Under the pieces are notes generated by a model, which saw nothing but the letters and a program-made list of their open reading frames with translations, had not been told where the DNA came from and ran no database searches. Position numbers and translations under genes: made by a program. Below are positions 1-64,000 of a stretch of 64,000 nt of DNA, piece after piece; the stretch's first letter is position 1, and every line of letters begins with the position of its first letter. Source of the stretch: Oceanipulchritudo coccoides (GTDB lineage: Bacteria; Verrucomicrobiota; Verrucomicrobiia; Opitutales; Oceanipulchritudinaceae); NCBI RefSeq assembly GCF_010500615.1, contig NZ_JAAGNX010000002.1:300990-364989 (forward strand). The letters are read 5' to 3'.

Positions 1-44
1 CCTCCCTTTTTCCGGAATTTAACCGACCTTAACCCACGTTCACC

Positions 45-611
45 ATGTTGGAGTCCATCACGATCATCGCCGCCGCCACGGGTCAAGCCGCGGAGGCAGT
101 CGCGGAAACAAGCCTTGTCGGCAAATTCGGCATCGACTGGAAGCTGATCCTTGCCCAGGCCGTCAATTTCATTGTCGTGGCTTTCCTGCTGTGGCGTTTT
201 GCCTTCAAGCCAGTCATGGCGACCCTCGATGAGCGTCAGCACAAGATTGCCGAGGGGCTGCAGTTTGCCGAGGAATCCAAGACCCAGCTGGCCGAGACCG
301 AAAAGCGGCAGGCCGAGGTGTTGCGGGAGGCGAACGTCAAGGCACAGGAGATTCTCCACGAAGCCCGTGAAAATGCCCGTGAATTTGAGGACAAGATGAA
401 AGCCGAGACTTCCTCCCAGATTGAAGACATGCGTCGTCGCGGGGATGAGGCCAACGAGCTCGAGCGGCAGAAGATGCTAACCGAGGTTCGTCAGGAAATC
501 GCCCGCCTGGTTGTTCTGACATCAGGGAAGGTTCTCCAGCGCGAGCTCAGTGACGACGAAAAGAACCGACTCGACAAATCCGCGGCCGAGGAAATCTCCC
601 AGCTCAACTAG
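45..611 (+). CDS. atpF: ATP synthase F0 subunit b
   Basis: Peripheral-stalk subunit b of the F-type ATP synthase, holding the F1 head to the membrane sector. The 188-residue product has an N-terminal segment of about 32 residues, then one hydrophobic membrane span (about residues 33-52), then a long charged helix rich in Glu, Lys, Arg and Gln up to about residue 160, as expected for the coiled-coil dimer. It is the first complete gene of an atpF-H-A-G-D-C run in the canonical order. The c and a subunits would lie before the window. The stop is followed after 2 bases by the atpH start, so the two are probably co-translated. The ATG at 45 is the only good start; the 44 bases before it hold no gene. 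Confidence 0.96.
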
Positions 612-613
612 AA

Positions 614-1009
614 ATGCTGAACCCGAGGGACATCAAACTTTCAAAGAAGCTTGCCCAACTGGTTGTTGAGGCCGGTGAAGCGGGGATTCCCGAAATCAAG
701 CCCGCGATTGAAGCAATCCTGGTCGGTCGTTCCGCGGCTGACCGCAAGGCCTTCCTCAAATCCTTCCTCAAGGCGGCAACCCGCGAGATCCACAAGGTTA
801 CGTTGACCGTTGAGTCGGCCGCTGTACTTTCGCAGGATGTACTTGATCAGCTAGTTGCGCATTTCAACGAAGGAAGGGCCCGCCCCCTTGAGGTAATCCG
901 GAAGACAAACCCGAGCCTGATCGCGGGCATGCGGGTCCGCCTTGGTGACTCGGTCTACGATGCGTCCCTGTCCCATAATCTGCAAACCCTTGCATCCCGC
1001 ATCCGCTAA
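614..1009 (+). CDS. atpH: ATP synthase F1 subunit delta, short form
   Basis: Delta (OSCP) subunit linking the F1 crown to the b stalk. At 131 residues it is well below the usual 175-185. The C-terminal half aligns with the family: a LTVESAA..LS stretch near residue 65, then SLIAGMRVRLGD near 105-116, and an end in LQTLASRIR. The part before it, normally a six-helix bundle of about 105 residues that binds the alpha N-termini, is reduced to about 60 residues. There is no upstream in-frame space, since the gene begins 2 bases after atpF, so this is not a wrong start. A functional but trimmed delta is likely because the rest of the operon is intact. Confidence 0.88.
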   Translation: MLNPRDIKLSKKLAQLVVEAGEAGIPEIKPAIEAILVGRSAADRKAFLKSFLKAATREIHKVTLTVESAAVLSQDVLDQLVAHFNEGRARPLEVIRKTNPSLIAGMRVRLGDSVYDASLSHNLQTLASRIR

Positions 1010-1036
1010 TATTTTTCAAAGAATCCATTTAAGAAA

Positions 1037-2575
<1,539 letters not shown>

Positions 2576-2617
2576 TCACCGCCTAATTGTTTTTCAAATC
2601 CGTCCTGACTGAGAGCC

Positions 2618-3487
2618 ATGCCAAATACCCGCGACATACGAAACCGGATCCGAGGGGTTAAGAATACCCAGAAGATCACCCGGGCGATGCAACTGGTAGC
2701 GGCTTCCAAGATGAAGAAGGCTCAGGACCGGGCATTGCAGGGGCGTCCCTACGCAAAGCAATTAAGCCGGATGCTGGCCTCCCTGAACGGCAAGATCGAG
2801 GACTTCAACCATCCGTTCCTTGAGGAACGTGAGATCAAGAAACGCGGAATTCTCGTCATTTCCACGGATCGAGGCCTCTGTGGCTCGTTGAACGCAAACT
2901 TGTTCCGCGAGATCACGAATATAGAGCGCGATTCTGCTGGCTTTATCACCATCGGGCGCAAAGCCCGCCAGTTCATTTCCCGTACTGGACGCGACCTGCT
3001 CGCCGATTTCCCTATTTCCGAGGAAGCGCACTTCAAGGAGTTACGCCCGGTCGTGGAATTTCTTGTCGAGCAGTTCAAGGAAGGTGCTATCGACACGATC
3101 GAGGTCCTTTACCCGCGTTTCAAAAACACGCTTGTGCAGGAGCCGACCCGCATCCCGTTCCTGCCCTTGGCCAGCCTCGATGAATATGTCGAGGACCAGG
3201 CGGAGGCAAATCACGAAAAATTGCTGGAAGATTCCCGCGAACTGGTATTCGAGCCGAATCCGGAAATCATTCTTACCGAACTGCTTGAGCGCTTTGTGAA
3301 ACGGGAGATCTATCAGATGCTCGTCGATGCCCGGGCTTCGGAGCACAGCGCCCGGATGGTCGCCATGAAGGCTGCGACCGACAACGCCAATAAACTCACC
3401 GACAGCCTTACGCTTCAATACAACAAGGCCCGGCAGGCCGGCATTACCCAGGAAATCCTGGAAATTACCGCCGCCGCCCAACACTAA
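2618..3487 (+). CDS. atpG: ATP synthase F1 subunit gamma
   Basis: Central-stalk subunit gamma, which turns inside the alpha3beta3 head. The 289-residue product has the two long terminal helices that form the shaft. The N-terminus MPNTRDIRNRIRGVKNTQKI is typical, as is the C-terminal block SEHSARMVAMKAATDNANKL near residues 241-260. The central Rossmann-like region contains STDRGLCGSLN. It is read within the ATP synthase operon. Confidence 0.98.
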   Translation: MPNTRDIRNRIRGVKNTQKITRAMQLVAASKMKKAQDRALQGRPYAKQLSRMLASLNGKIEDFNHPFLEEREIKKRGILVISTDRGLCGSLNANLFREITNIERDSAGFITIGRKARQFISRTGRDLLADFPISEEAHFKELRPVVEFLVEQFKEGAIDTIEVLYPRFKNTLVQEPTRIPFLPLASLDEYVEDQAEANHEKLLEDSRELVFEPNPEIILTELLERFVKREIYQMLVDARASEHSARMVAMKAATDNANKLTDSLTLQYNKARQAGITQEILEITAAAQH

Positions 3488-4954
<1,467 letters not shown>

Positions 4955-4959
4955 TCGCC

Positions 4960-5379
4960 ATGCCACTCACCCTCGAAATTGTCACCCCTGAGCGCAAGGT
5001 CCTCTCCGAAGAGGTCGAGCACGTTGTCCTGCCGACGGAAGCCGGAGGGGAAATTGATGTCCTGCCAGGGCACATCCCGCTCATGACGATGATCAATCCC
5101 GGGGAGTTGAAATATTTCCAGGGCGGCAAGATGGAATCGATTGCCATTGATCGGGGCTTTATCGAAGTGATCGGGGATGTGGTCTCCGTTCTCACGGAGG
5201 CGGCTATTGAGATCGACGAGATTGATCCCAGCGCATTGGCCGAAGCACAGGCCCGCGCCAAGGAAGCCCTCGAGGAAGCCAAAGCCAGCGGGGAAGATCC
5301 GGAAATTCTCGAACAGCTCGAGACACAGGCCCGGTTTACCGTCGTCCAGCAGATCATCAAGGAAAGCAAGGGACGGTAG
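4960..5379 (+). CDS. atpC: ATP synthase F1 subunit epsilon
   Basis: Epsilon subunit, which couples the gamma shaft to the c-ring and can inhibit ATP hydrolysis. The 139-residue product has the N-terminal beta-sandwich (LEIVTPERKVLSEEVEHVVLPTEAG, described by its key blocks PERKV and LPTEAGEID) and a C-terminal two-helix region with an Ala/Glu-rich hairpin. It ends the recognisable ATP synthase operon. The next gene begins 17 bases later on the same strand with no terminator between them. Confidence 0.95.
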   Translation: MPLTLEIVTPERKVLSEEVEHVVLPTEAGGEIDVLPGHIPLMTMINPGELKYFQGGKMESIAIDRGFIEVIGDVVSVLTEAAIEIDEIDPSALAEAQARAKEALEEAKASGEDPEILEQLETQARFTVVQQIIKESKGR

Positions 5380-5396
5380 GGATACCCGCTTTTTAA

Positions 5397-6743
5397 ATGG
5401 TTAATTCACGCGCCACCCTTTGCTGCTCGTTGATTCTGTTAACGGCAGCCAGCGGTCTTGCGTCTGATTATTTCCCATCCATTACAACACCCGAGTGGGA
5501 GGAATCGTATTTTTTCACTGCCGAGTACGTTGGCGATACCTATTCCCAACTGGAGAATTTGCGCGGGGCGAACAATGCCATGCAGATTATTCGCGAATTT
5601 TCCGGAAACACCTTTCTCAAACAGAAGAGCATTACTCAAAATGCCTTTTTCCCGGGTTTACCGCGGACCGATACCTGGATTGATAATGAGCTGACCGACG
5701 AGGGTCTGTATTTCCACGGAAATAAATCGGTCACCTACAAAACAACTTCGGGACATATTGCGGATGGCGTGATGTCCACGATCGAGCGGGTGATCTGGGG
5801 AAGAACCCTTTCTGGTACGACGAGCAACAAGGTCCTTCAAGAAAGGCAAAGCAAGAAGATCGGTGAAGTGACCAATCACGAGTACCAGACTGAGCAAGTT
5901 GCCACGATCAGCGCCACCGCAATGAAAATCATTCTCGGCGAAGGCTACTCGGGTGAAGACCGGCAGACCCAGACCAGCCTCACGACGCGTGAGGTCCGAT
6001 CGGTCATTGCGGGATTTGACGATATTGATGGACTTTACCCTGGCTCCAATCCGGTAAAAGTGACGCCCGGATATCGGGCATTGGTCAGGATCACGGAAAC
6101 CTATTCCTATGGCACCATGACTACTGAGACTATCGGTGGCCAGTTCCCCGGTACCGCAACAAATGACATTGATGGAATCACGGTCACGACAATCGATTGG
6201 ATGGTCGACGGAATCGGCGGGATCCGCACCGTTCTGAAGTTTGGAGCTTATCTGGATGATATCCTCAACGCGCCCATTTTTGACAAGGGCGATGGAGTCG
6301 TCGTCGCCCTCGACTTGAAGACACTTCTCGGAGGTGAATTTGATCAGGAAGTTCTCCGCTCGGGGGGTGGAAATATCCTTCTAGCAAAGGACGCCATGGC
6401 TATCAACGGGCGGGTGGATCTATTCGGAAGTGCCTCTACGCCGGCTCCTCCAATCTACTCGGGATTCTGGGATCCCAACGCTGGGATTAACGGTGAGTGG
6501 TTCCGCTTCGATCCGTTGAACGGATTGATACATATTCCCCGGGAGACCCAGGAGCGTCCTTACAAGGCGTGGATCTGGAATCATCGCACTGGATGGACCA
6601 CCATCCATCCAAGGGATGATACGTCCCTCAATATGTATACCCCTGACCAGGGTTGGTTTTGGACGAAAAAGGAATTTCTTCCGTTCTACTTCAATTTTTC
6701 CACCGGCCGCTGGGTGCTCGAAAAAGAAATTCCAGGCCGCTGA
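5397..6743 (+). CDS. Secreted protein of unknown function following the ATP synthase operon
   Basis: I do not recognise a catalytic family. The 448-residue product begins with a short signal peptide (hydrophobic residues about 6-21, ending near LASDYF), so it is probably exported. The body is rich in Thr, Gly and Asp and looks like beta structure. The last about 55 residues are aromatic and rich in Trp (WIWNHRTGWT, GWFWTKKEFLPF, TGRWVLEKE). This resembles the Trp-rich terminal segments of some verrucomicrobial surface proteins, but I cannot name a domain. It starts 17 bases after atpC with no terminator in between, so read-through from the atp promoter is possible. The ATG at 5397 lacks a strong ribosome site. 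Confidence 0.75.
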   Translation: MVNSRATLCCSLILLTAASGLASDYFPSITTPEWEESYFFTAEYVGDTYSQLENLRGANNAMQIIREFSGNTFLKQKSITQNAFFPGLPRTDTWIDNELTDEGLYFHGNKSVTYKTTSGHIADGVMSTIERVIWGRTLSGTTSNKVLQERQSKKIGEVTNHEYQTEQVATISATAMKIILGEGYSGEDRQTQTSLTTREVRSVIAGFDDIDGLYPGSNPVKVTPGYRALVRITETYSYGTMTTETIGGQFPGTATNDIDGITVTTIDWMVDGIGGIRTVLKFGAYLDDILNAPIFDKGDGVVVALDLKTLLGGEFDQEVLRSGGGNILLAKDAMAINGRVDLFGSASTPAPPIYSGFWDPNAGINGEWFRFDPLNGLIHIPRETQERPYKAWIWNHRTGWTTIHPRDDTSLNMYTPDQGWFWTKKEFLPFYFNFSTGRWVLEKEIPGR

Positions 6744-6820
6744 GTCACCACAGTTCAACTGAAGTATAGGGACCGCTATGCGGTTGCCTATTACGAACAG
6801 ATCTCTTTTAGTGCCCTGTA

Positions 6821-7429
6821 ATGTCAGGTTTCGACGAGAACATTGTACGGGAGTATTTCGAGCTCCACGGCTTCCTGGTGCGGCAGGTGCGCAAGTACCA
6901 GGTGCAGGCCCGGCGCAAGGTGGCCGAGGAGGAAATTGACCTGCTCGTCTACAATCCCACCTTTGCTCCCGGGGATCGCGATCCGAACTTTCTCCTCTTT
7001 GCCTCCGAGCTTCCCTACCTGCACCGCGCGGTTGTGGTGGTGAAGGCGTGGCACACAACCCATCGCTTTACGCCCAATCTCCTCAAGAGCAGTTCCGAGA
7101 TATTGAAGTTCCTCGGCAAAAATGTGAGCAAGGCAATTGAGGGAAGTTTCAAGGAGACGGATACGACATTTGAGAAGGCCACTGATTTGAAGCGAATCCT
7201 GGTCCTGCCTGGATTACCGACAAGTGAACCCTACCGTAGCGAGAGCATCCAGCTACTCCGTGAGCAGGGGGTCGACGGGATCATCAGTTTCCGCACGATG
7301 CTTCTCGACATCATCGAGAAAATCGAGGTCAACCGGAGCTACCAGAAGAGTGAGTTTCTCCAGATTCTTCGGGTATTGAAAAATTATGACCTGCTGAAGG
7401 ATTCCCAGATGGGGCTTTTTAAGGACTAA
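6821..7429 (+). CDS. Conserved-looking small protein with a possible restriction-endonuclease-like fold
   Basis: A 202-residue soluble protein without signal peptide. Residues about 10-75 have a pattern seen in PD-(D/E)XK nuclease folds. A helix is followed by a basic stretch (RQVRKYQVQARRK), then a strand with acidic residues (EEEIDLLVYNP), then a strand ending in Lys (VVVVKAW). The acid normally two residues before that Lys is Val here, so nuclease activity is doubtful. The rest is a strand (LKRILVLPGLP) and helices. It lies just before lpxA (17 bases) and may be in the same operon. The fold is an inference from pattern alone. Confidence 0.7.
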   Translation: MSGFDENIVREYFELHGFLVRQVRKYQVQARRKVAEEEIDLLVYNPTFAPGDRDPNFLLFASELPYLHRAVVVVKAWHTTHRFTPNLLKSSSEILKFLGKNVSKAIEGSFKETDTTFEKATDLKRILVLPGLPTSEPYRSESIQLLREQGVDGIISFRTMLLDIIEKIEVNRSYQKSEFLQILRVLKNYDLLKDSQMGLFKD

Positions 7430-7446
7430 GGACAAAAGACCAAGGA

Positions 7447-8241
7447 ATGAAGCAACACCCGACGGCAGTAATTCATGAAGCCACCCGGCTCGACGAGAAC
7501 ATCGTCGTGGGCCCTTATGCGGTCATCGAGGACGGCGTGGAAATCGGCGAGGGGACGGTCATCCGTGAACACGCGATTATCCGGTCCGGGACTATTTTAG
7601 GCAAAGGCTGTCAAGTTGATGCGCATGCTGTTATCGGCGGTCTTCCCCAGGACTTATCCTTTAATCCCAAGACGCCGACCGGGGTGCGTGTTGGTGATGG
7701 AGTGACCTTCCGCGAGGGTGTCACGGTGAACCGTGCAACCGCAGAGGGAACATTCACCGAAATTGGGGACCGATGCCTTTTAATGGCCAACAGCCATGTT
7801 GCGCACGACTGCCGGCTCGGCGCGAATGTGATTTTTGGTAATGGTGTCCTGATCGCGGGCAAAGGCACAGTGGGAGACTATGCTTTTTTTGGAGGGAATG
7901 CGGGTGTCCACCAGAATATCCGGATCGGTAAATTCTCCATGATTGGCGGAGTGGCCCGCGTGAGCCAAGACATGCCACCGTTTTGCATGATGGCGGAACG
8001 CAACGAGCTCATCGGACTGAACCTGATCGGGCTTCAGCGCCGTGGAGTTGAGAGGGAAACAATAAAGGAACTCAAGAAGCTTTACCAGTTGGTCTTCGGG
8101 GTTGCTGGCCGACCAAGGGTTTTGGCGCAGGGCGCCATCGATGACAAGTTGGCGCAAAGCCCGGAAGCCTTGCACTTCCTGGAGTTTCTTGCCGCTGAAT
8201 CGATAAAAGGGGTCATGCGTCCCCGCAGGGGATCTGATTAA
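7447..8241 (+). CDS. lpxA: Acyl-ACP--UDP-N-acetylglucosamine O-acyltransferase
   Basis: First enzyme of lipid A synthesis: it moves a 3-hydroxyacyl chain from acyl carrier protein to UDP-GlcNAc in the cytoplasm. The 264-residue protein has the left-handed beta-helix of hexapeptide repeats over residues about 1-185. The catalytic His sits in ANSHVAHDC near residue 121, and a helical C-terminal domain follows. This supports a Gram-negative envelope with lipopolysaccharide. An AAGGA ribosome site precedes the ATG. Its stop overlaps the pdxA start (TAATG), so the two are translationally coupled. The usual lpx neighbours (lpxD, fabZ, lpxB) are absent here. Confidence 0.96.
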   Translation: MKQHPTAVIHEATRLDENIVVGPYAVIEDGVEIGEGTVIREHAIIRSGTILGKGCQVDAHAVIGGLPQDLSFNPKTPTGVRVGDGVTFREGVTVNRATAEGTFTEIGDRCLLMANSHVAHDCRLGANVIFGNGVLIAGKGTVGDYAFFGGNAGVHQNIRIGKFSMIGGVARVSQDMPPFCMMAERNELIGLNLIGLQRRGVERETIKELKKLYQLVFGVAGRPRVLAQGAIDDKLAQSPEALHFLEFLAAESIKGVMRPRRGSD

Positions 8242-9164
8242 TGTCGGCACGTCCACCCATCGCCCTGACCTGCGGTGATCCCTCGGGTATCGGCCCCGAG
8301 ATTATTGCCAAGTGGTTGTCGGAAAACCCCGATTGGGCGCCTCTGGTCTGTCCAGTTGGCCCGGAAGCCTGGTTGGAATCTCTCGGCATCCCGGGGCTGC
8401 AGACGCCCGGAAAGAAGGGACTATTTGCACCGGGCACGCCCACAAGAGAAGGCGCCAAGGTTGCCTGGGATGCCCTTCAACTCGCGGCGACCGGTTGCCT
8501 TGAAGGCCGCTTTTCCGCTGTTGTAACAGGCCCCGTTGGCAAGGAACAGCTTCAGGCAATCGGGTATCCATTCCCCGGGCAGACCGAGTTCTTCGCGGAT
8601 GCGTGGGGCGGGGTGCCTTCCATGGCTTTTGCCGGGAAAGAACTCAAGGTGGTCCTCGCCACATGGCACGAGTCGCTTGCCTCCATCCCCGGCCGCCTGA
8701 AAAAGGAACCTGACCTGCTCGATCGAGCGGTTATCCACGCCGTGGAATGGGCCCAGCGTGAGGGCATCAAGGAACCGAGGATTGCCGTTTGCGGTCTTAA
8801 TCCACACGCCGGAGAGGGTGGAATGCTCGGGCTCGAGGAGCGGGACCTGCTTAACCCGCGACTGGAAATCATGCGCCGTCTTTATCCCGGTGTGACTGCC
8901 TGCCTGCCGGCAGACACCGTTTTCCATCGAATGCGGGAGCAAGAGTTTGATGTCGCAGTGGCGCTGTATCACGACCAGGGCCTCATTCCAGTGAAGACCC
9001 TTGAATTTCACACTGCGGTCAATGTGACCCTCGGGTTGAAATTTGTCCGGACAAGCCCAGACCACGGAACGGCCTTTGCGATTGCAGGCAAAGGGATTGC
9101 CCGTACCGGAAGCTTTGCCCATGCGGTCGAGTTGGCCGCCAGATATGCACAAGTGCGTTCATGA
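8241..9164 (+). CDS. pdxA: 4-hydroxythreonine-4-phosphate dehydrogenase
   Basis: NAD-dependent enzyme of the DXP-dependent pyridoxal 5'-phosphate pathway, oxidising 4-phosphohydroxy-L-threonine. The 307-residue protein begins with the typical TCGDPSGIGPEI. It also has the metal-binding histidine segments YHDQGLIPVKTL and TSPDHGTAF near residues 250-275. Length is slightly short of the usual 320-330. It overlaps the lpxA stop by one base, suggesting coupled translation in an lpxA-pdxA unit. Confidence 0.96.
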   Translation: MSARPPIALTCGDPSGIGPEIIAKWLSENPDWAPLVCPVGPEAWLESLGIPGLQTPGKKGLFAPGTPTREGAKVAWDALQLAATGCLEGRFSAVVTGPVGKEQLQAIGYPFPGQTEFFADAWGGVPSMAFAGKELKVVLATWHESLASIPGRLKKEPDLLDRAVIHAVEWAQREGIKEPRIAVCGLNPHAGEGGMLGLEERDLLNPRLEIMRRLYPGVTACLPADTVFHRMREQEFDVAVALYHDQGLIPVKTLEFHTAVNVTLGLKFVRTSPDHGTAFAIAGKGIARTGSFAHAVELAARYAQVRS

Positions 9165-9202
9165 GTTGAAACAAGCGGGGATCTCCACTAAGGTTTATGC
9201 TT

Positions 9203-9577
9203 ATGAATGAGGCTTCCTCCAGTATTCCCGAAGGCGTCCGCGTTGTGGACGATCGTCTGGTGAAGGTGACCGATGCCGCCGCTAAAAAGCTCGACTCATT
9301 GTGTGAGCGCGAACAATCGGGCTCATTCTTGCGAGTACGCGTAACTGGCGGGGGTTGCAGCGGGCTGGCTTACAAGTTGAAGTTTGTTGAGGCACCGAAG
9401 AAGGGTGACCTGATGATCAAAGGGCAGGGGACCTCGATCCTGATCGACACAAAGAGCGCTCTCTATCTCAAGGGAATGACCCTCGATTACTCGGACAAGC
9501 TGGTCGCGGGCGGGTTCAAGTTTAATAACCCGAACGCCAAGGCAAGCTGTTCCTGTGGCGAAAGTTTTGCCGTTTAG
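9203..9577 (+). CDS. A-type iron-sulfur cluster carrier (HesB/IscA/ErpA family)
   Basis: Small Fe-S scaffold or carrier protein that receives clusters and delivers them to apo-enzymes. The three cluster cysteines are present: one in VTGGGCSGLAY and two in the C-terminal SCSCGESF. About 124 residues. I chose the ATG at 9203 over the one at 9197 because the AAGG at 9190-9193 is then 9 bases away; the difference is only two residues. The N-terminal 20 residues are longer than in many IscA proteins and resemble ErpA-like forms. It overlaps the 3' end of the convergent minus-strand gene by 4 bases. Confidence 0.93.
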   Translation: MNEASSSIPEGVRVVDDRLVKVTDAAAKKLDSLCEREQSGSFLRVRVTGGGCSGLAYKLKFVEAPKKGDLMIKGQGTSILIDTKSALYLKGMTLDYSDKLVAGGFKFNNPNAKASCSCGESFAV

Positions 9578-10977
9578 TGGCTGGATTCAAGTGGTTCCCG
9601 GACAGGGTTCTCCAACCGTTCAACCCACTCGCCGATGGATCTTTTCCGGTCGGAATGCGTCATTTGCAACCACCAGCGCTCGAGGGAATTTGTCAATAGG
9701 TAGCTTCCAGTCGGCCAGGGCCCCCGCATAACCTGACGACTGGCCTGCCAAGGATTGTGTGGCGAGTTAAAGCCCGGGACAATCCTGGAAGTCAGGATTG
9801 CGTGTAGACATTCATGGCTGGGCGAGAGTATGAAGTGCTGCCATTCACGAATAATCGGTTCGAGAGGAAGCTGAACTCTCAAACCACGAGTGATTAAGGC
9901 AAACTCTTCCACAAAAGCGGTTGCCGCCGCCTGAACCTCGGCCGCCTGGTCACCCCCGAGCATGGCCAAAAAGAAGTGCTCCAAAGGCTCAAGGAAAAGC
10001 GACTGTGGTTGGCAAAGTTCCAGCGGGATAATCGGCGGGCAAAGCTCACACTTGTCCATCGGCAGAAGACTGAAGGCAGACTTTGCTCCCGGGAAGAGGG
10101 ATGCAACGACAGCTGCCTTTTCTTCAATGACAACCTCAGGCACCAAGGACCAGCGTTGTTGGATGGAGCGCGCCAGGGAAGTCAGATATTCCGAGCCGGG
10201 TCCAGTGAAACCAACGGGTCTTTCCTCTTCGCCCAAGCGTTGCATCATAAGCCAGAGTGTGGGCCCAATCAACCGGTAGCCCAGCTCATGGAGATAGCGC
10301 CCCTTGCCTTCCGGCTTTCGGAGCAGTAGCTCTTCCTCACTCTTGCACATGTTGCCGTTAGCCAGTTGCGAGGAGAGGGAGGGATCATCGGCCAAGGCAT
10401 GGCAAGGCTCTCGACCGCCAACCGGATTAAAAAGGACTTGTCCCGGTTTCAACTCTCCGTTTTGCCCGAGGATAACCTGGACCGTTTTGCTCGGATCAGG
10501 TTCCTCGGCAATGCGCTCATACCCGTTTTTTCGCAGCAGGAGCTTTATGAAGAGGGGCGTAAACGGGCCAACCCGGCTGATATAAAGCGCTTTACCCTGG
10601 TAAAGTGCTTCATGATATAATTCGAGTATCCAAGGGTTTGCGTATGAAAGGTCCATCCAGACCTCCAGCTCCGAACTGTACAGCACCTGCTTTTCAAGAA
10701 ACCATTCATGGTGCTCGATACAGCAGGCTTCGACCTTCTCCCTCAGCGATGCTCCCCGCTTTTCCCTTTCAACCTTTTCCCTGACAGAAGCAAAGCCCTT
10801 GAAGTGGCCGCTGTTTCTCTTGCGCAGATGTTTCTCAATCAATTCGAAGACGAGCCGCGTCTCGACGAGCCGGAAGTGCACAGCATCGCACAGACCGACT
10901 TCGATCCTTTCGGCCTCCAATACCTTCGGACAAGATAACAACCCTCGAACCGAAGTATAACCTTCGTGATAATCCAT
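9574..10977 (-). CDS. HAD-like protein with degenerate active site
   Basis: A 467-residue soluble protein resembling the predicted HAD-superfamily hydrolases of the COG5610 type. Those usually start with a (V/I)SFDIFDTLL..R motif and later have an ISDMYL motif. Here the corresponding blocks read IEVGLCDAVHFRL (residues about 25-37) and LYISRVGPF (about 137-145). The nucleophile DxD and the second-motif Asp are therefore lost or altered. The spacing and the following helix (FIKLLLRKNGYERI) still match. If the family call is right it is a pseudo-enzyme or has a binding role. Related proteins usually sit in surface polysaccharide clusters, and a glycosyltransferase is divergently encoded next door. 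The family call is tentative. Confidence 0.6.
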   Translation of the reverse strand: MDYHEGYTSVRGLLSCPKVLEAERIEVGLCDAVHFRLVETRLVFELIEKHLRKRNSGHFKGFASVREKVEREKRGASLREKVEACCIEHHEWFLEKQVLYSSELEVWMDLSYANPWILELYHEALYQGKALYISRVGPFTPLFIKLLLRKNGYERIAEEPDPSKTVQVILGQNGELKPGQVLFNPVGGREPCHALADDPSLSSQLANGNMCKSEEELLLRKPEGKGRYLHELGYRLIGPTLWLMMQRLGEEERPVGFTGPGSEYLTSLARSIQQRWSLVPEVVIEEKAAVVASLFPGAKSAFSLLPMDKCELCPPIIPLELCQPQSLFLEPLEHFFLAMLGGDQAAEVQAAATAFVEEFALITRGLRVQLPLEPIIREWQHFILSPSHECLHAILTSRIVPGFNSPHNPWQASRQVMRGPWPTGSYLLTNSLERWWLQMTHSDRKRSIGEWVERLENPVREPLESSH

Positions 10978-11093
10978 AGGGTAATACCACTATAATTTAG
11001 AAAACAGCCGGGTCAAGCCTGAGAATATTCAATTCCATGCAGGATTGTTTAGATTGTTGCCATTCTCAGGGAAGGATTTCATCTTGCCCCAAT

Positions 11094-11786
11094 ATGAAGA
11101 TATCGGTCGTCATCCCATGCTATAACGAGGAATCAACCATCCGGACAATTGTTGACCGGGTTAAGAATGCCGGAGTTTCCCTCCATGAAGTCATTATCGT
11201 GAATGACTGTTCCGCCGACAAGACGCCCGAGGTCCTCAAGGAATGGGACGACGATCCGATGGTGAAGGTCTTCCATCACAAGGTGAATCAGGGAAAAGGG
11301 GCTGCCTTGAGGACCGGATTCAAGCAAGTCAGTGGTGATATCATCATCATCCAGGACGCCGATTTGGAATATGACCCCAAAGAGTATCCCCTCCTCCTTG
11401 AGCCAATCGAGTCGGGTGATGCCGATGTTGTTTTTGGTTCACGGTTCATGGGCGGTCGACCGCACCGCGTTGTCTACTTCTGGCACATGGTCGGCAACCG
11501 GTTGCTCACACTGGCTTCCAACATGATGACAAACCTCAACCTCACTGACATGGAAACCTGTTTCAAAGTCTTCAAGGGGGAGATTCTCAGCCAGATTTCG
11601 ATCGAGGAAGACCGTTTTGGGTTTGAACCTGAAGTTACTGCCAAGGTTTCCCGCATTGACTGTCGCATTTATGAAGTGGGTATTTCCTATTATGGGCGGA
11701 CTTATGCCGAGGGGAAGAAAATCGGTTGGCGAGATGGGGTACGGGCGATTTACGCCATCGTGAAGTACAATATCTTCAAGCGATAG
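11094..11786 (+). CDS. Family 2 glycosyltransferase (dolichol/undecaprenyl-phosphate sugar transferase-like)
   Basis: GT-A fold transferase that moves a sugar from a nucleotide donor, probably to a polyprenyl phosphate. I place the start at the ATG at 11094, giving 230 residues that begin MKISVVIPCYNEE, the typical first strand of the fold. An earlier in-frame ATG at 11037 would add 19 unlikely, Cys-rich residues. Metal/nucleotide motifs are seen in IIIQDADLEYDP and GSRFMGG, and there is a late basic region. There are no membrane spans, so it resembles the soluble DPM1-type. It is followed 19 bases later by a symporter gene. Confidence 0.9.
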   Translation: MKISVVIPCYNEESTIRTIVDRVKNAGVSLHEVIIVNDCSADKTPEVLKEWDDDPMVKVFHHKVNQGKGAALRTGFKQVSGDIIIIQDADLEYDPKEYPLLLEPIESGDADVVFGSRFMGGRPHRVVYFWHMVGNRLLTLASNMMTNLNLTDMETCFKVFKGEILSQISIEEDRFGFEPEVTAKVSRIDCRIYEVGISYYGRTYAEGKKIGWRDGVRAIYAIVKYNIFKR

Positions 11787-11805
11787 GACAATGATTCGAT
11801 AGAGA

Positions 11806-13299
11806 ATGGGTCCCCTTGAGATCAGCATCCTGACCGGATATTTTGTCCTGATCCTTTCGGTCGGATGGCTCATGGGACGACACGAGACCTCGGTTGAGGA
11901 TTATTTTGTCGGGCGACGGCAAATCCCCTGGTGGGCAGTCCTCGGATCACTTGTTGCCACCGAGGTCAGTGCGGCCACATACTTGGCGGTGCCCGCAGTC
12001 GGGTTTTCAGAAAATCTGACCTATCTTCAGTTTGGGGTCGGAAGCTTCTTTGCCCGGATTTTTGTGGCAACAGTCTTTATTGGGGCTTTCTACAAGGCGG
12101 ACTGCCTGAGTATTTACGAATACCTGCAAAAGCGTTTTGGCCAAAGTACTCAATACACCGCCTCCGTCTATTTTCTCGTGACAAGGATTCTCGCCTCGGG
12201 CGTCCGCCTGATGATCGCCGTGACCGGCTTTTCGGTCATTCTCAATATTCCTTTTGGCTGGAGCCTTCTCCTCTTTGGTTCAATCACACTCGGATATACC
12301 TTCATGGGTGGAATTCGGTCTGTAATCTGGACCGACTGCATTCAGGGAATTGTTTTTATTGCCGCCGGATTGGCCGGGGCCAGCTGGTTGCTCAATGAAG
12401 TGGGTGGGTCTGCGTTTTGGCAGACAGCCGCTGAAGCGGGACGGTGGGAACTGGTTCGGTGGGTACCGGAAGGTTCCGGCCCGCTGGGATGGTTCAATGA
12501 TTCCCAATGGGTCGTCACGGCCATCCTTTTTGGATTTGCCAGCACCGTTGCCGCACTTGGCACAGATCAGGATATGGCGCAGCGCCTTCTTTCCAGCAAA
12601 TCTGCTCGCCACGCCAAGCGCAGTCTCATTGTCAGTGGCTTTATCGCCCTTCCGGTCGCAGGGCTTTTCCTTTTTCTCGGGGTTGCCCTTTATGTTTACT
12701 TTCAGGCCAATCCCGACCCGGATTTTCCCACGAAGCTGGTGGATGGCCATGAGGTTCCCGACAGCGACAAGGCGTTTTCCTATTTTATGGTGACCGCAAT
12801 CCCGGCATGGCTGAAAGGGCTTCTTTTGACAGGGGTGCTCGCGGCAGCCATGTCCAGTCTGGATTCCGCCATGGCAGCGCTCAGCACCTCGACCGTGAGG
12901 GATTTGCTCCAACCACTCATGCCCCGCACAACCTCAGCTTCACGTTGGCTCTGGACTAGCCGGGCTTTTACGGTGCTGTTTGCCATCCTTTTGATGCTCG
13001 CCGCCTGGTTCCTGCGTGACGGGGGCAAGTTCCTCTGGTTGGCCTTTAAGATCACCAGCCTCACTTATGGCAGCCTTCTGGGGGTATTCCTTCTGGGAAT
13101 TTTCAGCAAACGGGGATCGGACCGGGTCAACCTGTGGGCCATGCTTGCGGGCACAGCCCTTTCCGCCTCCGGCCTCTGGCTAATTGAAACCGGGGCACTG
13201 CCATTGGCTTGGACGTGGCTGCTCCTGATCGGGACCTCAACTACATTTCTTATAGGCCTTATACCCCACTCGGGTCTTTCAGCGAAGGAACTCAGGTAA
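11806..13299 (+). CDS. Sodium:solute symporter (SSS/SLC5 family)
   Basis: Inner-membrane carrier coupling Na+ entry to uptake of an unknown solute. The 497-residue protein has about 13 hydrophobic spans. The loop with the family pattern ALGTDQDMAQRLLSSKS lies near residues 245-262. The Ser-rich helix AAAMSSLDSAMAALSTS near 345-361 includes residues expected at the Na2 site. The substrate cannot be told from sequence. It lies between a glycosyltransferase and a sensor kinase on the same strand, with no clear terminator between it and either neighbour. Confidence 0.93.
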   Translation: MGPLEISILTGYFVLILSVGWLMGRHETSVEDYFVGRRQIPWWAVLGSLVATEVSAATYLAVPAVGFSENLTYLQFGVGSFFARIFVATVFIGAFYKADCLSIYEYLQKRFGQSTQYTASVYFLVTRILASGVRLMIAVTGFSVILNIPFGWSLLLFGSITLGYTFMGGIRSVIWTDCIQGIVFIAAGLAGASWLLNEVGGSAFWQTAAEAGRWELVRWVPEGSGPLGWFNDSQWVVTAILFGFASTVAALGTDQDMAQRLLSSKSARHAKRSLIVSGFIALPVAGLFLFLGVALYVYFQANPDPDFPTKLVDGHEVPDSDKAFSYFMVTAIPAWLKGLLLTGVLAAAMSSLDSAMAALSTSTVRDLLQPLMPRTTSASRWLWTSRAFTVLFAILLMLAAWFLRDGGKFLWLAFKITSLTYGSLLGVFLLGIFSKRGSDRVNLWAMLAGTALSASGLWLIETGALPLAWTWLLLIGTSTTFLIGLIPHSGLSAKELR

Positions 13300-13360
13300 A
13301 TTCCATATAGATTCTTTGAGGGAAATCTGCTAACTTCGTTTTCGGTAGGAAAAAATAGGC

Positions 13361-14785
13361 ATGGCATTGTGGCAAAATAAAGACGATACATCCACGGATC
13401 ACCGATCCGAGCAGGAGCTTTTCAAGGAGTATTATCCATTGGTATTAACCATTCTGGATGAAATCCATCCGCTGCTCGAGCGAACCGTGGACCAGCGGGA
13501 AGTTCTCGCTATGGCCAGCATGCACCTGGGCCGCCTGATCCGTGCACGCAAACGGGTTGGCCGCCGGGAGCTCAGGAAATCAATCGAAAAGTTCCTGGTT
13601 GATAACTTTGCCCTCGAAGCCTCCGCAGAAGATATTCTCAACAATGCGGTGCTTCCGCCCTTGAGTGAGGAGACCCTGAAAGGCAGCCGGATCCTGATTG
13701 TCGACGATAGCGCGATGGCGCGGCGGCAAATCCAGTTTTTCCTGAAACGGGACGGATTCGAGGTCTATGAGGCCAAATCCGGAGAGGAAGCACTTTGGCT
13801 CATCAACGAGGTGGATCCCGAGCTGATCCTCATGGATGTGACCATGGATGGCATGGACGGGATGGAAACGTGTCGCCGGATCAAGGAAGACACAGCGAAT
13901 CTCAATATGCCCGTTATCTTTTTATCCGCAATGGGCGACCGGGAAGAGATTGTCCGTGGCTTCAAAAGCGGAGCGATTGACTACATCGTAAAACCATTTC
14001 ATCCGGCAGAAAGCCTGACACGTATCCGTACGCACTTACATGTCAGGAAGCTGGCGCAGCTGCGCGAGAAGAATATTCTCGAACTAAAGCATCTCAACCA
14101 GACCAAAGACCGGATCCTGCGAGTTGCTTCTCATGACCTCCGGAACCCGGTGGCCGCTATCGCGGGGTTAGCTGAATTCCTCAAGGAAGATACGGAGAAT
14201 ATGTCGGAAAGCCAACAGGAGATTGTCGACGCCATCGAGGAAGCCGGCAGAAGCGTGGTGACACTACTGAATGAGCTTCTGGATCTTTCCGCCTTTGATA
14301 GCGGACAAGTAAACCTGAAAAAGGAATCCCTGGCTGTTTGTGATCTTATCCGAAACCTTGTTCCACTTTTCCGTGGAGAAGCTGAACGGAAGAACATCAA
14401 GCTTGAGTTTACCTGTGAGCCGGGGCTCCCTAAAATTTCCTGCGACCGTCAGCAGATACGTCGGGTTGCAGATAACCTTTTTAGCAACGCCCTTAAGTTT
14501 ACACCTCACGGTGGAACGGTGTCCGTCCATGTAAAGGCTACCGGACAGGATGTGGTCATGGAAGTCAAAGATACCGGGCCGGGAATCCCAACGCACGAAT
14601 CGGGTTCGCTCTTCAAGGAGTTTGGAACAACCTCCAACATGCCCACGGGCGGGGAAAAGAGCACCGGGTTGGGCCTTTCAATCTGTCACCGCATTGTCAC
14701 CGCCCACAAGGGCAGTATCAATTACGTCAATTTACCTGAAGGAGGCACTTGCTTCAGCGTAACCCTGCCAGCAATAATAACATAG
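13361..14785 (+). CDS. Hybrid response regulator-histidine kinase
   Basis: Soluble 474-residue signalling protein. Residues 1-105 are a helical region of unknown type. A receiver domain spans about 109-225, with phospho-acceptor Asp159 in LILMDVTMDG and conserved Lys211 in YIVKPF. A dimerisation domain follows, with the phospho-His at about 258 (ASHDLRNP). An ATPase domain comes last, with the N box (DNLFSNALKFTPHGG), DTGPGIP and GEKSTGLGLSI. With the receiver placed before the kinase and no membrane segment, its kinase output may be controlled by phosphorylation from another kinase. There is no partner regulator gene next to it. A strong terminator follows. Confidence 0.93.
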   Translation: MALWQNKDDTSTDHRSEQELFKEYYPLVLTILDEIHPLLERTVDQREVLAMASMHLGRLIRARKRVGRRELRKSIEKFLVDNFALEASAEDILNNAVLPPLSEETLKGSRILIVDDSAMARRQIQFFLKRDGFEVYEAKSGEEALWLINEVDPELILMDVTMDGMDGMETCRRIKEDTANLNMPVIFLSAMGDREEIVRGFKSGAIDYIVKPFHPAESLTRIRTHLHVRKLAQLREKNILELKHLNQTKDRILRVASHDLRNPVAAIAGLAEFLKEDTENMSESQQEIVDAIEEAGRSVVTLLNELLDLSAFDSGQVNLKKESLAVCDLIRNLVPLFRGEAERKNIKLEFTCEPGLPKISCDRQQIRRVADNLFSNALKFTPHGGTVSVHVKATGQDVVMEVKDTGPGIPTHESGSLFKEFGTTSNMPTGGEKSTGLGLSICHRIVTAHKGSINYVNLPEGGTCFSVTLPAIIT

Positions 14786-14811
14786 GAGCGTCTCCTATGG
14801 TTTCTACCCTC

Positions 14812-14843
14812 AAACGGAAGGCGGCCTCCCTTCCGTTTTTTTT
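14812..14843 (+). terminator. Rho-independent terminator after the histidine kinase gene
   Basis: A perfect 10-bp stem (14812-14821 pairing with 14829-14838), a 7-base loop and a run of eight T (14836-14843). It ends transcription of the kinase gene. It overlaps the stop codon of the converging minus-strand SIS gene. On the minus strand the T-run would be only three bases, so it should act mainly on the plus strand. Confidence 0.9.
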
Positions 14844-16302
14844 ATGACAGGTTCTCAAAAACACGAACCACGGCCGCTTCATATGCCAATGGCGTCCCCG
14901 TTTGCTGAAGATGATGGTTTTGCATATAACGCGCTGCGCGGTCGACAAGCTTGTAGTTACTGGGCCTGACAAAGGTCATCAAGTTGCTTTCAAAGCGTTT
15001 CAATCGCCCCATCACGAGTGTGCTGTGTAGGTTCAGGGAACACTTAAGAATCAAATGACGTAATAAAAGCGGCGCTTCATCAAGCCCGAGGTCATGGTCA
15101 ATACCCGCGAATTCCAATGATGGCCCGGCGCCATGGACCAGGAAAGGAACCTGTTTTTTTCCGGAACACCGGGATGATCTCCAGATCAATGCTTCAGCTG
15201 AAATATCATGACCCAGAAGGGTTTTCATGGATGCCTTTCCATCCAGTTCCGGCCACTCAAGAGTGCGCGGCTCACGCCCCAAAAGGTGTTTCCATGCGCT
15301 TTGGCTGTCGGGGCATTCCGGCATACACAGATAACACAGGCTGGTTTCATCGCCGGGGCGGTTTTTGTTTTCGAAGGGAGCGAGCGAGAAAGTAGGGGAG
15401 CGCTCCGTCGTGTCGGTCAGTACAGTCATACCGTAGCGATCTGTCTGATACAAGACATGGTGTCCATCGTTGTAGAGCATGGCTTCCGCCTCAATGAAGG
15501 GAACGAGGAATGATGGATCATGCTGCTGGAGCAGTTCCCCGAAGCCCGTGATCAATTCTTGGGCGGACTCGAGCCCTAGAGCCTCGGAAATAGCCGCCCC
15601 GGCCACCAACATTTGCACCGTGGTTGCTTGCAGGCGGGTCGATCCGGAAAGCGCCATGGGACCTACCTCAAGACAAAAGCTATTCACCTTCTCCGATTCG
15701 AGGACAGCGCGGGATCTTTCAACTATCCGGCAGAGAGTTTCCGGGGGGTTGCAAAAGAGAAACCACGGGGATTCAATTGCTACCTCTGCCGCCTTCATAC
15801 AGGCACCGATAACAAAAGAAGTCTCACCGCCTTCCGTGATCGCAAGGAGAAGGTCTTTTTCGCAGAAGCCGAGCTCCATTAATTGACGCGCACCATATTC
15901 GGGGAAATCCTCAAAGGCTTCAATTGAGCGGATCAAGGCTGCATCTCCTCCCGCCATGAAGCTAATGATGCGATCCCGGTCATCGGTCGGCAACCAGGAT
16001 TCCCGGGCAAAGGTCTCCAGTGAAAGGGCCAACCGTCCGGTGGCACCGCATCCCACGATGAAGATGCGTCCGTCCTCTGAGAGGGTTCGTTGGATGGCGG
16101 CGACAAGTTCCGGGAGAGGCCCCAACCGGCTCGCCAGTGCATCCATTGCCAACAGGTCAGCCCGATGAAACAGCTCGACGGCGCGGATTGGGTCGCGCTG
16201 GGCCAAATCCGCAAGGCCAACGGTCTCCGCGTGTGGCATTTCCGTGACCAGGTCGCCGAGCTTGAATTGCTCACATACCTGCATGAATTCCCCTGCGTCC
16301 AT
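14842..16302 (-). CDS. SIS-domain protein related to MurQ / glucokinase regulatory protein
   Basis: 486 residues, about 190 longer than the bacterial etherase MurQ (about 300). The first half has the MurQ-like pattern: FIVGCGATGRLALSLE near residues 99-114, MAGGDAALIRSIEAFED near 135-151, and ALSGSTRLQATTVQ near 236-249. The second half has weaker similarity to a second SIS domain, as in the mammalian glucokinase regulatory protein. It probably binds or cleaves a phosphorylated amino sugar such as N-acetylmuramic acid 6-phosphate. No sugar kinase or amino-sugar transport gene is nearby. It is divergent from the nucleosidase-like gene, with a shared upstream gap of about 100 bases. Confidence 0.82.
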   Translation of the reverse strand: MDAGEFMQVCEQFKLGDLVTEMPHAETVGLADLAQRDPIRAVELFHRADLLAMDALASRLGPLPELVAAIQRTLSEDGRIFIVGCGATGRLALSLETFARESWLPTDDRDRIISFMAGGDAALIRSIEAFEDFPEYGARQLMELGFCEKDLLLAITEGGETSFVIGACMKAAEVAIESPWFLFCNPPETLCRIVERSRAVLESEKVNSFCLEVGPMALSGSTRLQATTVQMLVAGAAISEALGLESAQELITGFGELLQQHDPSFLVPFIEAEAMLYNDGHHVLYQTDRYGMTVLTDTTERSPTFSLAPFENKNRPGDETSLCYLCMPECPDSQSAWKHLLGREPRTLEWPELDGKASMKTLLGHDISAEALIWRSSRCSGKKQVPFLVHGAGPSLEFAGIDHDLGLDEAPLLLRHLILKCSLNLHSTLVMGRLKRFESNLMTFVRPSNYKLVDRAARYMQNHHLQQTGTPLAYEAAVVRVFENLS

Positions 16303-16403
16303 GTATCCAGATTTCTTTAAATTCCCTTCCCCGTCGAGATTTTCCAGCGATGCCAGTCTAACGTGTTGACCTTGCCGGCACCCGCTTGCGACCCTTTAAC
16401 GAC

Positions 16404-17204
16404 ATGATTCTTGTCACGACAGCCCTGCCCATCGAGGCCAAACCGCTCGTTTCACGGCTTGGGCTGACAGCCATCGCGGACGAGGCATATCCGGTGTACA
16501 AGGGTGAAGATTATGTCCTTGTGGTGACTGGGGTTGGGGCGCTGAAGGCCAGCGCTGCCACGGGTTGGGCCATGGCGCGCTTTCCCGGGATTTTTGCCGC
16601 CATTAATGCGGGCTTTTGCGGGGCTGCCCCCGAAGTCGCCGGGCTACATGAATGGGTTTATATTTCCTCAATAAGGGACAAGGCGAGCGGACGACTTTCG
16701 ATACCGGATATACTCCAGAAACATCCCTTCAGGGAGGCCGCCCTGCTGACTGTCCCAACTGTTGTGAAGGACCGCATTGATTGGAACGGTGTTGTGGACA
16801 TGGAAGGGAGTGGATTCTTTGAGGCGGCAAGGAAGTTTGTTTCCCCGGACCAGATTTCCCTGATTAAATGGGTTTCTGATCCGCTAACGGGTTCCATTCA
16901 CTTGGAGGAGACTTCCAGGGCCTATGCCGAGGGGCTTGACCCAGCGGTGGATTTTATCCGGCAATGGCCCCGCTTCCTTGAAGGAAAAATGGACAAGGCC
17001 CCGGAAGAGCTTGTCGGGCAAGTGGAACAGCGACTGAAGCTGACCTCGACCCAGCGACATTATGTCAGGAAGTGGGCCAGCGGGTATCTGGCGCGGGGTG
17101 GGGATCCCGGGGAGGTTTACAGGCTGTTGCCCGAGGCGGTTCCCGCGAGTAAATCCCAAAACACCCGGATTTTTGAAAGCCTTAAAAATGTATTCAAAAA
17201 CTAG
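16404..17204 (+). CDS. MTA/SAH-nucleosidase-like nucleoside phosphorylase family protein
   Basis: About 266 residues from the ATG at 16404 (an upstream in-frame TTG at 16386 is less likely). The PNP/MTAN fold is shown by ILVTTALPIEAKPL (with the catalytic-type Glu), GVGALKAS, the substrate-binding VDMEGSGFFEAA and WVSD near the end of the domain, which carries the catalytic Asp. Such enzymes release adenine from 5'-methylthioadenosine, S-adenosylhomocysteine or 5'-deoxyadenosine. An extra C-terminal helical stretch of about 70 residues follows. It overlaps the next gene, a radical SAM protein, by 17 bases. A role in clearing SAM-derived nucleosides fits that partner. Confidence 0.85.
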   Translation: MILVTTALPIEAKPLVSRLGLTAIADEAYPVYKGEDYVLVVTGVGALKASAATGWAMARFPGIFAAINAGFCGAAPEVAGLHEWVYISSIRDKASGRLSIPDILQKHPFREAALLTVPTVVKDRIDWNGVVDMEGSGFFEAARKFVSPDQISLIKWVSDPLTGSIHLEETSRAYAEGLDPAVDFIRQWPRFLEGKMDKAPEELVGQVEQRLKLTSTQRHYVRKWASGYLARGGDPGEVYRLLPEAVPASKSQNTRIFESLKNVFKN

Positions 17205-18201
17205 TACATTTTCGCATATTTACATTGAGACGTGCGCACTGGATCATCCGCGCACGCAGGGAATCCTGAAACGCTTTCCAAAAAGCACCGTTGTCGAGGT
17301 GGATGATTACCAGAATGTATTTGGTCGAGGAAAGCAGAACTTCTGGCGCCAGAAAGCGAGTCCAAAACTGATTCTTGGGATAAAAAAGGATAACTTCCTT
17401 TATGAGGGAAACGAGTTTCTACAGGCCAACTTGTCACCAAATTTCTGTTACAATGCGCTTGTCCTGAATTGTCCGTACGATTGTCACTATTGCTATCTTC
17501 AGGGAATGTACGGGAGTGCCAATGTAGTGGCTTTTGTGAACATGGAAGAGTATTTCAAGGCGGCGGAGAATCAGGTAAAAGCCCGTCCCGATCCCTCCAC
17601 TCCGATGCCGTTGGCAATATCCTACGACTCCGACCTCCTTTCCCTTGAGGGTGTGCTTGGTTACGTAAAGGAATGGGTCGATTGGTCGCGCGGGCAACCG
17701 GATGTCCTCGTCGAAGTGCGTACAAAATCCGCAGGCAAGCGGTTTTTCCTCGAGAATGAGCCCTCACGCTCGGTACGGATGGCCTGGACGCTTTCGCCGG
17801 ATTTTGTGTGCCGGCAGTATGAGTCTGGTGCGCCAGGGCTGGATGCGCGACTCGAGGCCCTTAATCAGGCTGTCGAGCGTGGTTGGCGGATTTCCCTTTG
17901 CCTGGATCCGATCCTGAAAGTCAAGAATGCTGACCGCGTCTACCGGGAGTTTATGGACAGGCTTTCTGGTTCCCTGCCCTGGGAGGCCGTTGAACGGGTT
18001 GAGTTGGGGGTCTTCAGGGTCAGTACCAGCTACTTTAAACACATGTTAAAGCGTCCGGATACGGACCTCTTGCATTATCCCTATGAGCATGCTAACAACG
18101 CCGTTTCTTATAATGAAGCCGAGAAGGATGCACTTGTTGAGTTGTGCCGTGGCGGACTTATGAATATACTTTCCGAAGATAAGATACATATATGGACATA
18201 G
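17188..18201 (+). CDS. Radical SAM protein, spore photoproduct lyase family
   Basis: Predicted 337 residues from the ATG at 17188; a longer in-frame reading exists upstream but runs inside the previous gene. The [4Fe-4S] radical SAM motif is LNCPYDCHYCYLQG, with Cys95, Cys99 and Cys102 (CX3CX2C). The N-terminal region and the VEVRTKSA and LSPDFV blocks fit the spore photoproduct lyase (SplB) family, which repairs UV thymine lesions in spores. In the segment PLAISYDSDLL the position where SplB has its H-donating Cys appears to be Tyr146. A different substrate or a different H-donor is therefore likely. It is translationally linked to the genes on both sides. Confidence 0.85.
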   Translation: MYSKTSTFSHIYIETCALDHPRTQGILKRFPKSTVVEVDDYQNVFGRGKQNFWRQKASPKLILGIKKDNFLYEGNEFLQANLSPNFCYNALVLNCPYDCHYCYLQGMYGSANVVAFVNMEEYFKAAENQVKARPDPSTPMPLAISYDSDLLSLEGVLGYVKEWVDWSRGQPDVLVEVRTKSAGKRFFLENEPSRSVRMAWTLSPDFVCRQYESGAPGLDARLEALNQAVERGWRISLCLDPILKVKNADRVYREFMDRLSGSLPWEAVERVELGVFRVSTSYFKHMLKRPDTDLLHYPYEHANNAVSYNEAEKDALVELCRGGLMNILSEDKIHIWT

Positions 18202-19592
18202 CAATTGTAACGGGAGCCTCGAGCTCTCTTGGCCTGGCTATTTCGAAGCGCCTGATCCAGATGGGATTTCGCGTTTACGGACTGGGAGGGGACTACACGG
18301 ACTGCAGCCTGCAGAACGTCAACTTCAAGCCCTATCCCTGCGATTTGGGAGACCCGGAGGCCGTTGAGGCGGCTGCACAAAACATATTGAACAAGGAGAA
18401 GGGCGTTTTCCTCTTGATCAATAATGCCAAGTACTACGGGAAAAAACAGTTTTTTGAAGCAGACCGTGGAGAGATTCAGCGAGTCCTGAACATCAACCTC
18501 TTGTGCCCGCTGATTCTGACACGGGCCCTCGCGGACAGCCTTGTCACCCTGCAGGGGTTTCTCATCCAGCTGGGATCTCCCTACGCGGAAACCAGCCGCG
18601 GAGGGCCAGTCGGAGCAGCTGCTTCGGGCGGCCTGAAGTGGATGGGGGAAGTACTCTTCCATGATTTACGCGATCACGGGGTCAAGGTTTGCCATCTTTC
18701 ACCGGAGCCAAACAGGGGCCGTGATCCCCGCACGGTAGCCCGCCCGGGTGCCCGTGTTGAGTCGGCGATTGATCCGGAAGCCGTGGCCCAGGCGGTAGAG
18801 CAGATTATCCAGAGCCGGTTCGGGAATATCGTCACCGAGATGGTCCTGAGGCCGCTCCGCGTGAGTGAGCCTGAGTTTGATCCAGTCATTCGCCTCCCTT
18901 ATCCCAAGCCAAAGCCCGTTCCATATACGGTTCCCCGGGAAATGATTGAGGCGGAGGAGCAACTGGAAAACGAGGAAATCGATAGAAAACAGAACCAGCG
19001 CAGGAAAAAGCAGCAAACCAAGAAGCGGGCTGCACCCAATGAGCCCAAAGCGGATAAAGAAGTGCCCAAGGGTGAAGACGAGAAAGAGAGACCCAAGCGC
19101 AAGCGGGCCAGAAAAGCCAAATCTTCAAGAACCGCCACCGAGGAGAAAAAGACTGAAGGGAAAGAAAAGCAGGGCGAAAAATCCCCGAGGCGCGACAAGC
19201 CTGCAAAACGGGAACATGCAAAGAAGGAGCCAACCGAGGAAGTCAGCCAGGAGCCGGAACAGAAGCGCCGTCGTCCACGCCGCAAGCCGAGGCCCCCAAT
19301 GACAAGTGTCGGGTTTTTAAATCGCGAAAAGGAGAAGTCAGCCGATTCGGCTGATAATTCAAGGCAGATGAGCCCGGATAAACCGGCGGAGAAAAAACCT
19401 CATCTTAAAGACGAGAAACATCCGGCCAAAAAAGCCCCGAAAAGGGCGGTCAAAAAGGTTGCCAAAAAAGCCGTGAAAAAAGCCGCAACAGCTAAAAAAG
19501 CGGTCGAAAAGTCGACTACCGCTAAAAAGGCTGCTCCAAAAAAGCGTGCAGCAAGGAAAACGGCGAAAAAGGACGCTGCCAAAAGCGTTTGA
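18192..19592 (+). CDS. Short-chain-dehydrogenase-fold protein lacking Tyr/Lys, with histone-H1-like Lys-rich tail
   Basis: 466 residues in two parts. Residues 1-235 are an SDR Rossmann domain: the nucleotide-binding TGASSSLG is present at 7-14, NNAK replaces NNAG at 77-80, and a Ser lies near 129. At the YxASK position the protein reads AAASG (142-146), so the catalytic Tyr and Lys are absent. Residues about 250-466 are highly charged, first Glu/Lys/Arg mixed, then Lys/Ala repeats (AVKKVAKKAVKKAATAKKA) like eukaryotic H1 tails. This suggests nucleic-acid binding. It overlaps the radical SAM gene by 10 bases. The fusion suggests an NAD(P)-binding, DNA-bound accessory protein. Confidence 0.85.
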   Translation: MDIAIVTGASSSLGLAISKRLIQMGFRVYGLGGDYTDCSLQNVNFKPYPCDLGDPEAVEAAAQNILNKEKGVFLLINNAKYYGKKQFFEADRGEIQRVLNINLLCPLILTRALADSLVTLQGFLIQLGSPYAETSRGGPVGAAASGGLKWMGEVLFHDLRDHGVKVCHLSPEPNRGRDPRTVARPGARVESAIDPEAVAQAVEQIIQSRFGNIVTEMVLRPLRVSEPEFDPVIRLPYPKPKPVPYTVPREMIEAEEQLENEEIDRKQNQRRKKQQTKKRAAPNEPKADKEVPKGEDEKERPKRKRARKAKSSRTATEEKKTEGKEKQGEKSPRRDKPAKREHAKKEPTEEVSQEPEQKRRRPRRKPRPPMTSVGFLNREKEKSADSADNSRQMSPDKPAEKKPHLKDEKHPAKKAPKRAVKKVAKKAVKKAATAKKAVEKSTTAKKAAPKKRAARKTAKKDAAKSV

Positions 19593-19651
19593 AATTCTCA
19601 GAATTGATGCGAGAGTTCCAAGCCTTTTGCCGAAATAAGCCGAAAGACAAA

Positions 19652-20284
19652 ATGAGTAAGAATTCAGATAATCCAGAAAATCAAAACCCTGAGGAGCAAT
19701 CCGAGGAAGTGAAGACCCCGGAAGAGGCCTCGCAGGAGCAGGAACAAGCTGTTCATTCCACTGAACCGGATGCTGAGATTAGCGGGCTGCTTAAGAAGCT
19801 CGACGAGGCAACGGCGGAAATTTCAGAACAGAAGGAGCGCTATCTGCGAACCGTCGCAGATCTGGAAAACTACCGGAAGCGTGCCGTTCGCGAGAAGGAT
19901 GAAGCCCGCCGGCAGGCGAACTGCGGCTTGATGGAGGATTTACTACCGATCCTTGATAATTTCCGCCTCGGACTGAAGTCAGCTGAATCCCATGAGGGTG
20001 GAGCGGTCTTTGCCGAGGGATTTCGCATGATTCTCGGACAAATGGAATCGACCTTGCGCCAGAATGGACTCGAGGAGATCAACCCGGAGAAGGGGCCCTT
20101 TGACCCGAATTTTCATGAGGCCGTGGCACATGTGCCGCATGATGAGGTCGCTGACGGCGAAATCATCGAGGTCCACCGTATCGGCTACAAATTGCATGAG
20201 CGCCTTTTGCGTCCCGCATCAGTGCTGATTTCCAGTGGACCGGCGGAGGTAGCCGCTGAAACATCTGAAGCGGAGGAAAAATAG
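19652..20284 (+). CDS. grpE: Nucleotide exchange factor GrpE
   Basis: Co-chaperone that releases ADP from DnaK. I choose the ATG at 19652 (210 residues); a TTG at 19589 overlapping the previous gene and an ATG at 19607 are alternatives. The first about 60 residues are acidic and disordered. A long coiled coil follows (about 60-120, with [22 protein letters not shown] described by LENYRKR), then the C-terminal beta domain with [19 protein letters not shown]. It lies 5 bases before dnaJ. dnaK itself is not in the window. Confidence 0.96.
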
Positions 20285-20289
20285 TCCGG

Positions 20290-21438
20290 ATGGCCAAGCA
20301 CGATTACTACGAATTGCTGGGTGTCGGCCGTGACGCCACACCAGAGCAGATCAAGAAAGCCTACCGCAAGAAGGCCGTCGAGTTCCACCCGGACAAGCAC
20401 AAGGGCGACAAAGGCATGGAGGAGAAGTTCAAGGAAGTCTCCGAGGCCTATGAGGTGCTCAAGGATGCCGACAAGAAGGCAGCCTACGACCGTTACGGCC
20501 ATGCAGCCTTCGAGCAGGGCGGAGCTGGCATGCGCGGCGGAGCCGGGGGCGGCTTCCATGATCCGTTTGATATTTTCCGTGAGGTTTTTGGAGGCAGCGC
20601 CTTTGATGACTTCTTTGGTGGTGGAGGCGGCGGCAGCCGGGGTTCCCAGGCAAACCAGGGCGGATCAGATCTTCGCTATGATATCGAGATCTCGCTTGTG
20701 GACGCCTACAAGGGGGTTGAAAAAGAGGTTTCCTACCGGACCGCGGTCGCCTGTAGCCACTGTAGCGGTTCTGGCGCTGAACCCGGATCACGGGTGGTCA
20801 ACTGCTCAACCTGTGGCGGTGCAGGTCGCGTGGTAAGCTCAAGAGGCTTTTTTCAGGTTCAACAGGCTTGCCCGTCCTGTAACGGCGCCGGTCGCATGCC
20901 GGAAAAGCGCTGTGGCTCCTGCAATGGCGATGGCCGTGTGGTGAAAAACAAGAAGGTGAAGATTCATGTTCCGGCGGGAATTGCCACCGGACAGAAACTT
21001 CGTTCAGCCGGAAACGGCGAAGCGGGCGTGATGGGCGGACCTGCGGGCGACCTGTATGTCGTCGTGCACGTGAAGGAGCACAACATTTTCGAGCGTCACG
21101 GGGATGATCTTTATTGTGATGTACCGATCAAGTTCACCCTGGCGGCGCTTGGCGGGACAATCGAAGTGCCCACGCTCTCCAACACAAGCGGCCGGGTCTC
21201 CCTGAAAATTCCTGCGGGAACGCAAAACGGAACGGTCTTCAAACTTCGTGATCGCGGCATGCCCTCCTTACGCGGTGGGACAAAAGGCAACCAGTTTGCG
21301 CGGGTCCATATCGAGGTGCCCAAGAAGCTGAAAAGCGATCAGCGTGAGCTGCTTGAAAAATTTGCCCAAGTATCGGGGGATGCTGATAATCCGATGGAGG
21401 AGAGCTTCTGGGACAAGGCCAAGAAGATCTTCGATTAA
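20290..21438 (+). CDS. dnaJ: Chaperone protein DnaJ
   Basis: Hsp40 co-chaperone that delivers clients to DnaK and stimulates its ATPase. 382 residues. The J domain has the HPD signature (EFHPDKHKG, near 36). Next is a Gly/Phe-rich linker (about 75-125), then four CxxCxGxG zinc-binding repeats ([32 protein letters not shown], about residues 155-220), then the C-terminal substrate-binding domains. It is in one unit with grpE upstream, and purN follows after 21 bases. Confidence 0.98.
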
Positions 21439-21459
21439 CGTGAAACTTGAGGGACAGCG

Positions 21460-22041
21460 ATGCGGTTTGTGATTTTGGGATCTGGAACAGGGAGCAATGC
21501 CGAAGCGCTTTTGAAAGCATGGGACGAGGGAAAACTGGGTAAGGCCGAACCCGTTGCCATTCTCAGTGACAAGCCTGAAGCCCGCATCCTCCAGTTGGGA
21601 AAACCGTTTGGCGTGCCAGGAATTCATGTGGAACCGGGTCCGTTCCGGACTAAGTTGTCCCCGGAGGGCGAGCAGGCCTATATCGAGGCAATACGCGCCA
21701 CGAAGGCGGACTTGGTTGTTCTGGCAGGATTCATGCGGGTCCTCAAGGAGCCTTTCCTTGAGGCTTTCCCCAACCGGATCATCAATTTGCATCCCAGCCT
21801 GCTTCCCAGCTTCAAGGGATTGGACGGCATCCGCCAGGCCTACGAATACGGGGTGAAAGTGACCGGCTGCACGGTCCACTTTGTTTCAGGTGAGCTTGAT
21901 GGTGGGAGGATCATCGACCAGAAGGTTGTTCCCATCGAAAGAACCGATTCACTTGAGGATCTTGAATTAAAAGTTCACGCCGCTGAACACGAACTGTTGC
22001 CGCAAGTTGTCCGTGCACTCGCCGAGGGAGGCCTTGAATGA
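21460..22041 (+). CDS. purN: Phosphoribosylglycinamide formyltransferase
   Basis: Purine synthesis enzyme that moves a formyl group from 10-formyltetrahydrofolate to GAR. 193 residues, normal length. The phosphate-binding start FVILGSGTGSNAE, the catalytic Asn and His in IINLHPSLLPSFKG (near residues 103-116) and the Asp in SGELDGG (near 143-150) are all present. Its stop overlaps the prmA start (ATGA), indicating coupled translation. Confidence 0.95.
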   Translation: MRFVILGSGTGSNAEALLKAWDEGKLGKAEPVAILSDKPEARILQLGKPFGVPGIHVEPGPFRTKLSPEGEQAYIEAIRATKADLVVLAGFMRVLKEPFLEAFPNRIINLHPSLLPSFKGLDGIRQAYEYGVKVTGCTVHFVSGELDGGRIIDQKVVPIERTDSLEDLELKVHAAEHELLPQVVRALAEGGLE

Positions 22042-22919
22042 TCGAGATCCGCTTTCCCATCGATGAGGCGTTCGCCCAACAACTGGAAGATTATTTCTGC
22101 GAAGAGTATCAAGAGTATTGGTCAATCGAGGAAAACCGGCTCACGCACGAAAACTTTCTCCGCGGCTTTTTTGAAGACCAACAGGTCCTTGCCGAGGAAA
22201 CGGCATCCCTCCGCAAGGAATTCCCCTCTCTTCCGGACGATCCCCCGATCAAGGAGCTTCCCGATCAGGACTGGAAGGAGGCCTACAAGCTGCATTTCAA
22301 GCCATGGAGTGAGCGCGGTCTGCACTGGGTTCCACTCTGGGAAAAAGACACTTACCAACTCCCGGAAGGAGAGGAGATTGTCTATCTCGATCCGGGGATG
22401 GCCTTTGGAACCGGTAACCATGAGACAACCCGGCTCTGCGTGCGCCGCTTGCTGGACGCCCGGGACGAATGGGGGAGCGCTGTTTCAGCAAAGCGGGTCA
22501 TCGATGCCGGATGCGGTTCAGGCATCCTTGCCATTTCAGCAGCAAAAGTCGGTTTCACGGATGTCACTGGTTTCGACAACGACCCCGACTCGGTCCGCAT
22601 CAGTCTCGAAAATGAAAAGCTCTGTGATCTTGATGGTCGCATTGACTTCAAATGGGCCGACCTCAAGGAGGGGCTTATTGGACAAACCGGGGACCTGCTC
22701 CTCGCCAACATTCTTGCCAACGTCCTTTGCGACCATGCTGAACTCCTTTGCCAGTCCGTCCGGCCAGGCGGGTGGCTTGTCCTCAGCGGCATCCTTGCCA
22801 GCGAGGTAAAGGCTGTGCATGCGGTCTTCGCCCCGGTTGTGGAAAACCATACGGGCACATTGCCTGATATGGATGCCCGAATTGAGGGCGAATGGTCGGA
22901 TTTGTGCTACCGGTTTTAA
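22038..22919 (+). CDS. prmA: Ribosomal protein L11 methyltransferase
   Basis: SAM-dependent methyltransferase acting on ribosomal protein L11. 293 residues. The N-terminal substrate-recognition domain is followed by the class I methyltransferase domain with DPGMAFGTGNHETTRLC (near 118-134), the SAM-binding VIDAGCGSGILAISAAKVG (near 155-173) and the catalytic-loop type LLANILANVL (near 221-230). It overlaps purN upstream by 4 bases and converges with a thioesterase gene, overlapping its 3' end by 4 bases. Confidence 0.94.
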   Translation: MIEIRFPIDEAFAQQLEDYFCEEYQEYWSIEENRLTHENFLRGFFEDQQVLAEETASLRKEFPSLPDDPPIKELPDQDWKEAYKLHFKPWSERGLHWVPLWEKDTYQLPEGEEIVYLDPGMAFGTGNHETTRLCVRRLLDARDEWGSAVSAKRVIDAGCGSGILAISAAKVGFTDVTGFDNDPDSVRISLENEKLCDLDGRIDFKWADLKEGLIGQTGDLLLANILANVLCDHAELLCQSVRPGGWLVLSGILASEVKAVHAVFAPVVENHTGTLPDMDARIEGEWSDLCYRF

Positions 22920-23353
22920 GCTGGATCGGGGGAGATTGGAAGGATCGCGGGAACGGAATCCGGAATCGGTTTCGGATGACCCGACTGCACATCGATGAAG
23001 ACCCAGTCTGTTTCCCCGCGCGCAATAATCTGTTTATCTCCCACCCGCCGGAATGTATATTTTCTCAAGGAGCGAACTCTCCGGAGATTAGATATCCAAG
23101 TCAGTGCCTCAAGTTCATCTCCTTCGAAAGCCGGTCTCAAGTACTCAATATGATGCGACCGCGCAACCCAAGTGGCAGCGTTGTCCCGGTTAACGGTTTC
23201 CCCGCCCACGGTCTGCCAGTGCTTGATCGCAAGATCCTGCATCCACTGCACATAAACCACATTGTTAACATGGCCGTTGCGATCTATGGCTGTCCTTGGA
23301 ACCGTGAATCGTTTCTGGAATATCCGAATGGGCCCCGTGTCCTCTTCACTCAT
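22916..23353 (-). CDS. Acyl-CoA thioesterase, 4-hydroxybenzoyl-CoA thioesterase/YbgC type
   Basis: Single hotdog-fold thioesterase of 145 residues. The helix-start signature DRNGHVNNVVYVQWMQD (residues about 19-35) resembles the family pattern where Asp or Asn and GHVNN mark the active site. It should hydrolyse a short- or aromatic-acyl-CoA; the substrate cannot be told. It lies about 57 bases downstream of the minus-strand hydrolase-membrane gene and may be read from the same promoter. It converges with prmA. Confidence 0.85.
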   Translation of the reverse strand: MSEEDTGPIRIFQKRFTVPRTAIDRNGHVNNVVYVQWMQDLAIKHWQTVGGETVNRDNAATWVARSHHIEYLRPAFEGDELEALTWISNLRRVRSLRKYTFRRVGDKQIIARGETDWVFIDVQSGHPKPIPDSVPAILPISPDPA

Positions 23354-23410
23354 ACCGGCAACTTTTCAAGAGTGACCGGAAATGGCAATTCGCGAAATCG
23401 CCACCCATTC

Positions 23411-25258
23411 TTACAGCGGCGTGTAGCAGACCGTATTGGAAAGCAGGATCATGATGAAGATCAGACACATCGTCATGGGGCCAAGATAAATACGCCCGGT
23501 CATCCGAAAAAAGTAGCGGTTGAAGTAAGGCAGAATAAACATGATCGGGACGACCGCAAACAGCAGGTTGATGTAGAGCCATCCATCCGTCCAGTAGACG
23601 GTTCCGGTCACCGCAAAGGTGACGTATTGGACAAGGACAATAAAGAACAAGCCGAGTGAGTTGGCGATGCCCGCCCGTAACATGCTTTTCCATTCGGGCT
23701 CTCCCTCAATGCGCATGGCGCCGTTGACCCGCAATGAATTTGAGAGGAAGAAAATAAAGAACATTGGCACGTACATCAGCATCAGGAGGATCAGGACGGG
23801 CTGGAAGACCCGCACGCCCATGAACATGAAGCGGTAGTCGACATGCAGGAAATAATACAAGGCAAAGAGAAGAAAGTAAAAGGAGGAGAAAATGGAAAGG
23901 GCGAGCAGGGCTGTCCGCTTCAGCTCCATCCAGTTGGTCTTTGCCCCCCATAACCCTGGGTGAATACCATGCTTCTTTCCGTGAAAACGGTAACTCAGGT
24001 AGAAGATGATGAATCCGATTATCCCGTTGAAGACCGCCCAGAGCATGACCCCGTTGTTCATCCGTTGCGGGAAAAACCATGTCATCTCCCGGCTGGATGC
24101 CGCCACAAACAACTTCTTGGACAGCTCAGTCATCGGAATGTATGAAAAACAGGCGATCAAGGCGCCGAGGATAAAGAGACCCCAAAAGAGAATTTTGCCT
24201 TTCCCGCGCGGTACCGGCTGGGCTTCGGGAAGCGGGTGTACAAGCACCCGGAAATACGGAACCTTTGCCAGCAGCAGTTGCCCAAGGGGAACAATGGCGA
24301 TGAAAGCGGCAACCAGCGATACAAGGCTGAGGATTTCCTTCCAGTACCACACCTGGTTCCGGCTTGTGATGGCTGGGTCAAGGTCGAATACTTTCTCGAA
24401 ATACTCGATCTGGTTCGCTGTCGCTTCACGCATGTATGGCTGAAAGGGATGCAGGATACGTTCGTTGTGGATGACCCGCAGGGTTCGGTCCTCCGCATTA
24501 CCATAGTATTTTCCCAGCTCCACTTCCCGAATTGGTTCATCTCCGGGCAGAAGGGCCGAATTGACGGTCCGCAAGGCTTCCGGGGCAACCCGCATGTCCC
24601 CGTTTTTAAGGTCATTCCGGTAGGCCCCCTCGTCATAATAGGCATAGCTAACACCGACGTTCGAACGAACATCTGCGAGGACATCATCCCTCAGGGTCAG
24701 TACGTATCCAGAAACGAATACAGAATGGAGCTTGCTGGGTCTTCCTGTCCGAATCGATTCTCTACCAAAGAAGTTTGCTCCCCGGATGGCTGCGTTACCG
24801 CCGGCTGAATGACCCGTCGCACCAATGCGCTCCTTATCAATATAATTCAGATTGGATGTCTCAGCCGCGTAGTCCACCAGGGCAAACATACCATATCCCT
24901 CGGTTGTCGCAGCCCGACGGCTCATCGATGAGCTTGATCCGCCCTGCGCGTAGGGGTCAATCGATATGGCCACGATCCCCCGCCGGGACAACTCGATGGC
25001 AATGTTAGACAAGGCCTCCTTCGAGCGCTGAAAACCCGGTACCACGACAACCAGCGGGGCGGGGTTGTCTTTCGTCGCCGTGTCCGGCTTGAATAAATCC
25101 GCTACCAGCCATTGCCCGTTTTGCGTCGGAAGTTTGATCTCCATCACGTCAACCCGTCCCCAGGACTGCTGGATCCCAGAGGTGATGAGGCTCGCGAGAA
25201 TCACCATCCCGACACATATGGCCAGGAGATGGCGGCTCATGGGACCGGATTCTTTCAT
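23411..25258 (-). CDS. Alpha/beta hydrolase fused to a multi-span membrane domain
   Basis: 615 residues. An N-terminal membrane anchor or signal (about 9-27) leads to an extracytoplasmic alpha/beta hydrolase domain. That domain has VVVVPGFQRSKE near 70-81 and the nucleophile elbow GHSAGG at Ser151. From about residue 305 onward there are eight or nine hydrophobic spans with no family I recognise. The architecture parallels the hydrolase-DcuC fusion encoded at 26941-29226. It is divergently transcribed from the M14 peptidase gene. A GTATAC-type operator lies about 30 bases upstream of its start, so GntR control is likely. Substrate unknown; an ester or amide is expected from the fold. Confidence 0.85.
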   Translation of the reverse strand: MKESGPMSRHLLAICVGMVILASLITSGIQQSWGRVDVMEIKLPTQNGQWLVADLFKPDTATKDNPAPLVVVVPGFQRSKEALSNIAIELSRRGIVAISIDPYAQGGSSSSMSRRAATTEGYGMFALVDYAAETSNLNYIDKERIGATGHSAGGNAAIRGANFFGRESIRTGRPSKLHSVFVSGYVLTLRDDVLADVRSNVGVSYAYYDEGAYRNDLKNGDMRVAPEALRTVNSALLPGDEPIREVELGKYYGNAEDRTLRVIHNERILHPFQPYMREATANQIEYFEKVFDLDPAITSRNQVWYWKEILSLVSLVAAFIAIVPLGQLLLAKVPYFRVLVHPLPEAQPVPRGKGKILFWGLFILGALIACFSYIPMTELSKKLFVAASSREMTWFFPQRMNNGVMLWAVFNGIIGFIIFYLSYRFHGKKHGIHPGLWGAKTNWMELKRTALLALSIFSSFYFLLFALYYFLHVDYRFMFMGVRVFQPVLILLMLMYVPMFFIFFLSNSLRVNGAMRIEGEPEWKSMLRAGIANSLGLFFIVLVQYVTFAVTGTVYWTDGWLYINLLFAVVPIMFILPYFNRYFFRMTGRIYLGPMTMCLIFIMILLSNTVCYTPL

Positions 25259-25285
25259 ATCTACAAGAGTTGCAATTCGGGGTTA

Positions 25286-25295
25286 ATGTATACAA
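25286..25295. promoter_or_regulatory. Putative GntR operator upstream of the hydrolase-membrane gene
   Basis: ATGTATACAA (TTGTATACAT on the minus strand), with core palindrome TGTATACA at 25287-25294. It lies about 28 bases upstream of the start codon of the minus-strand hydrolase-membrane gene. It matches the other three sites found near members of the same gene block. Confidence 0.65.
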
Positions 25296-25358
25296 TCTCT
25301 ATCGAACAAGGGTGTTTAGGGCTGTCAATACCCCATTTTTGGTTGACCTCAACCTGCC

Positions 25359-25368
25359 TTGTATACAA
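25359..25368. promoter_or_regulatory. Putative GntR operator overlapping the M14 peptidase promoter
   Basis: TTGTATACAA, a perfect 10-bp palindrome ending 9 bases before the M14 start codon. TACAAT within it (25363-25368) could serve as a -10 box, with a TTGACC at about 25342-25347. Binding of a repressor here would block transcription directly. FCD-type GntR proteins are known to use operators with a GTATAC core. Confidence 0.7.
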
Positions 25369-25377
25369 TCGCCTCAT

Positions 25378-27000
25378 ATGAAGGCGTTTTTAGAATTAAT
25401 TAAAGGCCTGCCCCTGTGTGTCTTCCCGGGTCTGCTTTTTGGTTACACGGCTCCGGGACCGGAGGTAGAGGACGGATATTACCGTGATCCGTCCGGGCTT
25501 ACAGAGCGCTGGTTTCCCAAGCCGGAAAAGGAACTGCGGACACCCGGCGCGAAAACGGGTCGCTGGTCGACCGTCGAGGAAGTTTATGCTGCCTTGGACG
25601 AGTTGGCCCTTGAGCGGGAGGACCTGGAGGTACGCGAAGTAGGGGAGAGCCTGTTGGGGGTGCCCATCAGGGCGCTATTTCAGACAAGTCCTAGCCCTGA
25701 CGCCGTGACGGTTTTGGTGCAGGCGCGGGTACACGGGAATGAGCCCGCCTCGACAGAAGGGGCACTTGAGCTGGCTTATGAGTTGGCGCGAGGGGACCTC
25801 GCAGAGTTGGACATGAATATCATCATCCTGCCGGTCCTGAATCCCGAGGGGGCACGCGAAATGCGCCGACGGACCGGGACAGATATTGATCCAAACCGCG
25901 ATTACATCCTGCACAAAAGCGGATCCATCCGGGCGGTTTACCGCCTGATGCGGGAATACGATCCTGAAGTGGTCATGGACATGCATGAGCACGACGCCTA
26001 CGCGTGGCCGTATGACCTGATGACGATTGGCCCGAACAACCCCAACATTCCGGAGGACATCCTGTCATTCACTAATGGGGTCGTGATTGGAGGGATGAAA
26101 AAGGCCTTTGATGCGGCTGGACTACATCTGGGACCTTATCGCCTCCTCGACTTTCAGGAAGATGGTGTGCGGGTTCGTGAATCGGCCACAACCTTTGTGA
26201 GTGAGAAGAATGCCTTGGCGATGGCTGGACGCATCAGCCTGCTGACGGAAGGCAGGGGAATTGGTCTTGGAACCCAACATTTTCACAGGCGCACCTTCAC
26301 GCAATACACGGCGGCCCGCTCGGTGCTGGAGACCGTGGCGGAGAATCAGGATGAAATCAGGCGAATTGTCGCGGAGGCGAGGAATACAATTACATCAGGC
26401 AAGGATGACTGGGTTCTTCGGGTTGACCCGGTGAAGGTGCCCTCAACCCATGAACTGGTGAACGCTGAAACCTTCGGGACGGAGGCGGTTGAGACGACTT
26501 ATTGGGAGCGAACCAAGGGGACCGTGGTCGATATCCAGAAAAGGCCAGCTGCCTATGTCCTGCACGCAAGCGAGGCCGCATTGGCGGATCGGCTGCGTCG
26601 ATTCGGACTCGAGATGACAACCCTGAATAAAGAAACAGCCATCACGGTCGAGACCCTAAGCGTGGATACTTTCAATCCGGGAAGTGCCGTTCTGTACGGG
26701 GGTGAATTACTGCGAAGCGACGGGGCACCTGTACGACCGGCGGTCCTGCGCAACCATGAAATATCGATGGATGTTAAGACGCAAAACCGGATGTTTCCCC
26801 AAGGTAGTTGGATTGTCAGTACAGCCCAACCCAACGCACTTTACCTGATCACCCTCGAACCTCGCTGCCTGTCTGGATTTGCCTCGCTGGGATTCTGGGG
26901 GAACCAACTTGATTCAGGTTTTGAGTTTCCTGTATACAGGCTAATGGATCAGGGCGTGCACAATGACCATGACAATCACGCCTCCGATCATCGGGACTGA
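25378..27000 (+). CDS. M14 family zinc carboxypeptidase, exported
   Basis: About 540 residues from the ATG at 25378, where the sequence begins MKAFLELIKGLPLCVFPGLL, a signal peptide. An upstream in-frame start at 25270 would place two operator sites inside the gene. Zinc ligands fit HGNEP (HxxE) and DMHEHD, with a substrate-binding Arg in DPNRDY and the catalytic-type Glu in LLTEGRG. M14 enzymes cut C-terminal residues, or gamma-D-glutamyl bonds in some members. There is no clear ribosome site and the likely -10 box is very close, so the message may be leaderless. The 3' end overlaps the convergent transporter gene by 60 bases. Confidence 0.88.
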   Translation: MKAFLELIKGLPLCVFPGLLFGYTAPGPEVEDGYYRDPSGLTERWFPKPEKELRTPGAKTGRWSTVEEVYAALDELALEREDLEVREVGESLLGVPIRALFQTSPSPDAVTVLVQARVHGNEPASTEGALELAYELARGDLAELDMNIIILPVLNPEGAREMRRRTGTDIDPNRDYILHKSGSIRAVYRLMREYDPEVVMDMHEHDAYAWPYDLMTIGPNNPNIPEDILSFTNGVVIGGMKKAFDAAGLHLGPYRLLDFQEDGVRVRESATTFVSEKNALAMAGRISLLTEGRGIGLGTQHFHRRTFTQYTAARSVLETVAENQDEIRRIVAEARNTITSGKDDWVLRVDPVKVPSTHELVNAETFGTEAVETTYWERTKGTVVDIQKRPAAYVLHASEAALADRLRRFGLEMTTLNKETAITVETLSVDTFNPGSAVLYGGELLRSDGAPVRPAVLRNHEISMDVKTQNRMFPQGSWIVSTAQPNALYLITLEPRCLSGFASLGFWGNQLDSGFEFPVYRLMDQGVHNDHDNHASDHRD

Positions 27001-29226
27001 AGTTCGCTTCACAATGGCGAACGGGCTGACATTGGCCGCGCTGGAAACAGCAATGATCACGCCTGCGACAGGGGAGAAGCTGCGGAATAAGCCCGCTGCC
27101 AGCTGAGCAGGGAGCATCATTGTAACGGTGCTCACGCCCATTGGTGAGGCAATACCGGGAATCATGTTCGCGAAACTGAACAGGGCGGCGTTGCCACTTC
27201 CTGTAACGAGTGTTGTAAACCCGATTAATAAAACGAGTGCGATCACCATCGCGATACTTCCCATGCCGGCGTTCTGGACCATGCCAATTAACCCGTCAAT
27301 GAGGCCGGTCGCCTTGACCCCGGTGGCGAAAGTTTCGGCAGCCACAATCAGCGTCACAACCTTGGCCAGAATGTCGCCCATGCCCTTGAAAAAGTGAACG
27401 ATCCCGGCAAGGGCCTCCCTGAGGCTTCGTTTGCGAATGGCTTCGCAGCCCATGCTGAAGAAGAGGCTGATCAACATGGCCGTCACAACATCCACCTGGA
27501 TTGATTTAACAACAAGTGGACTGAACACCAGAAGCAGCACCAAGGGAAGGATCGGGAGAAAAGCATAGAAGCCGGGCACGTTCTCGTTGGGAACCTCGTC
27601 TTGAAGACCTGCCAAGGCTTGCTCCGGCTCTTCCGGCAAGCGTTTATCGCAAAACCGCTGCCAAAGAAAATGCAGAAGGGCGACAACGGGAATCACGAAC
27701 ACTGCGACTGGAAGCTGGTAACGCACAAAATAAACCACGGGTTCCATTCCGCTTACACTGGCAGCCACATTCGAAGCTCCGGAAGCGGGACCGAGATCAA
27801 GGCAGGCTGTCGTCCCGATAACCGCTGCCACGGAGACAGGTCGCAGGCCAAGCTCGACAAGCGTCGGGTACATCGCGACGAGGAGCAGCATGGCCAAGCC
27901 AGCCGCGCTCGGGACAAAGATATTCAAGGTTTGTCCAACGGCGTAGGCAAATGCCAGGAGAAGGTACGGGTTCTTCAGGTTGGAAAGGGGGCGCACTGAT
28001 AATTTGACCAAGGCCGTGGAAGCGGAAATGGACGACATGTATCGCGCGAACCCGCCTGCGGCCATGATGATCAGCCCGATCTTTGCAAGGCGCGTGGAGA
28101 AGCTCTCCTTCACTATGGCAAAGAGGTCGAATCCAAACCATCCGGTCGGAGAATGTTCATAAGCCGTAAAAGGATTTCCGGTGATCCGGGCAGAGACATA
28201 AGCAAGAATCAACAGGGCAAAACCGGATATGAAAAGGGTGGCATGAGTCTGGTAGCGCCTGACGACCATAAACACTGTAAGGGCAATAAAAAGAATGGCG
28301 ATCAGCTGTGTAACGCGCTCCAGGGGATGAGGAACGGGCTCCATTTTATTGGCCATGAAACGAGCCGCTGCCGGGGCCATGCGGTCGCCTTCATGCGCTA
28401 CACCCGGAACAACTTGTAGTTGCCAGTTAAATACAGTTCCAAGTTTCTCTGCCAGTTCCTTACCGGCATTGTAGAAAACCTGGCCACGCTCAAAACGGTG
28501 GGCACCCTGTAACATTGCCTCCGGTGCGCGGCGCAAGCTACTGTGCATGGGATCATTGTCCCTGTCGCCGAGCAGGACCAGCAGATTGGAAGCAAGGTAG
28601 GCCGGCATGTCCTTTTCAGAAATTCCTGTCCCCTTGAATCCGTAGGGCCAACTCTCCGTGAAAGATGGAAAGGTATACCAGCCTGCATTTGCGGCCACGG
28701 CCAGCAAGAGCTGTTCATCCGGTGCGAAGGCAATCTTCCGGTGAAGAAACTGGCTTCCGGCACTATGACCAAAAGCAAAGTATCCATTGGCCCGTGTGTC
28801 ACCGCTTGTATGCCTGAGATAGTCGAATACTTCTCCGGGGACCTTGTAGCTCCATTCCGATTCCGGCTTCCGGGTCAAGTCCTCCTCGGAAAGGAAAACA
28901 TTTCCCAAATTGTACCCGACGGTATTGGGATAGTCCTCCTCACTGAACAAAGGGGCGATGACAAAGAGCCCGTGTTTATCCGCCAGCTCGATCCATCCAT
29001 CCCGGTATTCACCAGGATTACGATTCATCCCGTGGAAGACCATCACCGGGGGGTTGCCCGGGTTATAATTATCCGACTTCACATAGTGGACAACAACCTC
29101 CTTGCCGTTTCTTTCACTTGTGAAGCTGAATGAACCGGTTCCATCGGGAAGCACCGCCTCAAGAATGACCGACAGGAATAACCCAAATAGAGTCAGGAGC
29201 CAGAAGACGAGTTGTCGTGGAATCAT
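26941..29226 (-). CDS. Alpha/beta hydrolase-DcuC family carrier fusion
   Basis: 761 residues in two parts. Residues 1-24 are a membrane anchor. Residues about 28-295 are an alpha/beta hydrolase domain with VMVFHGMNRN, GHSAG (Ser155), LGDRDND and GVAHEGD (His278), a full catalytic triad pattern. Residues about 303-761 form a multi-span carrier of the DcuC/C4-dicarboxylate anaerobic carrier type (ASGASNVAAS, GSGNAALFSFANM and the final SSAANVSPFAIVKRTSVP). The arrangement suggests that an ester or amide is cut in the periplasm and the product is imported by the same polypeptide. Its start overlaps the M20 peptidase stop (TGATG), so the two are co-translated. Confidence 0.9.
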   Translation of the reverse strand: MIPRQLVFWLLTLFGLFLSVILEAVLPDGTGSFSFTSERNGKEVVVHYVKSDNYNPGNPPVMVFHGMNRNPGEYRDGWIELADKHGLFVIAPLFSEEDYPNTVGYNLGNVFLSEEDLTRKPESEWSYKVPGEVFDYLRHTSGDTRANGYFAFGHSAGSQFLHRKIAFAPDEQLLLAVAANAGWYTFPSFTESWPYGFKGTGISEKDMPAYLASNLLVLLGDRDNDPMHSSLRRAPEAMLQGAHRFERGQVFYNAGKELAEKLGTVFNWQLQVVPGVAHEGDRMAPAAARFMANKMEPVPHPLERVTQLIAILFIALTVFMVVRRYQTHATLFISGFALLILAYVSARITGNPFTAYEHSPTGWFGFDLFAIVKESFSTRLAKIGLIIMAAGGFARYMSSISASTALVKLSVRPLSNLKNPYLLLAFAYAVGQTLNIFVPSAAGLAMLLLVAMYPTLVELGLRPVSVAAVIGTTACLDLGPASGASNVAASVSGMEPVVYFVRYQLPVAVFVIPVVALLHFLWQRFCDKRLPEEPEQALAGLQDEVPNENVPGFYAFLPILPLVLLLVFSPLVVKSIQVDVVTAMLISLFFSMGCEAIRKRSLREALAGIVHFFKGMGDILAKVVTLIVAAETFATGVKATGLIDGLIGMVQNAGMGSIAMVIALVLLIGFTTLVTGSGNAALFSFANMIPGIASPMGVSTVTMMLPAQLAAGLFRSFSPVAGVIIAVSSAANVSPFAIVKRTSVPMIGGVIVMVIVHALIH

Positions 29227-30359
29227 CAGGTTTGTCTGTTTCCGATTGCTTCGACAAAATCCCTGAAGATGGACATACGCTCGTTCAGCTCAGCCATCTC
29301 CAAGTACTCGCGATCCGTATGATAGCCGCCGCCCACAGGCCCCAAACCACATAGGGTAGGAATGTTGAATGCGCTTGCATATGATGCATCCGATCCTCCA
29401 CCCGAGAATGTCCATTTGAGTTGAACGCCGTATTTTTTCCCGATCTCGTTCATGGATTCGATAAGTTCATCTCCCCGTGCGGTGGGCCGCATCGGGGGCC
29501 GGGTGATTCCGCCCGACACATCAATGGTAACCTTTGGATCCGTTGGAGCCTGTCCCATTTCTTCAATAGTTTTCGCAAGTCGAACAGCATCCTCCATGTG
29601 AACCACCCGCACATCCAAACGGCATTCAGCAAAATCTGGAACAGCGTTAATGGAGACGCCACCCTTGACAATACCCGGGTTCAGATTGATTCCCCGCTTT
29701 GGGTCATCCAGCTCCCGCAGCCTTAAGATCATGCGCGCCATTTCTGTGACAGCGCAGTTTCCGTTTTCAGGATCCACACCCGAGTGCGCGCTCTTTCCGT
29801 GAAATTGAATGGTGTAACGGAGAATTCCCTTACGCTGTCGAACACAGGAGCCGTCCGCTCGTGCTGGCTCAGTCGTCACCACTACCTTTGCCTGCTTGGA
29901 TTTCTCTTCCAGAAACGGCCGAATTGTCGGGCAGCTGAGTTCGTGTTCCCCGTTAAAAATAATCCCAATATTTCCATTCAGCCTTTTCTCGTGTTCAAGC
30001 TGTTCAATGGAATGCAACGCCATCAGGCATCCCGCCTTCATGTCGGCCACTCCGGGTCCCATGTAACGCTTGTCCTTTATTGAGAAGGGCCGAGCCTCAG
30101 CGGTTTTGTCAGGAAAGACAGTATCGACGTGGGAAATAATCAACAGGTCGAGATCATTTGCATCGCCATTCCATGTGAACAAGGTTTTGCCGTAGTGATC
30201 TGGCTGATACGCGACAAAGCGCGTCTGCCATCCAAGTTGTTTAAACCGGTCTTCAAACCAGTCAGAAACCCGGTTCACGCCATCAATGACCGTTGAGCCG
30301 GAATCTATATTCACAAGGAACTTCAGTTCTTCTTCAAATGCTTTCAGATCAAACTTCAT
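29226..30359 (-). CDS. M20 family peptidase, glutamate carboxypeptidase (CPG2)-like
   Basis: 377 residues from the ATG at 30359 (an upstream reading of 26 residues is unlikely). Co-catalytic metal motifs: SHVDTVFP, GPGVADMKAG, a Glu in TTEPARADGS and the late His in GGGYHTDREY. The KSAHSGVDPE block of the dimerisation domain is also present. At the position of the general base, CPG2 has DEE and this protein reads EHE (in FNGEHELS), so the catalytic Glu is replaced by His while the metal Glu is kept. CPG2 removes C-terminal glutamate. No signal peptide is visible. It lies between the TonB receptor (108 bases upstream) and the hydrolase-carrier gene. Confidence 0.88.
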   Translation of the reverse strand: MKFDLKAFEEELKFLVNIDSGSTVIDGVNRVSDWFEDRFKQLGWQTRFVAYQPDHYGKTLFTWNGDANDLDLLIISHVDTVFPDKTAEARPFSIKDKRYMGPGVADMKAGCLMALHSIEQLEHEKRLNGNIGIIFNGEHELSCPTIRPFLEEKSKQAKVVVTTEPARADGSCVRQRKGILRYTIQFHGKSAHSGVDPENGNCAVTEMARMILRLRELDDPKRGINLNPGIVKGGVSINAVPDFAECRLDVRVVHMEDAVRLAKTIEEMGQAPTDPKVTIDVSGGITRPPMRPTARGDELIESMNEIGKKYGVQLKWTFSGGGSDASYASAFNIPTLCGLGPVGGGYHTDREYLEMAELNERMSIFRDFVEAIGNRQT

Positions 30360-30467
30360 TTTCCTGTCAAGATGGACAAGGTTTGCGATTGGAGGGGGCC
30401 GGCGCCCGACCTCGGCCGGGCACCGGATTCTCCACAATAATCACATCAACTCTCCCACGCCCCCTTT

Positions 30468-33400
30468 TTAGAAGGAGTACTTCAGGTCAAGATAGTAATA
30501 CCGTTCCCGGTTGCTGTGCAGGGACGGTTCATAACCAAAGGACTCATCCGGATTGAAGGATGGATCCTCGTCGAAGAGGTTTCGGATACCGAAGGAAACG
30601 GCCAGGCCGTCCAGCGATCCGTCGTTGAAGCGGTAGCCCATGCGAATGCTGGTGCGCATGTAATCGTCGATCACCCACTCGCGTCCATCATCGCCATCCA
30701 CATCGTTATCAACTGTCTCACTGATGTAATTGACGGTGACGCTGGCTGACCAGTTGTCTTTGCGCCAGCTAAGGGTGGACTTGCCGCGGAAGCGCGGGTT
30801 GATCTCGTCCTTGATCTGGCTAACCGGGCTGTCCCCTGCAACTTCAATGTCATCGAAGGATTCAAGGTAACTTCCCTCAGCCGTCAGGCGGAAGCGACCA
30901 AAGGACGTTTCCGGGAAGGCGTATTCCAAGCCGAAATCCCAGCCGGAAATCTCCCGCGCCGCTTCATTGACGAAGGGGTTGATAACCCGCGAGATCGCAC
31001 CAGCCGGTGCATATCCAAGGCCTGTTGCAAGGTCGATTTGCTCCTGTGTGATGGGATCACGCTCAACGCGCGGATCACCGATGACGACATCACCGGGGGA
31101 ATAATCTGCCGGGTTGGCGGAGAGGGCATCAAGGATGTCCTGGTCAGCATCGATGATGTCAGCTGTCCCGATAGTCCCGATACGGTCTGTGATCTCAATT
31201 TCCCAATAATCGGCCGTCAATGTAAGGCCCTCGATGTAGGGTACACGCCAGACAATACCAAATGTCTTGGTTTTGGATTCTTCCGGTCCCAGACCAAAGT
31301 TTCCACCCCGAAGGTCAGCCAGTTGTTCCGATCCGTCGTTGGCAGCGTTATCCGGATCCCACTGGAGCCGGTAGTCGTCAAGGATACCGGTGTTGAAGCG
31401 CTGGATCGGCTTTGTCAGGATGGACAAGTTCGGCGCGGTAAAGCCTTGTGCCTGGCTTGTGCGCAGGAGCAGATCCGGGCTGAGGTACCACATGACCCCA
31501 ACTTTGGGTTTAGTCAGGTCGCCAAAGTCGCTGTAGTCTTCCCAGCGGCCGGCAAGTTGCACTTCGAGGCGATGGAAGAGGGGCGTCCTGTTTGCCTCAC
31601 CGACAATGGGGACCAGAAGCTCAGCATAAGCGCCGATAACTTCGCGATCAGAGTCCGTATCCTCTGTCGGGCTGACACCAATGATATCGGAAGTGCCCTG
31701 GAAGGAGTCGTCAAAGCGGATTGTCCCGTCGATTCGCGGATCGCGGTCGTCCATGTAAGTTTCTTCACGGGCTTCAATCCCAAGGGCAATACCGACCGGG
31801 TTGCCAAAGAGTTCGGTCACCTCGGGGTTGTTGGCCCGCAGGTCGTAGCTCAGCAATTCTGTTTCTGCTGTCCGCGATACTTGAATGATGAGATCCTCAA
31901 AATCCTCCCGGTTATTTGCCCCCGGTCCCGAAAAGACATTCAGGGCTGCAGGTGTGTCATCCGCAAGGGCTCCTGACAGTCCGGTCTTCGACAAGCGGTT
32001 GGAGGAGGTGTCGGTGGCTTCGTTCAAGTTGTAGCGGATACCGGTTTCCCAGTACCAGTTGTCGTATGCCTTACCTTTCAACCCGATCGTGTAGAGGTAG
32101 CTGTCTGTCTCGACATCGACCAGTCTGGGTCCGGCCCATTCTGTCCGCCAGCCTTCGAGGACAATCCCAATTCCTTCATCCGGGAGCGGGTCGCCGTTTT
32201 GCAAGGTGATTCCCGAAAGGCGGTTCGGATTAGTACGTCCGTCGGCAAAGGTTACCGGCCCGAATGGATTGTAGTAATTCTGTGCCGGAATGACGATGTC
32301 GTCACTGGTGCCAATGACCACGGGGGCACGCTGCTGCCACGTATCAGCATGGTAATACCCAATCTCTGCAAAGAGCTTCAATGTATCGGAAAACTCATGG
32401 TGAAGGGTGGCGAAAAAGTTAGTCCGCTCCACCTCTGAGGTAAGCGTCCGCCAGGGAGCAAAGTCATATCGCTCGTCGCGGGGCAGGGCATCGTCGTCAA
32501 TGTTGGTTCCATCAGCCAGCACGGCTGTGGTTCCCGGAAGTCCCGGTGCATTGATGTGGAATTCGCCGGTGCCGTCAGTAATTTCGACCCCGTTTTGTGA
32601 GAGTTCATCCCGGCTGCCGGGAAGGTCTGTCTCAAAGCGTGCATACACACTACCTGAGCTGACATTGATGATGGACACATCGCCTCGCCAGTTTTCATCG
32701 ACCAAAGGCCGCTTGTCGCCAGCGCGGGCGTACCATCGATCCGTCGCGATAATTGGATCCCGCTCAAAGTAGCTGAGAAACAATGACAGGTTGGTCTTCC
32801 CTTCATTGAAGTCGAATCCACCGGTATAGGTGTAGAGCTGCTCGGTGTAGTCCCCGCTACCGTCCTGTCCATAGCGGAGCCGGACTTCATTGCCGAGAAA
32901 GTTGGTATCAAGAACCGTATTGACCACCCCGGCTGAGGCGTCCGTACCATAAATGGCGGAAGCACCGTCACGGAGAACGTCAATCCGCTCAATCAGCCCT
33001 GCCGGCATCACGTTTGCGTTGACCAGCACGCTGGGTGCCTGACCCACCGTTTGGTTGAGCGGGTGCGGTGCCAGGCGACGGCCATTCATGAGGACGAGGG
33101 TCTGTCCCGGGCCGGCGCCGCGCAGGTTGATCGAGGTGACATCGCCACGGGCGTCATTGGGACCGTCCTCCGTCTCGTTGAATTCCGGGGATCCAGTAAA
33201 AACAAGTTCTGAAAATATCTCCCCCGGGGAAATGAATCCATCGGACTCAATCTCATTCATTTCCAAAATGGAAACGGGAAGTCCTGATTCCTGGTCAAAC
33301 CGTGTAATCGCGGAGCCCAATACAGTCACTGGCTCGAGCTCGAATACATCTTCATCCTCTTCTGCTTGGCCGCTGGCGGCGTTGAAGGGAAGCAGCAGAC

Positions 33401-33476
33401 CACAGAGCCCGCTTACTATTATAGTGCGAAGCGGCAACCAGTTGGATGCGCTCCCGGTTAAGGGTGTCTTTTTCAT
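30468..33476 (-). CDS. TonB-dependent outer-membrane receptor
   Basis: 1002 residues. Signal peptide (about 1-38), then a TonB-box-like acidic/hydrophobic start (EDVFELEPVTVLGS) and the plug domain to about residue 170 (INLRGAGPGQTLVLMNGRRLA; IERIDVLRDGASAIYGTDASAGVVN, described by LRDGASAIYG). A long beta-barrel follows and ends in an aromatic Phe (LDLKYSF), as required for outer-membrane assembly. No SusD-like partner is present. It should import a larger compound into the periplasm. An AAGGA ribosome site precedes the ATG. A GTATAC operator lies about 36 bases upstream. Confidence 0.93.
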   Translation of the reverse strand: MKKTPLTGSASNWLPLRTIIVSGLCGLLLPFNAASGQAEEDEDVFELEPVTVLGSAITRFDQESGLPVSILEMNEIESDGFISPGEIFSELVFTGSPEFNETEDGPNDARGDVTSINLRGAGPGQTLVLMNGRRLAPHPLNQTVGQAPSVLVNANVMPAGLIERIDVLRDGASAIYGTDASAGVVNTVLDTNFLGNEVRLRYGQDGSGDYTEQLYTYTGGFDFNEGKTNLSLFLSYFERDPIIATDRWYARAGDKRPLVDENWRGDVSIINVSSGSVYARFETDLPGSRDELSQNGVEITDGTGEFHINAPGLPGTTAVLADGTNIDDDALPRDERYDFAPWRTLTSEVERTNFFATLHHEFSDTLKLFAEIGYYHADTWQQRAPVVIGTSDDIVIPAQNYYNPFGPVTFADGRTNPNRLSGITLQNGDPLPDEGIGIVLEGWRTEWAGPRLVDVETDSYLYTIGLKGKAYDNWYWETGIRYNLNEATDTSSNRLSKTGLSGALADDTPAALNVFSGPGANNREDFEDLIIQVSRTAETELLSYDLRANNPEVTELFGNPVGIALGIEAREETYMDDRDPRIDGTIRFDDSFQGTSDIIGVSPTEDTDSDREVIGAYAELLVPIVGEANRTPLFHRLEVQLAGRWEDYSDFGDLTKPKVGVMWYLSPDLLLRTSQAQGFTAPNLSILTKPIQRFNTGILDDYRLQWDPDNAANDGSEQLADLRGGNFGLGPEESKTKTFGIVWRVPYIEGLTLTADYWEIEITDRIGTIGTADIIDADQDILDALSANPADYSPGDVVIGDPRVERDPITQEQIDLATGLGYAPAGAISRVINPFVNEAAREISGWDFGLEYAFPETSFGRFRLTAEGSYLESFDDIEVAGDSPVSQIKDEINPRFRGKSTLSWRKDNWSASVTVNYISETVDNDVDGDDGREWVIDDYMRTSIRMGYRFNDGSLDGLAVSFGIRNLFDEDPSFNPDESFGYEPSLHSNRERYYYLDLKYSF

Positions 33477-33511
33477 ATCTATTTCCTTGGTAGTGGTTGA
33501 GTTGTGAAAGA

Positions 33512-33521
33512 TTGTATACGA
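33512..33521. promoter_or_regulatory. Putative GntR operator at the TonB receptor promoter
   Basis: TTGTATACGA, overlapping the likely -10 region of the minus-strand TonB receptor gene, about 36 bases before its start codon. It has the same GTATAC core as the sites at 25286, 25359 and 33645. Confidence 0.68.
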
Positions 33522-33644
33522 AAACAGGCTAAACGGCTTGTCAAACCCATATTGAAAGAGGGTTTTTCCTTTAAGCGGGTCTTATTCTGTGAATATTGGG
33601 CGGGTAAGCGTCTTATTACAAGCAACTTAACCCAAAATTAGTAA

Positions 33645-33654
33645 TCGTATACGA
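33645..33654. promoter_or_regulatory. Putative GntR operator upstream of the GntR gene
   Basis: TCGTATACGA, a perfect 10-bp palindrome about 92 bases before the GntR start codon, just upstream of a TTGACA. It suggests autoregulation of the gntR-ggt-carrier unit. Confidence 0.65.
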
Positions 33655-33746
33655 AATGCCGGAATCCCTTGACAGTTGGGGATGCGACCCGTAGCAAAAA
33701 GTGATCAGTCCGCTGTAAATGGACCTTAATCTCTACCGAAAACCGA

Positions 33747-34445
33747 ATGCATCAAAGGAAGCCATCGCTGATAGAAATCCCGGAAGACATGCCGGGGAGC
33801 CGAAACTTGCGGGACCAGATCTATGGACAAATCAAGCGTCGCATTCTCAGTGGCCGGATCGCTCCTGGGGAGCATCTCCGGGAGAAGGCGCTCTGTGAGG
33901 AATTGGAGGTTTCGAGGACGCCCTTGCGGGAGGCCTTGAACCGTCTGGGCAATGAGGACCTGGTCATTTTCCGTCCTCATTGCGGGTATTTGGCGGCACC
34001 AATCAGTGCGGAGGAGGCGAGGCGCCTGCAGGAGCTCCGCAGAATAGTTGAGTCCAAAGTGGCTGCGCTGGCGGCAGTCAAGGCGAGCGAGGAAGACATC
34101 AAGCTGTTTCGGGCAGCAGCGGAAATGCCAGAGATCAAGGCTGGGGACGATGCGTCCTTTGTCGCTTTCTGTCAGGCGAATGCCCGTTTCCATCTCCTCT
34201 TGGCGCAATGCGTGGACAACCATTTTCTGGAACAGATTGTCATGTCGTCCCTTGATCAATACCAGCGACCGGCTTATCTGGGAATCGGGCGGGTGACGGA
34301 TCACAAGAAGCCGAGCAAGTGCCACCATGACATTGTGGATGCGATCGAGGCCCGTGATCCGACAAAAGCGGAAGTGGTCATGTGCGGTCATGTGATTGGG
34401 GGCAGTGAACGAATTATTGCCGCCCTTATTGAGGCGGGCTACTAG
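33747..34445 (+). CDS. GntR family regulator, FadR/FCD type
   Basis: DNA-binding regulator of 232 residues. The N-terminal winged helix (about 17-85) includes LRDQIYGQIKRRILSGRIAPGEHLRE (key blocks GRIAPGEHL and VSRTPLREALNRL). The C-terminal all-helical FCD ligand-binding domain contains metal-ligand-type His residues in ANARFHLLLAQ and KCHHDIVDAI. It lies just upstream of the gamma-glutamyltransferase and DASS carrier genes in the same orientation (15 and 13-base gaps). Four GTATAC palindromes nearby fit the operator form of this subfamily. Ligand unknown; probably a carboxylate or amino acid made by the regulon. Confidence 0.93.
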   Translation: MHQRKPSLIEIPEDMPGSRNLRDQIYGQIKRRILSGRIAPGEHLREKALCEELEVSRTPLREALNRLGNEDLVIFRPHCGYLAAPISAEEARRLQELRRIVESKVAALAAVKASEEDIKLFRAAAEMPEIKAGDDASFVAFCQANARFHLLLAQCVDNHFLEQIVMSSLDQYQRPAYLGIGRVTDHKKPSKCHHDIVDAIEARDPTKAEVVMCGHVIGGSERIIAALIEAGY

Positions 34446-34460
34446 GAAAAAGTAAAAGAC

Positions 34461-36185
34461 ATGGACATGAAGCAGGGAGAATTTATCCGAGTACGGGCTG
34501 TTCACCTGATCTGTGCAGTATGCCTCATTGTCTCAACGGCCGGATGTGCTTCCACCGAATCAATTGTCCCGGTGATGGGCGATCAGGGGATGGTTGTTGC
34601 CGGCCATCCCGAGGCAGCTGAGATTGGGCTCTCGGTACTAAAGTCGGGTGGTAACGCAATGGATGCGGCGGTCGCTGCCTCTTTCGCACTGGGCGTCGCG
34701 GAGCCCTACGGATCCGGGATTGGCGGAAAGTGTGTCATTGTTTATTTCGAGGCCGAAAGCGGAGAGACCTGGTTTTTTGAGGGTCTGGACGAATCCGGAG
34801 CGGAACTGGATGTGGAGGCCTTTGTGGAAGCCGGCTCAGACGCGCGGGCAGAAGGTGCCTTGGGAGTGGGCGTGCCCGGTCTGGTCGCGACGATGGAGGC
34901 AGCCCATGAAAAGCTGGGAAGTCGTCCGTGGGCGGAATTGCTCGAGCCGTCAATCCGTTTGGCACGGGACGGGTTTACGGTGGTTCCCGGAATGAAAGTC
35001 TTTTTCGAGCGACGCATTGAGCGAATTCAGTCACATCCGGAATGTGCGCGCCTGTACATGCCTGGTGGGGCTGTGCCGGAGGAGGGGACTCGCCTTCCCA
35101 ATCCCGATTTGGCCACTACGATGGAGCACATCGCGGCCAAGGGCCGTCAGGGATTTTATGAGGGAAGGGTTGCGGAGTTGATAGTGAATGAGCTGCAATC
35201 GAAAGGAAGCTCACTCACTTTGTCCGATTTTAAACACTACAAAGCCCAGGTCTCCAAGCCCTTGACGGCCGACTGGGAAGGCTACGAGTTGATGACCGCC
35301 ACGCCCCCGGTCTCGGGCGGAGCCACTGTCCTGCTTGCCTTGAAAGTTCTGGAGGGGCACTCATGGCCGGATAGTGAACCCTTCCGTACGGCTAACAATA
35401 TCGACCATTGGGGCCGGGCCATGCGACATGTGTATCCAGTTATTCAGGACACTATTGCCGATGTCCCGGAGGCGATGGATTCGTGGGAAAAACTGGTTGA
35501 TCCGGAAGCGGTCGCCCAATTGCGCAAGGCAGCATTGAAAACGGATTTGGCAGGGATATCTGAACAAGACGGCCTTGAAGCGGCTGAGCCGCTCGCCAGC
35601 GGCCCGGGCGGCTGGACCACACACTTTGTGGTTGCTGACAGCAAGGGCAATGTGGCCTCTGTGACGCAATCCCTCAGCCACCACTTTGGGTCCGGTGTCA
35701 TTGCGCCCGGCACAGGGGTCATCCTCAACAACTCCCTGAATAATTTCAGCACCTTCAATCCGGAAGGGGTGAATTATGCCGCCCCACAGAAACGTGCCCG
35801 AAGCACAATTGCGCCGATGATTGTTTTAAAGGATGGCCGGCCGGTCCTGGCGATCGGCCTGCCTGGTGGACAACGAATCCCGACCACGCTCATTCAAGTC
35901 CTTATTGATCATTTGCAATTCGGAAGCGGGTTGGGGGAGGCGATTAGTTCCCCGCGCTTCCACCTCTTGAGGAGCTGGTCCGCTGAACCGGATTCGGACC
36001 TTTTCCAGATGGAGAAAGACACCTCTCTGGAGCTATCCACTCATCTCCGTGAAAAGGGTTGGCAGGTTGAAGTTTCGGACGACACCGAATTCTTTGGCGG
36101 CGTGACCGGTCTGGAAATTTCCGGGGAGGGCAAACTAACCGGCTGGGCGGATTACCGCCGTACCAATCACGCGGTGGGGTATTGA
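34461..36185 (+). CDS. ggt: Gamma-glutamyltransferase, lipoprotein
   Basis: 574 residues. The N-terminus has a lipobox (IVSTAGCAS, Cys about residue 29), so the enzyme is anchored as a lipoprotein on the outside of the inner membrane or in the outer membrane. The self-cleaving enzyme family is shown by GNAMDAAVAASFALGVAEP and by the nucleophile Thr386 in GGWTTHFVVADSKGN, which becomes residue 1 of the small subunit. The LPGGQRIPTT block is also present. It hydrolyses or transfers gamma-glutamyl groups, for example from glutathione or gamma-glutamyl peptides. It lies between the GntR regulator and a dicarboxylate carrier gene. In-frame ATGs at 34461 and 34467 are both possible starts. Confidence 0.93.
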   Translation: MDMKQGEFIRVRAVHLICAVCLIVSTAGCASTESIVPVMGDQGMVVAGHPEAAEIGLSVLKSGGNAMDAAVAASFALGVAEPYGSGIGGKCVIVYFEAESGETWFFEGLDESGAELDVEAFVEAGSDARAEGALGVGVPGLVATMEAAHEKLGSRPWAELLEPSIRLARDGFTVVPGMKVFFERRIERIQSHPECARLYMPGGAVPEEGTRLPNPDLATTMEHIAAKGRQGFYEGRVAELIVNELQSKGSSLTLSDFKHYKAQVSKPLTADWEGYELMTATPPVSGGATVLLALKVLEGHSWPDSEPFRTANNIDHWGRAMRHVYPVIQDTIADVPEAMDSWEKLVDPEAVAQLRKAALKTDLAGISEQDGLEAAEPLASGPGGWTTHFVVADSKGNVASVTQSLSHHFGSGVIAPGTGVILNNSLNNFSTFNPEGVNYAAPQKRARSTIAPMIVLKDGRPVLAIGLPGGQRIPTTLIQVLIDHLQFGSGLGEAISSPRFHLLRSWSAEPDSDLFQMEKDTSLELSTHLREKGWQVEVSDDTEFFGGVTGLEISGEGKLTGWADYRRTNHAVGY

Positions 36186-36198
36186 GGAGGAAGAAAGT

Positions 36199-37710
36199 AT
36201 GTCGAATTTGCCATGGAAACGAATCGGTCTGGTGTTGGCCCTCACGGTGTTTGCGGGGCTTTTCCTATTTTATAATCCGGTTCCGGATCGCCCCGAAGTG
36301 GGAAAAATGGCGGCTATTGCCGCCTTCATGGCAATCCTCTGGATTACCGAGGCCATTCCCCTCGCAGCCACCGCATTGATGCCGATTGTCCTCTTTCCGC
36401 TCGCTGGAATTCTCGACAGCGGTTCGATCGCCAAGGACTACGTGAATTCCATTATATTCCTCTTCATTGGTGGCTTTCTTATTGCCCTCTCAATGGAGCG
36501 CTGGAACCTCCACCGGCGGATTGCCCTCAATATTATCTACGTTATCGGACGGCGGGCGGACTTGCTGATTCTCGGCTTCATGGTCGCCTGTGGATTCCTT
36601 TCGATGTGGATATCCAACACCGCCACCGCCGTGATGATGTTGCCTGTGGGGCTGGCAGTGGTCTCCAAGATGGAAGAGGAGTTCGGGAAGGAACGGTCGC
36701 ATCCACTCACCCTCGCCTTGATGCTGGGCATTGCCTACGGGTGTACGATCGGCGGGGTCTCCACGCTGGTCGGAACACCCCCAAACCTGGCCTTCATCCG
36801 GATAATCCAGGAACTGTTCCCGGAGGCACCGCCCATCACGTTTGGAAACTGGATCATAATGGGCGTTCCCTATTCAATTGTCCTCTTGCTCACGACATGG
36901 TTCCTCCTCACGCACGTGCTTTGCCGTTTTGACAAATCCCTGCGACTGGACCGCTCCATCATCCGGTCTGAACTGAAGCAGCTCGGCCCCATGCGCTTTG
37001 AGGAAAAAGCTGTTTTAGTGGTTTTTGCCTGCACCGTGTTTCTCTGGACCTTTCGCCGCGATCTGGACCTCGGCATCTTCACTTTACCCGGTTGGTCCAG
37101 CCTGTGGGCTGGCTTTGACCGGATTGACGACGGGACCATTGCCATTGCCATGGCCCTGGTCCTGTTCCTGGTCCCCGCCCGCCAACGTGAAAAGGCCAAC
37201 CGAATCCTCGATACCGATGTTTTTGGCCGGCTCCCATGGGGCATTATCCTCCTCTTCGGGGGGGGCTTCGCGCTTGCCTCCGGATTTGCCTCAAGCGGGC
37301 TGTCCCTGCATATCGGTGAATCCTTCCGCGCCCTCGGGAATATTCCCATTCCCATCCTCCTGCTGGTCATCTGCCTCAGCGTCACCTTTCTCACGGAACT
37401 CACCTCCAATGTGGCTACCATTACCATGCTCCTGCCCATCCTCGTCTCATGGGCCGCCAGTATGGGCGTGCATCCACTCCTCTTCGCCATCCCCGCCACC
37501 ATTTCGGCCTCCATGGCCTTCATGATGCCGGTTGCCACGCCCCCCAATGCCGTTGTCTTCGGCAGCCAGCGGATCCGCATCATTGAAATGGCGCGAACCG
37601 GTATTGTCCTCAACCTCTTTGCCGTCGGCCTCACCCTCCTCGCCGTCTACATCTTCTTCCCCGCTGTCACCGGTGCCGCCTTTGGCGATTTTCCCAGCTG
37701 GGCCAAGTAA
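36199..37710 (+). CDS. DASS (SLC13) family Na+/dicarboxylate symporter
   Basis: Inner-membrane anion carrier of 503 residues with about 12 hydrophobic segments. It has the two SNT motifs of the family in the forms ISNTATAVMMLPVG (near residue 138) and LTSNVATITMLLPI (near 397), plus the GTPPNLAFI block. Members carry C4-dicarboxylates, citrate or related anions with Na+. A strong GAGGAGG ribosome site (36184-36190) precedes the ATG. It is the last protein gene of the gntR-ggt unit. Its product is expected to take up a carboxylate released outside. Confidence 0.93.
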   Translation: MSNLPWKRIGLVLALTVFAGLFLFYNPVPDRPEVGKMAAIAAFMAILWITEAIPLAATALMPIVLFPLAGILDSGSIAKDYVNSIIFLFIGGFLIALSMERWNLHRRIALNIIYVIGRRADLLILGFMVACGFLSMWISNTATAVMMLPVGLAVVSKMEEEFGKERSHPLTLALMLGIAYGCTIGGVSTLVGTPPNLAFIRIIQELFPEAPPITFGNWIIMGVPYSIVLLLTTWFLLTHVLCRFDKSLRLDRSIIRSELKQLGPMRFEEKAVLVVFACTVFLWTFRRDLDLGIFTLPGWSSLWAGFDRIDDGTIAIAMALVLFLVPARQREKANRILDTDVFGRLPWGIILLFGGGFALASGFASSGLSLHIGESFRALGNIPIPILLLVICLSVTFLTELTSNVATITMLLPILVSWAASMGVHPLLFAIPATISASMAFMMPVATPPNAVVFGSQRIRIIEMARTGIVLNLFAVGLTLLAVYIFFPAVTGAAFGDFPSWAK

Positions 37711-37778
37711 GCCTCGACTAAAATCCGTCTTGACCTCTCCCGTTCCAGAGGCCTTATTCCCATCCTTTGTCGACTCAA

Positions 37779-37852
37779 GCGGGCGTAGTTTAATGGTAGA
37801 ACTCCAGCCTTCCAAGCTGGTCGTGGGAGTTCGATTCTCCCCGCCCGCACCA
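37779..37852 (+). tRNA. tRNA-Gly (anticodon TCC)
   Basis: A 74-base cloverleaf. The acceptor stem GCGGGCG (37779-37785) pairs with CGCCCGC (37842-37848). A short D arm follows. The anticodon stem CCAGC/GCTGG encloses loop CTTCCAA with anticodon TCC. The T arm contains GGGAGTTCGATTCTCCC. The discriminator is A, and CCA is encoded at 37850-37852. It reads GGA/GGG glycine codons. It sits 68 bases after the symporter gene on the same strand. Confidence 0.97.
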
Positions 37853-38172
37853 TCCTTCGCCCTGCGGGCTTCGGATGGCGAGCCATTCGAAACCAAGCCG
37901 CATCAAACCTGAGGATGCGGCTTTTTTGCGCCCGGATTTATGACAGTGCACCACAAAGGGGGCGACTCAACAGAATCTTACACCCTCCTTTTGCTAATTG
38001 ATACTTATTAATTTCTTTCATTTTTCCCTTGCCCCGGAAATCCAGACCCACTAATTAATAATTATTATTAATAACAATTTATGTTTCACCCCGGTCGCTG
38101 TTATCCTCTGAAGCTCATTAGCGGCCTAATTGGGGTGTTTCATCCTGAGCACTAACCCCAAACGTTACCATC
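37853..38172. other. Gene-free stretch between tRNA-Gly and the PL7 protein gene
   Basis: 320 bases without a gene. It holds an imperfect hairpin directly after the tRNA (37851-37877), a strong terminator (37895-37927), and an AT-rich segment with an 8+1+8 palindrome TTAATAAT-T-ATTATTAA at 38055-38071. A 7-bp hairpin (TTGGGGT at 38130-38136 with ACCCCAA at 38155-38161) comes just before the start codon of the PL7 protein. The AT-rich palindrome could be an operator. Confidence 0.6.
37895..37927 (+). terminator. Rho-independent terminator after tRNA-Gly
   Basis: Ten-bp perfect stem (AAGCCGCATC at 37895-37904 with GATGCGGCTT at 37914-37923), 9-base loop, T-run 37922-37927. It ends the tRNA and probably the upstream carrier operon. 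Confidence 0.9.
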
Positions 38173-41100
38173 ATGATCACAAAACGACATATCACAGCCA
38201 CTTTGGCTGCCCTGCTGGCTGTACCGGCATTCGTCTCTGCGGTTGCGCCATCCACGGAATCCAAATTCCTCGATGCGCTCGCAGCGTCTAAATTGCAATA
38301 TCCCGATAGTTCAACTGCCGCGGATACGGCGGCACTCCTTGCCGGGTACGATCAGCCTTACTTCACGCTCCAAGACACGGACAAGATGGCGTTTACGCAC
38401 GATATAGCTGACCAACGGGTGGAGCTGAGAAATTTGCAAAACTGGATTGTTAACACCGGTGTCCGGACTGCCCATGCTAACTTGTCGGTAATATCGCAGG
38501 TCGGTGAGCAAGTGACAGTGATGCAGATTCACGATGATGCAAATGTGGGGAGCGGGCCGAATTTGCCTCTGGTGCGCATCTACCGACTTCTTTCAACCGG
38601 GCACATTTGGGCAGTTTACAAGACGGATGCAACGGGTACCGTCAACGCGCAAGTCGATCTTGGACTGATGCCTCTTGGTACTTATTTTGACTGTGACATC
38701 GTCGTGAACAACGGGAATATGGAAGTCCTGATCGACAGTGTAAGTAAGCTTTCGGTAGATGTTTCCTATTGGACCTATCCAAGCTACTGGAAAGCGGGTC
38801 TCTACCTTCAGGATGCTGGTGCGGCCACTGTTCGTTTCAACGAACTTACGTGGACGACGAGTGCTATGCCGGAAATCGTCAATGATGACTTCGCTGATGG
38901 CAATCGCGCCAATACGGGTGCCTTGCAGGCTGACTGGTGGTCCTCCAGCAGCACAAGTGGTAGTTCAATCGAAGCTTATGTCGGACAACTAGGCCTTATT
39001 ACGGGCACCTCGGGTCGTGGAATACATGGCACGTTTGCTCCACAGCCGCTAGATGTTGGCGGTTCCTTAACGGCAACGATGACCTTTACCACTCCCGCAA
39101 CCGTTGGCACTGCCAAGGAAGCGTCTTTCAAATTCGCGATTATGGCCTTTAATGATAGTGGGTTGGCTGACGACCTATCCTCTTCATCGAGCTCTGTTAA
39201 TCCGCTCTACGTTGGCCTGCCGGGCTACATGATTGATTTTGACGTCAATACGGGCGCAACAGCCAATATCAATATCAGCGAGCACGATTTACTTGATCCC
39301 CAGGGACGATTCCTGGGAACGACCAGCGAGTGGGACGCAATCAGCAGTAGCTCTGGCTTTGGCTACACTTTCTCCCCGGCGACCGAGTATGTCGTTGTTA
39401 TCACCGTAACGAGATTGACGACAGACGGTCTGGGTATAACCGCTTTGTTGAGCACTGGCGGTTCGCCAATTGCCAGCTACACGGCGAGTGATATAGACGG
39501 AACCATCGCGAACAACTTCGGTATGTTGGGAGTCTGGGCAAATTCCAACACCTTCGGTAGCACAACAACCGCAGGCGCGGCCGAAGACAATGGCATCACC
39601 TTCTCGAATATCACAATTCAAGCTGAAGGTATTTTAGTCGGCAATCAGGCACCGACCTTCACCACCGATCCAATTACTGAAACCAATGCCACTCAGGATC
39701 TTAACTACTCCGGCAATACTTTGGCCGATTACGCTACAGATTTTGAAAACGACCCACTGACCTTCACGTTAGTCTCCAGTTCTGGTCCCGGTACAGCCTG
39801 GTTGGTCGTTGATCCTAGCGGAGCATTGTCCGGAACGCCAAATGCAGCCAATCTTGGTCTGCATACCTATACGGTTCAGGTAGCTGACGCGGGTGGTAGC
39901 AATACGGCCACTTTGAATATCACAGTAGCCCCCAATCAGGCACCGACCTTCACCTCCGATCCAATTACGAAATTGGATGCCACTGAGGGTGTTGACTACA
40001 GCGGCAATACCTTGGCCGATGACGCTACAGATTTTGAAAACGACTCACTGACCTTCACGAAAGTCTCCAGTTCCGGTCCCGGTCCAGACTGGTTGGTCGT
40101 TGATCCTAACGGGGCATTGTCCGGAACGCCAACGGTAGCCAATATTGGTCTGCATACCTATACGGTTCAGGTAGCTGATGCGTTGGGTAGCGATACGGCT
40201 ACTTTGAATATCACAGTGGTTTCATCGTTCACAGGCGGAACGCTCGTTGACGACAGTTTTGCGGATGGCAATCGCGCCAATACGGGCGCCTTGGAGGCCG
40301 ACTGGTGGTCTTCAAGCAGCACAAGTGGTAATTCCATCGAAGCTTACGTCGGAGAGCTAGGCCTTATTTCGGGCACCTCGGGTCGCGGAATTCATGGCAC
40401 GTTTGCTCCGCAGACGCTTGCTGTTGGCGATTCCTTAACTGCCACGATGAGCTTTACGACTCCGGTAACCGTCGGGAGCGGCAAGAGCACGGCGCTCAAG
40501 TTTGCGCTAATGGACTTCAATAATCCTGGATTGGCTGACGACTTGTCCTCTTCATCGAGCTCTTCTAATCCGCTTTATGTTGGCCTGCCCGGCTATATGA
40601 TTGATCTTGACGTCAATACGGGCGCTACGGCCAATATCACGGTCAGGGAGCACAATGTAGCGTCCACGCTGGGACGATTCCTGGGAACGACCTCTGAGTG
40701 GGACTCAATCAGTAATAGCTCTTCTGATGGCTATACTTTTAACGCAACGACGGATTATGTCGTTGTAATAACAGTTACGAGAACGGGTAGCGGCATTCTG
40801 GAAATTTTCGCTTCGTTAAGCCTCGCAAGCGGCGGCGCGCCACTTGCTACACATACGGCGAGTGATTTGGACGGCACCATTGCGAATACTTTCGGTATGT
40901 TGGGAGCCTGGGTGAATTCCAGCACCTTCGGTAGCACAACATCCTCTGGAGCGACTGCAGACAATGGCATCACCTTCACCAACATCAAAGTTGAAACAGC
41001 GCTTAATACATCCGGAAATACCCCGCCAGTTGCCTCTGACAACAGCGGATCTGTTGATGAAAACGCGGCAATTGGTGACGATGTCCTTACTGTAACCGCT

Positions 41101-41745
41101 ACCGATGACGGTAGTATCAGCGGTTACGAAATCATCGATGGCAACACCGGTGGAGCTTTCTCAATTGATAGCAGCGGTCTCATTGAAGTCGCCGCGCCGC
41201 TCGATTTCGACGCGACTTCATCCTACACCCTGACGGTCTCTGTCAGTGACGACGGCACCCCGGCACTCAAGGATTTTGCCGAAGTGACGATTACGGTCAA
41301 TGATGTCGTGACCAATCAGGATATCATTTCCGCATTCCTCTCGGATGCAGGAGGCCCCTTTCCGGGTGAAACTGATCTCGCGATCATCGGGGACGGCGCA
41401 GATCCTGATGGCGATGGCCACCTCAACTTCATGGAAGTATGGCAAGGCACCGATGCCGGCACGATTGACTCACCGGTGCCCCTGATTCTTGAGGAGCACG
41501 AAGTGTCCACAATCGTCCGCGGCAGTGTGGTCATCGAGACGGATTCCGCACAGGATGATGCGCTTGATGTTGTCGTCGAAGCCAGCTTCGACCTTACAAA
41601 CTGGCGCGACATCTCCGCAAACCGGGTGGTCGAATCAGACGTTGGAGGTGTTCGCACCCTCCGTTTCTACGATTCTGATCCATTGGGCAGCAATCCCTTC
41701 TTCATCCGGTTCAGCATCGATCCGGACGCAGTGCCTGCCCCATAG
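38173..41745 (+). CDS. Secreted modular protein with PL7-type alginate lyase domain
   Basis: 1190 residues. The signal peptide (1-23) is followed by a PL7-like lyase domain (about 28-230). All three family signatures are present: RVELR (82-86), QIH (118-120) and YWKAGLYLQ (205-213), which hold the Arg, Gln, His and Tyr of the active site. Next come an about 250-residue beta domain (copy 1, about 238-485), two about 97-residue putative Ig (He_PIG-like) repeats, copy 2 of the large domain (about 692-945), a cadherin-like repeat (NTPPVASDNSGSVDENA) and a C-terminal region. It should cut alginate or a related uronate polymer outside the cell. No PEP-CTERM or other sorting tail is seen. Confidence 0.85.
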   Translation: MITKRHITATLAALLAVPAFVSAVAPSTESKFLDALAASKLQYPDSSTAADTAALLAGYDQPYFTLQDTDKMAFTHDIADQRVELRNLQNWIVNTGVRTAHANLSVISQVGEQVTVMQIHDDANVGSGPNLPLVRIYRLLSTGHIWAVYKTDATGTVNAQVDLGLMPLGTYFDCDIVVNNGNMEVLIDSVSKLSVDVSYWTYPSYWKAGLYLQDAGAATVRFNELTWTTSAMPEIVNDDFADGNRANTGALQADWWSSSSTSGSSIEAYVGQLGLITGTSGRGIHGTFAPQPLDVGGSLTATMTFTTPATVGTAKEASFKFAIMAFNDSGLADDLSSSSSSVNPLYVGLPGYMIDFDVNTGATANINISEHDLLDPQGRFLGTTSEWDAISSSSGFGYTFSPATEYVVVITVTRLTTDGLGITALLSTGGSPIASYTASDIDGTIANNFGMLGVWANSNTFGSTTTAGAAEDNGITFSNITIQAEGILVGNQAPTFTTDPITETNATQDLNYSGNTLADYATDFENDPLTFTLVSSSGPGTAWLVVDPSGALSGTPNAANLGLHTYTVQVADAGGSNTATLNITVAPNQAPTFTSDPITKLDATEGVDYSGNTLADDATDFENDSLTFTKVSSSGPGPDWLVVDPNGALSGTPTVANIGLHTYTVQVADALGSDTATLNITVVSSFTGGTLVDDSFADGNRANTGALEADWWSSSSTSGNSIEAYVGELGLISGTSGRGIHGTFAPQTLAVGDSLTATMSFTTPVTVGSGKSTALKFALMDFNNPGLADDLSSSSSSSNPLYVGLPGYMIDLDVNTGATANITVREHNVASTLGRFLGTTSEWDSISNSSSDGYTFNATTDYVVVITVTRTGSGILEIFASLSLASGGAPLATHTASDLDGTIANTFGMLGAWVNSSTFGSTTSSGATADNGITFTNIKVETALNTSGNTPPVASDNSGSVDENAAIGDDVLTVTATDDGSISGYEIIDGNTGGAFSIDSSGLIEVAAPLDFDATSSYTLTVSVSDDGTPALKDFAEVTITVNDVVTNQDIISAFLSDAGGPFPGETDLAIIGDGADPDGDGHLNFMEVWQGTDAGTIDSPVPLILEEHEVSTIVRGSVVIETDSAQDDALDVVVEASFDLTNWRDISANRVVESDVGGVRTLRFYDSDPLGSNPFFIRFSIDPDAVPAP
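38884..39615 (+). repeat. Large intragenic repeat, copy 1
   Basis: Codes for a roughly 245-residue beta-rich domain beginning DDFADGNRANTGALQADWW. Closely matched by copy 2 at 40248-40995, with blocks SGRGIHGTFAPQ, PLYVGLPGYMID and NTGATANI in both. Confidence 0.85.
39641..39930 (+). repeat. Tandem Ig-like repeat, copy 1
   Basis: About 291-base unit coding for a putative Ig (He_PIG-like) domain with NQAPTFTTDPIT and GLHTYTVQVADA. The next unit follows directly and is nearly identical. Confidence 0.85.
39931..40218 (+). repeat. Tandem Ig-like repeat, copy 2
   Basis: Second unit directly following the first, with NQAPTFTSDPIT and the same GLHTYTVQVADA. The high nucleotide identity points to a recent duplication. 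Confidence 0.85.
40248..40995 (+). repeat. Large intragenic repeat, copy 2
   Basis: Second copy of the about 245-residue domain (DDSFADGNRANTGALEADWW) flanking the Ig-like pair on the other side. Confidence 0.85.
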
Positions 41746-41760
41746 ACCTTACCAGTACGC

Positions 41761-41840
41761 TGTTGCTCCTGACTTTGGAGCAACAGTGCCTCCCAGGTAT
41801 CAATTTAGAGCTCATGGAGATTGTCTCCATGAGCTCTTTT
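41761..41840 (+). terminator. Two adjacent hairpins after the PL7 gene, the second a terminator
   Basis: First: a perfect 9-bp stem, TGTTGCTCC (41761-41769) with GGAGCAACA (41777-41785). Second: a perfect 14-bp stem, 41807-41820 with 41824-41837, a 3-base loop and a short T-run (41837-41840). The second is strong in either direction, and it lies between convergent genes. Confidence 0.85.
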
Positions 41841-42041
41841 GGTTCCGGTCCGGGAGTTATTCACCGGCAAGACTTCAGCCCTCCACGATTCGATGCAACT
41901 GGAACCCTACGATATCCTGTGGTTGAGTCCGGATTGATGCGTCAGGCGATCCCTCCGGCCGCGATCAATTATTCGGACGACGCCATCGGATAGTTTGTCT
42001 TACGGAGCTTCGCATGGCCGGTTATTACCCGCCAAGCGGGC

Positions 42042-42827
42042 TCACTCCTCCTCGATGGCAATCAATTCAATCTCGAAAATGAGTGCGGAATTGCCTGGGA
42101 TGCCGCCGGTCTGCTCAGCGCCATATCCGAGGGCTGGCGGGACGGTGATTTTCCACTTTTCGCCAATAGACATCAACTGGAGTGCCTCGGCCCAACCGGA
42201 GATGACCCCAGCCACAGGAATCGTGAGCGGCTCGCCCCGCTGGACAGAACTATCAAAAACTGTCCCGTTGATGAGTGTCCCGTGATAATGGACCTTCACC
42301 TTGTCAGTAGTGGTCGGTTTACGAGCCTCGGGATTTTCGCTTGGATCGAGGACTTCATATTGCAGGCCTGAAGCGGTGACGGTCACGTCCGGGCGCACGG
42401 CGTTTTTCTCAAGAAACGCGACCGACGTTGCCAGGTTGGCCTCGCTCTGGGCCTTTGCCTCTGAAGCGACCCGGCTATCCAGTTCGGAAAATGCAGCTCT
42501 CAATGTAGCTTCGTCAAGTTGTGGAGCCACGGATGCGAGCCCGTCCTTCAGGCCCGCAAAGAGGGCGTCCAGATCGGCCTTAACAACGCCTTGGCGAGCG
42601 ATATTGGCACCCATCCCGTATCCCATTCCATAGCTGGCCTGCTGGTCGACTGTCTCGAAACCGGCAGCGGTGGTTGCGGCCTCTTTTGCGGGAGACAAAT
42701 CGGCCTCTATCGAAGAGACAACCTCAACCGGGGTTGAAGCGACCTCTTCCTCCGGTTTGCTGCAGGACGTGAACAAGGGAATGAGACTGGCCAGTACGGC
42801 CCAATGACTAAGTTTTAATAATTGCAT
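42042..42827 (-). CDS. FKBP-type peptidyl-prolyl isomerase lipoprotein
   Basis: About 261 residues from the ATG at 42827, chosen because a lipoprotein signal starts there (LIPLFTSCS, lipid-modified Cys near residue 22); 24 more residues are possible upstream. An FKBP_N dimerisation region (about 50-150, with YGMGYGMGANIA) precedes the FKBP catalytic domain (about 165-258: VKVHYHGTLINGTVFDSS, VISGWAEALQLM, PPALGYG). It resembles FkpA/Mip proteins that help fold envelope proteins outside the inner membrane. It is encoded downstream of the 1950-residue secreted-protein gene on the same strand, possibly helping its folding. Confidence 0.92.
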   Translation of the reverse strand: MQLLKLSHWAVLASLIPLFTSCSKPEEEVASTPVEVVSSIEADLSPAKEAATTAAGFETVDQQASYGMGYGMGANIARQGVVKADLDALFAGLKDGLASVAPQLDEATLRAAFSELDSRVASEAKAQSEANLATSVAFLEKNAVRPDVTVTASGLQYEVLDPSENPEARKPTTTDKVKVHYHGTLINGTVFDSSVQRGEPLTIPVAGVISGWAEALQLMSIGEKWKITVPPALGYGAEQTGGIPGNSALIFEIELIAIEEE

Positions 42828-42885
42828 GGATTGGTGAATATTCGGGTCAAAGCGCTTGGAATTCATGGAGCTTTTTAGTTTGAGG

Positions 42886-45800
42886 TTAATCTCCTTCAAC
42901 GCTGATCAACTCCATGAAAAAGCTGTAAGGATTGGCCTCTGTTGGTGCCGGGATAGGGTCTGCGCTCACCCCATTCTGTTCCCATTCCCAGCTCGATGTA
43001 TTCGGATCGTCGATAACCGGGAGTGGTTCGATGAAGGTCACCTTGAGTATTCCATATTGGCCTATTTCGAGTAAACCAGCATGCACGGCAGCCCGTCCGA
43101 GACCGGAGAAACCACCGTAGACATACAGGCCCTCGTTGTCACCGGTGATATACGCTTGGACCGTTCCTTCACTACACCCGGAAGTTCGAAAATACAGCTC
43201 CTTGCCGAAGACCACCTCATAGCTCGGCGTTATATTATCTTGAATCAGGTCCTCTGGTTGGAGGTTATTCATGGAACCACAACCGTTCCTGTTGAGCGGA
43301 TTCTCCGGAACCAAACCGGGATCAATATTATATAGAGAGGCCGTCACGCGGAAATAAACCGAGCCCGGGGGAATTGGGAAAGTGGATTGCAGAATCACGC
43401 GTTCCATGCCCTGCTGAAATTCGGAAGGAACGATATCCGTAATAAGCATGCCGGCGGGATACCACTTCTTGAGATCCCGAGTGTAATAGGGAATGTAAGC
43501 GGCACCCGTGCCCGAGGGACGTTCATAACTGAGCTCATAGTACGCACCTGCTTCGTCCGCATCGATTAACCGATACGCTTGCCTTCCAGGGAACATCCCG
43601 TTGCCGCCGTTGTAGCCAAAGAGGAAATCATAAACATTGTTGATGCCATCGTTGTCGAAATCACGCATTGGATCCGACAGGAAACTTGTCGGGGAACGGT
43701 CGAAGCCCTCGGCAACTGCCCAGTCTTCATACTCGATGAATCCGCCAGCCGGAACAACTTGGATCCCGAGTCCGCTCAGAATGCCGCCGTCGTTGGCTTC
43801 CTTCGGCTTTAGGCGAACTACCTCAAGGCGCGAATTCATGGGCAACCAGTTGGATGGCAGGGAACCCCCGTTCCACCGGAAATCAACAATGCTTTCGCCG
43901 CTTATTCTGCTGTTTTGATTGGGATTCATTATGGGCCACGTATCACCGATATCCGGTTTGGATTCAGCCACCTCACCGATGAAATCGATCACCAGGTTGT
44001 TATTAAAATTCACCCTGGCAGATTGGATTTTCCCAAACTGGTTCTCTGCTGGACGGGCGGAGATTTCCAAAACCAGCTCCCCGCCATTGATCACCAGATC
44101 AGGCGTGCTGAGGGTGGCCCCCGGACCCACACGGGTGGAGGATCCCGACCCGTTCTGGGTGTAGTCGGTGGAGCTGAATCTGGTGGTTTTGCCAAGAACA
44201 TTCACTGCCGCCGTATTAGTAAAATTCCCGAACCCGATATTGGGGGAATTGTCGATGCCGTCACCACTCAGGGTAAGCCGGCCGGCATTGAAGCTGAGGT
44301 TATTCGAGAGCGCGGGAAATTGAACAGCGCCCCCGTGGATCGTAACATCGACATTCGGGTCGATAGCCGTAATGGCAATTCCACTACCGAGAGTGACAAT
44401 CACCTTCTCCTGGATGAATATCTCCTGTCCTGTGAAATCCGTCTCGTTCGTGTCAATAAGCGGCGACTCCACCCGGAGGGTTGTCCCGGAACGGAAAGAC
44501 CCTCCATTCAAACCAATGACGTTCGCACCGGATTCAGCGGTAAAATCACCACCGATAATCTGGTAGTTGCCGATCGCACTGATCAGTTCCCCACCGGAGA
44601 GAACCACCGTTTCGGTATCCGCGCCGGTCTGAATGTAGCGTTCTCCGACGGACAAAACGCTGCCTGCCTCAATGATTATTCTTCCACGGTTGATCAAATC
44701 CCCTGCGGTCAAACTCCCGGGCTCACCTCCCGGAAAGTCGGCGCCTTCAAGCAGTTCAAGGACACCGCCATTTTGTTGTAGCGAATCGAGGGCGGGAAAC
44801 GCAGCCTCAGCGCCGCGAAGAATCACGTGCGCTGGATTACCGAGGGAGAGCACCTTACTCAGGTCGTCCTCGATCGTTACCGGATCCGGTTCAAAGCCCT
44901 CATCGGCCGAACCAAAGTTTGTGCTGGTGCGCAAGGCGTTGGCGCCCGTCCCGATGAAGGTGGCGCCATCAATAAGCAAGGTTCCTGCAATATCCCAGGT
45001 ACCGCCGACCAGTAATTCGCCCGTGGCATTGGCCATCCCGGGTTGACGCTTGGCTACTTCCGACGCATCCGGATCAGCGGTCCTGCCCACGTTCTCCCGG
45101 ATCTGGAGAACTGCGCTGGAATTCACCTGAACCGTTCCGTTGTTTGCAAATAACATGGTCTCCGTAAACTCCGCCTCACCGAATATCTCGAGCGTTCCGT
45201 GGTTGGTCAGGTAGGCTCCCTTGAAGAGGGTAGTTTCCCCTCCACTGATTCTCAGTGTTCCCGACTGGGGGTTTATTGAGGTCGTGCTAAAATCGCCAAT
45301 CTGGAATACGGATCCGTCAAAGTTTGAAATCGTGGAGCTCACCAGCCCCCCATTCGACATCCCGAAAAATCCACCAATGACATCTGCATCATAGAAATTG
45401 ATCCGGCTCTCAAAGCCCGTGGCGAGAAACCCGCCTCTGGATATTGAGGTAAATCCAGATCCCGGTTTCCAGTCGGAGAGTAACTGCTGACCATACCATG
45501 TAGTTCCATTCCCACTACCTGAGGAAATACCAATATAACCACCACCTGAGGCATTGAGAAAACCGGTTTGCTCCACTTCCTCGAACTGAACAAAGACGGA
45601 GGCGTTATTGCCGACAGCCCGGATAAGCCCGTCGGGCCGGTTTTCAAGACGGGCTCCCTTGACCTGCAGGGTTGCGCCTGTCTCACCGATAAGCTCACCA
45701 CTATTGATAAAAAGGGCGGCTGAGGAGATCAGTTTATCACCATTACCACTTCCGCCGCTGGCAATAAATGCTCCCAGGTTAGTGGTTTTTGAGTCACCAC

Positions 45801-48738
45801 CGACGCCATACCGATCCATGGCAATGCCGATACCAGAAATTTCGTTTTCATTGATGAAGGTGAAGGGTTGGCCGCCGGGATATCCCCTCAAGCTCATGCC
45901 GTTGTCCAGGTTAAGCGTACCCGTTCCTGAGAGAATAGCATCCTGCCTGTCCAAACGCAGATAAGAATTATCCGTATTCGCTGAAGAAGCCGCATTCAAA
46001 GTTATTGTTCCGCTGTTGGTAATGGCGCCACCATTCACCGTCAGGTTGACAGGGTCAAAACCCGCGAATTGATAAATATCCAGTCGCCCGGATGATCCAA
46101 CATTAAGCGAGGCGATTTCAACTGACTGGTAAAGAAACGGGTAAGGCGTGACATCAATAGTCGCGTCGCTGCCGGTTCCCAGTGCCCCGGGATAGGAATC
46201 ATCCGCATTGGGATCATTGGGGTTTTGTTCATAGAGGATGAGCTCGAGCCAATTGGTATACGGGTTGGCGACATCTCCACCAATGAAGTTCCAGTATCGA
46301 TAATTGCCAAAACCGTTATTTCCACCTTCCAGACCTTGTGGGTTCCACAGGAAACTCGGTGGACCTGCCGCCTGTAGTTCAAATTTAATGACACCGGGAG
46401 TATTTCCAGCGATCGACGTAGCGCTCTCCAGGACGGCTTCACTGTCGTCATCATTCAAATCCGCGATTGGCCATGGATCCAACTGATCCTCAAGGGCCGC
46501 AAAGGATGAGGGGGAAAGAAGGGTCGATGCCAATTCGTCTTCAACCCTATCACCGGTAGAATCAAAAATGCGAATGTTGAGCACCCCGCCACTCCTGTAA
46601 ACAATTACCAATGCACAACCGTCTGAGGGAAGCGGATCCGTGTCGGTATCGACCAAAAGAAGGTCGTAACGGGAAATATCCTGAGGGAGTTCATACTCCG
46701 TTCGCGCTTCAGCGCTGGCAATTTCGGACGGATCACCATCGAAGACTGTAAACTCGCCTGCCTTGAAGACGTGTTCTCCTTGAATCAGTGGCCCAAAGCG
46801 CAACTCACCCACGCGATCAATCGATGCACCTGCTCCCAACGCGGCATATTTGACGCGTCCGAGAAACGGCGAGGAAACCGTTGTCTTCAGTTTTGGACGC
46901 AGGGCGTAGATAATCGTTACCGCAACCGGATCCGTGTTTTTTAAGACAACTCCAGGGAGTGGAGAGGGGCCTTCATTGGTCAGGTGGACCGTTTTTGCAG
47001 GGAACTTGCTCCGGTAGCTCCCACTGACCTCCACACCATCAACGATAACCGTGGCATTTGCGCCCACCGTACCCGGCTGCATAAAGAGAATATCCGTCAC
47101 CACGAGATCCCATGTCATTTCAAAGTCCGTCTTTAATTGGACTGCTGGGCCAAGGTTCAGCGATGCCAAGGTGTAATCCCAGGACACGGGTCCCTGCGAG
47201 CCTGAATCCGACAGCGAGGGAAAGGTGGGGGGAAGGAGAATGTCGGAAACCAGTTTGGCGACATCGATGCTGATGGACAGCATGTCTTCAGCTCCCGTGC
47301 TCTTCAGGCTTTTGGCGGTGTTGAATTCCGCACTCAGGGCGATCCGATGCGTGCCGATGCCCAAATCTGCAATGGCGACGGGCGCGGCCCCGTTTGTTGT
47401 GGAAAGTTGAAAAACCAAACCACCCTGACTCGCATTCGTCACATAGTAAACACATCCACGGCTGAGTCCTCCGGGCAACTTGCCGGCGCTGGATATTCTC
47501 ACTTTGCTCCCATTGCGGAAACCCGGAGGCGACAAGATCGCGACCGTGTCATTGAGCGGATTAACCGTGAATGATTTTTCTTCACCGTTGATTGAGGCGG
47601 TGCGCGAATCGGTTCCAACGGTCGGGGCATTGATGGAAATGGTCCCGTAGTTTCCGAAAGTCGGGGCCTCGGGCTTGTTCGTCTCCACAAGCGAGATTGA
47701 ATGCTCGCCCGAACCAACGCTGCTTATGGCGATCCCCAATCCGCCGCTCCTCGTCGCCAGTTGAAACTCGATTTGTGACGCCCCTGCCGACTTGAGATTG
47801 GTGACAAAATATATCTTCGAGCTACTCAGTCCCCCGGGAAGTGAGCCGGTGGACGATACTTTGACCTGTTGTTCATTACTCAGCCGATGAACTCCACTCA
47901 CGACAAGGGTGTTGGTTTCGGAATTTACCGCAAATGTCTTGGTGAAATTGGTTCCAGTTGATGGCGCAAATTCAAGGTAGGGTTTATCGACAAACTCAAA
48001 GCGGTTGTTTGCCGTTACATTGAGCATGCGAAAGGTGTTGTCATCGTTTCGATTGAACGAAGCCAGCTCCACACTGCAATAAGCCTCGGCATCCAATGCG
48101 GGGTCACAGCGCACACTTTCCTTGAACATCCGATAACCTCCTACCGATGGTATGCGGGGATCGCAGGTATCAAAACTGAAATCGATTGCATCGATACAGC
48201 CGAACACACAGGCAGTCGCCTTCAGGTGGGCTCCCAAATCAAAAATGAGATCCGCATAAGCTTTCCCAAGAGGAGGAAATGTCGTCGTGAAATGCGAGTC
48301 GGGCAGCAGGCCTTCATCCACGACCAACCGAATGGGAAATTCCGTCGGATACCGGTCAGGTACCGTAATACTCGGTTTGAAGGCCAGGTCGAAATCCGCA
48401 TTGCCACCAAAGCACATGCCCACTTCCAGACCCAGGGCTGCCTTGACCCCCGCCGACACTTCGCCCCCAAATTCAAGGGAGGTAAACAACAGGTCGATGC
48501 TGACCCGCTTTCCCACCCGTTCGGATTCGTCTACGGCAAGCACGTATTGCTTGAATACATTTAAATTTCCCGCCGGAAAAAGGGGTTGGCCCTCGTCCGG
48601 CGAAAAGCGCGTGACTTCTCCCGTCGTCGTTTCCGCCGATACATTGGGAATGATTCCCGACAGGAGAACCGCACCCATCAGGATCGGCACACGGGAAGCA
48701 AGAAAATTGGAAAGGAGGAAAGGAACGCTAAAACGCAT
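42886..48738 (-). CDS. Very large secreted beta-rich protein of unknown function
   Basis: 1950 residues with a signal peptide (about 10-35). No catalytic domain was recognised. Residues about 270-480 contain two repeats of about 85 residues around PGGLSSSKIYFVTN and PGGLSRGCVYYVTN. The middle (about 860-1600) is rich in short Gly/Ser/Asn strand repeats such as GTLNLDNGMSLRG and SGTLRISGGETTLF. This is the pattern of a parallel beta-helix passenger or adhesin. There is no autotransporter barrel at the C-terminus and no recognisable sorting tail. It probably acts as a surface or matrix protein. A 7-bp hairpin (48749-48775) lies in its 5' leader. Its stop lies about 58 bases upstream of the FKBP lipoprotein start. 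Confidence 0.85.
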   Translation of the reverse strand: MRFSVPFLLSNFLASRVPILMGAVLLSGIIPNVSAETTTGEVTRFSPDEGQPLFPAGNLNVFKQYVLAVDESERVGKRVSIDLLFTSLEFGGEVSAGVKAALGLEVGMCFGGNADFDLAFKPSITVPDRYPTEFPIRLVVDEGLLPDSHFTTTFPPLGKAYADLIFDLGAHLKATACVFGCIDAIDFSFDTCDPRIPSVGGYRMFKESVRCDPALDAEAYCSVELASFNRNDDNTFRMLNVTANNRFEFVDKPYLEFAPSTGTNFTKTFAVNSETNTLVVSGVHRLSNEQQVKVSSTGSLPGGLSSSKIYFVTNLKSAGASQIEFQLATRSGGLGIAISSVGSGEHSISLVETNKPEAPTFGNYGTISINAPTVGTDSRTASINGEEKSFTVNPLNDTVAILSPPGFRNGSKVRISSAGKLPGGLSRGCVYYVTNASQGGLVFQLSTTNGAAPVAIADLGIGTHRIALSAEFNTAKSLKSTGAEDMLSISIDVAKLVSDILLPPTFPSLSDSGSQGPVSWDYTLASLNLGPAVQLKTDFEMTWDLVVTDILFMQPGTVGANATVIVDGVEVSGSYRSKFPAKTVHLTNEGPSPLPGVVLKNTDPVAVTIIYALRPKLKTTVSSPFLGRVKYAALGAGASIDRVGELRFGPLIQGEHVFKAGEFTVFDGDPSEIASAEARTEYELPQDISRYDLLLVDTDTDPLPSDGCALVIVYRSGGVLNIRIFDSTGDRVEDELASTLLSPSSFAALEDQLDPWPIADLNDDDSEAVLESATSIAGNTPGVIKFELQAAGPPSFLWNPQGLEGGNNGFGNYRYWNFIGGDVANPYTNWLELILYEQNPNDPNADDSYPGALGTGSDATIDVTPYPFLYQSVEIASLNVGSSGRLDIYQFAGFDPVNLTVNGGAITNSGTITLNAASSANTDNSYLRLDRQDAILSGTGTLNLDNGMSLRGYPGGQPFTFINENEISGIGIAMDRYGVGGDSKTTNLGAFIASGGSGNGDKLISSAALFINSGELIGETGATLQVKGARLENRPDGLIRAVGNNASVFVQFEEVEQTGFLNASGGGYIGISSGSGNGTTWYGQQLLSDWKPGSGFTSISRGGFLATGFESRINFYDADVIGGFFGMSNGGLVSSTISNFDGSVFQIGDFSTTSINPQSGTLRISGGETTLFKGAYLTNHGTLEIFGEAEFTETMLFANNGTVQVNSSAVLQIRENVGRTADPDASEVAKRQPGMANATGELLVGGTWDIAGTLLIDGATFIGTGANALRTSTNFGSADEGFEPDPVTIEDDLSKVLSLGNPAHVILRGAEAAFPALDSLQQNGGVLELLEGADFPGGEPGSLTAGDLINRGRIIIEAGSVLSVGERYIQTGADTETVVLSGGELISAIGNYQIIGGDFTAESGANVIGLNGGSFRSGTTLRVESPLIDTNETDFTGQEIFIQEKVIVTLGSGIAITAIDPNVDVTIHGGAVQFPALSNNLSFNAGRLTLSGDGIDNSPNIGFGNFTNTAAVNVLGKTTRFSSTDYTQNGSGSSTRVGPGATLSTPDLVINGGELVLEISARPAENQFGKIQSARVNFNNNLVIDFIGEVAESKPDIGDTWPIMNPNQNSRISGESIVDFRWNGGSLPSNWLPMNSRLEVVRLKPKEANDGGILSGLGIQVVPAGGFIEYEDWAVAEGFDRSPTSFLSDPMRDFDNDGINNVYDFLFGYNGGNGMFPGRQAYRLIDADEAGAYYELSYERPSGTGAAYIPYYTRDLKKWYPAGMLITDIVPSEFQQGMERVILQSTFPIPPGSVYFRVTASLYNIDPGLVPENPLNRNGCGSMNNLQPEDLIQDNITPSYEVVFGKELYFRTSGCSEGTVQAYITGDNEGLYVYGGFSGLGRAAVHAGLLEIGQYGILKVTFIEPLPVIDDPNTSSWEWEQNGVSADPIPAPTEANPYSFFMELISVEGD

Positions 48739-48971
48739 GATTTGGCTTTCTTTGTGGAGGTTTCACCAACAAAGAAAAATCACCGTTGAAGAGAGCTGGA
48801 GAAGCGACATGACCGCATGAACCAACCCGAGGTTTCCTTATGGCAACTATAAAAAAACCTTATGCTGCGGCGGGGTCAATTAAATTGGCCCGGCCCTCCC
48901 CCTATCCGGCAAATGTCTTTTCACGTCTTGCCACTTGAATTTGGTGTATGCCGATGTCATAAGGTGCCAAA

Positions 48972-51695
48972 ATGATTGAGCCAATGAAGGATCCCATCCA
49001 AATCGAAGCCCTCCATTCCCCGTCCGGGGTGGGCAACCCTTACTCTAAACGAAAACAGGCCATGGCAATAAGTCAGAGAATTACACACTTATTGACTGAA
49101 TCTAACGCTCTGTGGTTGGTGGGGCTGATAGCCTTCCTCCCGGTTGGGCTGATGGCCTTGCAGCCACCGGATGCAGAGCAATGGGAGCAGCTGCAGGCGA
49201 GCGGCAATCTGGAGCGGCGACAGGCATCGGCCATGCGCTACGGAAACGACCGTCCCGAGCAGGATTTGGTACGGCGGGCAATCGAACTGAGGGCGGAAGC
49301 AGTTGTGGCTCACGGAGGCGGCTATGCTGAGCTGTCCCGACAACTACCGTCGACTTGGGACGGGGTTCCGCCGATTGGGGAGGCAAATGTCCTCGTATTC
49401 CTGATGGATTTTGCTGACCACCGGGCAGAGACGAAATTCCCCGGGCTGACGCGGACGCGTATAGACGCCAACATATTTGGCAACGGGACCGTTGAGGCCC
49501 AGCCCTACACTCCCCGTGAAAGCATGCGCAACTTCTACCAGCGCGCCTCAAACAATCTCTTGCAAATCAAGGGTCAGACCTACGGGTGGTATAATTTCCC
49601 ATTAACTCAGGAGAGCTACAAATCGATGGACTCGGATGATGATATCGAGACGAACTGGTCGATGGCCCGGGAGGTCCTTTTGGCGTACGATGCCCTGATC
49701 GATTATTCGGAGTACGACAATGATGGCGACGGGTATGTCGATGCACTGAACTTCATCTGGAGCGGGGAGATTGGCGAATGGTCGAGCTTCTGGTGGGGAT
49801 ACCGGTGGAGTTTCTATAATGATGCTGCCCGGGACTTTATCCTCGATGGGGTTCGCTTCAGTGATTTTTCCTGGCAATGGGTAGAAACACGGGAAGAGGT
49901 GCCAAACGACTACGATCCAAGGGTGATTATTCATGAGTTTGGGCATCTGTTGGGCCTGCCGGATCTATACGACTATGAACCAGAGGTGGGCCCGGAAGGT
50001 GGAGCCGGAGGCGGCTGTGTGATGGATTCAAGCAGAAGCGGCAATTTCAATGCCTATTTTCGTTGGTTGCTGGGCTGGATCGAGCCGGAAGTCCATACCG
50101 TCGGCGACGAAGCGATAGTCAGCGTAACGCCATCCGGTGCGCTGAACTCGGAAAACCCTGCTCTTGTGGTTTACTTTGAGACACCGGACGGTGGGGTTGT
50201 TGATCCCTTTGCCCCTTTTTCGGAAATGTTGCTGGTGGAAAACCGCCAGGCAGTCGGCAATGATGGCGGGATTGCGACTGTGCCCACCGACGGGCTGTTT
50301 CTTTGGCACATTCACGGCGCACTCAATGAGAACAACAACGGGTTCCTGTTTAACAACTCGCGGACCGAACACAAAATGATGCGCCTGATCCAGCGGGATG
50401 GGCTGGAAGAAGTTGAGCAACTCGGAGCGAATATTGATGAAGGGGACCTGTTTGGCCCCGGCGACACTTTTTCACCATGGTCGGAACCAGCAAGCGCAAC
50501 GTATGCCTATGCGCCGTCAAGGCTGGTCCTGGACAGCATTACGCGTTCCCCGAACGGCAACATGGGAATGCGGCTGGGTGCTTACACGGGCCCGCTTGTA
50601 CGGGTCAGCCCGAGCCATCTTCAATTGAGAACCGGCCCCGGCCTGGACCATCCGCCAACAGCGTTTACCTTTTACAGTGAGTCCTATGAGGGCAGCCTGT
50701 CGCTCGGCGCGGCCCAGCTTCTGGCCAATGCCAGTTCGCCGGGAAGTATCGACATCCCGCTGGATGGAGAGACCGCACAATATATTGCCTGGGATACGGC
50801 CGACAAGCCGCTGCATATGACGCGTGAACGGATTGTCTTCACGCCTTCATCCGGCTCCGCCCCACCCGTTTCGATTCCGGTGCAGCTTCAAGTCCGGATC
50901 CCGCTGGAGGACGCGCTTTCGTTCTGGGATGGTTACTGGGACACCGGCCGCCACCGCCCATGGTATGGGCAGGAAGCCGTGACCTGGACGCCGCCATTCG
51001 CGGCTGCTTCGGGGAAAGTTGACGATGACCGACAGGCTTACCTGAGTGGCTGGGTACGCGGACCCGGAACGGTTTCGTTTTATATCAAGACCTCCACTGA
51101 ACCGGAGCTGGATGAAGTGCGGTTCCAAGTGGATGGAGTGACGCGCCTGCGGCTGTCAGGGGAACAGGACTGGCGCCGGTACAGCTATTACACCGGGGAA
51201 AGCGGCTGGGTTCAAGTCCGCTGGGTCTACAGCAAGAGCGAGGAGGGGAGCGCCGGGCAGGATCAGGTCTGGGTGGATGACTTTCAATTTAATCCTGACT
51301 ACATGACATGGTTTGAATCCGTAGCCGGGGACAATGGTTTTGCCCCTGATCACACCGCGAAGCCGTTTAATGATGACCGGACCCTGCTCGAGCATTTCGC
51401 CTTTGCCCCGGACCCGGGAAACACCACACAGCTTTTTGCCGATGTCATGTGGCCGCAATTTGAGGTGATTGCGGACGAGGCATATCCTGTTGTCCGGATG
51501 AGTTTCGCCTCACCGCATTACGGGGCCAGATACACGCCCCAAGCCTCAGCCGATGGAAACCGTTGGTTCACCCTGATCCACGGGGAAGAAGGTGTGGAAT
51601 TCAATAATGTCGAATGGAGCACAAGCGATATCGGGACCGTTGATATCCCCGCCCACGCATACCAGTTCTACCGCTTGCTCCTGATCGAGCGATGA
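48972..51695 (+). CDS. Secreted M6-like metalloprotease
   Basis: 907 residues from the ATG at 48972, which has an AAGGTG ribosome site 7 bases upstream. An in-frame ATG at 49062 would give a tidier signal peptide (MAISQR, hydrophobic NALWLVGLIAFLPVGLMAL). The zinc motif HEFGHLLGLPD (HExxHxxGxxD) lies near residue 319 and is followed by YDYEP, as in immune-inhibitor-A-type M6 proteases. A DNDGDGYVDA block (near 250) looks like a calcium site. The C-terminal about 250 residues (WDTGRHRPW to VDDFQF) form a MAM/jelly-roll-like domain. It is probably exported to degrade proteins. Divergent from the 1950-residue gene. Confidence 0.88.
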   Translation: MIEPMKDPIQIEALHSPSGVGNPYSKRKQAMAISQRITHLLTESNALWLVGLIAFLPVGLMALQPPDAEQWEQLQASGNLERRQASAMRYGNDRPEQDLVRRAIELRAEAVVAHGGGYAELSRQLPSTWDGVPPIGEANVLVFLMDFADHRAETKFPGLTRTRIDANIFGNGTVEAQPYTPRESMRNFYQRASNNLLQIKGQTYGWYNFPLTQESYKSMDSDDDIETNWSMAREVLLAYDALIDYSEYDNDGDGYVDALNFIWSGEIGEWSSFWWGYRWSFYNDAARDFILDGVRFSDFSWQWVETREEVPNDYDPRVIIHEFGHLLGLPDLYDYEPEVGPEGGAGGGCVMDSSRSGNFNAYFRWLLGWIEPEVHTVGDEAIVSVTPSGALNSENPALVVYFETPDGGVVDPFAPFSEMLLVENRQAVGNDGGIATVPTDGLFLWHIHGALNENNNGFLFNNSRTEHKMMRLIQRDGLEEVEQLGANIDEGDLFGPGDTFSPWSEPASATYAYAPSRLVLDSITRSPNGNMGMRLGAYTGPLVRVSPSHLQLRTGPGLDHPPTAFTFYSESYEGSLSLGAAQLLANASSPGSIDIPLDGETAQYIAWDTADKPLHMTRERIVFTPSSGSAPPVSIPVQLQVRIPLEDALSFWDGYWDTGRHRPWYGQEAVTWTPPFAAASGKVDDDRQAYLSGWVRGPGTVSFYIKTSTEPELDEVRFQVDGVTRLRLSGEQDWRRYSYYTGESGWVQVRWVYSKSEEGSAGQDQVWVDDFQFNPDYMTWFESVAGDNGFAPDHTAKPFNDDRTLLEHFAFAPDPGNTTQLFADVMWPQFEVIADEAYPVVRMSFASPHYGARYTPQASADGNRWFTLIHGEEGVEFNNVEWSTSDIGTVDIPAHAYQFYRLLLIER

Positions 51696-51816
51696 CCTGC
51701 TTGATCTTGGAAGGGAAAAGGGGCCCTTCAGCCGGGAATCCTTTATCGGTATGAACTTTAAATAAATACAGGGTTTTTGCTTTACTTCGATAAACTTTAT
51801 ATGGATAAAGGATTCG

Positions 51817-53016
51817 ATGCCCAGTGCAAAGAAGAAGCCATCTACGGGAGGAGCCGTGAAAAACCCTTTCCGCTATGAATTCATTGAAGAGGATCCCGAG
51901 CTGATCAACCGGGTAAAGGAGCGCGAACGAATCCGTGAAGCACTCCTTGAGCGGGGCTCGCGCCTGTTGGTGCAGGGCCGGCGCCGGATGGGGAAGACAA
52001 CGGTCTGCAAGGCCGTGGTCAACGAATTGAGGCGCGAGAAGCATGCCGTGATGCTGGTGGATTTCTCAACAGCCACCCAGCTCGCCGACCTGTCGAATGC
52101 CTTGCTGCGGGGAATCACAGCCTCACTTGGCAAGAGCTGGCAGGACTATGCGACGGACCTGATGAAGTCCCTCAGCCTGCAACTTGAGACAGAGGCGGAT
52201 CCACAGACCGGGGCCATTAAATTGCGACTGAAGCCATCCGCCCGGAAGGCGCCACTGGATGAACAACGGGGAACTTTCATCGGCATCCTGAACCGCGCCA
52301 ATGCATTGGCCAAAAAGAAAAAGATCCATCTGGGAATTGTCATTGATGAATTTCAGGAGCTTGGACGCTTTGAGGAAGAGGCGACTTTGTGGAACCTTCG
52401 CGGGGAGATCCAGCACCACGCGAACTTGAGCTATGTCTTCACGGGCTCACGGGCCCACCTGATCAAAATGCTGATGTCGAGCGACCGGGCCTTCTACAAG
52501 ATGTTCCGCGTTCTTAACTTTGAATCGATCGAGATTGGGGAAATGCGGACCTGGCTGGCAAAGCGCTTTCGGGATCACAAGATCAAGGCTGAACCTTTGT
52601 TGGATGATCTTCTAGCCCTGTCCGAGACCTGTACCGTCGACCGTCTTCGACTGGCGGCGATGTGTTTCCCGATGGCCCTTCGGGCGGGTGAGTTGACGGA
52701 AGAAATTATCCAGACCGCACATGCCGGGATCATTGAGGAGGACAAAGCCTTCTTCCATAGTGATTGGCAGCAATTGACAGCCCACCAGCAGAATGTGCTC
52801 CGCGCCCTGGCGGAGGGGGAGACCAAGTTGACCAGTGAATCGGTACGTGATCGTTACAGTCTGCCCACCAGCGGAAGCGTGACGAATACTCTCAAATCCC
52901 TGTTTGAGCGCGGCATTCTCTACGAACTGGAAATGGCTCCCGGCTATGCTTTCGATAATCCGTATTTCAGGCACTGGGTGCACCTGCGCAACCGGGACGA
53001 CCTGGGCCTTGGTTGA
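51817..53016 (+). CDS. STAND/archaeal-type P-loop ATPase
   Basis: 399-residue cytoplasmic protein. A Lys-rich start is followed by Walker A in GRRRMGKTTVCK (near 52-63), Walker B in IVIDEFQEL (near 173-181), and a sensor-like YVFTGSRAHL. The C-terminal third has helices and a likely winged helix (ALAEGETKLTSESVRDRYSL, key block SESVRDRYSL). Such ATPases (PF01637-like) often work as switches or in mobile/defence settings, but here neighbours are a protease and a Sel1 protein, so no role can be named. An AAAGGA ribosome site precedes the ATG. Confidence 0.8.
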   Translation: MPSAKKKPSTGGAVKNPFRYEFIEEDPELINRVKERERIREALLERGSRLLVQGRRRMGKTTVCKAVVNELRREKHAVMLVDFSTATQLADLSNALLRGITASLGKSWQDYATDLMKSLSLQLETEADPQTGAIKLRLKPSARKAPLDEQRGTFIGILNRANALAKKKKIHLGIVIDEFQELGRFEEEATLWNLRGEIQHHANLSYVFTGSRAHLIKMLMSSDRAFYKMFRVLNFESIEIGEMRTWLAKRFRDHKIKAEPLLDDLLALSETCTVDRLRLAAMCFPMALRAGELTEEIIQTAHAGIIEEDKAFFHSDWQQLTAHQQNVLRALAEGETKLTSESVRDRYSLPTSGSVTNTLKSLFERGILYELEMAPGYAFDNPYFRHWVHLRNRDDLGLG

Positions 53017-53064
53017 GTAAAGAGCGCCCTTGTCACCAATGGGGGCACCCCGTATGGTCCATTC

Positions 53065-54204
53065 ATGCGAATTAATGTCATTTTGCTGATTGGTGCCGCC
53101 TTGGCTTATTCGACTGCTTTGGCAGGTGGCCTGGGCATCGAGGGCTTGAAGGCTGACGCCGCTGAAGGAGACATTGGCGCGCAGATTGAGCTGGCGGACA
53201 AATATCTGCGTGGACAGGAGGTCCCACTGGATATGGAAGAGGGGGCCAAGCTCCTGAAAGTCGCTGCCGCCAAGGGCGATTCGGTGGCCCAATACCGCCT
53301 TGGAACGCTCTATCGCCGCGGTTGGGGGGTTCCTGAAGATAAGAAACTGGCCTTTCGCTGGTATTTAAAAGCGGCCCAGCAGGATAACCCGTCAGCCTGC
53401 TACGCTGTCGGAAGCGCTTACCGCGAAGGGGCAGGCGTCCGGCAGGACTTCAGGCGGGCGGTCTACTGGTTCGAGAAAGCGTCGGAGATGGACGTCACAA
53501 TTGCCCGGATCATTCTGGCTTCGCTGTATTTGGAAGCACCGGGAGTCGGGCGGAACTACAAGCGCATCATCGAATTGCTACAGCCGTTGGCGCGAAACGG
53601 CGATATCTATGCTCTTGCAAAAATAGGCCAGCTCTACGAGTCCGGCCAAGGCTTTCAGAAAAACCACGCCCTTGCGGCAAATGCCTACAGGAAAGCGCTG
53701 GCCCACGAAGTGCCCTCGGGAGGTCAATCTGCCGAAGGGAAAGACCTGTACCGGATGACGACGCAGGCTCAGCTTGAGGCAACAAATAATCTCGGGCAGC
53801 TCTACTTGCGTGGACTTGGCGTGAAAGTCGATTTCAAGCAGGCCGCACAGCTTTTTTCTACGGCGGCCCGCAAGGGATATTCCGAGGCACGGGTCAATCT
53901 GGCGCGCATGTATCTTGTCGGTCAGGGAGTTGAACAAAGCAAGGACCGGGCAATTCTCCTTCTGAATCAGGCCGCCACCCAGGGCAACGCCGTGGCCCAC
54001 CATGAGCTCGGATTACTGTATCTGGGTGATGGGAAAAAGCCGGAGAACCTGGCCATGGCCTATGTCCACCTGAACCTTGCCAAATCCCTCGGGGCCAAGG
54101 TGAAACCGGAGCACCTGGGTCGTGTGAAGCGCATGCTTGCCCCCAACCAGCGCATGGTGCTCGACAAGCACATTGATTCGCTCAGGGAAAAGATGCCGGA
54201 TTAG
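53065..54204 (+). CDS. Sel1-repeat protein, exported
   Basis: 379 residues with a signal peptide (about 1-20, ending ALAGG). The rest consists of about eight to nine Sel1-like helical repeats of 36 residues with the pattern A...LG.LY..G.GV..D...A...Y..AA..G. It is a likely scaffold for protein-protein contacts in the periplasm. Repeats in the middle are longer and less regular (about 175-250). It converges with the XRE gene, with a gap of only five bases. Confidence 0.88.
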   Translation: MRINVILLIGAALAYSTALAGGLGIEGLKADAAEGDIGAQIELADKYLRGQEVPLDMEEGAKLLKVAAAKGDSVAQYRLGTLYRRGWGVPEDKKLAFRWYLKAAQQDNPSACYAVGSAYREGAGVRQDFRRAVYWFEKASEMDVTIARIILASLYLEAPGVGRNYKRIIELLQPLARNGDIYALAKIGQLYESGQGFQKNHALAANAYRKALAHEVPSGGQSAEGKDLYRMTTQAQLEATNNLGQLYLRGLGVKVDFKQAAQLFSTAARKGYSEARVNLARMYLVGQGVEQSKDRAILLLNQAATQGNAVAHHELGLLYLGDGKKPENLAMAYVHLNLAKSLGAKVKPEHLGRVKRMLAPNQRMVLDKHIDSLREKMPD

Positions 54205-54209
54205 GTGTT

Positions 54210-54554
54210 TCAGGGAAGCGTGTCCGCATTGTCCTCTTCCTCAGCCACCTGAAGTTCCTCCTCCGCTTCGAAATCACGATAGGCGGGGAGCTTTGAGGGG
54301 TCCTGATAGGCCAGGCTGAACAAGCGAACCGGGTTGATGCGCAAGGCCGCCGCGAAGTACAGGAATTCCAAGTCACTCAGGGTACGTTCCTGATTTTCAA
54401 TTCGGCTGATCGCCGAGCGGTCAATGGAGAGCCCCATTTCCGATATGATTTCAGCAAGGTCGGATTGTGTCAGGCGAAGTTTTGATTCCTCCCGGGCCCG
54501 CCTCAGCGCAGGCCCAAGGACATTTTTTGCCCCCTTCCGAATGCTGATCCTCAT
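54210..54554 (-). CDS. XRE-type helix-turn-helix regulator
   Basis: 114 residues. The helix-turn-helix domain covers about 14-75, with LRLTQSDLAEII, the recognition region RSAISRIENQERTLS and YFAAALRINP. The C-terminal about 35 residues are very acidic (EAEEELQVAEEEDNAD). It is probably a small repressor. Palindromes at 54613-54639, about 60-85 bases before its start codon, are candidate operators for itself or for the secreted-protein gene transcribed away from it. Confidence 0.85.
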   Translation of the reverse strand: MRISIRKGAKNVLGPALRRAREESKLRLTQSDLAEIISEMGLSIDRSAISRIENQERTLSDLEFLYFAAALRINPVRLFSLAYQDPSKLPAYRDFEAEEELQVAEEEDNADTLP

Positions 54555-54883
54555 AACGCCTTTTCCAAGGGTCTATTCTAGCAGAGTCCGGCAGGTTGTC
54601 CGGTGCGATTATCACACAATCGTGTGTGCTCAGCACACATTTTGCCCCCCCCGAAGCCAATCCCCCGCGAAGTCTCCAGAAACCCCTTATTATTTTTAAT
54701 CTGCTATATTAGCCCGGAAATTAAATTGTCTCTGGAGCCCCCATGAAGGCCTTTACCTTGCCTCACAAGGGGTGAATTGATACGCTCGTTTAAACGATGG
54801 CAGCAGTAGCAGGATGGAGTCCTGGCTGGTGCATTATCGAGTTCTCAGAAAAGTAAAACGAAGCATCGATGAAAGGAGTTCTG
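54555..54883. other. Gene-free divergent region between the XRE and secreted-protein genes
   Basis: About 329 bases. CACAC-N4-GTGTG (54613-54626) overlaps the palindrome TGTGTGCT-C-AGCACACA (54623-54639), a likely operator pair. An AT-rich segment (about 54685-54730, with TATTATTTTTAAT and TATATTAG) may hold promoters. An ATG at 54743 would give only a 10-codon peptide and has no clear ribosome site. Confidence 0.5.
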
Positions 54884-56140
54884 ATGAAAAATCGATGGCG
54901 AATAGTATGGTCCGGGACAGCCCTTCTGGCGGTCCTGGCCTTTCCCGGCAGCGTAAGCGCCCAAAACGGGCAGGATTGTCTGCCGGAACTTGATCCGGAT
55001 TGCAGTGCCGAAGTACGGCTCCTTGCGGGTCAATCTATGGATGTGGGATCAATTGTTATCCAAAGAAGTACCGACGAGGTTTGTGTGACTTATCTACTCA
55101 GTGAAGAGTCCTTGGTCGACGGGATGCTGATTTATGAAACACACCTCGCGATTGGTGATGAGCTGGTAGACATAGCACAGACACAAGGCAACAAGTGGGG
55201 GACCAACCCGATTCCGGGCCAATTCCCTTACGGTGAATCCTTCTACGAAGGGGTTCCCTGTGTGAGCTTTTGCCTGCTTCTCAGCGACCTCGGATTGGTG
55301 GATGTTGAGACCCTGTACATTGCCGCACACGCGGTGGTGGGCATTGTTGACGACAGCATCGAGTACATGATGGAGACAGCCTGGGGCGAAGGCTCCCGGT
55401 TTAACGAACGCGGCAACTGGGGCATGTATATCATGTTCGAGCCCTGCTGGTTTGAAATTGTCCCCAGCTATGTCGGCTACGAGGACAATCCGTCGAATTG
55501 CGACTTCGATTACAATGATTTCGGAATGGATTTCATGGGCGTGGAAACCTACGTCGGTGATGTCCTCCGGACAATCGAGTTGCAGTTTTGCGCGCGCGTC
55601 AATCGTGCCGAAAACCTGCACGACATCCATATTCTACGCTCCCTCAAAGGGAACTACACCTACAGTCTGGTCCGGGACCATGTTGCCATGGGCACGGAAA
55701 CTGTTGGCGGCGTGGACATCCCCGGGAGCGGGGATTTCGATGTTGTTCTCTTCGATACGGAGCGCTGGCCCAACGATGCATCCCAGGTTCTGGATCAGAT
55801 CGTGACGATCACCATTACCATGGATGTGGGCAACGATCTCAATAAACTGGGGGATTTCGGACCCGCTCCGCGCTTTGACCTGAGCGACCGGTTCTCCCTC
55901 TATGACCCGTATATGGTGAACAGAAGCCTTGGCATGATTGAGTCGCATATGACCAATGTCAGGCTGGCAAAACCCCCGCTTCCTGCGGGTATTTATGAAG
56001 TTCCCTGTGTACTGGTGATTCCTGAATGCGATTGGCCGCATCCGGATGAAGCAGTAACGATCACCGGGCCATACCCGATGTTCTATGATTACTATTCCAC
56101 GCAGTTGCCTGCCTATAAGTACTGGTGGGATCTTCCGTAG
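54884..56140 (+). CDS. Secreted protein of unknown function
   Basis: 418 residues from the ATG at 54884, which has GGAG five bases upstream (54875-54878). An ATG at 54869 is less well placed. The signal peptide (about 3-30, ending GSVSAQNG) marks it as exported. The mature part is acidic, with several Cys (LPELDPDCSAEV, CVSFCLLLS, CWFE, NCDFDY) that could form disulfides, and looks beta-rich. No family is recognised. It is followed by a strong terminator, so it is probably a single-gene unit, perhaps controlled by the XRE regulator encoded divergently. Confidence 0.8.
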   Translation: MKNRWRIVWSGTALLAVLAFPGSVSAQNGQDCLPELDPDCSAEVRLLAGQSMDVGSIVIQRSTDEVCVTYLLSEESLVDGMLIYETHLAIGDELVDIAQTQGNKWGTNPIPGQFPYGESFYEGVPCVSFCLLLSDLGLVDVETLYIAAHAVVGIVDDSIEYMMETAWGEGSRFNERGNWGMYIMFEPCWFEIVPSYVGYEDNPSNCDFDYNDFGMDFMGVETYVGDVLRTIELQFCARVNRAENLHDIHILRSLKGNYTYSLVRDHVAMGTETVGGVDIPGSGDFDVVLFDTERWPNDASQVLDQIVTITITMDVGNDLNKLGDFGPAPRFDLSDRFSLYDPYMVNRSLGMIESHMTNVRLAKPPLPAGIYEVPCVLVIPECDWPHPDEAVTITGPYPMFYDYYSTQLPAYKYWWDLP

Positions 56141-56179
56141 ATTGAGACAGGGAATTACCTGAAAAATCAACGCACGACA

Positions 56180-56210
56180 GTCGCCGGGCCGGGAAGCCCG
56201 GCGGCTTTTT
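56180..56210 (+). terminator. Rho-independent terminator after the secreted-protein gene
   Basis: Ten-bp GC-rich stem with one wobble pair (56180-56189 with 56196-56205), six-base loop and T-run 56206-56210. It lies between convergent genes; on the minus strand no T-run follows the stem. Confidence 0.88.
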
Positions 56211-56223
56211 ATAACAAGCGTCC

Positions 56224-59200
56224 TTACCCTTTCAGCACATCCAGTGAAAAGGATTCCATTTCCTTTTTCACATCCTGAAGGAAGTGAGCCCCGGCAGCTC
56301 CGTTGAGCCAACGGTGATCAAAACTCAGGCAGAGGGCGACTTGTTGGATAAATGATTTCGTGTCCTTCGATTCCCAGTGTGCTTCGCCGAGGAACAGAGT
56401 CGCGATGGCAGGGGGAACCACCAGTGGCTGGGCATCGCGCACATCAAAACCGCCCATGCTGGTCAGGATCAAGGGAACACCTGCCTTCGAGCGGGTATTC
56501 CCTTCGCGCACAGCCTCAATGGCCCCGGCGTAGGCTTCCACGAAGGCAGGCCCTTCAAGCTCGCTGGCTCTTGGGATTATGGCCGTGTCGAGGGCATCCT
56601 TCTTCAGGGCGACAGCCACCCCGAAATCAAAGATCTTATTGTGGCTCAAAGTATTGTCCTGGGTGATCGTGCAGCTGAAGACCGGGTGTCTTTTCATTGC
56701 CTGAACAAGAGCCCACGCGACCATCACAGTGGGCGATGGTGCGGCTTTCCCCAATTCCTTCTTGGCGGCCTTCCTGGCCTCCCGGATAGTCTCCCAGCCA
56801 GCCTTCACAGTCATGTGCGCCGGGACAACATTCTTCAATTGCGCAATTACCCGATGGGGTAGGCCACCTTCTATGATTTTATCCGTCGCAGGTTGCCCCG
56901 CGTCTTCCAAAGTGGAAGTGGATTCCCTTTGCGTCGTGGACTCCAGGCTTGATTGAGGGGCCGGCCGTTCCTCAGTCGGAACTTCCATTTCAGCGATCAC
57001 CTGTCCCACGCCAACTTCGTCATCCTCCCGGACCTTCCAGTCGACAAAGCGGCCCGAATACGGTGACTCAATTGGAAACAGGGCCTTGTCGGTCTCCACC
57101 TCGCAGAGCGCGTCATCCGGCTCGATCTCGTCTCCCGGTTTGGCAATCAGGGAAATGACCCGCGCAGTGGTGATGCCCTCACCCAATATGGGAACCTTTA
57201 TTCCGGTCAGCTCCTTGGCTTGCCCCGCATGCTCTCCGGCAAGGCTTTCCTTTAACTGTTCAAAGGCGGGATTTGCCACCGGTAGAGCCGCCTTTTGCGG
57301 CTCCTGCCGTGCCCATTCAAGGGTTAGCAGCTCCTGGATTTTACGGGCTACATCCTTTTTCCCCGGAAGGGCGGCGTATTCCAGCACCGGGTTGTAACCA
57401 ATATTCACATCGGGTTTGGCCAGAAGGGTGGGCGGTGCCTGCAGACGCGAGAAAATCTCCCCGTTGGCGGTAAGGCGCGAGATGATATTCTGTCCGATTG
57501 AGCAGGACTCGGCATCCTCCTGTACGATCAGGATGCGCCCGGTCTTTTCAACAGAGGCTTCAATGGTTGCCATATCAATTGGCGAGACGGTCCGCAGGTC
57601 GATGACTTCAATGCGGTCGGTGTCCCCGAGCAGCTCGAGGGCTTCTTGCACGACTTCAGTCCCGTTACCCCAAGTAACGAGTGTTAGTGATGTCCCTTCC
57701 TGCCGGATGACGGCCTTTCCAAATGGAACAGGCTGGAAATTCCCGTTGGGTTCGTGAGTGGTCCACATCAAGTGCTTGGGTAAGAGAATCAGGCTCGGGC
57801 TGTTCCCGTGCATGGCTGTCCAGAACAGGCCGGCGGCATCCTCCGGAGTTGAGGGAACGGCAATTTTCAGTCCGGGGAAGTGGGCAAGGGCGCTTTCGTT
57901 TGTCTGGCTGTGCCAGAGCGCGCCGCCCGGCAAATAAGCACCGTAGGGAGCGTAGATCACCGCCGGGGCACTCCATTCACCGTTTGTGCGCCAATGCAGG
58001 GTGGAGAGCTGCGTTACCAACTGGTTGAATCCCGGCCAGATATAATCCGCAAACTGGATCTCGAACACCGGGCGTTTCCCGTACGCTGCCATCCCGGCGG
58101 CCACACCAAAAATGGTCGATTCCGCAAGTGGTGAGTTGAAGACCTGCTCCGGAGCCCGGGTGGATAGACCCTTTGTCAGGCTAAAAACACCACCCTTTGG
58201 ATCCTCAATGTCTTGACCGAAAAAGACGACTTCGCGCGATTTTTTCAGGGCCGCATGAAACGTCGCATTGATAGCATCGACCATGCGAGCTTGCTCCCCT
58301 TTCAGGTCAAGCTTGAGGCTGGGTGCCTTTGAAGTGGGCCCGAGGACATGCTTCATGAGGTCCTCCGGAGTGGGATCGTGATCCTCAAAAGCACGCTGGT
58401 ATTCGGAGCGCACGTCTTTTTCAATAGATGCCTTCATCTCCTCGAACGCTTCCTCGCTCAAGTCCCCTGAGGCAATCATGTCCCGTTTAAGTCGATTGAT
58501 GGGATCCTTCCCATCGAGCGATTCAAGCTCTTCCTCGGACCGGTATTTACGGTGGTCATCCGCACTTGAGTGGCTGGAAATACGCTCTGTCTGGCACCAG
58601 ATGAATTGGGGTCCTTTACCAGCCCGGGCGGCCTCCATGGCGGGTTGGACGACATCATAGACTGCGTCCACACAGCATCCATCAGCAATTTTCCACATCT
58701 TCCCGTTGAGCATGTCCAGACCCAGGGGATGCATCTTTTCGGTCACTGTGGAAATCCCGATGCCGTTGTCCTCAACGAGGAATATGACGGGCAACTGCCT
58801 TTCGATCGCAAAGGCAATGCTTTCAAAAAAATCACCCTGACGGCTCCCGGCGTCCCCGACAGTTGTCAGGACCAGATTGGGTTTGTTATCCAGCTTCAAG
58901 GCCCATGCCAGGCCGGCTGCCGGAAGTAGCGATGAACCCACTACGGAGGCAATGGATAAAATGCCGAGTTCCTTGCTGCTGAAATGGGCCGGCATCTGGC
59001 GACCGCCGCTGGCACTGGCCCGCTTGGCAAAAAAGGCAAGGGCGAGATCGTAATTCTCCATCCCGCGCGCAAGGGCAATTGGACGATCCCGGTAGTATCC
59101 CGAAAAATAATCTCCCTCCCGCAAGAGGTAGCCGGCAACGGCAAGTGCTTCATGGCCCATTCCGGATACATGAAACCAGCCCTTCCCTTGGCGGATCAGG

Positions 59201-59289
59201 CTTTGTTCACGCAAATCACCGCTCCGTGAAAGGAGCATCGTTTGAAGAAGTTTCCTTTTGTCGTCTGCGTTGAGTTTGCCCATGGTCAT
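56224..59289 (-). CDS. Single-chain 2-oxoacid dehydrogenase: E1 alpha-E1 beta-lipoyl-E2 fusion
   Basis: 1021 residues. E1 alpha spans about 5-315, with the TPP-binding pattern GDAGSRQGDFFESI (145-158) to EDNGIGIS (173-180). E1 beta spans about 335-655. A lipoyl domain spans about 694-770, with lipoyl-Lys735 in VETDKAL. A Glu/Ser/Thr linker leads to an E2 acyltransferase catalytic domain (about 808-1015), with the active-site His992 and Asn996 in DHRWLNGA. The HxxxNG form with Asn is also known in Azotobacter E2p. No peripheral-subunit-binding domain is seen, as expected if E1 is fused. The substrate is probably pyruvate or a branched-chain oxoacid. No E3 gene is nearby. Its start overlaps the stop of the TIGR03790 gene (TAATG). 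Confidence 0.92.
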   Translation of the reverse strand: MTMGKLNADDKRKLLQTMLLSRSGDLREQSLIRQGKGWFHVSGMGHEALAVAGYLLREGDYFSGYYRDRPIALARGMENYDLALAFFAKRASASGGRQMPAHFSSKELGILSIASVVGSSLLPAAGLAWALKLDNKPNLVLTTVGDAGSRQGDFFESIAFAIERQLPVIFLVEDNGIGISTVTEKMHPLGLDMLNGKMWKIADGCCVDAVYDVVQPAMEAARAGKGPQFIWCQTERISSHSSADDHRKYRSEEELESLDGKDPINRLKRDMIASGDLSEEAFEEMKASIEKDVRSEYQRAFEDHDPTPEDLMKHVLGPTSKAPSLKLDLKGEQARMVDAINATFHAALKKSREVVFFGQDIEDPKGGVFSLTKGLSTRAPEQVFNSPLAESTIFGVAAGMAAYGKRPVFEIQFADYIWPGFNQLVTQLSTLHWRTNGEWSAPAVIYAPYGAYLPGGALWHSQTNESALAHFPGLKIAVPSTPEDAAGLFWTAMHGNSPSLILLPKHLMWTTHEPNGNFQPVPFGKAVIRQEGTSLTLVTWGNGTEVVQEALELLGDTDRIEVIDLRTVSPIDMATIEASVEKTGRILIVQEDAESCSIGQNIISRLTANGEIFSRLQAPPTLLAKPDVNIGYNPVLEYAALPGKKDVARKIQELLTLEWARQEPQKAALPVANPAFEQLKESLAGEHAGQAKELTGIKVPILGEGITTARVISLIAKPGDEIEPDDALCEVETDKALFPIESPYSGRFVDWKVREDDEVGVGQVIAEMEVPTEERPAPQSSLESTTQRESTSTLEDAGQPATDKIIEGGLPHRVIAQLKNVVPAHMTVKAGWETIREARKAAKKELGKAAPSPTVMVAWALVQAMKRHPVFSCTITQDNTLSHNKIFDFGVAVALKKDALDTAIIPRASELEGPAFVEAYAGAIEAVREGNTRSKAGVPLILTSMGGFDVRDAQPLVVPPAIATLFLGEAHWESKDTKSFIQQVALCLSFDHRWLNGAAGAHFLQDVKKEMESFSLDVLKG

Positions 59290-60995
59290 TATTCGCTTTC
59301 AGGCGGTGGTGGTGGCGGCGGTGGCGGTGTCACCCGTACGCGCCAGTCGACGGAAATATCAGCCCGGCCGGCGTCCTCCGCAATGGGAATTCCCCGTCTC
59401 AAAAAGGCCAGTTTCACTTTTTCCGGCATTTTGATTGCTTCCAGTTTTTCGAAGATGCGAAAGGCATTTTTTGTATCGCCAAGACGGTTCAGGGTCTCCC
59501 CGAGCTCGGCGTAAAGTCCCCATTCCATGGAATCCATCGGGTCCAACTGGGCTAGAAATGAAAGGGCCCGCAAGGCGGCATCAGTCTTTCCCTGTTCTTC
59601 AAGCAAGCGGGCCCGACCGAGGCCGAGGGCGGCTCCAGGCGTTTTCTGCATCCCACGACCTGCTGTCCGGACCGCTTCCTTTGTTTCCCCTGCTTCAAGG
59701 AGCCGGTTCATCTTCCTGAGGACGACATACTGGTCGCTGAGGATTTGCGTGGCGTCGCCCGTGTTCTCCAGTTGGGTATCCAGCGAGACCGCAAACGGCC
59801 GGTAGAGCGGATCCCCGATGGTCACGGCCTGCCAACTCAATGCGGGAAGTGCGAAATAGGCTGCGTCGGCGAGAGTCCAGCCATTCCCCAGTGCCGCAAA
59901 AAAGAGGTCAAAGCGATGGGTGAATTTCAAGTATGGTTCGGCAACGTTACCAAAGGTTGCACTGACACCACGCTCCACCATCGGCCCGACCCAGCCACGG
60001 TTCGGGGATCGGATGCTCTTGGCGGAAAAACTGTGCAAATGCGCAGCCACGGCGCCAGGCGGGAAGGTGAAACCCGGAAGGGTGAAGGGCCCGGTGATAT
60101 TACCGGCATACCAACCTGCATAAAGAACCGGTGCGTCAAACCGTGCCTCCGCGGGAAAGGTCTTGCGGGCAGTGTCGTGATCGAGATCAAACCCGAGCGT
60201 CTTGAAAACCAGGGCCGTGTTGGCCATCCAGGTGTTGCCTTCCTCATACGGGCCTTTTCTTCCGTCTTCATCGACATAGGCTCGCCCCTTGAGGCCAAGG
60301 GCCTCTCCCCGGCGCGAGTTGTCGAGCATCCGCAAAACCGCTTTTTCAGACGGCCCATCCAAACGGGTCACCCGGATAATATCCTGTGTTGGCCCATTGG
60401 GAGGACGGTTAAATAGAGGGTTGGGGACAAAACCGTTCATGGGCATGTCGCGCTTGAGCAGGAGAGCGAGCTCCCCGTCAACGGAGGCTTCGTTCCTCGC
60501 CATGAGGCCCTCTGAGAATTGGTCGACGAGAGAAAGGTAAACACCCGTGAGGGCACTTCTGCGAAGGTTCAGATCGTCCAATTCCTCAACCGGTTTTTTC
60601 AGGATATGGGAAGGCACGCCGTAACAAAGGACCATGTAGCGTAGCGGATTTTTCAATACACTGACAGTTTTCCGCCCGAATTCGTCCTTTTTACCGGGAA
60701 GGGCATCGAGGAGCCCGCGATCCAGCAACTCCTCCAGCAGGGGATTGTGTATTGTCTCGATATAAGCCTCGCGAGTTATGCGCTCTGTTTCTTCCGTCCG
60801 GATTAGAATCAGATTGTTTTCCGGAATATTCCTCAAGGCCTGGTAGGCTTTCGCCACCTTGACGGATCCCTTGACTGATTTGTTGGCAACGACGACCACA
60901 GTGGCTGGATCCACTTCCTGTGCGCCTGCGCCCGCGATGAATCCAATGATGGAGACGGCACCGAGGGTCAAGAGCTTGTGGGGGATTGATAACAT
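59289..60995 (-). CDS. TIGR03790 family protein, exported, with Pro-rich tail
   Basis: 568 residues. Signal peptide (about 8-25, ending GAGAQ), then the conserved region of the TIGR03790 family (VVVVANKSVKGSVKVAKAYQ, described by VANKSV; RYMVLCYGVPSHI near 118-130; VLYAGWYAGNITGPF near 290). The family has no known biochemical role. The C-terminal about 130 residues contain TPR-like helices (LGETLNRLGDTKNAFRIFEKL, key block LNRLGDTKNAF). The protein ends in a run of nine Pro followed by ESE. It lies between crcB and the dehydrogenase fusion gene. Confidence 0.82.
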   Translation of the reverse strand: MLSIPHKLLTLGAVSIIGFIAGAGAQEVDPATVVVVANKSVKGSVKVAKAYQALRNIPENNLILIRTEETERITREAYIETIHNPLLEELLDRGLLDALPGKKDEFGRKTVSVLKNPLRYMVLCYGVPSHILKKPVEELDDLNLRRSALTGVYLSLVDQFSEGLMARNEASVDGELALLLKRDMPMNGFVPNPLFNRPPNGPTQDIIRVTRLDGPSEKAVLRMLDNSRRGEALGLKGRAYVDEDGRKGPYEEGNTWMANTALVFKTLGFDLDHDTARKTFPAEARFDAPVLYAGWYAGNITGPFTLPGFTFPPGAVAAHLHSFSAKSIRSPNRGWVGPMVERGVSATFGNVAEPYLKFTHRFDLFFAALGNGWTLADAAYFALPALSWQAVTIGDPLYRPFAVSLDTQLENTGDATQILSDQYVVLRKMNRLLEAGETKEAVRTAGRGMQKTPGAALGLGRARLLEEQGKTDAALRALSFLAQLDPMDSMEWGLYAELGETLNRLGDTKNAFRIFEKLEAIKMPEKVKLAFLRRGIPIAEDAGRADISVDWRVRVTPPPPPPPPPESE

Positions 60996-60998
60996 GTC

Positions 60999-61352
60999 TT
61001 AGGCCATCAAATAAAAGCCGCCCCATGAGGCAAGGCAACAAAGGCACAGGGTCAATGAAAGGTAGAGGCCCGCATCCCGGTAATTTCCCGTTTTAGCAAG
61101 GATGACTGTTTCCAGGATAAAGGTGGAAAAGGTGGTGAAAGCACCACAGAAGCCGGCCCCCACAAGCGCTCGGGCCAGCTCAGCGTCATGGGGGAGGGCC
61201 GTGTAGGCAACGGCGAGGAGGAACGATCCCGCGATGTTGACCAACAGGGTTGCCCATGGAAACGGCGATTTGATACACCGTCCGGCAAAGGCGCGCAGAA
61301 GGGCCCCGAGAGCCCCGCCGAGACCGATCAGGATCAATGCCAGGAAACTCAT
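60999..61352 (-). CDS. crcB: Fluoride channel CrcB/Fluc, second of a tandem pair
   Basis: Small fluoride-exporting channel subunit with four membrane spans, 117 residues from the ATG at 61352. The longer upstream reading lies inside the other crcB gene. Signatures: GGALGALLRAF, NIAGSFLLAV and GFCGAFTTFSTF. Its start overlaps the stop of the first crcB gene (ATGA). Two adjacent unequal crcB genes usually make a heterodimer of oppositely oriented subunits. Confidence 0.93.
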   Translation of the reverse strand: MSFLALILIGLGGALGALLRAFAGRCIKSPFPWATLLVNIAGSFLLAVAYTALPHDAELARALVGAGFCGAFTTFSTFILETVILAKTGNYRDAGLYLSLTLCLCCLASWGGFYLMA

Positions 61353-61738
61353 TGCGAAGCTTCCTCCCGACGGTCCAGACGGCTTATAATCCAAACGGTT
61401 AAGGCAAGTGCGCAGATAACGGGGACAAGAATGTTCAACAGGGCCTGCAGGAACGCCCCGTTTTGGGCCAATTGAAGGGTTTCGTAGGAGAAAAGGGATA
61501 CAGTAGTGAAGCTCCCGCAAAAACCGACCATATACAAGTAACGGCCCTGCGCATGAATCCTGTGCTGTGTTGCATGAAGGACAGCGAGTGCGCATGCGCC
61601 CAGGATATTGACCAGCATGGTGGGAACGGGAAAGTCCCCCTCAAATCCAAAACCGACCCAACTGCGCAAGAGTGAACCCAACATCCCCCCGAGCCCGATA
61701 TAACAAATGTCCATCAGACTGAGGCGGGGTGTTTTCAC
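61349..61738 (-). CDS. crcB: Fluoride channel CrcB/Fluc, first of a tandem pair
   Basis: 129 residues read from a GTG at 61738 that overlaps the amidase stop (GTGA). An ATG at 61714 would drop eight residues. The four-span Fluc pattern is present with GGMLGSLLRSW, NILGACALAV and GFCGSFTTVSLFSYE. Sequence differs clearly from the second copy, which fits a heterodimer. No fluoride riboswitch can lie directly upstream because that space is coding. Confidence 0.93.
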   Translation of the reverse strand: MKTPRLSLMDICYIGLGGMLGSLLRSWVGFGFEGDFPVPTMLVNILGACALAVLHATQHRIHAQGRYLYMVGFCGSFTTVSLFSYETLQLAQNGAFLQALLNILVPVICALALTVWIISRLDRREEASQ

Positions 61739-62754
61739 TGGGCTTTCCCCTTCAGGCGATTGGCCGTTTTCTCAAATGTAGCGAGGCCGCTGGCGATTGC
61801 CCGGGCGATTTTTTCACGGTAAGCGGCTGACCCGATGTTTCTTCCTTCCTGTGAATGCGAGACAAATCCCCCTTCAATAAGGAGCCCGGGCATGTTCAAG
61901 TCGCGCAAGACTGTGAAGCGGGCGCGTTTTAGCCCGCGATCCGGGGAGGGCAAGGTCTCCTTGAGGCTGCGTTGCACATAGAATCCCAATAGCTCATTCC
62001 ACGGATCATGTTTGTTGCCCGGATAGCTTTTGCGGTCGCTCGGGTGCAATTTGCCCCGGGAAGTGGAGGGCTGCAGCAGCGGCGTAAAGGCATAGGTTTC
62101 GACACCGTGAACGGAGGATTTTCCGGAGGCGTTGAAGTGAAGCGAGAGAAAGAGATCACCCTTCAACCGGTTGGCCATTAGGGCACGCTCCGGCAGGGCA
62201 ATCAGCCGGTCACCGGAACGGGTCAGGGTGACTTTGTAGCCAGCCTTTTCCAGTTGGGCCTTGAGGCGTTTGGCAAGATCGAGAGTGAGGGACTTCTCAC
62301 GCAATTTCAGGGCAGGATTTTCCGCACCCGGATCAGTGCCGCCGTGTCCGGCATCAATAATGATGTGATGAAAGCCCGGCGGTTTTCCAAAAACCTGAGG
62401 TGTCAGGATCGGCTGTATTTGGTGGCGAAAGTCTGTTTCACTGAGATACAACTTGCCCCGCGACCCCGCGACAGGAAATCCCAGATGGACCCGCAGGCCA
62501 TTCACGATCATTTCGCGCTTGTGCAATTCGAAACGAAGGCGTGTCCACTCGGACTTGAGTTCCTTGATCTTCCCCTTTTCCACCCAGCGGGATTGCATCC
62601 CGAGCTTTGCCCCAATCTCATCCAGTTGGAGGTGGTTCACCCCGTTCAGCTCAAGGGCGCACAAAGGGATGCAGACAAAGAAAATAGCCAGCAAGGCAAC
62701 AACTCCCTCGCGGTGAATTCGCTTTAAAAAAGAGACAAGCAATCCGAAGGCCAT
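61735..62754 (-). CDS. N-acetylmuramoyl-L-alanine amidase (Amidase_3)
   Basis: Peptidoglycan hydrolase that cuts between N-acetylmuramic acid and the stem peptide. 339 residues. The N-terminal anchor or signal (about 13-33) is followed by a stalk-type domain resembling the copper-amine-oxidase N-terminal fold (NGLRVHLGFPV, RGKLYLSETDF). The zinc amidase domain from about 128 has ligands in IIDAGHGGTDPG, Glu in LREKSLTLD, His in SLHFNAS and Glu in LLIEGGFVSH. All four key residues are kept. It lies 13 bases after infC on the same strand, an unusual pairing. Confidence 0.93.
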   Translation of the reverse strand: MAFGLLVSFLKRIHREGVVALLAIFFVCIPLCALELNGVNHLQLDEIGAKLGMQSRWVEKGKIKELKSEWTRLRFELHKREMIVNGLRVHLGFPVAGSRGKLYLSETDFRHQIQPILTPQVFGKPPGFHHIIIDAGHGGTDPGAENPALKLREKSLTLDLAKRLKAQLEKAGYKVTLTRSGDRLIALPERALMANRLKGDLFLSLHFNASGKSSVHGVETYAFTPLLQPSTSRGKLHPSDRKSYPGNKHDPWNELLGFYVQRSLKETLPSPDRGLKRARFTVLRDLNMPGLLIEGGFVSHSQEGRNIGSAAYREKIARAIASGLATFEKTANRLKGKAQ

Positions 62755-62767
62755 AGCGGGCCTGTCC

Positions 62768-63379
62768 TTACTCCTCCTCAGGTGGCTGGGCGGATACGGA
62801 TTCGTTGAACTTCAGGGTGCGCTTTGCGACGGGGAGCGGAGTCATGATCAGGTTGACATGGCGCCCGCTGAGTTTCGGAGTACCGTCTGCTTGACCCACG
62901 TGGCTCAAGTCCTTTGCGGCTTTGGCGACAACTTCGAGCCCAAGGTCCTTGTGCTCGTTTTCACGACCCCTGAACATTAGACTCAATTTGAGCTTGTTGC
63001 CCTTGTACAAAAACTCCTCCCCATGGCGGAGCTTCGTCATGTAATCATGCTCCTCCGTCCTCACGCGGAATTTGACTTCCTTGATCTTGGAGGTGGATGA
63101 GCCTTTCGCCTTGTTTTCCTTTTGGCGCTTGGACTGCTCGTACATGTACTTGCCAAAATCGAGAATCCGGCAAACCGGTGGACGGGCGCTCGCACTGATT
63201 TCCACGAGGTCCAGGCCCATCTTTTTGGCGGCTGCCAAGGCATCGTCCCGTGAGACAACCCCTATTTGCGATCCATCGCTTCCGATCAAACGCACTTCGC
63301 GTGCACGGATGCGCTCATTTTTTCTAACGTAATTACCGTGGTTACGACGACCACGGCCTCCAGAGTATGGTTTCGGCAT
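62768..63379 (-). CDS. infC: Translation initiation factor IF-3
   Basis: IF-3 binds the small ribosomal subunit and checks initiator tRNA pairing. 203 residues: a basic Gly/Arg start (SGGRGRRNHGNYV), the N domain (VRLIGSDGSQIGVVS, DLVEISASARPPVCRILDFGKY in its key block PPVCRILDFG), the linker, and the C domain (EVKFRVRTEEHDY). Starts at ATG with AAGGA about six bases upstream. The usual following genes rpmI and rplT are absent; an amidase gene follows instead. Confidence 0.97.
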   Translation of the reverse strand: MPKPYSGGRGRRNHGNYVRKNERIRAREVRLIGSDGSQIGVVSRDDALAAAKKMGLDLVEISASARPPVCRILDFGKYMYEQSKRQKENKAKGSSTSKIKEVKFRVRTEEHDYMTKLRHGEEFLYKGNKLKLSLMFRGRENEHKDLGLEVVAKAAKDLSHVGQADGTPKLSGRHVNLIMTPLPVAKRTLKFNESVSAQPPEEE

Positions 63380-63429
63380 TTATTCCTTTTTGGCTTTCCT
63401 ATGGGGTGTAGTTTGTAAGTAGAGGCATT

Positions 63430-63459
63430 GTTTTATGCCAGCTATGGGCCATTTGACAA
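63430..63459 (-). promoter_or_regulatory. Candidate promoter of the infC operon
   Basis: On the minus strand, TTGTCA (63454-63459) and TAAAAC (63430-63435) are 18 bases apart. The start codon of infC is 51 bases further. It lies in the 101-base gap after clpP. Confidence 0.5.
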
Positions 63460-63480
63460 GACGGAATGACCCCACCCACT

Positions 63481-64000
63481 TCAGTCATCTATTTTTTCAA
63501 CAATCGCGTCAGCAAGGCCGTAATCGATGGCCTCCTGCGCATTGAGATAAAAGTCACGGTCCGTATCCTTTTGGATTTGCTCAATCGGCTGGCCGCTCGA
63601 GTCAGACAAAATCTTGTTCATTTCCTCGCGGAGTTTTTCCATTTCCTGTGCCTGGATATGGATATCAACGGCCGCCCCGCGCATGGTGCCCATGATGAGG
63701 GGTTGGTGTATCAGCACCCTGGAATGCGGGTAGACAAAGCGCTTTCCCTTGGTGCCTCCGCAAAGGAAGATTGATCCCATGCTGGCGGCCAGGCCCACGA
63801 CGACGACCTTGATCGGGCTGGTGATCAGCATCATCGTGTCGTAAACGGCCATTCCTGCGGTGATTGAGCCGCCGGGGCTGTTCAGGTACAGGGTGATTTC
63901 CTTGCCCGGGTCGCTGGCTTCCAGATAAAGCAGCTCCTCCGTGGCGACGCGAGCGGACTTGTCGTTCACTTCGCCCCAAAAGAAGATTTTACGCTCCTCC
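63481..64000 (-). CDS. clpP: ATP-dependent Clp protease proteolytic subunit, 5' end beyond the window
   Basis: Serine protease subunit working with ClpX or ClpA. The reading frame stays open to the window edge (residues EERKIFFWGEVND before the GTG at 63969), so the gene is cut at its 5' end here. The catalytic triad is present: Ser in GLAASMGS, His in SRVLIHQPL and Asp in DTDRDFYLNAQEA. The LYLNSPGG block is normal. About 173 of the expected roughly 200 residues are seen. Confidence 0.96.
   Translation of the reverse strand, partial: EERKIFFWGEVNDKSARVATEELLYLEASDPGKEITLYLNSPGGSITAGMAVYDTMMLITSPIKVVVVGLAASMGSIFLCGGTKGKRFVYPHSRVLIHQPLIMGTMRGAAVDIHIQAQEMEKLREEMNKILSDSSGQPIEQIQKDTDRDFYLNAQEAIDYGLADAIVEKIDD

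Follow-up and report, generated by a model that had tools for sequence, protein, structure and literature searches.

A candidate FCD-type GntR regulon with paired GTATAC palindromes in Oceanipulchritudo coccoides

A divergent gene cluster with four palindromes

The window analysed here, a 64-kb stretch of the Oceanipulchritudo coccoides genome, contains genes for a TonB receptor, a gamma-glutamyltranspeptidase, M20 and M14 peptidases, two alpha/beta-hydrolase-like parts, and DcuC and DASS carriers, together with a GntR-type regulator. The regulator gene (33747..34445, plus strand) encodes a GntR-FCD protein assigned to the VanR group (PF00392, 1.3e-18; PF07729, 2.6e-22) with the helix SRTPLREALNRL. 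The gamma-glutamyltranspeptidase gene (34461..36185, plus strand; TIGR00066, over cut-off) lies 15 bp downstream and is probably co-transcribed with the regulator gene. A DASS-family sodium-coupled anion (dicarboxylate-type) symporter (36199..37710, plus strand; TIGR00785, over cut-off) is probably encoded in the same operon.

The TonB-dependent outer-membrane receptor (30468..33476, minus strand; PF00593 and PF07715) is divergent from the regulator. On the same strand lies the M20 peptidase (29226..30353), which is nearest to the glutamate carboxypeptidase subfamily at 240.9 bits, under the cut-off of 349; its start at 30353 was picked by hand, and the family searches ran on the mechanical open reading frame (ORF) that extends to 30437. 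A fusion protein (26941..29226, minus strand) joins an alpha/beta-hydrolase-like N part to a DcuC-family C4-dicarboxylate carrier (PF03606 at 307-756; NF037994, over cut-off). The N part has no Pfam match of its own and matches separate ORFs of 290-304 aa at loci L178, L179, and L180. The M14 zinc carboxypeptidase (25378..27000, plus strand; PF00246, 1e-10), which is probably secreted, separates the DcuC fusion from a PETase-like alpha/beta hydrolase (23411..25258, minus strand; PF12740, 1.3e-6, barely above cut-off); the M14 gene is convergent with the former and divergent from the latter.

Related clusters in other genomes also hold relatives of Asparaginase_2/beta-aspartyl-peptidases and of an aspartate ammonia-lyase, NhaC antiporters, a GltP/DctA-like symporter, an aminotransferase, a DAO-type oxidoreductase, and a hydroxy-D-aspartate-aldolase-like protein, several of these family assignments scoring under the NCBIfam cut-offs. 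What the clusters have in common is a link to gamma-, beta-, or D-linked acidic amino acids; the exact substrate is inferred.

Four GTATAC palindromes occur in the cluster exactly as originally described. Operator 1 (ATGTATACAA, 25286..25295) and operator 2 (TTGTATACAA, 25359..25368) are 73 bp apart between the likely start codons of the divergent hydrolase and M14 genes; measured from its centre, operator 1 precedes the hydrolase start codon by 32 bp and operator 2 precedes the likely M14 start codon by 14 bp. A mechanical ORF from TTG 25270 spans both sites; the likely M14 start, ATG 25378, was chosen by eye on its signal-peptide-like N terminus. Operator 3 (TTGTATACGA, 33512..33521) and operator 4 (TCGTATACGA, 33645..33654) are 133 bp apart in the divergent TonB-receptor/GntR intergenic region, with their centres 40 bp ahead of the start codon for the TonB receptor and 97 bp ahead of that for the GntR protein, respectively. 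Three of the four operators match TYGTATACRA exactly and operator 1 has one mismatch. The GTATAC core is found eight times in the window (2.54 expected), a count that none of 100 shuffles reached. The prediction that the palindromes lie only at gene starts holds for the TYGTATACRA-like form but not for the bare core, since the remaining four copies (6635, 26932, 28673, and 46256) are all inside ORFs.

Distribution of the site within and between genomes

Strict TYGTATACRA is found at just five places in the 3,520,043 bases (52 contigs) of the genome, and the backwards pattern used as a control has one match. The whole-genome scan came out as the original prediction expected, with three of the five strict sites at genes of the cluster in the window and the other two deep within ORFs (more than 700 bases into ORFs of 601 and 664 aa). 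The looser pattern TNGTATACNA has 13 matches against 12 for its reversed control, and TYGTATACRA with one mismatch allowed has 175 against 148. These looser forms barely exceed their controls, and selectivity is therefore confined to the strict form, that is, to the TY..RA flanks. By our own arithmetic the chance that at least three of five random sites fall in the 14.3-kb cluster is about 7e-7, a figure that is post hoc because the motif itself was suggested by the window; the cross-genome comparison is not post hoc.

A search for the regulator in 372 genomes of the order, including that of the window (E up to 1e-25), gave 21 loci in 20 genomes, of which 11 encode the recognition helix SRTP and 10 encode SR[AT]S. 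For the count of upstream sites, L075 (Bryobacterales), the only locus above 40% identity in a scan of contigs, was added and G364 was omitted as its contig ends at the gene. A strict site is present within 450 bp upstream of the regulator at 9 of 11 SRTP loci versus 0 of 10 SR[AT]S loci; at L075, whose regulator is 42% identical, no strict site was found in these 450 bp. G092 has a single strict site in its whole genome, immediately upstream of an ORF for a TonB receptor, and the run of genes on that strand ends in the regulator. In G364 a strict site on contig C89 is followed, after 66 bases, by a stretch with 78% identity to the NhaC protein of G231, which is the regulator's divergent neighbour in that genome; the join of C89 to the regulator gene in G364 is presumed. 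The expectation that orthologous loci would conserve the sites was borne out, the closest relatives carrying the palindrome in the equivalent divergent TonB-receptor/GntR region. When three such intergenic regions are aligned, operator 3 and one site in G352 share an identical 14-mer (GATTGTATACGAAA). Beyond this 14-mer the three-way alignment is too divergent for conserved DNA to be found, and operator 4 does not align with sites of the other genomes.

The ten SRTP genomes contain 60 strict sites, 19 of which are at clusters (three in the genome of the window and 16 in the other nine, including that of G364). The other nine genomes account for 55 strict sites, divided into the 16 cluster sites (one across a contig gap) and 39 elsewhere; G231 and G314 have one strict site each, at the regulator. 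All 41 non-cluster sites (2 + 39) are inside mechanical ORFs of at least 88 aa, three of them less than 100 bases from the mechanical start. Under the same mechanical rule 7 of the 19 cluster sites are inside ORFs and 12 are outside, so that, without hand judgement, 12 of 19 cluster sites are non-ORF sites versus 0 of 41 elsewhere. Five of the seven ORF-internal cluster sites (25359 in the window genome G000, one each in G043 and G009, and two in G338) lie no more than 110 bases into their ORFs, whose mechanical starts are probably too early. The other two (in G314 and G364) fall, in two contigs, within ORFs whose overlap has the wrong orientation. For several genomes the start codons in the clusters were assigned by hand. 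A chance origin of the sites was ruled out on the rarity of the strict motif genome-wide and the restriction of its non-ORF copies to clusters.

The search of contigs for relatives of the regulator returned mainly distant FCD proteins, the best at 42% identity, and no close named orthologue was found there. As a control, the 350 bp upstream of 80 loci from this search (79 of them with SRTPLREA) were scanned; GTATAC is present at 21 of 80 and TGTATACA at 12 of 80, and the top counts for 15 other palindromes at these loci are 13 and 2. A literature search pairing GntR with TTGTATACAA found no paper.

The regulator and its probable reading of the site

The regulator combines an N-terminal GntR winged helix-turn-helix (PF00392) with a C-terminal FCD domain (PF07729), both over cut-off, which places it in the FCD subfamily. 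In its AlphaFold2 model (mean pLDDT 89.7) the predicted effector domain has the six helices of the VanR group (residues 88-112, 115-125, 135-155, 159-178, 187-201, and 205-229). H149 and H193 are invariant and H215 is nearly so among 34 proteins, and these residues would form the putative metal site of that group; N145, H149, H193, and H215 are invariant across six near relatives. The closest of the solved structures by phmmer is PmiR of Pseudomonas aeruginosa (PDB 7xp0/7xp1; 3.5e-18, query residues 20-224), which has the same fold and is 29% identical in its Foldseek row. In Foldseek, Atu1419/VanR is the first row by E-value, while TM-scores are higher for the Brucella protein 7u5q and for others.

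Atu1419 of Agrobacterium fabrum (PDB 6za3 and 6z74) is described as a tetrameric FCD protein of the VanR group that represses genes of hydroxycinnamate degradation. It binds ATGTATACAT, which is present twice in a divergent region at a distance of 190 bp, with palindromes overlapping the -10 boxes of two genes; its Arg45 reads the guanine at position 3 (PMC7797058). Like Atu1419, the regulator has the FCD GntR fold with six C-terminal helices (as predicted here), the helix SRTP, and conserved contact residues, Glu34, Arg45, Thr46, and Arg49 of Atu1419 corresponding to E46, R57, T58, and R61 in a gap-free alignment. Its candidate operators are likewise 10-bp palindromes with a GTATAC core that occur in pairs in divergent regions, two pairs being present in the window at spacings of 73 and 133 bp. 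The two proteins are about 25% identical and differ in several respects. The targets described for Atu1419 are hydroxycinnamate genes while those proposed here are peptide genes, its operator flanks are AT..AT whereas those in the window are T[TC]..[AG]A, its wing-tip Gly66 is replaced by a histidine (His78), and the window has a second divergent pair 8 kb away.

The statement that FCD operators often resemble TnGTATACnA agrees in substance with descriptions of such operators (PMC7797058, PMC4494728), although the typical GT-AC spacing given for the FadR subfamily is three bases and not two. In the comparative genomics of FadR-subfamily regulons by Suvorova et al. (2015), which describes TKGT/ACMA palindromes (PMC4494728), several groups have the 2-nt spacing and there are double-site divergons in which each site lies by its own operon. 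Operators 1-3, each near its own gene, follow the 'separate sites' layout of that work, but some half-sites in the window (TCGT or ATGT) fall outside TKGT.

Position 40 of the helix-turn-helix is reported to be mostly Pro or Ser and to correlate with the site, Ser preferring and Pro avoiding a G/C pair at site positions 6/14 (PMC4494728). By the numbering of Table 1 of that source (Glu34 = 27), position 40 is Pro59 in the regulator. A G/C pair occupies the equivalent positions in both TCGTATACGA and TTGTATACGA, and the window thus departs in part from the trend described there. Within 350 bp upstream of the regulator, 4 of the 10 SR[AT]S loci have the related palindrome T[TC]GTCWGAC[AG]A, which contains one more central base, and G126 has it about 585 bp upstream; none was found within 350 bp at the five remaining loci. 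This pattern is not confined genome-wide (9-13 sites per genome in those five, versus 4-15 for the control). An operator switch within the family, from TTGTA-TACAA in SRTP members to TTGTC-W-GACAA in part of the SR[AT]S clade, is suggested by these sequences. The Pro/Ser split is a single branch of the tree and therefore counts as one event and not ten, which leaves the contrast between operators no more than suggestive.

A GTATAC core is a short, simple palindrome that proteins of other families could read, which would allow a transcription factor other than the GntR protein at 33747 to act at these sites. This is very improbable, as the site co-occurs with the SRTP regulator over ten genomes and is absent at SR[AT]S relatives. 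The genome yielded one FCD protein, which is the regulator itself, and two proteins with a GntR helix-turn-helix. The regulator is the sole FCD protein found, so the assignment of the sites to it is nearly unambiguous; on the same counts the other GntR protein was ruled out as the reader.

Probable control of the distal genes and the proposed mechanism

The hydrolase and M14 genes are 8 kb from the regulator, and the comparison with other genomes bears on whether they belong to the same regulon. In G352 a single strand carries, in order from the region shared with the divergent regulator, a TonB receptor, an M20 peptidase, DcuC, and finally the hydrolase; there the hydrolase-like and carrier parts of the DcuC fusion are two ORFs. 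In G231 the hydrolase gene again shares its strand with the operon that diverges from the regulator, and it is preceded by a different TonB receptor (30% identity). The hydrolase gene has no site of its own within these two operons. In G312 the second of two strict sites is about 10 kb from the regulator. It is flanked on one side by a gene whose product shares 46% identity with the hydroxyaspartate-aldolase-like protein of G338 and on the other, divergently, by an ORF of 167 aa, beyond which lies a homologue of gamma-glutamyltransferase (36% identical to that of the window). A distal site within a cluster is therefore not unique to the window.

Hydrolase loci were taken from 19 of the 23 other genomes with a match, namely 17 genomes outside the regulator's hit list, plus G231 and G352. 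The strict site is absent from the 1.5-kb flanks of all 17 loci in genomes without a match in the regulator search, one of which has GTATAC with other flanks, so control of the hydrolase by this regulator is not universal. These loci, and the departure of 25286 from the strict motif at one position, could be taken to mean that the 33512/33645 pair is the only functional one, the 25286/25359 pair being a chance occurrence or a relic and the hydrolase and M14 genes being controlled otherwise. We regard this as improbable, since two sites lie within 73 bp amid divergent start codons in a genome with just five strict sites, the hydrolase is in the regulated operon in both G352 and G231, and a comparable distal site exists in G312. 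The prediction that the regulator also controls the distal units is supported for the hydrolase, which is a member of the regulated operon in two genomes and has its own site pair in the window. Homologues of the M14 protein (E up to 1e-20) were found in 2 of 371 other genomes at 27-29% identity, and the case for its membership is accordingly drawn from the position of the site. With the M14 gene argued in this way from position, the central claim that the regulator at 33747 reads all four sites agrees with the computational checks (the sole FCD protein, conserved sites, and strict sites elsewhere confined to ORFs). What computation shows is where the sites are, how they are distributed over the genome, that they are conserved along with the regulator, and that the hydrolase gene is an operon member elsewhere.

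One regulator thus very probably switches the whole peptide-scavenging cluster, including the two units 8 kb off, through four candidate sites. The reading that we favour, with a probability of roughly 0.85, is that the protein is a VanR-group FCD GntR repressor of a regulon for the uptake and cleavage of acidic peptides that comprises four transcription units; its DNA binding, repression, ligand, and substrate are inferred. A dimer would read (A)T[TC]GTATAC[AG]A(T) through Arg57 of its recognition helix. The first of the repressed units would comprise the regulator, gamma-glutamyltranspeptidase, and DASS symporter, and the second would be the operon divergent from it, with the TonB receptor, the M20 peptidase, and the DcuC fusion. 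The third and fourth would be the hydrolase and M14 carboxypeptidase genes, which diverge from each other. The ligand would be a carboxylate, probably a breakdown product of acidic peptides; by binding at the metal-type pocket in the FCD domain it would cause the protein to leave the DNA. Release would jointly induce the uptake and cleavage of acidic peptides of the gamma-glutamyl/beta-aspartyl type.

Scans of both intergenic regions found no consensus sigma-70 promoter, so overlap of the operators with promoters is judged from TTGAC hexamers, which precede the TATAC of operators 1, 2, and 3 by 30, 13, and 20 bases, respectively (that of operator 3 being TTGACA on the minus strand). TTGAC near the sites is absent in several relatives (G043p, G231, G312, and G338). 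The positions of operators 1-3 fit a blocking of transcription start, and operator placement is consistent with repression for three of the four. Operator 4 is upstream of the regulator's TTGACA, a poor fit to simple occlusion, and may serve autoregulation or pairing. If that TTGACA is the -35 box of the regulator gene, the same position would suit a protein that binds the four sites mainly as an activator, or in a dual role in which it activates the structural genes and represses itself. A precedent is CitO, an FCD protein described as activating with citrate bound (PMC4746285). Such a role is unlikely here. The centres of operators 1-3 precede the start codons by 32, 14, and 40 bp and come after the TTGAC hexamers, positions at which a bound protein would hinder RNA polymerase and not help it, and Atu1419, with the same type of site, represses.

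A tentative joint reading, to which we give somewhat less than even odds, is that the operon broke up while the content of the regulon was kept by a fresh operator pair, together with bridging by a tetramer and the operator switch in the family. The fresh pair between the hydrolase and M14 genes would put both under the one repressor. A tetramer might bridge the two sites of a pair, as has been proposed for Atu1419, and possibly both pairs 8.15 kb apart. A literature search on operon splitting, with all terms required jointly, found no paper.

The proposed regulon is new and unusually self-contained, although its kind is already known, operators of this type having been described for Atu1419/VanR. 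It is compact and nearly closed, with one regulator of its class, four sites, and about eight genes, and since no non-ORF strict site is found elsewhere it is easily testable. It assigns the TonB receptor, the DcuC-hydrolase fusion, the PETase-like hydrolase, and the M14 carboxypeptidase to one task, which is probably the scavenging of acidic iso-peptides. For the family, the SRTP and SR[AT]S members (TTGTATACAA versus TTGTCTGACAA, Pro59 versus Ser) may provide a natural contrast of one residue and one spacer for operator specificity in FCD proteins.

Palindrome and gene fusion within the cluster

A further perfect 10-bp palindrome with a GTATAC core, CTGTATACAG, lies within the cluster at window positions 26930-26939, where the M14 peptidase gene and the DcuC-fusion gene overlap convergently. 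Despite its place in the cluster, this palindrome is probably a coincidence.

The fusion gene itself (window 26941-29226) joins a DcuC-type carrier to an alpha/beta-hydrolase-like N part. Unlike this arrangement, the homologue of the hydrolase-like part is an ORF of its own at three of the fetched loci (L178, L179 and L180).

Strict-motif copies in two genomes

TYGTATACRA is in excess in the genomes G352 (20 copies versus 1 of the reversed control) and G338 (16 versus 4). In both, every copy outside the cluster falls within ORFs called mechanically, and these copies are mostly TCGTATACGA. The excess is perhaps due to codon usage.

Sites in related genomes

In G009, a putative operator lies upstream of a gene (L056:12475-14307) encoding an aspartate ammonia-lyase-like enzyme fused to a cyclic-nucleotide-binding-like domain, the latter scoring 27.3 bits, slightly below the Pfam cut-off of 27.5.

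Some relatives of the regulator with the SR[AT]S-type recognition helix carry a variant palindrome, T[TC]GTCWGAC[AG]A, on the upstream side of the regulator gene. It lies at most 350 bp upstream at four loci (L067, L069, L070 and L071, from G105, G095, G114 and G082, respectively) and approximately 585 bp upstream in G126 (C4:132267).
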